A stretch of 32,017 nucleotides of DNA from contig JAAYRF010000139.1 in assembly GCA_012518905.1 (NCBI GenBank), positions 1 through 32,017 of the forward strand. Direction: 5' to 3'. The stretch is from Bacillota bacterium. GTDB lineage: Bacteria; Bacillota; Limnochordia; DTU087. The notes under the pieces were generated by a model. That model had not been told where the DNA came from. It was given only the letters and a program-made list of their open reading frames with translations, and ran no database searches. The translations under genes and the position numbers were made by a program. Below, piece by piece: positions 1 through 32,017 of this stretch (position 1 is its first letter; each line of letters begins with the position of its first letter).

Positions 1-3000
1 CAAGTTGTGCTATACACCCGGGAGCGGCGACAGGTAGCGGCTGTTCGGACAGGGGCTGATGGCATGTATCAAATCGGCTCTTTACCTGTCGGTAAGTACT
101 ACCTGGAAGCAAGCTCACCTGGATATGTCTCTACCCAAAGCGAGGTTTTTCAGCTCGATGGCTATGAGGATTTTAGGCTAGATCTGGCTCTCTTGCCGAA
201 CAGAACTCTAGATCTAGACTTGCAGCTTCAACCTAGTGCGGCTGCTGTTGGTGATTTGGTACAGGCTGTACTTTATGTCACCAATTCTGGAACTAGAGAT
301 CTCTTAGGTAGTGTGGTGGAGCTTGCTTTGCCCCATGGTCTTAGCTACGTGGCAGGGAAAAAAGATGCCGGAAGGCTAGAGAGTAGCAATGATGAGGCTG
401 GAAATCGAGTGATCCGCTGGGAAACGGGCTTTCTTGCCCGAGGAAAAACCCGTCAGGCAGAGATCTGGCTGCTAGTGGGCTTAGATGTCCCCTATGGTGG
501 TACCAAGCTAAGTGCCCAAGCTACTGGTTATGCTAAAGGGGCAGCATCTGTTACACCCCGGGTGGAGCGGAAGCTGCATGTAGAGAGTGGTCCTTTCTTA
601 GCCACGACTCCTCAGCATGTAGTAGATTGCCATCTGATTTTGCCCTTTGGTGAAAAGGGAACCATGGAGGTGCATATCCAACCGGACAAAGCCGTACTTG
701 GACCGGGACTTCCCTTCGCAAAGCGAGACGTGGACAAACGCAGACAGCGAAGCTCTTTGGTATCAGTGGCAGAACCCTTGCCCCTAGATACAGGGGTGAT
801 AGCGCCCCACAGACTTCGTATCCGTTTAGAGAAAGATGACTGGGCTGTAGAAGGCGGCAAGTGGCACCATAATATTGATTTTTCCCCGTTTCCTCAAGAG
901 ACTGTGGCGTTTCAGGGAGTACAGATTGGCAGCAGGCTAGATCAGATTGCAACTTTGCGGATTTTCTATGGGCTTCCTTTAGCATGGCCGCATGTTGCCC
1001 TTTACCCAGCAGACAATACCTCGGGGCCTTTTGAGTTGCCAAAAGCACCTAGTTTAGCTGGAAGAGTGGATGTAGCGATCTTAAGCTGGGATCCTGTGAA
1101 GAATGCTTGGCAGGAAGAGGCGCCGGTGCTCTTTCGGGTAGATCACGGCCAAGGAACTGTGACCTTAGGCCGGGCAGTTAGCACTTACAATGCCCAAGGT
1201 AGGCAGCAGTATGTTCTGGTGGCATATACGCAAAATGAAATGGGCTTCGATGTAGCCTGGAAAGAAGCGGGGCTGTCTTTTGCCGGGGATGATTGGCATC
1301 TTTATGCCGGGTATCTAGAAACTGATCTCTTAGGCAAGCATAAGATGGCTACTGTCTTGGGAAAGGCCAGGGGGCCTGAGTTTAGGCTGCAGGGGAGCCT
1401 ACGAACTGTGTTGGGTTACAGGGACAAAGTACTAAATCCAATTGATACAACGGCAAGTGATGCCGAAAAAACTGATGCTTACTTTCCGGCCTTGTCTAAG
1501 TCAAGAGATTCTCATATAGATTGGGATCGTGGTTTAGCTTGGCAGCTTACTGCAGCCCTTGAGGCCCGGCCTGGGCTGTGGTTAGCAGGCGGATGGGAAG
1601 GAGCAGGGAGAGGCTTTGTTGATCTTTGGGGGGTAACAGCTCTTCAAGATTGGGAAGCCGCAAAGATACCATCGGAGGGAAAGGAAGAACTAGATGGCAT
1701 GGTGCTTCGCGTAAGAGAAGTGCTGGGTCAGCAATCTAGAATACATCGGGGTGCAGACGGGTTTTTGTCTCCTTCCGACCGCCGGCGAGCTGCGGCCATC
1801 GGTGCCGAACTTGAGCTCAAGGGAGGCTGGGCGCTGGGTTCACTAGCAAGTCGCACGAAGATTATGCCCGCTCAGGGTGACAAGGCCCAGATGGGCCCTA
1901 TGGAGACGATCCAAGGGTGGGAGCAAAGACTAATCTATCGAGGGATAGGCCTACCCCGTTGGAGCCTGGGCTATGGCCAAAGGATGGCGGATAAGCAATC
2001 ATCGGTGCAGAAGACGCACTATGCCCTTATGGAGGTAGATGGCTACTTGGCTGACTTGGAGTGGGGTGCCCGGTTGGAGATCAGCCAGGAAATAGGGCAA
2101 AGTGGCAAACAGGATAGTCTCCCATGGAGTAACCCGCTGGTGGCCACTGGTGAACTAAAGGCTGCATACGAGCATGGCAGGGTTCGGCCATATCTCCATG
2201 GGCGTCAGGGAGTATTCCATCCGGGTCTGGGTGAGAAATCGTCGCCGGGTCAAGAAGAATGGACCATTGGGGTGGAAGGTGAGCTGAGTGAGGCTTTTTC
2301 GCTTAGACTTGCCCATACTCAAAGGCGAGATGCCTATGGGCCAGCAAACCGTGGAGACCAAGGACTTGGTGATTTGGAGCGCTCCCAGAATCGGGACACC
2401 TTGTCAATTGGGGCTCAATACATGATGGGAGAAAAGGGGAGGCTAGAGGGCACATATGAATGGCCCACGGGCCCCAAAGCTTCGTCCAATCAAGTTGCTT
2501 GGCGGGGTAGCCTTGAGCTAGAGAGAGAGCTATCTCCCAACGCTTTCTTGCGCCTAGGATGGGTAAGATGGCAGGATACCCTTATCTCACCGGTGCGAGA
2601 ACCATGGGATCGGATAAACTTGGAGTTAGCCTTGGGGGATGCCAGTCAGATGCTGTCTACTACAAAGCTCAATTTGGCTGCACATCTCGGGAAGGGCCAA
2701 ATCCTTGGTTGGGAGCTAGCGGGGGAGGGGAAGTGGGAATTTGCGAGAGTCTGGGAGATTTGGGTTCATGCCGCACAGAAGCAGGTGGTTAACGGCGAGA
2801 TTGGCAGCTTTACCACCCAGCAGGGAATACTGCGCTTTTCCCGGGCTCTTTCAGATAGATTCGCTGCATTTACACAAGTCGGTGGATGGCGCCAAACGGG
2901 TAGAAACGAAAGGGGATATAGCCTTGGCCTAAGTTACCGAATGGCCCCGGGAGTCGCCTTGGCCGTAGGTCATACCTGGTCAAATCAGAGACATAGAACT

Positions 3001-3057
3001 AAAGAGGGCTTTTTGAGTGTCAAGCCCGGTATTTTCCTGCAGATCCAGTATCGCTAA
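1..3057 (+). CDS. Large surface/outer-membrane beta-barrel-like protein, 5' truncated by window edge
   Basis: The frame is open from base 1, so the start lies outside the window; 1018 codons remain, ending at TAA 3055-3057. Codons 1-65 resemble a carboxypeptidase-regulatory (transthyretin-like) beta-sandwich, with the typical DGMYQIGSLPVGKYYLEA pattern. Codons about 67-190 resemble a DUF11/conserved-repeat domain (VGDLVQAVLYVTNSGTRDL). From about codon 430 to the end the protein is a long series of short alternating hydrophobic/polar strands rich in G, W, Y and R separated by polar loops, with no helical membrane segment. The last stretches (GYSLGLSYRMAPGVALAVGH, then FLQIQYR) look like closing strands of an outer-membrane barrel. 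The role is unknown; a secreted or outer-membrane-anchored structural protein or channel is inferred. The two N-terminal domain calls are fairly safe; the barrel call rests on pattern only. Confidence 0.6.
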   Translation, partial: QVVLYTRERRQVAAVRTGADGMYQIGSLPVGKYYLEASSPGYVSTQSEVFQLDGYEDFRLDLALLPNRTLDLDLQLQPSAAAVGDLVQAVLYVTNSGTRDLLGSVVELALPHGLSYVAGKKDAGRLESSNDEAGNRVIRWETGFLARGKTRQAEIWLLVGLDVPYGGTKLSAQATGYAKGAASVTPRVERKLHVESGPFLATTPQHVVDCHLILPFGEKGTMEVHIQPDKAVLGPGLPFAKRDVDKRRQRSSLVSVAEPLPLDTGVIAPHRLRIRLEKDDWAVEGGKWHHNIDFSPFPQETVAFQGVQIGSRLDQIATLRIFYGLPLAWPHVALYPADNTSGPFELPKAPSLAGRVDVAILSWDPVKNAWQEEAPVLFRVDHGQGTVTLGRAVSTYNAQGRQQYVLVAYTQNEMGFDVAWKEAGLSFAGDDWHLYAGYLETDLLGKHKMATVLGKARGPEFRLQGSLRTVLGYRDKVLNPIDTTASDAEKTDAYFPALSKSRDSHIDWDRGLAWQLTAALEARPGLWLAGGWEGAGRGFVDLWGVTALQDWEAAKIPSEGKEELDGMVLRVREVLGQQSRIHRGADGFLSPSDRRRAAAIGAELELKGGWALGSLASRTKIMPAQGDKAQMGPMETIQGWEQRLIYRGIGLPRWSLGYGQRMADKQSSVQKTHYALMEVDGYLADLEWGARLEISQEIGQSGKQDSLPWSNPLVATGELKAAYEHGRVRPYLHGRQGVFHPGLGEKSSPGQEEWTIGVEGELSEAFSLRLAHTQRRDAYGPANRGDQGLGDLERSQNRDTLSIGAQYMMGEKGRLEGTYEWPTGPKASSNQVAWRGSLELERELSPNAFLRLGWVRWQDTLISPVREPWDRINLELALGDASQMLSTTKLNLAAHLGKGQILGWELAGEGKWEFARVWEIWVHAAQKQVVNGEIGSFTTQQGILRFSRALSDRFAAFTQVGGWRQTGRNERGYSLGLSYRMAPGVALAVGHTWSNQRHRTKEGFLSVKPGIFLQIQYR

Positions 3058-3098
3058 CCGGAATGATCACGAGCAGCAAGACTTAGAGATTCACCTTC

Positions 3099-3113
3099 TG
3101 GAAACGGTTTCCA
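3099..3113. promoter_or_regulatory. Perfect 15-bp palindrome, LacI/cre-like
   Basis: TGGAAACGGTTTCCA is two perfect 7-base arms around a central G. It resembles LacI-family operators and the catabolite-responsive cre element (TGNAANCGNTTNCA) at most positions. It lies between two convergent genes, about 40 bases after the stop of the barrel-like protein, so there is no obvious promoter for it to control. Confidence 0.3.
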
Positions 3114-3129
3114 TGGGCCTATATCTCTA

Positions 3130-3174
3130 TCTTTGCCTCTCAAGGGCGGCAAAGACAGTCCGGCAGGGGTGCCG
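3130..3174 (+). other. Two consecutive hairpins after the barrel-like gene
   Basis: TCTTTGCC (3130-3137) pairs with GGCAAAGA (3148-3155) across a 10-base loop, and CGGCA (3161-3165) pairs with TGCCG (3170-3174) across GGGG. No T-run follows, so this is not a standard intrinsic terminator. It may be 3' structure of the upstream mRNA. Confidence 0.35.
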
Positions 3175-3208
3175 TGATACGCATATGCCATGAAATGGAT
3201 CTGGAAAG

Positions 3209-3249
3209 CAAGAAAAGGGCTATCCGCTTCATTCTTAGCGGAGAGCCCT
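3209..3249 (-). terminator. Intrinsic terminator of the RING/SBP fusion gene
   Basis: Arms 3216-3227 and 3238-3249 form a 12-base stem with one mismatch and a 10-base loop. Read on the minus strand, the stem is followed by TTTTCTTGCTTT. It lies 40 bases past the stop codon at 3289. Confidence 0.75.
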
Positions 3250-3288
3250 CAATATTTGATCCCATTGATAAAGAGAAACCCGGTACTT

Positions 3289-4137
3289 TTAGAAGCCAGG
3301 CATTTGCATCTTCCATGGCTCTGTCTGCAACTCGTATTTGAGTTCCTCGGGCCAGTCCTCAGCCATTTTCTCCAGCAACGCAACCAGTATCTCCCAGGCA
3401 AGGTCAGGATGGGAAGACGCAAACCAGATGGCAAGGATCTCGTTGCGTCCCGGATGGGGGATGCCATAGATTGAACCGTCCACTTGCAGAGCCTCTAGTC
3501 CATTCGGGAAGAAGCTATCTATGAGATCTGGCCTAGATTCCAGGTAAGGAGTGAGATCCAAAAGACCCCCGTGCTCAGCGAACATAAGATAGCGATCTTC
3601 AAAGAGGGAAAAAACATCCGGTGCGTCCCTAGCTCCCATGAGGACAACCAATTTTTGATCATAGGCCACAGAAGGCGTTACTGCTATAGATAGATAGTGT
3701 TCGGGATGTGATGCGTTGAACTCTTCAACGATAGGGTCAAAATAAGCGCTTTCCGGTATTCCACCCGGCACCATGATGCTGATTTTGGTCCGTCCAGCGG
3801 CTGGATCCGGTCCAGGTCGCAAGGCAAACCCCACCAGCCCTAAAACCAGTACTACAGATATAATAATAAGAGCAGTGCGCTGGGGGCTGCGTTTGAGATA
3901 GCGGGCATCACCCAGATTTTCCCTAGGTTCGCTCTGAACTGCCAGTGCTACTTGTGGGCAGCCGTGTTGCCTGCAGCCTGCGGCTTCCCGCCAGCAGTCA
4001 GCGTGATGTGGGGATTTGCAGCGGGGACATACCACTACTTCATCGCCGGCATTTAGCTTCTTTTGGCATGCAATACATACATCGCCCACTAGCTTATGAT
4101 CTGCGGACAAAACCAATAGCTTCTCACTTCTGGCCAT
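3289..4137 (-). CDS. RING-finger-like zinc domain, transmembrane helix and half solute-binding-protein fusion
   Basis: 282 residues when started at the ATG 4137-4135, which has GGGGGAG upstream at good distance; an ATG 57 bases earlier has no comparable site. Residues 21-60 form a Cys/His cluster (C21, C24, C37, C40, H44/H45, C48, C55, C60) of the prokaryotic RING-finger type, expected to bind zinc. A basic stretch (KRSPQR) precedes one membrane helix at 88-106, predicting a cytoplasmic RING and an outside C terminus. Residues 118-282 resemble family 1 extracellular solute-binding proteins: an N-lobe start (KISIMVPGG), then DAPDVFSLFEDRY, then LQVDGSIYGIPHPGR, then a terminal helix like those closing such proteins. 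At about 165 residues, against roughly 400 for the family, the second lobe is missing. The gene stands alone with its own terminator. Ligand and role are unknown; transmembrane sensing is a guess. Confidence 0.7.
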   Translation of the reverse strand: MARSEKLLVLSADHKLVGDVCIACQKKLNAGDEVVVCPRCKSPHHADCWREAAGCRQHGCPQVALAVQSEPRENLGDARYLKRSPQRTALIIISVVLVLGLVGFALRPGPDPAAGRTKISIMVPGGIPESAYFDPIVEEFNASHPEHYLSIAVTPSVAYDQKLVVLMGARDAPDVFSLFEDRYLMFAEHGGLLDLTPYLESRPDLIDSFFPNGLEALQVDGSIYGIPHPGRNEILAIWFASSHPDLAWEILVALLEKMAEDWPEELKYELQTEPWKMQMPGF

Positions 4138-4220
4138 AGCAACTCTCCCCCAAAGACTTCCCAATCGACCTAACTCCTTGCTCAAGCATATCATATTAGT
4201 CGCTTGATTTCCATGCGATA

Positions 4221-4240
4221 GAATCCGGTGAAATCCGGTG
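4221..4240. repeat. Tandem 10-bp direct repeat upstream of the TM1266-like gene
   Basis: GAATCCGGTG is followed directly by AAATCCGGTG, nine of ten bases identical. It lies in the divergent intergenic region about 110 bases upstream of the ATG at 4350 and could be paired half-sites for a regulator. Confidence 0.35.
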
Positions 4241-4349
4241 GCATGGATACCGAGGAAGTTCTAGAAATCCTCCATAGAAGCCATGCTAAGTGCAGGAGGA
4301 GGGAGTTCTCTAACCTGGACAGTTCGTAGATAGCTGAAAGGAGAAGGCC

Positions 4350-4595
4350 ATGGTTCTAGGTATTATGGGTATTCTGCTGAAGGATCGTCGGGCTCAGGCG
4401 CCGGAGGTACAGGAGGTGTTGACCAAGTATGGAGACATAATCCTCTCCCGCCATGGCGTACACGATGCTGCCGAGTCAAAAGGATTGATCACCCTCACCA
4501 TTGAGGCAGCTGGGGAAGAGTTTGATGCCCTAGTAGCAGAGTTAGAGGATGTATCGGAAGTTTGCGTGAGTACAGCGATGTTTCCTAATAGATGA
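4350..4595 (+). CDS. TM1266-type iron-only hydrogenase system putative regulator (ACT-like fold)
   Basis: 81 residues, the usual length for this small family. An opening beta strand (VLGIMGILLKDR) is followed by a helix, then a segment like the family's GRMGI motif (ILSRHGVHD), a second strand (GLITLTIEA), and a closing EVCVSTAMF strand, giving a ferredoxin-like ACT/NikR-C fold. Homologues sit beside [FeFe] hydrogenase maturation genes and are annotated as putative regulators; no DNA-binding domain is present, and biochemical function is not established. AAAGGAG lies just upstream of the ATG. The ferredoxin at 5028 is consistent with hydrogen or electron-transfer metabolism, but no hydrogenase genes are in the window. 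Confidence 0.75.
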   Translation: MVLGIMGILLKDRRAQAPEVQEVLTKYGDIILSRHGVHDAAESKGLITLTIEAAGEEFDALVAELEDVSEVCVSTAMFPNR

Positions 4596-4651
4596 AAGTA
4601 TGGATTAAAGGCTGACCCAATCAGGCTAATGCCAGTGGCACTGTTGGACTG

Positions 4652-4673
4652 GGGGTAGCAGGATCGCTACCCC
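4652..4673. terminator. Hairpin between convergent genes, possible bidirectional terminator
   Basis: GGGGTAGC (4652-4659) and GCTACCCC (4666-4673) form a perfect 8-bp stem with a 6-base loop. It lies between the TM1266-like gene and the minus-strand small peptide gene, which converge here. The T-runs are weak on both sides. Confidence 0.5.
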
Positions 4674-4683
4674 TTAAGCAGAA

Positions 4684-4785
4684 TTAGAAGACCTCGTCGA
4701 TGACCCAAACTACCACGGCAGCCAAGGCAATGATTAGCAGAACGGTCAAGATCTGATCCAAATCTCCCCCAGAATCTCTGCACAT
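4684..4785 (-). CDS. Small single-pass membrane peptide, 33 residues
   Basis: ATG (4785-4783) to TAA encodes 33 residues: a short charged head (MCRDSGGDLDQ), one strongly hydrophobic stretch (ILTVLLIIALAAVVVWVI) and a DEVF tail. On the minus strand GGGAGGGG lies about 8 bases before the ATG, a good ribosome binding site, and a hairpin (4652-4673) follows the stop. It would insert as a single membrane helix. I do not recognise a family; small one-helix proteins of this kind are common in spore-forming Firmicutes. The coding call rests on the binding site, the clean hydrophobic segment and the terminator. Confidence 0.6.
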   Translation of the reverse strand: MCRDSGGDLDQILTVLLIIALAAVVVWVIDEVF

Positions 4786-4955
4786 CTCTATCCCCTCCCT
4801 TCGCCCACTCCTCTCATCGCGGTATAGGCTATGTGGCGGTCAGTCAAAGGCATACGAGAGCGAAACTCTATTTTCAAGCCTAGAGTTCGTGGGCCTTGAG
4901 TTGGGCTTTTGCAGGCGTGGTGGTATTTGGCAGAAGACGAAGGCCTTGGTATCTG

Positions 4956-4984
4956 TTGACACTTTTTGGGTGAAATAGTAGGAT
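4956..4984 (+). promoter_or_regulatory. Sigma-A-like promoter of the ferredoxin gene
   Basis: TTGACA (4956-4961), 17 bases, then TAGGAT (4979-4984). The -35 is a full consensus match and the -10 matches at four of six positions. The ferredoxin start at 5028 lies 43 bases downstream. Confidence 0.65.
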
Positions 4985-4997
4985 AGATGAGGTGTAG

Positions 4998-5198
<201 letters not shown>

Positions 5199-5250
5199 GC
5201 ACCTGGCTTAGGAGCCCTAATGGCTTCTGGGGATTATCAGTAAAGAGCGC

Positions 5251-5285
5251 AAGGCCGGGGTTTGCCCGGCCTTGGCCATTTTTTT
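5251..5285 (+). terminator. Intrinsic terminator after ferredoxin
   Basis: AAGGCCGGG (5251-5259) pairs with CCCGGCCTT (5265-5273) around a 5-base loop. After GGCCA comes a run of seven T (5279-5285). It lies between convergent ferredoxin and deoC and may help end both. Confidence 0.85.
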
Positions 5286-5295
5286 GAGTAGAGGG

Positions 5296-5988
5296 TTAGC
5301 CTAGTGTCCCCGCTTGTTCCCGCTTGATGGCCTCCTCCATGATTACTTCAGTCGCAGTAGCGCCAATCCGAACGGCACCGGCTTTCCGCATGTTCAAGGC
5401 AGCATCTAGGCTTCGAATACCACCGGCTGCTTTTACTCTTACCTTCGGTCCTGTAGAACTTCGCATGAGCCGCACATCATCCACGGTAGCGCCACTCTTG
5501 CCAAAACCGGTGGATGTCTTGACGAAATCTGCTCCACTAGCTTCCGAGATCTGACAAGCCTTTTCCTTGAGTTCATCTGTTAGGTAGCAGTTTTCCAAGA
5601 TGACTTTGACAATAGCCCCCCGAGAGTGGGCGGCCTCGACCACGGCTCGGATATCCTGAGCAACATAATCAAAATCTTCCGAAAGAAGGCGGGCATAGTT
5701 CATTACCATATCTAGCTCTACTACCCCGCCGGCAATGGCTTCGATTGCTTCGGCTACTTTCATGGCAGTCGTGTGGGTGCCGTGGGGAAAGCCAATGACG
5801 GTGCTAAGGGCGATACCGCTACCCTCCAAGCATTGCCTGGCGATTTCCACATCACAAGGCCGTACACAGACAGAGGCAACGTCGTATCTGCGGGCGATTT
5901 CACAGCCAGCCCTTACGTCGTCCATGGTCATATTGGGCCTAAGCAGCGAATGATCGATCATCTGGGCGATATCTCTGGCTTTGAGCAT
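5296..5988 (-). CDS. deoC: Deoxyribose-phosphate aldolase
   Basis: 230 residues, typical of bacterial DeoC. It cleaves 2-deoxy-D-ribose 5-phosphate to glyceraldehyde 3-phosphate and acetaldehyde in deoxynucleoside breakdown, in the cytoplasm. The class I aldolase residues are visible: Schiff-base Lys157 in the FVKTSTGFG motif, Lys186 in VKAAGGIR, and Asp93 in ELDMVMN. The start has GAGGTG 8 bases upstream on the minus strand. It stands alone; the usual phosphopentomutase and nucleoside phosphorylase partners are not nearby. It is divergent from the Nudix gene, with a 177-bp region between them. Confidence 0.95.
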   Translation of the reverse strand: MLKARDIAQMIDHSLLRPNMTMDDVRAGCEIARRYDVASVCVRPCDVEIARQCLEGSGIALSTVIGFPHGTHTTAMKVAEAIEAIAGGVVELDMVMNYARLLSEDFDYVAQDIRAVVEAAHSRGAIVKVILENCYLTDELKEKACQISEASGADFVKTSTGFGKSGATVDDVRLMRSSTGPKVRVKAAGGIRSLDAALNMRKAGAVRIGATATEVIMEEAIKREQAGTLG

Positions 5989-6165
5989 GGTGCAAACACC
6001 TCTTTTCTTAGCGTTATTGGGTCTATCCCGTTAATCTCCTTCGAGATCAGCTAATGCTTTCCTGTTGGCGGGTAAAAGGATACTGACGAGGCAATAGGGA
6101 ACAAACTACACTAAAGGGCCATTTAAGTATGGAATATATGAGTTGACGGGAAGGATGAAGGGAGT

Positions 6166-6675
6166 ATGGCATTTCAGTTTACCCGCAAAATGGTAAAGAT
6201 CAAAGGTCAGTTGCGGGAATATCATATTGTGGAGCACCATGGTGCTGTAGCTATCATCCCTTGGCAGGACGAAATGGTAACCTTTGTCTACCAGACCAGG
6301 CCCGCTGTTGGCAAAAAACTACTGGAGATCCCGGCAGGCGCATTGGAAAAAGGCGAGGAGCCTCTGGAGGCAGCTCGCCGGGAGTTGGCTGAGGAAACGG
6401 GCTGGCGGGCAAAGATATGGCATAGATTGGGTGAGTTGTATCTGGCCCCTGGCTATAGCACAGAAGTCCTGCATCTGTACCTTGCTACTGACTTATCCTT
6501 AGGCGAGCAGGACCTCGATGATTCAGAAGATATCGAAGTGATACATCTGCCATGGAGAGAAGCTCTTATCCGTGCCCAAACAGGGAGTATTAAGGATGCC
6601 AAGACATTGGCGGCATTCTTGCATTTGGAGGCTTGGCTGCAGAATCAGATAAAGACTGAATCTCGAGCGCAATAG
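6166..6675 (+). CDS. Nudix hydrolase, ADP-ribose pyrophosphatase type
   Basis: 169 residues. A complete Nudix box spans residues 58-80: G58, E64, then REL-A-EE-T-G-W at 72-80, with the metal-binding REUXEEXGU core intact. The flanking VYQTRPAVGKKLLEIPAG and a proline/tyrosine motif after the box (ELYLAPGYSTEVLHLYLA) match the ADP-ribose diphosphatase (NudF/YqkG) group, which splits ADP-ribose to AMP and ribose 5-phosphate. AAGGA lies about 10 bases before the ATG. The 456-codon gene at 6723 follows after 47 bases and is probably cotranscribed. Confidence 0.92.
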   Translation: MAFQFTRKMVKIKGQLREYHIVEHHGAVAIIPWQDEMVTFVYQTRPAVGKKLLEIPAGALEKGEEPLEAARRELAEETGWRAKIWHRLGELYLAPGYSTEVLHLYLATDLSLGEQDLDDSEDIEVIHLPWREALIRAQTGSIKDAKTLAAFLHLEAWLQNQIKTESRAQ

Positions 6676-6722
6676 ACCTGCAGGTAGTCCTATCGTTACC
6701 AGCATCTAAAGGAGGGGACGAC

Positions 6723-8093
6723 TTGAGAGAGAAGTACCGGGAAATCATGGATGAACTAGACTATATAACTACCCACGAAGGCTTTGTAGAAACCTGCTTG
6801 GATCTACGAGATTCCATGTACTTCTACGACAAAGGTCTGATTCTGGCCGGTTATGCTGGTTCTGTAGAAATGCTAATGAGCTTTGCTATGTTTTGGGCGG
6901 TCCTCGAGGCGCCGGAGCGGGGCGAAGAGATCTTTGATGAGATAGCGGATATTACCAATCATCTGGAGACAAGGCTCCGGGCAGACGAAGCAGCCATGGA
7001 TATTGTAGCATTAGTGGAGACCTTCCTCCAGACCACTGGCTGGGTTGTGGAGCAGCGCTATGTCGTTTTCCGCGAGATGTTTGAGGCTTACATGACCAAT
7101 GCCTATAGCGCCACAGGGTGTGCTGATGAGCTCTTGCGCCAAGCCCAGCTATGGGTGGAAAAAGATAACGCCAAGGCTGCCAAGCTGGTAGGACAGGTAG
7201 GGGCCATGGCTCTTCGGGGTGTGGAGGTCAGGCCGGTATGGTTCTATATCGCTAGGCCCCGTCTGCAAATGTGGCTCCGGGGAGTTTTGGGTGCTATCCA
7301 GAATTTCGCAGCAGCGGCCCATTTTTCTTTTCCCGTTGATAGTGTGGAGCGGGAAAGGCAAAAGTGGCGGTCGGATGCTCCTCGGCCTGTGGTGGATCTA
7401 CGGGCTTTTCGCAATCTGCGCTATCCTATGATGCCTACGGATACCCCCGAGGTCTTGAGGCGAGGAGAGCTGGACGATGACCTGCTTCAGCTCTTCGCAG
7501 GAGGTCCACTGGACAAGGATACTATGCACAGCTTGGTGACAGCCGGGGAGTCAATCAAGGACGTGCTCTTGGCGATTCTGGAGACCGAAGAACTAGGTGA
7601 GGAAGACGCACCGGGGGAAGGATGGGCCTTGGCTAATGTGATACGGCTCCTAAGTGAGCTGGAGTACCCAGAGACAGTTGCTGCTTTGCTGGGGCTTTTG
7701 GGTAGGATTAGGCCCGGCTCAGTTTTGTATAATCATGTGAAGTCAGTTTTGGTGGATCAGCCGGAGACAGCTGGAGAAGCCGCGTTGGAGAAGCTTAAGG
7801 CTGCAGATGTCAGTGTCCAGGAAGCATTGGCTCTTATCGATTTACTCAATCAAATTCAACCTGCCAGAGTCTACCCGGCGTTAGTAGGCGTCTTGGATAA
7901 GGCGGTGAGCTGGGAGGAAAAATTGGCTGTGGCCCGAAGCCTTCTGGACACCGGAGATGTGCGGGCCATTCCCCATTTACGCCGTCTGGGAGCTTCTATG
8001 TCCAATTCGCCCTATGGCGGTGCGGTAAAGGAATTTCTCAGCGTGGCCACCAGGCAGCTGCGGGCTAGCCAAGTCCAAAAAAGGCGTGTATAA
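6723..8093 (+). CDS. Uncharacterised helical protein with HEAT-like C-terminal half
   Basis: 456 residues from TTG 6723, chosen because AAAGGAGGGG lies 5-6 bases upstream. No signal peptide or membrane helix is seen. Residues 1 to about 200 are predicted mostly helical with many acidic residues and no motif I recognise. From about 240 the sequence shows repeating helix pairs of HEAT/armadillo type, for example around 290-330 (VIRLLSELEYPETVAALLGL), 365-400 (LIDLLNQIQPARVYPALVGV) and 405-430 (LLDTGDVRAIPHLRRLG), typical of a protein-binding scaffold. It is probably cytoplasmic. Context (downstream of the Nudix gene) gives no clear function. Confidence 0.75.
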   Translation: MREKYREIMDELDYITTHEGFVETCLDLRDSMYFYDKGLILAGYAGSVEMLMSFAMFWAVLEAPERGEEIFDEIADITNHLETRLRADEAAMDIVALVETFLQTTGWVVEQRYVVFREMFEAYMTNAYSATGCADELLRQAQLWVEKDNAKAAKLVGQVGAMALRGVEVRPVWFYIARPRLQMWLRGVLGAIQNFAAAAHFSFPVDSVERERQKWRSDAPRPVVDLRAFRNLRYPMMPTDTPEVLRRGELDDDLLQLFAGGPLDKDTMHSLVTAGESIKDVLLAILETEELGEEDAPGEGWALANVIRLLSELEYPETVAALLGLLGRIRPGSVLYNHVKSVLVDQPETAGEAALEKLKAADVSVQEALALIDLLNQIQPARVYPALVGVLDKAVSWEEKLAVARSLLDTGDVRAIPHLRRLGASMSNSPYGGAVKEFLSVATRQLRASQVQKRRV

Positions 8094-8118
8094 GGGGGTA
8101 CCTGTTAGCGATACCCCC
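8094..8118 (+). terminator. Probable terminator after the HEAT-like gene
   Basis: GGGGGTA (8094-8100) pairs with TACCCCC (8112-8118) right after the stop codon. A second small hairpin, CGCTA-TCTTTT-TAGCG, follows and supplies a T-rich stretch. The T-run is not directly adjacent to the main stem. Confidence 0.5.
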
Positions 8119-8214
8119 CGTTAATTGCGCTATCTTTTTAGCGTAGTGGCAAAGGCTTTTTACCATCCAACCCGCCTGTCTTTAACGTAGAGCAATTTCG
8201 CTACTGCAAAAAGG

Positions 8215-9636
8215 TCAGCCAAGGATAAAGGCAGAGGACGAGATTAGATCACCTAGGCCAACTGTCAATACTGGCTTGGCTACTACTTTGGTCGGCACAA
8301 AAACTATGTGGCGACCGTTTCTTGCCCCGATGCCGGTTGTGGCAAATTCCTCGCATTCCAAGACCTTCGCCAGTGATGCTAGTCTCTCTTCGGCGCCGGT
8401 TGCCAAGGGTACATCCAGTCCGGCCAAGATCTCTTCCCAAGTTCCCACCTTGCCGATGGTGGACCGGCTGGCGGCCAGAGTTGCTGCAAATATCATTCCG
8501 TCTCGGCATTGCTTGCCAGTCGTATATTCGTTATCGACCAAGGTGAGGTAGTAGCCTAAGTCGTGGAGCTGTATGCGACGCAGACCTGTCCGATCAGCTA
8601 GCCTTTCCAGGCCTCGAAGGACCGCTTCCATGGAAGTGTGAGCTTCTATTTCCTCTGCTAACTTCACCTCTCCCTGATCCCGCAAAATGGCACAGAGCTC
8701 CACCTCGTTAAGCCCGAGACTATCTACTGTGGGCAGTATATGATCGACAATGCCTTGGCGTATGGCCGCGCTGGCGATGGAAGCGAACTCATAGTGAAAA
8801 CGAAGATGGATATGGGTTTTCTTCGTCTCTCGGAGAAAGCGGGCTACCGGCTTGAGATAGTCTTGCCATGTGGTGCCGTCGGGATATGTTTCCGACAGAA
8901 TATGGAATCCTGATACGATAAAATGGCTGAAGTCATCGGCCAACTTGGGCAAGTGATGCATGAAACCTTCTTCGATCTGAAGCTTGTTGTTAATCGGGTT
9001 CCACGCTGCGATGAAGCGGTTAGCCCTTGGGCTTTCTATGACTGTATCACCTATCTTTAGCTTCAGCCCTTTGGGATATTCAAATATCCAGTGTATGGCA
9101 TAGATGCCTTCTCCTTGCCATGCCTTTTGCGGATGCTCTAGCTTGCCTTTGGAGTTAATGACAAAAAGGTTGTCGGCATCGCTAAAGAGCTCAGCTTGCT
9201 CTTTGGTCAACGGATTAGCATAGACCAGAATTTGGGGTAGAGGCAAGGGTGCCAGGGAGTTGGCCATATTGCCCGAGGTGCCTCCCATACGGATATTATC
9301 ATATCGGAGGTTATCCATGATCCAATTGTGTGTTGCTTCTTCTCTGATCATGAGCTGTAGTGCCTTACCTTTTTGCAGGGAACTTAGCAACCCAACGAGA
9401 AGATCGGCAGGTGTGCTGATTTCCGAGGGGACCGCTCCTAGGCGGCTTAGTACTTCCTCCTGCAAGGTAGGGTCCTCATTAAGTACCTTTTCTATTTCTG
9501 TGGGAACGACTCGTTTGAAGCCATCGATGGTTGAATGAAAGCCTAGAATCACACCGGGTACAGCTTCCAGGCTAGTGCGTTTTTTCGGCACTGCCTCCCG
9601 GTAGAGGTTTTCCCAGTTTGCCTGAATAGACACCAA
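8215..9636 (-). CDS. ADP-dependent glucokinase/phosphofructokinase family protein
   Basis: 473 residues, the length of archaeal ADP-dependent sugar kinases. These use ADP, not ATP, to phosphorylate glucose or fructose 6-phosphate, giving AMP. They have a ribokinase-like fold. Visible marks are the substrate-side MGGTSGNMAN (117-126), an HxE motif (H281-Y-E283), the metal-associated NEVE (310-313), and the C-terminal VGLGD motif with catalytic Asp463 followed by LISSSAF. The start is TTG 9636-9634, or the adjacent GTG 9633; both lie within reach of AAAGGAG. Sequence alone does not separate glucokinase from phosphofructokinase. The gene is monocistronic and divergent from the YigZ gene. The family is best known from Euryarchaeota and animals and is patchy in bacteria, so horizontal transfer is plausible. 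Confidence 0.9.
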   Translation of the reverse strand: MVSIQANWENLYREAVPKKRTSLEAVPGVILGFHSTIDGFKRVVPTEIEKVLNEDPTLQEEVLSRLGAVPSEISTPADLLVGLLSSLQKGKALQLMIREEATHNWIMDNLRYDNIRMGGTSGNMANSLAPLPLPQILVYANPLTKEQAELFSDADNLFVINSKGKLEHPQKAWQGEGIYAIHWIFEYPKGLKLKIGDTVIESPRANRFIAAWNPINNKLQIEEGFMHHLPKLADDFSHFIVSGFHILSETYPDGTTWQDYLKPVARFLRETKKTHIHLRFHYEFASIASAAIRQGIVDHILPTVDSLGLNEVELCAILRDQGEVKLAEEIEAHTSMEAVLRGLERLADRTGLRRIQLHDLGYYLTLVDNEYTTGKQCRDGMIFAATLAASRSTIGKVGTWEEILAGLDVPLATGAEERLASLAKVLECEEFATTGIGARNGRHIVFVPTKVVAKPVLTVGLGDLISSSAFILG

Positions 9637-9731
9637 AAGCTCACTCCTTTAATTGGTAAGATACCATTGTACCACGGTACTAACACTTCCACAAAGGTTC
9701 CATTATTCCCTTTCAAGGAAGGAGGGATGGG

Positions 9732-10367
9732 ATGCTAGAGGAGTACTTGACTGTAGGCGGCACCGGCACTGATATGGTGGTCATCCGACGGTCGAAGTTC
9801 ATCGGTGCTGCAGCTCCTGCCGAGGATGAGATACAGGCTCTGGAGTTTATTGAGAAGGTTAAGGCAGAGCATAAGCAGGCCACCCATAATGTTTACGCTT
9901 ATCAGATAGGGGAGCGCAATCAGTTACAGAGATTCAGCGATGATGGAGAGCCGAGCGGTACTGCGGGCATGCCAGTTTTGGAGGTCATTAAGAACATGGA
10001 TCTCAAAGATGTGGTAGTGGTCGTTACTCGCTATTTTGGGGGGACTAAACTGGGAGCCAGTGGGTTGGTGCGAGCATATACTGAGGGAGCCAAAATCGGC
10101 ATTCTAGCGGCCGGCATCGTAAGGAAGGTGCTCCACAAGCGATATCAGGCGACGGTGGATTATACTTTCTCCGGTAAACTGGAGAATGTGGTTATGCAGT
10201 CTCCTTGGCTCCTAGAGAAGACCGACTATGGAGTCCAGGTCACTTTTACCTTGCTTACGCCTCCCGGTGAAGGCCCCAGGATGCGGAAAGCCTTCACCGA
10301 GGTTACCAGCGGTGAGGCGGTAATCAAAGCGCTGGGAGAAAAATACGTGTCCATACCTATGGACTAG
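9732..10367 (+). CDS. YigZ/IMPACT family protein
   Basis: 211 residues, normal for the bacterial YigZ/YvyE family. The IMPACT N-terminal domain (about 1-125) carries the conserved RFSDDGEPSGTAGMPVLEVI stretch and the RYFGGTKLGASGLVRAY motif. The C-terminal domain (about 135-205) matches DUF1949 with its ferredoxin-like fold. The biochemical role in bacteria is not settled; eukaryotic IMPACT regulates the GCN2 stress kinase. GGAGGGATGGG precedes the ATG. The next gene starts about 90 bases downstream and may be cotranscribed. Confidence 0.93.
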   Translation: MLEEYLTVGGTGTDMVVIRRSKFIGAAAPAEDEIQALEFIEKVKAEHKQATHNVYAYQIGERNQLQRFSDDGEPSGTAGMPVLEVIKNMDLKDVVVVVTRYFGGTKLGASGLVRAYTEGAKIGILAAGIVRKVLHKRYQATVDYTFSGKLENVVMQSPWLLEKTDYGVQVTFTLLTPPGEGPRMRKAFTEVTSGEAVIKALGEKYVSIPMD

Positions 10368-10458
10368 GGGGCAGTAATTGCCAGATTACCAAATGGCAGG
10401 ATCAAGCCCTACCAACGAGAAATGGAGTAGCAGGAGAGAAACGGGAAGGACCGGTAGT

Positions 10459-11430
10459 GTGAACCGTTTTACAGCACAAGCAGCCTTGTTGGGGGCCTCT
10501 ATATGTCTGTTGGCCATAGCCTTGAGCAACTGTTGGTATCTTGCGGTACCAGCTGTAGCTTTGCCTGCTGCCGTAGATGTCCAGCCAGCAAGTCCGAGCC
10601 GGCCCGTATCTAGACTAAGGGAGAGTTGGCCCAGGGAAAGGGGAAAAGCCTCTGTGCGGGTTATGACTTATAATATCCATCACGGAGCGGATGTAACAGG
10701 GAAATTGGATCTAGAAAGGATAGCGCAAGTTATTGAAGATGCCGATGCTGATATCGTCGGACTTCAAGAAGTTGACCGCAACTTTGGCAAGCGATCGGAC
10801 TATCAAGACCAGCCTGTTATGCTGGCAGAGCGCCTTAAGATGCATTATGTCTACGGGGAGTCACTCAAAGTATACAATCTAGGAACAGGACGGGGAACCG
10901 GGTACTATGGTAACATGATCTTAAGCCGCTACCCCATCAGTGATTCCAGTTTAGTCAGATTGCCCACTCAGTGGGGTAATGAGCCTCGGACAGCACTTAA
11001 GGCTACGGTGGAGTCGCCCCACGGGCCCATGACAGTTTGGGTGACTCACCTGGGTCTTTCCAGGGGGGAGCGACAAGCGCAAGTGGGGCACCTCTTAGCT
11101 AGGCTAGAGAGAGAGCCACTGCCTAGCATAATCTTAGGTGATTTCAATGCAAACGCCCATAGCTCGGAGATACTGGCTATGAAGGAGTGCCTTGGGGATG
11201 TGGCCAGTCTTCTACGCAAGGATCAGCAAGGCACGTTTTACACAGGCCCCAACGAACCTATGCCCAGAATTGATTACATTTGGGTTGACGAGAGCTTTCA
11301 GCCTGTCGAATACCAAGTCATTACTGGCTGGGCATCAGATCATCTGGCGGCAACAGCTGATTTAGTGGTATTATCTGAAGGTAGAGGGATAAGAGCTCAG
11401 GATGGGCGAGGGGAGTTGGTAGAAAGATGA
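10459..11430 (+). CDS. Exported endonuclease/exonuclease/phosphatase family protein
   Basis: I prefer the GTG start at 10459 (323 residues): GGGAAGGA lies 8 bases upstream, and it places a signal sequence at the very N terminus (VNRFTAQAALLGASICLLAI). The open frame extends upstream to 10378 (TTG, weak binding site). The mature domain has the EEP signature residues: VMTYNIHHG at its start, GLQEVDRN with the metal-binding Glu, ILGDFNAN, IDYIWV, and SDHLAATADL with the catalytic His. These enzymes cleave phosphodiester bonds in nucleic acids, phosphoinositides or similar substrates; the substrate here is unknown. The product would act outside the inner membrane. A Cys sits after LAIALSN, but Asn before it makes a lipobox unlikely. 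The stop overlaps the next start (ATGA). Confidence 0.82.
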   Translation: MNRFTAQAALLGASICLLAIALSNCWYLAVPAVALPAAVDVQPASPSRPVSRLRESWPRERGKASVRVMTYNIHHGADVTGKLDLERIAQVIEDADADIVGLQEVDRNFGKRSDYQDQPVMLAERLKMHYVYGESLKVYNLGTGRGTGYYGNMILSRYPISDSSLVRLPTQWGNEPRTALKATVESPHGPMTVWVTHLGLSRGERQAQVGHLLARLEREPLPSIILGDFNANAHSSEILAMKECLGDVASLLRKDQQGTFYTGPNEPMPRIDYIWVDESFQPVEYQVITGWASDHLAATADLVVLSEGRGIRAQDGRGELVER

Positions 11431-12497
11431 GGGACTATCTGGTTGGCGGCGATGAACCAGGAGATCTAGTGGATCTACGGAGTGACACATTCACATTGCC
11501 TACAGCTAGGATGCGGGAGGCCATGGCCAGGGCCCCTCTGGGCGATGACGTCTTCGAAGAGGACCCAACGGTCAGGCATCTGGAAGAATTGGCAGCTCAA
11601 AAGGTAGGCAAGGAAGCTGCTTTGTTTGTGGTAAGCGGCACCATGGGCAATTTGGTTGCTACCCTTAGCCACACTCAGCCCGGTGAAGAGGTGATTCTCG
11701 GCCTCAACAGCCATATATACGGTTACGAGGTAGGTGGACTAGCCCGCATCGGGGGACTGATGCCCCGGGTAGTAGATGATTCTGCGGGCATTATCCGACC
11801 GGAGCAGGTTCAAAATGCCCTGCGAGATGCAAACATCCATTTTGCTCCCACGACTTTAGTCTGCATGGAAAACTCACACAACATGTCCGGCGGCCGGGTG
11901 ATGAGTGTGGAGCAGACCAAGGCACTGGCGGATTTTGCTCATGAGCGGGGTTTTAGGCTGCATATGGATGGTGCTCGTATCTTTAATGCGGCGGTGGCTT
12001 TGCAGGTTCCCGTGACTGAGCTCACAAAGCCTGTAGATTCAGTGATGTTCTGCCTATCAAAGGGTTTAAGCGCTCCGGTAGGTTCGTTACTAGCCGGGGA
12101 TAGGGGGTTTATCAAAAGAGCTCGCAAGTTCCGTAAGCTCCTCGGAGGTGGAATGCGGCAGGCTGGTGTCATCGCAGCCGCGGGAGTTGTCGCCCTAGAA
12201 GAGATGGTTGACCGTTTGGGTGAGGATCATGCGCGGGCTAAGGCACTGGCCCATGGTCTCTCTAGTGTGCCAGGGGTGAAGGTTATAGCTAGCAACTACC
12301 AGACTAATATTGTCTTGATCGACATAGAAGAAACAGGGCTTTCTTCCCAGGAGTTCGCCCGAAGGCTAGGTGAGCGGCAGATTAGGGTCCTCACTAGAAC
12401 TGAAACAGCCCTCCGGGCTGTAGTCCACAGGCACATAGAAGATGAGGATATCGACAAAGCGATTGCAGCGTTTCGGGAAGTAGCCCGAGGTTCGTAG
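11427..12497 (+). CDS. ltaE: Low-specificity L-threonine aldolase
   Basis: 356 residues, a PLP-dependent enzyme splitting L-threonine or L-allo-threonine into glycine and acetaldehyde. The family opening DLRSDTFTLPTARMREAM and GDDVFEEDPTV is present. PLP-binding features follow: VSGTMGN (about 69-74), HMDGAR with the Asp that pairs with the PLP ring (181), and Schiff-base Lys212 in CLSKGLSAPVGS. The ATG overlaps the EEP stop by four bases, implying translational coupling. Glycine and acetaldehyde production makes it a plausible metabolic relative of deoC upstream, but this link is loose. Confidence 0.94.
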   Translation: MRDYLVGGDEPGDLVDLRSDTFTLPTARMREAMARAPLGDDVFEEDPTVRHLEELAAQKVGKEAALFVVSGTMGNLVATLSHTQPGEEVILGLNSHIYGYEVGGLARIGGLMPRVVDDSAGIIRPEQVQNALRDANIHFAPTTLVCMENSHNMSGGRVMSVEQTKALADFAHERGFRLHMDGARIFNAAVALQVPVTELTKPVDSVMFCLSKGLSAPVGSLLAGDRGFIKRARKFRKLLGGGMRQAGVIAAAGVVALEEMVDRLGEDHARAKALAHGLSSVPGVKVIASNYQTNIVLIDIEETGLSSQEFARRLGERQIRVLTRTETALRAVVHRHIEDEDIDKAIAAFREVARGS

Positions 12498-12517
12498 GCT
12501 AGCTGCCTTACTCGACC

Positions 12518-12556
12518 AAAGCCAGCCAATAAGGCCAGCCGATAAAGCCAGCCGAG
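12518..12556. repeat. Three tandem 13-bp repeats after ltaE
   Basis: AAAGCCAGCCAAT, AAGGCCAGCCGAT and AAAGCCAGCCGAG follow one another without gaps. The last copy supplies the left arm of the terminator at 12548, so the repeats may be slippage copies of that arm. Confidence 0.6.
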
Positions 12557-12587
12557 GGCGGGGAAAGGACCCACCCAGGCTGGTTTT
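12548..12587. terminator. Intrinsic terminator between ltaE and cutC
   Basis: CCAGCC (12548-12553) pairs with GGCTGG (12578-12583). Inside, GGGCGGG pairs with CCCACCC with one mismatch. TTTT follows on the plus strand. On the minus strand the stem is followed by CTTTATC, so it may also serve cutC. Confidence 0.65.
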
Positions 12588-12589
12588 GC

Positions 12590-13333
12590 TTACGTCTTAC
12601 TTTGAAATGCCCTGACAATGGCGGCTACATCGGCCTCATTAATTACTTTCTGTACATTGTCATCGGCGGTGCCCATGGCGACTTGTGCTCCGGGGGTAGC
12701 TAGGCGCGATGGCACTGTCTCCATACTGCCGGTATGGATCTCGGTAATATCTAGCTCTAAAAGGGGCTCAAGGTTGTGGGGCCTTACTTTTCCGCCCGGC
12801 ATGATGGAGAGCTGGTCTTTGGCTATTTCGATTAGCTCCTTGAGTAAGGGAATCCCTTCTACCGCTGTAGGCTGTTGCCCCGATGTGAGGAGCCGATCGA
12901 CACCGAGGTTGATTAGCTCCTGTAAGAATTCTTTAGGATTCCTGGCTCTATCGAAACAGCGATGACAAGCGACTTTCAGATCATATTCCTTGGCTACTGC
13001 TACCAATCGCCGCATCTTAGGTACATCGATATACCTCGACTCATCAAGCACCCCAAATACTACACCCTCTGCGCCGAGTTCACCGGCTACGGCAATATCC
13101 CGTTCCATGAGCCTTATCTCATCCATGGAGTAGATAGCATCTCCTGCCCGGGGTCTCACCATGACTGCTACATCAATAGGGATTGTCTGGATTACTTGAG
13201 CAATTAGCCCTTGGCTGGGAGTTGTCCCCCCGGCAGCCATATCAGCGCAAAGTTCTACTCGCTTAGCTCCGGCTCTTTGAGATCTTTTGACATCCTCCAT
13301 GGTGTAGCAGCATACTTCTACTATGCGTTTCAA
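12590..13333 (-). CDS. cutC: CutC family protein
   Basis: 247 residues when started at TTG 13333-13331, which has a perfect GAGGAGGT six bases upstream (13347-13340); the open frame continues 19 codons further but without such a site. The TIM-barrel family features are present: EVCCYTMEDVKRSQRAGAKR, the ELCADMAAGGTTPSQG motif, VMVRPRAGD, GVVFGVLD, CHRCFDRARNP, LLTSGQQPTA and MPGGKVRPHN. CutC was named for copper tolerance in E. coli, but that role is disputed and the enzymatic activity is unknown. It converges with ltaE and stands alone. Confidence 0.9.
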   Translation of the reverse strand: MKRIVEVCCYTMEDVKRSQRAGAKRVELCADMAAGGTTPSQGLIAQVIQTIPIDVAVMVRPRAGDAIYSMDEIRLMERDIAVAGELGAEGVVFGVLDESRYIDVPKMRRLVAVAKEYDLKVACHRCFDRARNPKEFLQELINLGVDRLLTSGQQPTAVEGIPLLKELIEIAKDQLSIMPGGKVRPHNLEPLLELDITEIHTGSMETVPSRLATPGAQVAMGTADDNVQKVINEADVAAIVRAFQSKT

Positions 13334-13690
13334 TAGAGTACCTCCTCGCATATTGTGATCGACACTTTGGTTTTCCCAACTGTCTACCACCTAGTTCAGG
13401 TCGTTATCATCTTCAAGCTATGCAATGACTTCCCCTGCTGTGGTCTTAGGTAGTAAGCTGCTTTTGCATTGTGCCGCTAGCTCCATTTAGAATACGCCGC
13501 AGGAATGCAGTGACGCAGCCTCATTCAACACAGGATGCGATATTCCTGTGGGAGTGTTGACCAAGAGCGAGCGAGGCAATGGGTTTGAGTAAGAGGACAA
13601 GAGCTAGGAATGATGAATTGATAGATTAACAGACTATTAAATTGGAGGAAATTCCCTAGAGGTCAAACACCAAGTCAGGAGGAGATGGTC
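13334..13690. other. Gene-free divergent region between cutC and the glycosidase operon
   Basis: About 350 bases with no credible gene. It contains mutually exclusive hairpins: CACAGGA (13529-13535) with TCCTGTG (13544-13550) over 8 bases, and CAGGAAT (13500-13506) with ATTCCTG (13542-13548). The region from 13600 to 13650 is AT-rich, but I find no well-spaced -35/-10 pair. The end carries AGGAGGAG just before the glycosidase start. Confidence 0.45.
13340..13347 (-). promoter_or_regulatory. Ribosome binding site fixing a TTG start for cutC
   Basis: GAGGAGGT on the minus strand, six bases before TTG 13333. It decides in favour of the internal TTG over upstream in-frame starts. Confidence 0.7.
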
Positions 13691-15721
13691 TTGGCAGTGG
13701 AATCTCGTTTTCGTCAGGTACATCTGGATTTTCACACTAGCCCTCATATCCCCCAAGTAGGTCATGATTTTGACGCAAGAGAGTTTGCTTCTACCCTACA
13801 TAAGGCCCGAGTTGATTCTATCACTTGCTTTGCCCGCTGCCACCATGGCTGGATGTACTATAATTCGAAGCAGTTTCCAGATCTGATCCATCCTACACTA
13901 GTGAACAAGAACCTACTTCTAGAGCAGATTGAAGCCTGTCATGGATACGGAATCAGGGTGCCCATATATACAACAATTCAGTGGGACTATCATACTGCCA
14001 TGGAGCATCCTGAGTGGCGGGTGATAGGGCCAAAGGGAGAGTTGGTGGGCACAAAACCTTATGAAGCCGGATTCTACCAAGAGATTTGCATCAACACCCC
14101 TTATCGAGAGTTTATCAAGGCCCATGTAAAAGAGCTCATGGCACTGCTACCTGTGGACGGGTTCTTCTTTGATATAGTCCGGCCTCAGGACTGTTCTTGC
14201 CGATATTGTCTGGAGGGTATGCTGGAGGCAGGTCTAGATCCCACGGATCAAAAGCAACGCCTAGCTTACAATAAAACCGTGCTAGACAGCTTCAAACTGG
14301 AGCTTTCCGCCTTTGTCCGCGAGTCCCATCCCGATGCAAGTATCTTCTATAACTCCGGCCATATCGGTCCCTTTGTGCGGGAATCTAAGGATGCTTACTC
14401 TCACTTCGAACTAGAGTCGCTACCTAGCGGCGGTTGGGGTTATATGCATTTTCCTTTGACAGTTCGCTATGCTCGCAACTTGGGCATTGACTGTGTATCC
14501 CATACCGGTAAGTTTCACACAAGCTGGGGGGATTTTCATTCCTTTAAGAACAAGGCTGCTTTGGAATTTGAATGCTTTCGAATGCTGGCCCTAAACTGTA
14601 AGTGTGAGATAGGCGATCAACTCCACCCCAGCGGCAAGATAGATCCATATGTCTATGATCTTATCGGCTCGGTCTACCACCAGGTGGAGAAAAAAGAGGC
14701 CTGGTGCACAAATGCTCGGGCTAAGGCTGAGATCGGCGTTTTTACCACAGAGGAGTTCACCGGTGAACAGGTCCCGAAGGCTGTGGCTGGGGCAGTGCAG
14801 ATGCTGCAGGAGGCGGCCCATCAATTTGATATCCTAGATACTCGCAGCAATTTTCAGCAATATAAATTGCTTGTTTTGCCCGATGATATCCAGTTAACTG
14901 AGAAGCTGGGGGCTGAGCTAGATGAATATGTCAGAGGGGGCGGCAAGCTCATTGTCACTGGCCGTTCGGGTCTGAATGAAGCTGGTACCCGGTTCATGCT
15001 GGGTAGTTTAGGTGTCACCCTTAAGGCCAATCCGACCCGCGCCCTAGACGGCCTGCCGGCCGGGGGCAGAGAAGCAGGCGGAAGGCTGCAGTATGTTGAT
15101 TACATTCTACCGGGGCAGGCCATTGGCAAGGGCTTGCCACCTACCGAGCATGCCATGTACATCAAGGCGGTGGAAGTAGAGGCCAAGCCCGATGGGAAGG
15201 TCTTGGCAGAGGTAGTTGCCTCATACTTTGATAGAACTTGGCAGCATTTTTGCTCCCATAGACAGACTCCTGCTTCGGGGAGGGTGATACAGCCGGGGAT
15301 AGTGCAAAGAGGCGGCGTGATCTATTTCGCCCATCCCATCTTTACACTCTACAACAGGAATGCTCCCCGGTGGTGCAAGCAATTGGTGCTCAATGCCATT
15401 GGACTTCTCTTGGGAGAACAGCTGCTTACGCATAACGGTCCTACCTCTCTTTTAGCCACCGTAAACGAGCAACCAGAGGAGCGCCGCTGGGTAGTGCACC
15501 TTCTGCACTATATACCGGAGCGTCGCAGCCAAGAGATCGATATCATTGAGGATGTGATTCCCCTATACGATGTTAGAGTATCGCTCAAAGTTGATACATC
15601 GGTCAAGGCTGTTACCTGTGTCCCCGAGATGCGGGCTCTGCCTTTCTTCAGGGAAAATGGCAGGCTGTGCTTCGTTTTACCAAAACTAGAGGGTCACCAA
15701 ATGATCGAAATCGCTTTCTAA
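13691..15721 (+). CDS. Putative glycoside hydrolase (GHL6 barrel plus beta-galactosidase trimerisation-like domain)
   Basis: About 676 residues. I favour TTG 13691, eight bases after AGGAGG; the in-frame ATG at 13685 is too close to that site. The N-terminal 330 residues form a TIM-barrel of the hypothetical glycosyl hydrolase 6/alpha-fucosidase-like kind: HLDFHTSPHIP, VDSITCFARCHHGWMYY, GIRVPIYTTIQWDYH, then VDGFFFDIVRPQDCSCRYC with an acidic residue and a Cys trio typical of GHL6. Residues about 350-450 resemble the GATase-like beta-galactosidase trimerisation domain (FDILDTRSNFQQYKLLVLPD, GGGKLIVTGRSGL). A beta-rich C terminus follows. No signal peptide is seen, so it should act in the cytoplasm on imported glycosides. 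It heads the plus-strand operon with GH4 and the kinase. The exact substrate cannot be read from sequence. Confidence 0.82.
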   Translation: MAVESRFRQVHLDFHTSPHIPQVGHDFDAREFASTLHKARVDSITCFARCHHGWMYYNSKQFPDLIHPTLVNKNLLLEQIEACHGYGIRVPIYTTIQWDYHTAMEHPEWRVIGPKGELVGTKPYEAGFYQEICINTPYREFIKAHVKELMALLPVDGFFFDIVRPQDCSCRYCLEGMLEAGLDPTDQKQRLAYNKTVLDSFKLELSAFVRESHPDASIFYNSGHIGPFVRESKDAYSHFELESLPSGGWGYMHFPLTVRYARNLGIDCVSHTGKFHTSWGDFHSFKNKAALEFECFRMLALNCKCEIGDQLHPSGKIDPYVYDLIGSVYHQVEKKEAWCTNARAKAEIGVFTTEEFTGEQVPKAVAGAVQMLQEAAHQFDILDTRSNFQQYKLLVLPDDIQLTEKLGAELDEYVRGGGKLIVTGRSGLNEAGTRFMLGSLGVTLKANPTRALDGLPAGGREAGGRLQYVDYILPGQAIGKGLPPTEHAMYIKAVEVEAKPDGKVLAEVVASYFDRTWQHFCSHRQTPASGRVIQPGIVQRGGVIYFAHPIFTLYNRNAPRWCKQLVLNAIGLLLGEQLLTHNGPTSLLATVNEQPEERRWVVHLLHYIPERRSQEIDIIEDVIPLYDVRVSLKVDTSVKAVTCVPEMRALPFFRENGRLCFVLPKLEGHQMIEIAF

Positions 15722-15825
15722 GCGGTAATACAGCTAGGATTGCATGTACAGTGTCCCTAATTGATCCTGGGGTGCCGAGGATACCAATAGAGGAGAACCA
15801 AAAACAAAAAAAGGAGAGTCGCCTG

Positions 15826-17124
15826 ATGGAAGAACTAAAGCTGGCTATTATCGGCGCGGGGAGTACGTATACCCCGGAGCTCATCGAGGGTCTCATCGAA
15901 AGAAGAGAAGAATTGCCGTTTCGAGATGTTTGCTTAATGGATATCGATGCGCGCAAGCTTGGTATCGTTGGTGGTCTTGCCCAAAGGATGCTCGAGGCGC
16001 AAGATATGCCGGTGCGGGTGCGGCTAACGGAAGACTTGGAAGAGGCCATTGAGGGTGCCGATTATGTCTTAGCCCAAGTTAGAGTAGGCCTATTGGATGC
16101 CAGAATCAGGGATGAGAAGATCCCTCTAAAATACGACCTCTTGGGCCAAGAGACTACCGGAGCCGGAGGGTTTATGAATGCTCTGCGGACTATCCCCGTT
16201 ATCATGAATGTGGCGAGAACCATGGAAAGGCTAGCTCCCCATGCTTGGCTGATCAACTTTAGTAACCCTGCGGGTATCATCGCTGAGGCAGTGCTAAACA
16301 ACACAGACGTCAAGATGATGGGGTTATGTAACGTGCCCATTAACATGCTGAAGGATGTAGGAGCGAATCTACCTGCAGGGACTAAGGACTTTGACTATGA
16401 TTTCTTCGGTCTAAATCACCTATGCTGGATTACGAAGATCATGGTCGATGGTAAAGATATCCTGCCAGATATGCTCGATGGCGAACTGAGTCTTTCCCGT
16501 ATGAAAAACCTTTCCAGCCCCTTGTATGATCCGTCGCTACTAAGGGCTACCGGAGGTATCCCCGCTGGCTATCTAAACTACTATTATTACCGCGATGACG
16601 AGGTAAGAAAGTGCAAAGAAAAGGCACGTACCAGGGGAGAAGAGGTCAAAATCATCGAGGAAAGACTCTTAAAGATGTATAGTGACCCGGATCTAGCAGA
16701 AAAACCGGCTTTGCTTGCAGAACGGGGTGGAGCGCTATACTCTACCGCGGCTATTTCCCTCATCGATGCCGTTGAGAATGACAAGAGAGAGTACCATGTG
16801 GTCAATGTGAAAAACCAGGGTGCCCTGGAGTTCATGGGATATGATGATGTGATTGAAGCAAAATGCTTGGTCGGCAAAGAGGGGGCCAAGCCTGTGGCAG
16901 TCAAGGGCTACGATAATGAGTTTATCATGGGCCTTATGAAAACTGTAAAAGCCTATGAGAAACTGACTGTCCAGGCAGGCTTGACTGGAGACTATCATGT
17001 GGCCTTGGCGGCCCTTTTGGTCCATCCTTTGATAGGAGATTACAGCAGAGCCAAAGCAGTGCTCGATGATATGTTAGCAGCAAATAAGGAGTTTCTACCA
17101 CAATTCTATCCGGAGGGAGTCTGA
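15826..17124 (+). CDS. GH4 family 6-phospho-beta-glucosidase
   Basis: 432 residues from ATG 15826, nine bases after AAGGAG; the frame is open further upstream but starts there lack a binding site and overlap the previous gene. GH4 enzymes use NAD+ and a divalent metal to cleave glycosides by oxidation-elimination. The nucleotide-binding start is AIIGAGSTYTPELIEGL. NPAG and the metal-binding MGLCNVP are present, and the CN[VI]P form of that motif is the one typical of 6-phospho-beta-glucosidases. FGLNHLCW supplies the conserved His. A cytoplasmic enzyme of this type needs a substrate phosphorylated at C6, usually made by a PTS, but no PTS gene is here. The stop overlaps the kinase start (TGATG). 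Confidence 0.92.
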   Translation: MEELKLAIIGAGSTYTPELIEGLIERREELPFRDVCLMDIDARKLGIVGGLAQRMLEAQDMPVRVRLTEDLEEAIEGADYVLAQVRVGLLDARIRDEKIPLKYDLLGQETTGAGGFMNALRTIPVIMNVARTMERLAPHAWLINFSNPAGIIAEAVLNNTDVKMMGLCNVPINMLKDVGANLPAGTKDFDYDFFGLNHLCWITKIMVDGKDILPDMLDGELSLSRMKNLSSPLYDPSLLRATGGIPAGYLNYYYYRDDEVRKCKEKARTRGEEVKIIEERLLKMYSDPDLAEKPALLAERGGALYSTAAISLIDAVENDKREYHVVNVKNQGALEFMGYDDVIEAKCLVGKEGAKPVAVKGYDNEFIMGLMKTVKAYEKLTVQAGLTGDYHVALAALLVHPLIGDYSRAKAVLDDMLAANKEFLPQFYPEGV

Positions 17125-18110
17125 TGAAAGAGTTTGCTTTAGGAGTGGATGGTGGGGGTACCAATACTCAATGTGCACTTTTTGACCTAGAGGGAAATCT
17201 GATTGACGTATTGGATTGGGGTCCCACTAACCATGAGGTGTTGGCAGGGGGATTTGAAGAACTAGAGGAGTCCCTTAAGGCGATGTTGGGTATTTTCTAC
17301 GCCAAACATAGCATTGATGCTAAGAACCTCGTATCCTGTGCCTTTGGTATGGCCGGGGTAGATACCAAGAAGCAGGCGAAGATAATCGGAGACATGATCA
17401 AGAGGCTGGGCATTAACAGGTTCATCCTCTCCAATGATGCCTATCTAGGTGTAAAGGCTGGGTGTCCTTCAGGAGTTGGTATCTGTGTCATCAATGGGAC
17501 TGGGGCTACAATAGCTGGTATCGACGTCGATGGCAGCATGATACAGATCGGAGGGCAGGGGGGGTTCACCGGCGATGTAGGAGGTGGAGGGGCTCTGGCG
17601 GTGGCAGCCATAAGCAAGGTTTATGACCATCTCTTTAGAGATGGGCGGCATACCATACTAAAGGATATGCTTTTTCACCGCTTGAAGATTTCTTCCAGAC
17701 ATGATTTCATGGATGCAGTCACCGGCGGTCTCCAGGACGGAAGCCTGGAGCGGGTCGATGTAACTAAGATGCTTTTTGAGGCAGCTAGCCAAAAAGATGA
17801 GGTGGCCTTGGAAATACTGCGGTACGTCGGTACAGAGCTGGGGAGATCAGTTAATGGGGCCATCAATGAACTGGGATTCGCTGATATAGAGGTTATCGAT
17901 GTGGTGTTAGCCGGTTCAGTCAATGTCAAAGGCAGCGATCCGGCACTGGTAGATGCCATTAAGGCGGAGGTCTTGAGCAAAAACCCGGACCGTCGGATTG
18001 AGTTCATCATCCTAGAGCACCCCCCGGTAGCCGGTGCCGTCATATGGGCACTGGAGGGGGTATACAAAGGGAAGGGTCTATTTGACAAAGTCGTCGGGCA
18101 GTTTTCTTAG
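17124..18110 (+). CDS. BadF/BadG-type ATPase, N-acetylglucosamine kinase-like sugar kinase
   Basis: 328 residues in the acetate/sugar kinase/Hsp70 fold. The phosphate-1 loop is [16 protein letters not shown] at the N terminus, the second ATP-site motif is [13 protein letters not shown], and [18 protein letters not shown] resembles the conserved region of NagK-type kinases. Its ATG overlaps the GH4 stop by one base, implying coupled translation. The likely role is ATP-dependent phosphorylation of the sugar or disaccharide used by GH4 (inferred); GlcNAc, glucosamine or a beta-glycoside are all possible. Its stop codon overlaps that of the permease on the other strand. Confidence 0.85.
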
Positions 18111-18928
18111 CCTTTCAAAGAACCGGCGAGAAGACCTTGAACGAAGTAATTTCCAAGCAGGATGTATACCAAAAGGGTGGGCAGAGCCGTAAGTAATGCT
18201 CCTGCCATCTGCACATGCCACTGGGCCACCAAACCGCCTGCTAGGCCCTGCAAGGATACGGTGGCCGGTTGGCTGGCAGGATTATTGGTGACTGTGACGG
18301 CAAACAAGAATTCATTCCAGATACTGGTAAACTGCCAGATCATAACGACGACGAAGCCGGGGGCGGAGATGGGCAGCATGATGTGGCGATATATCCCTAA
18401 CAAAGAGCAACCATCAATCTTGCCTGCCTCCACTAGTTCCGTAGGGATGCTGGTATAGTAATTGCGAAACAGCAAGGTAGTCATTGGGATACCGTAAACC
18501 ACGTGGACCACTACCAATCCTCCGATGGAGCCGTATAGATGAATGCTCTGCAAGAACCGAACCATGGGAATGAGTATGCTCTGATAAGGAATAAACATGC
18601 CGAATAGCAGCAAGGCGAAGAGAGTGTCTGCTCCCCTAAACTTCCACTTGGATAGGACGTAGCCGTTCATAGAACCTAAAAATGCCGATAGTATCGTGGC
18701 TGGCACGGCTAACCGTGTACTGTTTATGAGGCCCTGTCCTAGTTTGGCCAGGGCTTCTTTATATGAGGCCCAATTGAGGGTAGCGGGTAGTTGCCAAACA
18801 GAAGTCTGGGAGACCTCCTGCATGGTTTTGAAAGAAGTCGAAAAAACCACGTAGACTGGCATCAAGTAAAACAGAGCCAAGCCACATAGGCAGATATAGA
18901 GTAGCACACGCCAGGGGCGGACTCTCAT
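18107..18928 (-). CDS. Sugar ABC transporter permease, MalG/UgpE type
   Basis: 273 residues with about six membrane helices, the first near residues 7-28. The EAA loop that docks the ATPase is visible ([20 protein letters not shown]). [13 protein letters not shown] and the C-terminal ending are typical of MalG-like CUT1 permeases. Its ATG overlaps the stop of the upstream permease (ATGA), so the two are translated together. The 3' end overlaps the stop codon of the sugar kinase gene on the plus strand. No ATP-binding subunit is in the cluster; a shared MsmX-type ATPase encoded elsewhere is likely. Confidence 0.94.
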
Positions 18929-19806
18929 CGTTCTACCTCCGTTCGCATAGAGTAGATGAGATAGGGCACAATCACTACTGCCACCATGAGTAGCATGATG
19001 GTGCCAATGGCAGCACCTCGGTTAAATAAGTCCTGTCGGAATGTGGCCATGAACATATAGACACCGGGCACATCAGTGGCCATGGCCGGCCCACCACCGG
19101 TCATCACGAATATAAGATCAAAGATCTTAAGGGATATGTGACCTAGCACCACAACTGCACTGACGGTGATGGGGTGCAGTAATGGGATAATAACCTTTTG
19201 GTACAACTGCCATTCAGTAGCTCCGTCGACCCGGGCAGCTTCCCTGAGCTCCAGCGGGATCCCTCGTATACCGGCCAAGTACATGGCCATGGTAAATCCA
19301 GACATTTGCCAGGTAGCGGCGATAACTACAGAATACAAAGCTACTCTTGGGTCGGTGATCCAACCGGACTGCAAGAATTCCAGCCCCATCTTTTTAAGAA
19401 GCACATTGAGTCCCGCCTGGGGGTTAAAGATCCAAGCCCAGATAGTCCCCGTGATCACGAAAGAAAGTGCCATGGGAAAGAGGAAAACATTCCGAAAGAA
19501 GCCCTCGAATTTTACCTTTTGGTCAAGCAAAAAGGCCAAGAAGAAACCTAACAGGATAGATGAGGGTATGAAAAGAGCGGTGAAGATGATGTTGTTCTTC
19601 ACTCCCACTCGGAAGCGGTGTAAAGAAAAGAGCGTTGCGTAATTCCTTAGCCCAACGAAGGTGTAATCGGGTACCATTCCTCGCCATTTGCTCATCGAGA
19701 CATAAACTGTCCATCCAATGAATCCGTAGACAAATACGCCAATTAGAATGATTGAGGGTAGTAGCAGCAGAAACGATGTCAATCTCTCTTTTTGGCGACT
19801 GGTCAT
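18925..19806 (-). CDS. Sugar ABC transporter permease, MalF/UgpA type
   Basis: 293 residues with six predicted helices. The opening helix ([20 protein letters not shown]) and [14 protein letters not shown] are typical of UgpA/LacF-like CUT1 permeases. The EAA motif is [20 protein letters not shown]. It pairs with the MalG-type permease in the inner membrane. The gene follows the binding-protein gene after about 74 bases that hold a strong hairpin (19826-19850), probably adjusting expression relative to the binding protein. Confidence 0.94.
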
Positions 19807-19825
19807 TGCTTGGCCTCCCCCGACA

Positions 19826-19850
19826 GGGGAAGCAGGATAACTGCTTCCCC
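19826..19850 (-). other. Strong intercistronic hairpin between binding-protein and permease genes
   Basis: GGGGAAGCAG (19826-19835) pairs perfectly with CTGCTTCCCC (19841-19850) around GATAA. No T-run follows on the minus strand. Such structures commonly protect the upstream binding-protein message and reduce the permease message; that role is inferred here. Confidence 0.65.
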
Positions 19851-19880
19851 TACCATTTCCGTGGCTTACGTTGGCATTGT

Positions 19881-21125
19881 TTAGCGTAAGCCGAGGTCTT
19901 GAGCTTGCATCTCTAGGCGCTCGGCAGATTTTTCTGCATCTCGCTCCACGATATAGAGGCCCATTTCATCGTTTAATGCGCTGGCGAAGGCGTCAATCAC
20001 CGCGGAGCCGTGGGCGACACTGGGAATGAGAACGTCTTTACCGAAATCCTCCATGGTACTGAGGGCAATGACATCATATGGATCTGTGGGCACGTCAATC
20101 CGAGCGGGAATGGAGCCCTTCTTGGGATTGAAGCCGTTTTGGCCTTCCACTGATCCTAGGGTTCTCAGCCAGTTGATGGCGTTATCCCGATTGGGTGCAC
20201 CCTTTGGCAAGCCGAAGGTATCGGTAACTACGATGAAGATGCCTTCGGTGCCAGGAGAAGGTACCGAACCGAAGTCCACATTGGGCTCGGCGTCATTGGC
20301 GGTGAAGTAGCCCTTAGCCCAGTCTCCCATAATAGTCATGGCTGCCTGGCCTTGTAGTACATAACCACACGCCTGATCCCAAGTGACAGTGGGATGGTCC
20401 GCATTGATATAATCGAACACGCGTCCCAAGATCTTTAGGCATTCTACAACCCGGGGCTCGGTCCAAGGATGCTTTCCTTGGAAGAGCTCATTGTAGAATT
20501 CGGGACCGGCCACTGCCGCGATGACTGACTCAAATAGGTGACTGACTTCCCAGAGGTTGCGGGAGCCTATGGCTAAGGCCGGGATCCCATTTTCCTTGAA
20601 GACCTCAGCGACTGCAAAGAATTCGTCTAGGTTAGTAGGCACCTCGATATCGTACTTTTCAAAGAGCTTTACGTTATAATAAAGAGCGTTGGAACGGTGT
20701 ATGTTGGCAGGCACTGCATAGACTTCCCCTTCATAGCTGATCATATCGATCAGATCTTGGGGGAATGCATCGAACCAACCTTCTTCTTTCCATAGGTCGG
20801 TGATGGGCTCCATGTAGCCAGTCTTGACCCACGTGTCAATTAATTCGGAGCCACCGTGCACTTGGAAGGAATCCGGCGGATCGTTGCCCAGCATTCTTGT
20901 CTTCAAGACTGCCTTGGCATTGGTACCGGCACCACCGGCTACTGTGGCATTTACTATCTCGACATCAGGGTGTTGGGCCTGATAAACATCATACAGGGCA
21001 AACAAACCATCTTCTTCGCCACCCGCGGTCCACCAACTGAAGATAATGAGCTGATTCTGAGCAAAACTCACCGTACTTGCTACCAAGATTAACATCAAGG
21101 CACACAGTAATACTCTTCTGCTCAC
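19881..21125 (-). CDS. Extracellular/periplasmic sugar-binding protein of an ABC importer
   Basis: 414 residues starting at GTG 21125, six bases after AGGAGGT (21138-21132); an in-frame TTG upstream overlaps that site. The N terminus is a signal peptide (VSRRVLLCALMLILVAS, then TVSFAQNQ) with an Ala-x-Ala-like signal peptidase I site at SFA|Q and no lipobox. The mature protein is a family 1 solute-binding protein (IIFSWWTAGGEEDGLFALY, YEGEVYAVPANIHRSNALYY, GQAAMTIMGDW), the type binding di- and oligosaccharides. The aromatic residues near the front (WW, Y) fit a sugar pocket. Absence of a lipid anchor fits a protein held in a periplasm by an outer membrane. It is the first gene of the importer operon. 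Confidence 0.93.
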   Translation of the reverse strand: MSRRVLLCALMLILVASTVSFAQNQLIIFSWWTAGGEEDGLFALYDVYQAQHPDVEIVNATVAGGAGTNAKAVLKTRMLGNDPPDSFQVHGGSELIDTWVKTGYMEPITDLWKEEGWFDAFPQDLIDMISYEGEVYAVPANIHRSNALYYNVKLFEKYDIEVPTNLDEFFAVAEVFKENGIPALAIGSRNLWEVSHLFESVIAAVAGPEFYNELFQGKHPWTEPRVVECLKILGRVFDYINADHPTVTWDQACGYVLQGQAAMTIMGDWAKGYFTANDAEPNVDFGSVPSPGTEGIFIVVTDTFGLPKGAPNRDNAINWLRTLGSVEGQNGFNPKKGSIPARIDVPTDPYDVIALSTMEDFGKDVLIPSVAHGSAVIDAFASALNDEMGLYIVERDAEKSAERLEMQAQDLGLR

Positions 21126-21345
21126 TTCACGACCTCCTGTCAATTTGATGATAGTAAATCAGCCTGCCATTCTAAATTCTCTGCAACCGGCGGAAATACC
21201 TGCCTTCCCAGAACATATTTGATAGATGTGGTTATTCCATGCTGTACAGGTGCAGCTGCATCGTCATCATCAACACCCGATCTGCTTGACTTCTTGGGAG
21301 TTTGTAGGAGATGATTATGAAAAGAATACACATAGGAGGACGGCC

Positions 21346-22188
21346 ATGAACGACACATTAAGATTGCTGCACGAAAGGGCTAGCTGCCGGGCTTTCGCAG
21401 ATCGTGATATCCCTCAAAACATATTGGAGTCTGTACTGGAAGCAGGAGTAAGGGCTCCTACCGGGGGCAATCTGCAGCCTTACTCTATTATCGTGGTGCG
21501 GGATCAGGCTGCCAAGGATAGGCTTACAGAATTATGCGGCAATCAAAGGTTCATTTCCCGCGCCCCCGTCAACTTGCTTTTTTGCATTGACTGGTACCGA
21601 TCCCGTCGATGGGCAGCCATGGAGGATGCGCCTTTTGCAGCGGATCATTCTTTTAGGCATTTTTGGATATCTTTTCAGGATACAATCATCTGTGCTCAGA
21701 ACATTTGCACCGCCGCCGATAGTGTCGGGTTAGGCTCAGTCTACGTAGGTACGGTTCTCGAATGTTTTTCGGAGCTTAGGTCTATGTTCGATTTACCTCT
21801 GGGCGTCTTTCCAGTCGTGTTGCTGTCTGTGGGTTACCCCCTAAGCAAGCCTAAACGCCGGGCGAAGTTTCCTCAAGATACGGTGGTGCACTATGAGTCA
21901 TATGATGACCCTGGTGATGACGAGCTTCGCAAGGCTCTTGAAGCAAAATACCAGGGCAAGACCTTCGAAGTTACTGAGGAGCGAGTACAGACTTTAAGAC
22001 GCGTTTGTCGGGCAATCGGCGGTGATGAGTTGGTGGGAGCTTGCATGGCTCGGATTGAGCGGGATGGTGCCGTTAACATGGCCCAGTATCGATTTGGGCT
22101 ACACTATGCCGCCGATAGAGTATGCAGAGGCAATCCTGAGTTTATCGCCAAGTTGCGGGAAGGTGGACTAGAGATAGTGGAGGATTGA
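21346..22188 (+). CDS. Nitroreductase family protein with C-terminal extension
   Basis: 280 residues from ATG 21346 with AGGAGGA five bases upstream. The FMN-binding nitroreductase features are present: ERASCRAFADRDIP, VLEAGVRAPTGGNLQPYSII, an AAD/GLGSVYVGT segment and the VVLLSVGYPLSKPKRR strand. The core ends near residue 190. A further 90 residues (about 190-280), rich in charged residues and with two Cys, follow and are not part of the usual fold. These enzymes reduce diverse substrates with NAD(P)H. The following dehydrogenase gene lies about 80 bases downstream on the same strand. The substrate is unknown. Confidence 0.85.
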   Translation: MNDTLRLLHERASCRAFADRDIPQNILESVLEAGVRAPTGGNLQPYSIIVVRDQAAKDRLTELCGNQRFISRAPVNLLFCIDWYRSRRWAAMEDAPFAADHSFRHFWISFQDTIICAQNICTAADSVGLGSVYVGTVLECFSELRSMFDLPLGVFPVVLLSVGYPLSKPKRRAKFPQDTVVHYESYDDPGDDELRKALEAKYQGKTFEVTEERVQTLRRVCRAIGGDELVGACMARIERDGAVNMAQYRFGLHYAADRVCRGNPEFIAKLREGGLEIVED

Positions 22189-22270
22189 TGGGAAGGGATC
22201 CCACAACCTGTATGGAAATCCTTGAATGTCAATCAGTATCCAGACAATTCAGGCAGAACGGAGTGATGAT

Positions 22271-23287
22271 ATGGGGAAGGCGATTAAGGTTGGTGTGATT
22301 GGGGCGGGGCGCATCGGGAAGATCCATATTGAAAATCTCTGCTATAGAGTACCTAATGTGCAAGTGGCTGCCATCGCTGATGTGGCGGTAGACGAAACCT
22401 GCAAATGGGCTAAGCAGTTCGGCATTGCTAACGTTGTGGCAGATCCCATGGCAGTTATTTCTGATAGGAGCATTGATGCTGTCTTGATCTGTTCGCCAAC
22501 TGATACCCATGCGGATCTCATAATAGCGGCGGCTAGGGCAGGGAAGGACATATTCTGCGAAAAGCCCATCGCTAATGACCTCGGGAAAACTACGGCAGCA
22601 TTGGCGGCGGTTAAGGAAACCGGTGTCAAGCTTCAGGTAGGCTTTAATCGGAGATTTGATCCGAACTTCAAGAGGATCAAAGAGCTGATTCAAGGGGGAG
22701 AGCTAGGTGATCTGCATATAGTCAAAATCACATCCAGAGATCCTGCTCCGCCTCCCATCGAATATGTGGAGGTAAGCGGCGGCATTTTTATGGATATGAC
22801 TATCCATGACTTCGATATGGCTCGGTACTTGACCGGTAGCGAAGTCACAGAAGTATATGCTTCCGGCTCAGTGCTTATTGACCCCGAAATAGGGAAAGCA
22901 GGGGACTGGGACTCAGCCGTTGTCGTACTAAAATTTGCCAACAAGGCCACCTGTGTCATCGATAATAGTCGCCAGGCAGCCTATGGCTATGACCAAAGGG
23001 TAGAGGCCTTTGGCTCTAGGGGCAGCGCAATCGCATATAATAATAAACCCACCAATGTTGAGGTCAGTACGGAAAAGGCTGTCTGCACCGACAAGCCCCT
23101 ATATTTTTTCTTAGAGCGGTACATGGACTCTTTTGCCCAGGAACTTAAGGATTTTGTTGAGGCCCTGGAATCTGGCTCACCCATGCCGGTAACAGGGGAA
23201 GACGGTCTTCAATCTTTGTATGTCGCTATTGCAGCAACGAAATCTGCTAAGGAAAACCGACCGGTTAAAATAACTGAGGTTATGTAG
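22271..23287 (+). CDS. Gfo/Idh/MocA oxidoreductase, inositol 2-dehydrogenase-like
   Basis: 338 residues from ATG 22271 with CGGAG eight bases upstream. The Rossmann motif is VGVIGAGRIGKIH. The catalytic Lys98 lies in CEKPI, and the D175-x3-H179 pair in MDMTIHDFDM corresponds to the catalytic Asp/His of IolG. GFNRRFDPNF is also typical of myo-inositol 2-dehydrogenases. NAD-dependent oxidation of inositol or a related cyclitol/sugar is expected. No other iol genes are present, so a different polyol or sugar substrate linked to the adjacent importer is as likely. Confidence 0.85.
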   Translation: MGKAIKVGVIGAGRIGKIHIENLCYRVPNVQVAAIADVAVDETCKWAKQFGIANVVADPMAVISDRSIDAVLICSPTDTHADLIIAAARAGKDIFCEKPIANDLGKTTAALAAVKETGVKLQVGFNRRFDPNFKRIKELIQGGELGDLHIVKITSRDPAPPPIEYVEVSGGIFMDMTIHDFDMARYLTGSEVTEVYASGSVLIDPEIGKAGDWDSAVVVLKFANKATCVIDNSRQAAYGYDQRVEAFGSRGSAIAYNNKPTNVEVSTEKAVCTDKPLYFFLERYMDSFAQELKDFVEALESGSPMPVTGEDGLQSLYVAIAATKSAKENRPVKITEVM

Positions 23288-23311
23288 TTTGCAGGCAATC
23301 TATGAACTAAA

Positions 23312-23342
23312 GGAGGCTACCGGATGTATGTGGATAGCCTCC
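23312..23342. terminator. Hairpin between convergent iolG-like and rRNA methyltransferase genes
   Basis: GGAGGCTA (23312-23319) pairs with TAGCCTCC (23335-23342), a perfect 8-bp stem. On the minus strand it is followed by TTTAGTT. It is plausible as a shared weak terminator; the 15-base loop is large. Confidence 0.5.
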
Positions 23343-23398
23343 GTGTCATTTGAGTCAGGGCTATGTTCATCGGCTGGCTTGGGGGTTTGCTCCAAAAC

Positions 23399-24535
23399 TC
23401 ATCTTCTTGGTGGCCTTGGGCCATAGAACTGGTAGTAGTCCACTTTGATATTTCCGTTGTACAGTTTGCGTTTCTTCGATGCTTTCCTGCCAAACAGCTC
23501 TTCAAATCTGGGGTGGGAAGTTAGAACATAGAAAGACCAAGTGTCTAGCTTGCTGAAGACTCGACCCATCTCTTGATAAAGCGCTTCTACTGCTTTTCTT
23601 TCACCCATCCTCTCCCCATAGGGTGGATTGCAGATGATTTTGCCGTACTTCTTGCTAGAGCTTAGGTTGGCTAAAGGACTTGCCTGGAAGTGAATCAGCT
23701 CACTGAGCCCAGCTGCTTCCACATTTTGCCGAGCCACCCTTAGCACTTTTGGGTCAATATCAGTGCCGATAATAAAAAGCTCCCGCTGGAAGTTGGCTTC
23801 CTCCCGGGCTGTTTGCCTTGTCTTTTGCCAAAGGGTTTGTGGGATATTAGGCCAGTCTTCACTGACGAAGGTGCGATTCAGTCCCGGTGCCAGATTAAGA
23901 CCCATGAGAGCTGCCTCAATGGGTATGGTACCGGATCCGCAGCAGGGATCAATGAGGGCAATATCGTGATGCCAACGGGCCAGCATGACCATGGCAGCAG
24001 CCAAGGTCTCTTTAAGCGGTGCGTCTCCGATTAAGGTGCGGTATCCTCTCTTATGTAGGCCTGGCCCGGTAGTATCGATGGTGAGCGTAGCGATGTCCTT
24101 TAAGATAGCCACTTCGATTTTGTACAGGGGGCCATCTTCGGAGAACCAATCCCTTCGATAACGCCCCTTAAGGCTCTCGACGATAGCTTTCTTGACTATG
24201 GCTTGACAATCGGGGACACTAAAAAGAGTAGACTTTACTGACTTACCTTCTACGGGGAATCTGGCATTTTCCGGAAGCCAATCAGACCAAGGCAGCACCT
24301 TTGTTTGCTCAAATAACTCATCAAAGGTGACCGCCGGGAATTCACCGATCTTTAACCGGACCCGATCAGCTGTCCTCAGCCAGAGATTAGTACGGCAGAT
24401 GGCCTCCAGATCGGCCCGGAAGGTAACTTTGCCATCCTCTACCGTCTGATCTGGATAACCTAATTCTTTTAACTCGTCGGCTGCTAGGGCTTCTAGGCCA
24501 AAGGTAGTTGCGGCAATAAGCTCAACGTTTTCCAT
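23399..24535 (-). CDS. THUMP-domain class I SAM-dependent RNA methyltransferase (RlmL/YpsC type)
   Basis: 378 residues, the length of Firmicutes YpsC-like enzymes. A ferredoxin-like/THUMP region covers about 1-160 (IAATTFGLEALAADELKELG at the front). The methyltransferase domain follows: SAM-binding DPCCGSGTIPIEAAL (196-210), GTDIDPKVLRVARQN, and the catalytic NPPYGER motif (303-309) used by N2-guanine methyltransferases. The likely target is a guanine in 23S rRNA (m2G). GGGAG lies five bases before the ATG. Housekeeping; no operon partner. Confidence 0.93.
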   Translation of the reverse strand: MENVELIAATTFGLEALAADELKELGYPDQTVEDGKVTFRADLEAICRTNLWLRTADRVRLKIGEFPAVTFDELFEQTKVLPWSDWLPENARFPVEGKSVKSTLFSVPDCQAIVKKAIVESLKGRYRRDWFSEDGPLYKIEVAILKDIATLTIDTTGPGLHKRGYRTLIGDAPLKETLAAAMVMLARWHHDIALIDPCCGSGTIPIEAALMGLNLAPGLNRTFVSEDWPNIPQTLWQKTRQTAREEANFQRELFIIGTDIDPKVLRVARQNVEAAGLSELIHFQASPLANLSSSKKYGKIICNPPYGERMGERKAVEALYQEMGRVFSKLDTWSFYVLTSHPRFEELFGRKASKKRKLYNGNIKVDYYQFYGPRPPRR

Positions 24536-24650
24536 GATATCTCCCTCACATCTCTAGATACACCAGCATGTCTGTTATCAGTTTACCACAGAGGGGCCCT
24601 TTTCCTGCGGGAAGGCGACGGAAAGACCCAGTAAGAGGTCAATCCCAGTA

Positions 24651-24679
24651 TTGACAGCGGAGCGTGAGGTTCATATACT
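24651..24679 (+). promoter_or_regulatory. Near-consensus sigma-A promoter of the ABC exporter
   Basis: TTGACA (24651-24656), exactly 17 bases, then TATACT (24674-24679): eleven of twelve consensus matches. The coding start at 24781 is about 100 bases downstream. It is the strongest promoter seen in the window. Confidence 0.85.
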
Positions 24680-24684
24680 AATGA

Positions 24685-24700
24685 TTAGATAGTTATCTAA
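24685..24700. promoter_or_regulatory. Palindromic operator at the start site of the ABC exporter
   Basis: TTAGATAGTTATCTAA has perfect 7-base arms around GT, five bases after the -10 box, so it covers the predicted start site. This position and symmetry fit repression by a dimeric MarR-, TetR- or GntR-like regulator. The regulator gene is not in the window. Confidence 0.65.
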
Positions 24701-24780
24701 ATATCGAGGGGAGATAAAACTGGCAAGTGGGCAACCATAGGTTGGCCTGGATAGCCTGTGTTTAGCTGGGAGGTAGAGGT

Positions 24781-25695
24781 TTGGAAGACAAAGTGGTAAT
24801 CAAACTCGATGGAGTGACCAAGGCGTTTGGCTCGATGACTGTCATCAAGGATTTGTCTTTTACCATTAGAGCAGGGGAGATAGTAGGCCTGCTTGGTCCA
24901 AACGGCTCAGGGAAGACTACTACGGTGCGGCTAATCAATGGAGTTATTGCTCCTAATACTGGGTCCATCGAAGTGTTTGGCCGAAGCTCTCTGGCAGAGT
25001 CAGACAGCATTCGGGCCCGAACTGGAGTGCTTACGGAGACCGCCGGTCTTTACGGTGAGATGACGGCAAGAGAGAACTTAGCTTTCTTCGCCAAGCTGTA
25101 CGGTCTAAGAGATCCTCAGCATAGAGTCGAAGAGTTGCTGGAAACCTTTGGCTTATGTGAACACAAATACCGCAAGGTGGGTGCCTTCAGCACCGGTATG
25201 AGGAAGAGATTAGGCATCGCTAAGGCCTTGGTCCACCGGCCTGACGTGCTCTTTCTAGATGAACCCACAACAGGTCTCGATCCTGAAGCTTCCAGGGACC
25301 TTTTGAGCTACATCGAGGACTTGAACAAAAACGAGGGAGTGACGATTCTTCTTGCCACGCATCTTCTCAAACAGGTGCAAGATCTTTGCCATAGATTCCT
25401 ATTTCTCCATGAAGGTCGGTTGATCGAGGCGGGGACCTTGCGGGAGCTGGAGGATAAGTATTTACGGAGTTTCCAGGTGAAGGTAGAGACGGATCTAGTG
25501 CCCAAAGGTTCTTCGTACCTTGGTTTTTCACTATATGATAAGATGCCAGGGTTTCTTATTTTCAATCTGCAAAGCAAGGAGCAGATTCCCATCTTATTAA
25601 GTAAGCTCTTACAAGCAGGTCCCGTTTATTCCGCTGAGATCCTGGGTCGGGATCTGGAGACACTCTATTTTAATATAAGGGGTGAGGTGCAGTGA
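24781..25695 (+). CDS. ABC transporter ATP-binding protein (NatA-like)
   Basis: 304 residues from TTG 24781, preceded by GGAGGTAGAGGT. The ATPase is complete: Walker A GPNGSGKTT (39-47), signature FSTGMRKRL (136-144, the STG variant of the usual SGG), Walker B VLFLDEPTTGLD (156-167) and H-loop His194. A C-terminal domain of about 85 residues follows, as in drug/sodium exporter ATPases. The GTG of the permease gene overlaps its stop, so they form one exporter. The strong promoter with its overlapping palindrome points to inducible efflux, for example of a drug or toxic ion. Confidence 0.93.
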   Translation: MEDKVVIKLDGVTKAFGSMTVIKDLSFTIRAGEIVGLLGPNGSGKTTTVRLINGVIAPNTGSIEVFGRSSLAESDSIRARTGVLTETAGLYGEMTARENLAFFAKLYGLRDPQHRVEELLETFGLCEHKYRKVGAFSTGMRKRLGIAKALVHRPDVLFLDEPTTGLDPEASRDLLSYIEDLNKNEGVTILLATHLLKQVQDLCHRFLFLHEGRLIEAGTLRELEDKYLRSFQVKVETDLVPKGSSYLGFSLYDKMPGFLIFNLQSKEQIPILLSKLLQAGPVYSAEILGRDLETLYFNIRGEVQ

Positions 25696-26534
25696 ATAAG
25701 GATGCCATGTGGGCCATAGCTATCAAGGATATGAGGGCCATTGGAAATAGTGTACAAGTTTGGCTGCCTATGCTGATCGTCCCTGTTATCATGTGTGTCC
25801 TACTTCCCGGCGGACTCATCTTGGGGGTACGGCATTTTGGTGTAGAAGGGATGGACAATGTGGGAAGTTTGGGTTCTTTGGATAAAATGCTAGCTGCTCT
25901 GCCACCTAGCAGCTTGAAAGCCGCGCTAGATGCACTAGCTTCCCCAGAGCAGAAGCTATTGTACTTTGCCCTAAACTACATGTTCGTCCCCTTCTTCCTT
26001 TTGATTCCCCTGATGCTATCTAGTGTGATCACCGCCAATAGCTTTGCTGTGGAAAAGGAGCGAAAGACTTTGGAGAGTCTCCTGTTTTCCCCGATTGATA
26101 TTCCTAGCTTATTCCTCGGAAAGGTGCTGTCTGCTTTTGTTCCTTCCATGCTGGTAACCTGGCTATGTACCTTTCTCTATGGTCTTGTTGTGGATATTTT
26201 GGCTTACCCGATATACAGGCGGCTGATCTTCCCCACAACCAACTGGATAGTTCTGATCTTTTGGGCCGTCCCTGCCGTCAGCCTGGTGGCCGTTTTCATT
26301 AACGTGATCATCTCGGCGAAAGTAAAGGGCTTTCAAGAGGCATATCAACTAGGAGGACTTCTTGTCTTGCCCGTCTTGGGGCTGATCATGGGGCAAGCTA
26401 TGGGGGCTTTGATCATAGATGTGCGTCTACTCGGGTGGATAGGGGCCTTAGTTTGGGTCTTGGACTTTGGACTTCTAAGGTTCATCGTTAGACACTTTGA
26501 TCGAAATAAGCTCTTTGAAAGCCAGGTGTCATAA
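25692..26534 (+). CDS. ABC-2 type transporter permease (NatB-like)
   Basis: 280 residues from GTG 25692, overlapping the ATPase stop by four bases (GTGA). About six membrane helices: one near 22-45, then after a large outside loop further ones near 95-117, 145-170, 185-210, 220-245 and 245-265. The ITANSFAVEKERKTLESLLFSPI segment before the third helix is the coupling motif of NatB/ABC-2 permeases. It functions as a dimer with the ATPase upstream. The substrate is unknown. Confidence 0.9.
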   Translation: MNKDAMWAIAIKDMRAIGNSVQVWLPMLIVPVIMCVLLPGGLILGVRHFGVEGMDNVGSLGSLDKMLAALPPSSLKAALDALASPEQKLLYFALNYMFVPFFLLIPLMLSSVITANSFAVEKERKTLESLLFSPIDIPSLFLGKVLSAFVPSMLVTWLCTFLYGLVVDILAYPIYRRLIFPTTNWIVLIFWAVPAVSLVAVFINVIISAKVKGFQEAYQLGGLLVLPVLGLIMGQAMGALIIDVRLLGWIGALVWVLDFGLLRFIVRHFDRNKLFESQVS

Positions 26535-26542
26535 AGGGCAGG

Positions 26543-26571
26543 TTGACTTCCCCTTCTGGGCAGGGTACGAT
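26543..26571 (+). promoter_or_regulatory. Sigma-A-like promoter of the FGGY kinase operon
   Basis: TTGACT (26543-26548), 17 bases, then TACGAT (26566-26571). A small palindrome TTTCC-GTA-GGAAA (26604-26616) lies between it and the gene and could be an operator. Confidence 0.55.
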
Positions 26572-26643
26572 TTCCATGGGACAACAAAAATCCTATAAAC
26601 CTGTTTCCGTAGGAAATTTACGGTGGAAGAGAGGCTAGAGATT

Positions 26644-28158
26644 ATGAGATTTGTGGGGATTGATGTTGGAACCACCCATTGTAAAGCAGGGCTATTTGAC
26701 GCTAGTGGCAAGAGTATTGCCATGGCCAGTGGCCAAACACCGTACCAAGATGTCGGGGGAGGCCATGTTGAGATCGAGCCAGAGGAGCTCTGGCAAGTAG
26801 TGCTCGAGACTTTGAGAGAAATCTTGCCTGGAAATACCGGCCAATCCGTTACTGCCATAGGCATTACCAGCATGGCGGAGGCCGGTTTTTTGATGGACAA
26901 GCAGACTAAGCAGCCTAGAACTCGATTCATACCATGGTTCGACGATCGGCCTAGATTCAGCGCCCATAGCCTGATGGGGCCCTTTAGTCCTTTAGAACGT
27001 TTTCAAAGAAGTGGTTTACACCCCGGCTCCAAATGGAGCTTGCCCAAGATCTTGTGGCTACGTTCGTTGGAACCAGGCATCACCGAGGGGGCCGTCTGGA
27101 TAGGTGCAGGTGACTACATAGCATATCGTCTGACGGGGAAGATCGCTACCGATTATACTCTCGCTACTCGCACCTATTGCTTTCGCCTCGATACGAGGAA
27201 TTGGGATGAAAAGCTTCTAGGAAGCTTTGATCTAGACCCCTCCCTATTTCCTCCTGCATACCCCAGTGGCCAGCCCTTGGGATTTACGCTGGAGGGTGAA
27301 AACTGGGGTCTCAATCTATCTCCCCGAGCCACCGTCTGCGTATCCGGTCACGATCATCCCTGCGCGGCCTTGGCCGTGGGGGCAACTCGGCCTGGTGTAG
27401 TCTATGATTCCATGGGTACTGCAGAAACTCTTATGGGAACCCTCACCGATGCTCTGCTAAGTGAAAAGGACTATGACTCTGGCTTTAGCTACGGTTGCCA
27501 TGTACTACCTGACCGCCTTTACTGGATGGGAGCATTATCTTCTTCCGGTGGGTCCATTGAATGGCTGCGGAGCATCATGGGCGAAGAACCCCTTAGCTAT
27601 CAAAGAATCGATGAGCTCTTAAGTGAATCGGGACCGGAACCTTCTGGCATCATATACTTGCCCTATTTGGCCGGCAGTGGAGCCCCTTGGCCTGATGTCA
27701 CTGTGCAGGGCGCTTTTGTGGGCTTACTGAGAAGACACAATCGAGGGCATCTCTTAAAGGCTGTTCTAGAGGGTACTGCCTATGAGATAGAAGCCATTCG
27801 CCAGACGGCAGAAGCTATAGTTGGCTCAGCCATTGATCAGATTATCGCTGTAGGTGGTGGGACCCGCAATAAACATTGGCTCCAGATAAAGGCCGATGTC
27901 TCGGGTTGCGAATATATAGTACCGCCGGTGGCTGAGGCTACGTTGTTGGGGGCTGCCTTGGTTGCTGCTTTAGGCTGTGGGGCACTGGAGGAAGAACAGA
28001 TTGTGGATTTGGCAAAGGTACAAAATGAGTTAGGTACCAAAGTCAGTCCCTATCTCCAAAGGCATGTATCCTATGAATATTGGTACGAAAAAGCATTCCT
28101 GGCTCTGCAGGAGCCTTTACGAAGTTACTATAATGCCGTGGTCGATGAGAGGGGCTAG
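26644..28158 (+). CDS. FGGY family carbohydrate kinase
   Basis: 504 residues from ATG 26644 (GAGAGG nine bases upstream); a GTG at 26623 is a possible alternative. The first ATP-site motif is VGIDVGTTHCKAGLFD. The catalytic base is Asp237 in VCVSGHDHPCAALAVGA. The C-terminal signature is IIAVGGGTRNKHWLQIKADV followed by EATLLGAALVAALG. FGGY kinases phosphorylate sugars and polyols such as xylulose, fuculose, gluconate or glycerol; the substrate cannot be chosen from these motifs. A promoter is visible at 26543-26571. A DUF1537 kinase follows after 120 bases. Confidence 0.9.
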   Translation: MRFVGIDVGTTHCKAGLFDASGKSIAMASGQTPYQDVGGGHVEIEPEELWQVVLETLREILPGNTGQSVTAIGITSMAEAGFLMDKQTKQPRTRFIPWFDDRPRFSAHSLMGPFSPLERFQRSGLHPGSKWSLPKILWLRSLEPGITEGAVWIGAGDYIAYRLTGKIATDYTLATRTYCFRLDTRNWDEKLLGSFDLDPSLFPPAYPSGQPLGFTLEGENWGLNLSPRATVCVSGHDHPCAALAVGATRPGVVYDSMGTAETLMGTLTDALLSEKDYDSGFSYGCHVLPDRLYWMGALSSSGGSIEWLRSIMGEEPLSYQRIDELLSESGPEPSGIIYLPYLAGSGAPWPDVTVQGAFVGLLRRHNRGHLLKAVLEGTAYEIEAIRQTAEAIVGSAIDQIIAVGGGTRNKHWLQIKADVSGCEYIVPPVAEATLLGAALVAALGCGALEEEQIVDLAKVQNELGTKVSPYLQRHVSYEYWYEKAFLALQEPLRSYYNAVVDERG

Positions 28159-28278
28159 TATTTTGGGCTCGCAGTTGCATGTCAATAGAATGAAAACAGG
28201 GTTTTCTGAAAGCTATGTCAACGCTGGGGCAAGGACAAGCCATGGAGATGCTCCAGGGCTGTTCCGGGAGGTAATACA

Positions 28279-29562
28279 ATGATTGGGGTAATCGCCGATG
28301 ATCTTACCGGCGCCCATGATATCGGTAGTATGTTTGCTAAGTCCGGTGCTTTGGTCCATGTTTTTACCCATACAGCACTTGATGAGCCAGCCGATTACCG
28401 CTGGGATGAGCCTGATGTGCTTATTCTAGATACCAACTCCCGCTTTGATACTCCCTCTGTTGCTTACACTAAAGTGCTTACCGCAGCTAGGAGGCTGAGG
28501 GAGTTGGGCTGCACTAAGTACTATAAGAAGATCTGCTCAGCGTTTCGGGGAAATATCGGGCCGGAGCTCGATGCTATGCTTCGCGGGATAGATGAAGATT
28601 TTGCTGTGGTAGTACCAGGGTTTCCCAAAAACGGACGACAGACTATCCATGGCATCCACTACATCCACGGGATCCCTTTGGCAGAATCGGAGTTCCGCCT
28701 AGATCCTGTCCACCCCATGACTGAATCTAACCTAGTGGAAATCCTCCAGGGTCAAACTGAGGGCCGGGTGGCCCTCGTCGATCATTCTCTGATCGAAAAG
28801 GGTCCTATCGGTTTGAGGGCGGAGGTGGAAAGGCTGGAGGGCGAGTATCAGTACGCCATCCTTGATGTAGTAAATCAAGACTCTCTAGAGATAATCGCCG
28901 AGGGACTGCGCCACTTGCCCATCTTCAGTGGAAGCTCTGCTCTAGCGGAGGAGCTGCCCATTCCACCGAAGAAGAGCCCCACTCATTACGATTTAGCTGT
29001 TCCCAAAAAGACAGATGTCGGCATTCTATGCGTAGCTGGTAGTCTCACCCCCCAAACTAAAGCCCAAGTGGAACATATGAAGGAAAGAGGCGCCCCTGCC
29101 CTTGAGCTAAGCTCCCTAGATGTGCTCACAGATAGGCGGAAGCTGGAGATAGAAAGGCTTGTGGCCCAGGCCAGCCCCAGGCTGGGGCGGGGGGAGGATG
29201 TTTTGATACACACTGCATACAGTCCCGAAGTGGTCACCCGAACTGTGGAGCTTGGTCGAGCCCAAGGACTATCCACTGAAGCAGTCTCCAGATCAGTATC
29301 CGAGGCATTGGCAGAAGTGGTCAACCAGTGTGTATACCGGGCTGGAGTAAGCCGTTTGGTTTTGGCCGGTGGCGATACCGCAGCTTCTATTTGCGCCAGA
29401 CTAAAGACCACAGGTATGCAGATCGGGCGGGAGATCGAACCGGGAATTCCTTCTTGCATTTCCCTTGGAGATCTGCATCTGTTTATGGTCTTAAAGCCCG
29501 GTAGTTTTGGAGGGTCCTCGTTCTTTACCAAGGCATGCAGGCACCTGAGAGGCAAGGGGTAG
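28279..29562 (+). CDS. Four-carbon acid sugar kinase family protein (DUF1537)
   Basis: 427 residues, the normal length for OtnK/DtnK/LtnK-like ATP-dependent kinases, which phosphorylate threonate, erythronate or related acids. The N-terminal substrate domain opens with MIGVIADDLTGAHDIGSMFA and contains YYKKICSAFRGNIGPELDAM and VVPGFPKNGRQT. The C-terminal nucleotide domain has LVLAGGDTAASIC (GGDT at 364-367) and LKPGSFGG (405-412). GGGAGG is placed well before the ATG. Its usual partners, a dehydrogenase, aldolase and isomerase, are absent; the only neighbour is the FGGY kinase. Confidence 0.92.
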   Translation: MIGVIADDLTGAHDIGSMFAKSGALVHVFTHTALDEPADYRWDEPDVLILDTNSRFDTPSVAYTKVLTAARRLRELGCTKYYKKICSAFRGNIGPELDAMLRGIDEDFAVVVPGFPKNGRQTIHGIHYIHGIPLAESEFRLDPVHPMTESNLVEILQGQTEGRVALVDHSLIEKGPIGLRAEVERLEGEYQYAILDVVNQDSLEIIAEGLRHLPIFSGSSALAEELPIPPKKSPTHYDLAVPKKTDVGILCVAGSLTPQTKAQVEHMKERGAPALELSSLDVLTDRRKLEIERLVAQASPRLGRGEDVLIHTAYSPEVVTRTVELGRAQGLSTEAVSRSVSEALAEVVNQCVYRAGVSRLVLAGGDTAASICARLKTTGMQIGREIEPGIPSCISLGDLHLFMVLKPGSFGGSSFFTKACRHLRGKG

Positions 29563-29805
29563 GTGAATTCAGCGTGTCCAGTTAGTGTCCGGTGTCCATT
29601 GAAATCCTCTATCTTATTAGGTGAAGAGTCGGGATGGATGTTTTTCCCATATAATGCAAAATAGTGCAGGACTCTGGGGGTTTGCAACGAAGATTCTACC
29701 GATTTGCAACACGCCTCCCCTAAAGCTGCGATCAAGCGGGCTTCACCCCCCGTGTTCAAGATTCGGCCTTGGAGGAGCCACCTGTAAGAAGGAGAGGATT
29801 TCCCG
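29563..29805 (+). promoter_or_regulatory. Upstream region of the chemoreceptor gene
   Basis: About 240 bases without a gene. It holds a perfect -10 hexamer TATAAT (29650-29655) but no good -35 at 17 bases. Three copies of GTGTCC lie at 29574, 29585 and 29592. A long untranslated leader of about 140 bases would follow. I see no sigma-D motif and no recognisable riboswitch. Confidence 0.4.
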
Positions 29806-31671
29806 ATGAAATCGATCAGAGCACGGATAATGTTGTTATTTGGGGTCTCTATGACATTGCTCTTGTCCTTGTTAGGGGTCTTGTTGTACTTGGATCTCAC
29901 TAGAACTGTGATTCCCCTGACTGAAGATATGAGCGAACAGATTGTGGAAGCTCGCAGCCAGGAAGTGAGTAACTGGCTAAATGGGCATGTAGATCAAGTG
30001 CGGCTTGTCGCCACCCAGGACATCTTCAGAAAATGGGACATACCGGCCATGGAGCGATACTTGGATCAGCACCGGCAGTTTCTGAACCCGGTCCACGAGA
30101 TGATTTTCTTCGCCGATACCACCGGGCAGTACTACACCACAGGTGGACATAGAGGCAGTATCGGCCATCGCGATTACTTCAAAGAGATCATGAAGGGCAA
30201 CAGAGATTATGTAATCAGTAGTGCTATGATCTCCAACTCCACCTCAAACCCCATTATTACCATCGCCCATGCTGTCAAAGATGACTACGGACGCATCAAG
30301 GGCATAGCAGCCGCCACAGTAGAGTTAAATACCCTCAGCCAAATCGCCACGAACATCAAGCTCGCCCGCACAGGTTACGGATTCATCATTGATGATACGG
30401 GCTTGGTTATCGCCCATCCGGATCAAAGCGTGGCGATGAATTTCAACATGCTCAAAGGCGATGAGCAGGGCTACAAAGGACTAACCGATGTCGCCAAGGC
30501 CCTTACGCAAGGGCAGAAAGGCATCAAGCGTGTTGCTCAGCCCGATGGCTCGGAGAGTATCAACATTTATACACCGATTCCCGGAACTGACGGTTTTGGG
30601 TTAGGTGTGGCCGTTCCTACCCAAGAACTCCTAGAGACAGCGCATGATGTTGTGAGACATACAGTTCTTCTTCTTTTGGTGGTAGGAGTGCTTATGTTGA
30701 GCGTCGCTTATTTCCTTGCCCAGTCGATATCCCGGCCGGTGGTTCGCTTGGCGACGGATATAGAGACTGTCGCCGGTGGAGATCTTACAGTCCAGGTCGA
30801 TGTGAAAAACAAGGATGAGTTGGGACGTATGGCAAATGCCTTTAACCGCATGGGTGAGGGCCTAAACTCTATGATTCGAGAGATCAAGGAAGTAGCAGAA
30901 CAGACTTCGGCTTCAAGTCAGCAGTTATCTGCAGCTAGCGAAGAGAGTGCTGCTGCTTCAGAGGAAGTAGCAGCAACTACTGGGCAATTGGCCAATGCTG
31001 TGGAGCAGGTCGCCAACAGTGCCGAAGACATGGCCAAAGAAGCGGAATCCATTAAGGATCTATCAGATAAGGGAAGAGAGCAGATGCTCCTAACCAGCCA
31101 GAGCATGGAGGGTATACAGCAATCTGCCGATCAATCTAGGCAAGTCATATATGGTCTAGCCGAGGCTATCAATCAGATCAATTCCATAGTCAATCTCATC
31201 TCCGACGTTGCTGAGCAAACAAACCTGTTGGCTCTTAACGCTGCCATTGAGGCAGCGCGGGCGGGGGAATATGGCAGAGGGTTTGCAGTGGTAGCCGATG
31301 AAGTTCGAAAGCTAGCGGAAATGACCCAGGGTTCTATTGTCAACATTCGAGGAATCGTCGATGCCATAAGTGATGAGACTCGTCAGGCCCTCGCTGTTTT
31401 CGATGCCAGCAATGTGGAGATCGATAAGGGTGTAGAGGGGCTATCCCAAACTCAGGCGGCTTTCGATGATATCATCGAACGGATCGATGCAGTTGTACCC
31501 CTCATCAATCAAGTGGCTAGGGCGAGTCAAGAGGTTAGGGAAGGGAGTATGGGCATAGCTGCATCCAGCCAGGAGCAGTCTGCTTCGATGGAGGAAATCG
31601 CTAGTACAGCCCAGTCTCTGGCAAGCCTAAGTGAGACATTGCAATCTCTGATTGCTGTCTTCAAGGTATAA
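29806..31671 (+). CDS. Methyl-accepting chemotaxis protein with extracytoplasmic Cache sensor
   Basis: 621 residues. TM1 is about 8-30, an extracytoplasmic dCache-type sensor about 40-280 ([22 protein letters not shown], a PAS-like [16 protein letters not shown] repeat), TM2 about 286-308, HAMP about 305-360 and a long coiled-coil signalling domain. The CheA/CheW-binding hairpin tip is intact ([20 protein letters not shown], about 469-488, then [15 protein letters not shown]). No C-terminal CheR-binding pentapeptide is present. The sensor shows the HRDYF pattern rather than the RxWY amino-acid-binding motif, so the ligand is not predicted to be an amino acid. GAAGGAGAGG precedes the ATG. No other chemotaxis or flagellar gene is in the window. 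Ligands could be sugars from the adjacent catabolic genes, but this is a guess. Confidence 0.95.
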
Positions 31672-31758
31672 CGGGGTTAGTGATTCACCAAGAGAGGACG
31701 TGCCTTAGTCTCTTAGGCCTTTTCTAGGCACAGGGATAAATTTGGATTTGGAATAGAG

Positions 31759-31785
31759 GGAGGGTGGCGATTTTCGTCACCCTCC
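31759..31785. terminator. Terminator after the chemoreceptor gene
   Basis: GGAGGGTGGCG (31759-31769) pairs with CGTCACCCTCC (31775-31785), eleven pairs with one G-U, around a 5-base T-rich loop. TTC follows on the plus strand and CTCTATT on the minus, so the T-run is short. Confidence 0.6.
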
Positions 31786-31855
31786 TTCAAGTTTGGGATT
31801 AGGCGCCGATGCGGATTTATACGAAACAAGGCCATAAATGCGGTTTGTGACACTT

Positions 31856-31863
31856 TGTATACA
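31856..31863. promoter_or_regulatory. Palindrome TGTATACA, possible operator half of a pair
   Basis: A perfect 8-base palindrome within TTTGTATACATTT. A related element, TTGTAGTACAA, occurs at 31929-31939, so the two flank the predicted promoter of the next gene. Confidence 0.3.
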
Positions 31864-31888
31864 TTTCGGCAACAAAAAGGCAGGAAAG

Positions 31889-31917
31889 TTGACAGCCTAT
31901 GGAGAACAGTACATATG
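31889..31917 (+). promoter_or_regulatory. Possible sigma-A promoter of the gene at the right edge
   Basis: TTGACA (31889-31894), 17 bases, then CATATG (31912-31917), a weak -10. The predicted start codon at 31975 lies 57 bases downstream. Confidence 0.4.
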
Positions 31918-31928
31918 CAACAAATTAC

Positions 31929-31939
31929 TTGTAGTACAA
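31929..31939. promoter_or_regulatory. Palindrome TTGTAGTACAA
   Basis: Perfect 5-base arms around a central G, just after the predicted start site of the right-edge gene. It is similar in its TTGTA/TACAA arms to the TGTATACA element 70 bases upstream. Confidence 0.35.
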
Positions 31940-31974
31940 ATGCGTTATCTGTCGTTTTCTTACGGAGGTGATGC

Positions 31975-32017
31975 TTGCTTAACAAGGTAGTGGACTGTAG
32001 CCATGGAAGTCATACTA
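31975..32017 (+). CDS. Start of an unidentified gene, truncated by the window end
   Basis: TTG 31975 follows ACGGAGGTG by four or five bases and opens a frame that stays open to the end of the window (LLNKVVDCSHGSHT). An ATG at 31971 in another frame stops at once. Fourteen codons are too few to identify the product. Confidence 0.45.
   Translation, partial: MLNKVVDCSHGSHT

Follow-up and report, generated by a model that had tools for sequence, protein, structure and literature searches.

An ADP-dependent sugar kinase subfamily with a remodelled sugar pocket in Limnochordia-like bacteria, a candidate replacement for IolC of inositol catabolism

Glucokinases, phosphofructokinases and bifunctional enzymes make up the known ADP-dependent sugar kinases, and a gene of this family on a bacterial contig, within the 32,017-nucleotide stretch analysed here (the window), raises the questions of where it came from and what it phosphorylates. 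The initial annotation had placed the gene exactly on an open reading frame of 473 residues on the minus strand, which starts with TTG a few bases downstream of AAAGGAG (Table 1), and had assigned it to this family. The assignment is borne out: the catalytic motifs are intact, the protein scores 266 bits in a Pfam profile search with PF04587 (gathering cut-off 27, E 6e-79), and the nearest solved structures are archaeal-type ADP-dependent phosphofructokinases (PFK) and glucokinases (GK), with E values of 1e-83 to 1e-54 and about 28–34% identity. The AlphaFold2 model (pLDDT 91) has the ADP-kinase fold, a Rossmann-like large domain with a small lid domain, and Foldseek aligns it to 6c8z, 4b8r and 6xio with TM scores of 0.81–0.88. 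A search of plasmids with the protein matched only haloarchaeal GK/PFK, at about 24–27% identity. The gene is not a contaminant, since its G+C content equals that of the window (0.507 and 0.508) and its flanking genes are common to sister genomes.

What sets the protein apart is the sugar pocket. All family motifs had been read as present, which holds for HxE, NxxE and GLGD with Asp463 but not for GGTSGN: at that site the family has GGQ[A]G, and the replacement of its sugar-contacting Gln by Thr marks a separate subfamily. More than 80 PF04587 proteins, taken from relatives in the class and from named contigs, were aligned to AncMsPFK, whose sugar contacts are listed in the paper on its fructose 6-phosphate (F6P)-bound structure (PMC7948494) and whose numbering is used below for aligned positions. 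The alignment contains two main types, type A, to which the window gene belongs, and type B. In every typed member of type A N32 is replaced by His, N34 by Thr or Val, N181 by His and R212 by Asn, with residues 211–212 being Trp-Asn and Asp36 unchanged; Q116 becomes Thr (Asn in a small variant), K179 becomes Ala (Thr in locus L065, Pro in genome G026), and E90 and Q244 become Gln and His in nearly all members, the small GGN variant (G026a, G042/L076) retaining Glu90 and Gln244. Every type A member that is complete in the regions concerned retains the equivalents of R206, HxE, NxxE, H360 and GxGD. In the window kinase itself the F6P-site residues Lys179, Asn181 and Arg212 are Ala, His and Asn, and the glucose contacts Glu90, Gln116 and Gln244 are Gln, Thr and His, so that it has neither the PFK nor the GK signature; the only GK sugar-site residue in common is His at 181, as in T. 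litoralis glucokinase. Compared with AncMsPFK (6c8z/6xio), T. litoralis GK (1gc5) and the M. jannaschii enzyme (5od2), it thus shares the fold, the Mg-ADP site, HxE, NxxE, GxGD and the Arg206 and His360 equivalents, but has GGTSGN where these have GGQAGI, together with replaced sugar contacts. The alignment indicates that type A has rebuilt the acceptor site and kept the ADP, Mg and catalytic site. This agrees with NCBIfam scores far below the equivalog cut-offs, both for PFK (TIGR02045, 284 bits vs 408) and for GK (NF010641, 280 vs 554; NF010642, 211 vs 387). We predict that the acceptor is neither glucose nor F6P; a pocket that has lost the phosphate-binding Lys/Arg and gained histidines would be in keeping with an acid that carries no phosphate.

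Table 1. Positions in the window of the type A kinase gene, its motifs and iolG (residue numbers are those of the window kinase unless AncMsPFK is named)
Feature	Position	Strand	Evidence
Gene of the type A kinase (473 aa; coordinates include the stop codon)	8215..9636	-	PF04587, closest solved structures, AF2/Foldseek
Putative ribosome-binding site (AAAGGAG), upstream of TTG start	9637..9652	-	Sequence read
HSTID motif, residues 34-38 (AncMsPFK N32 to H, N34 to T; Asp36 kept)	9523..9537	-	Alignment
GGTSGN, residues 118-123, diagnostic of type A, with Thr in place of AncMsPFK Gln116	9268..9285	-	Alignment
Trp-Asn, residues 212-213, in place of PFK F6P-site Arg212	8998..9003	-	Alignment
HxE motif (HYE, residues 281-283), predicted Mg-ADP site	8788..8796	-	Alignment
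NxxE motif (NEVE, residues 310-313), predicted Mg-ADP site	8698..8709	-	Alignment
GLGD motif (residues 460-463), containing Asp463, the catalytic base by homology	8248..8259	-	Alignment
iolG (inositol 2-dehydrogenase), proposed to act in one pathway with the kinase but not in one operon with it	22226..23287	+	TIGR04380, 477 bits vs cut-off 355

Bacterial members of the family had been thought few and the gene possibly transferred. Neither expectation fits the survey: PF04587 is over its cut-off in 47 of 61 relatives from the same Limnochordia-like class, and 22 of the 61 carry type A. Outside the class only four type A genomes are found among 399 sampled genomes of the phylum, and isolated contigs, for example an Omnitrophota bin, also carry it. 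A tree of 75 sequences, built by IQ-TREE in a quick search with SH-aLRT as the only support measure, places type A in one clade (support 96), apart from the group that holds the archaeal-type PFK/GK references and type B; branching inside the clade broadly agrees with the division into families and orders. Type A thus appears, on this tree, to be a deep and largely vertically inherited bacterial subfamily of this class, and a recent archaeal transfer is unsupported; as only four archaeal-type references are included, an ancient transfer may have occurred. In all, the class has four or more kinds of ADP-family kinase. Further PF04587 kinds occur among the relatives (L193, L195, L197; L165, L167, L176, L181, L182, L188), and we noted a very divergent subfamily (about 440 aa, GGTG motif) and another type with Arg-Pro at 179/181.

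The surroundings of the gene in the window (YigZ family, NUDIX, HEAT) contain no iol operon and gave no lead to function, as the DeoC, NUDIX, HEAT, YigZ, CutC and threonine-aldolase-like (beta-eliminating lyase) genes are shared mainly within close relatives. The operons around type A in relatives are more telling. In G026 a DeoR regulator, IolB, type A and a Cgl0159 aldolase (244 bits) form one operon in which IolB (205.5 bits, cut-off 205) overlaps the kinase gene, and in L065 a class II aldolase and IolB (233 bits) precede type A. A longer operon in L066, L067 and L069 starts with LacI, two TIM-barrel isomerases (IolO/IolE-like), IolB (196 bits, just under the cut-off of 205) and an IolG-like dehydrogenase, and continues with a DhnA/Cgl0159-type aldolase, type A, glyoxylate reductase and glycerate kinase. 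L070 has type A followed by a Cgl0159 aldolase and a TIM barrel, and in L063 a fusion of the two latter domains lies directly upstream and ends at the type A start; L036 has the same fusion nearby. IolB therefore adjoins type A or shares its operon in three separate lineages (L065, L066–69, G026), and type A holds an IolC-like place beside IolB and an aldolase in G026, L065 and L066/67/69, partly in L063 and L070, and not in the window. The common thread of these operons is isomerase, kinase, aldolase. A different setting is found in G231 and G255 (L231/L232), where type A lies directly behind split transketolase subunit genes, preceded also by alcohol dehydrogenases, and where IolB is absent from both genomes.

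Several modules in these genomes deserve a separate remark. The TIM-Cgl0159 fusion, about 690 aa with a xylose-isomerase-like TIM barrel, is present on contig C11 of the window genome (G000 C11:5953-8031, L124), in L036 and L063, and in G449 and G450; it has no NCBIfam name and is probably a bifunctional isomerase-aldolase. In G018 (L128) IolB and this fusion, and in G025 (L130) IolB, adjoin neither type A nor IolC but an FGGY-family kinase, which may be yet another substitute for IolC. L232 also contains zinc and iron alcohol dehydrogenases and apparent branched-chain-type ABC transporter genes.

Co-occurrence across genomes points to the same aldolase. The Cgl0159-like aldolase (PF22649) is found in 8 of 10 type A genomes and 15 of 389 others among the 399 phylum genomes (Fisher p 1.4e-9, a value that ignores the remaining relatedness among genomes), and at family level in 7/7 families with type A. 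Outside the class, 10 of 11 type A genomes carry it and the remaining one has the L065 operon; IolC over the cut-off is absent from all eleven. Association with the inositol genes themselves does not exceed chance within the class, either for IolD (6/14, p 0.55) or for IolB (p 1.0), so PF22649 rather than IolD or IolB is the informative partner. The 14 class relatives with iolD divide into six with type A, four with IolC, none with both and four with neither; the absence of type A from all four IolC-positive class genomes is not significant alone. The aldolase family is itself connected with IolC in known systems. On annotated actinobacterial plasmids the Cgl0159-like gene lies directly downstream of the PfkB kinase gene iolC in all four regions inspected, with iolB and iolD following in three, the fourth (Pseudarthrobacter) having a gap in its gene table. 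A related aldolase domain, DUF2090, occurs in many bacteria as a fusion with IolC, and mutant fitness data led to the proposal that it is the DKG-6-phosphate aldolase (PMC9007349). In our genomes such an aldolase adjoins or co-occurs with an ADP-family kinase instead and, unlike the known iolC-linked aldolases, is often fused to a TIM-barrel isomerase.

We propose that type A is an ADP-dependent 5-dehydro-2-deoxygluconokinase, or a kinase for a very similar keto-sugar acid, that replaces IolC; we hold this to be as probable as all other readings together. 5-Dehydro-2-deoxy-D-gluconate is the product of IolB. Type A would transfer the beta-phosphate of Mg-ADP, placed by the HxE and NxxE motifs, to the 6-hydroxyl of this acid or a close analogue, with Asp463 as the base. 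A class I aldolase of the Cgl0159-like kind would then cleave the phosphorylated acid to DHAP and malonate semialdehyde. Type A would thereby take over the step of IolC (TIGR04382): the predicted reaction is the same, and in the relatives type A likewise neighbours IolB and a DeoC/LacD-type aldolase, but IolC is an ATP-dependent PfkB protein and type A a different kinase family within the ribokinase superfamily, with ADP as predicted donor. The window kinase matches PF04587 alone in Pfam, and its NCBIfam matches do not include TIGR04382; it therefore lies outside the IolC family, although it may do the same work.

The window organism offers such an enzyme a probable setting in which to act. 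Its iolG shares the window with the kinase, and iolD (901 bits) and iolE (422 bits) sit elsewhere, on contig C299, behind an iolB-like fragment at the contig edge; no IolC over the TIGR04382 cut-off was found in the genome, the best PfkB protein reaching 124 of 300 bits. In the sister genome G003, iolB-like, iolD, iolE and iolG genes form an operon, and none of its scanned genes was recognised as a kinase. Other kinases could fill this gap, including the PfkB proteins of the window genome below the cut-off, because three relatives (G048, G053, G055) possess iolD but lack both IolC and type A. The G003 locus (L139, 4292-15411), which lacks iolC, also contains a split transketolase, a LarA-like racemase (malate racemase family) and, to judge by the protein starts alone, genes resembling PGK and archaeal GAPDH.

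Type A may accept a wider range of substrates than the inositol intermediate, or a different one, because some genomes carry type A without IolB, IolD or the aldolase, because of the transketolase context in G231/G255 and because of the FGGY modules. A less probable reading, though one to be taken seriously, is that type A acts with ADP on a different keto-sugar or sugar acid, such as a ketose derived from a uronate or a pentose, that the Cgl0159-like/TIM-barrel module handles the same substrate, and that inositol genes joined only in some lineages. Many genomes indeed have type A and the aldolase without IolB or IolD, the TIM-barrel isomerases are as regular a partner of type A as IolB, and G231/G255 have the transketolase and dehydrogenases as flanking genes; five further genomes (G005, G007, G009, G010 and G038, four of them from one genus) have type A without IolB, a true IolD or PF22649 over the cut-off. 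Against this stand the three lineages with IolB adjacent to type A or in its operon and the position of the aldolase family beside iolC in Actinobacteria.

An ADP-dependent GK or PFK feeding glycolysis, which would be suggested by family membership, an identity of about 33% to the ADP-PFK/GK structures, the retained catalytic residues and His at 181, is improbable, and we have set it aside. The sugar contacts are consistently replaced, the equivalog scores are low, and the operons of the relatives are catabolic and not glycolytic, unlike the role of the characterised enzymes. The window genome also has a second PF04587 gene (G000:C270) of type B, which retains GGQAGI, K179, N181 and R212 and is PFK-like, and a search for pfkA, which the initial annotation had recommended, found that gene as well. 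With both in the same genome a glycolytic role of type A is unneeded, and the changed energy balance of glycolysis that had been envisaged for this organism loses its basis. Donor preference can shift within kinase families, but that type A mainly uses ATP or another donor, or is non-catalytic, is very improbable given the R206, HxE, NxxE, H360 and GxGD equivalents kept in all members complete there.

We found no paper that links an ADP-dependent kinase with inositol catabolism or describes this bacterial subfamily, in a search largely confined to literature outside subscription journals, and type A could tentatively, at slightly less than even chances, be the first ADP-dependent kinase assigned to this pathway. 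If the IolC replacement proposed here is correct, the ADP-dependent sugar kinases would gain a further specificity in a large bacterial branch whose sugar pocket is rebuilt and whose consistent partner is an aldolase. IolC would then have a non-orthologous replacement with ADP-driven activation outside glycolysis, annotations naming type A genes glucokinase or phosphofructokinase would be corrected, and a visible gap in the inositol pathway as predicted for the class would be closed.

Two other regions of the window were noted. The gene at 3289-4194 (minus strand) joins, unusually, an N-terminal prokaryotic RING-like domain to a hydrophobic stretch and a partial extracellular solute-binding domain. 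The segment 13685-21143 encodes a GHL6/GH42M-type protein, a GH4 glycosidase, a BadF-type kinase and an ABC sugar transporter, a probable cluster for glycoside uptake and breakdown.
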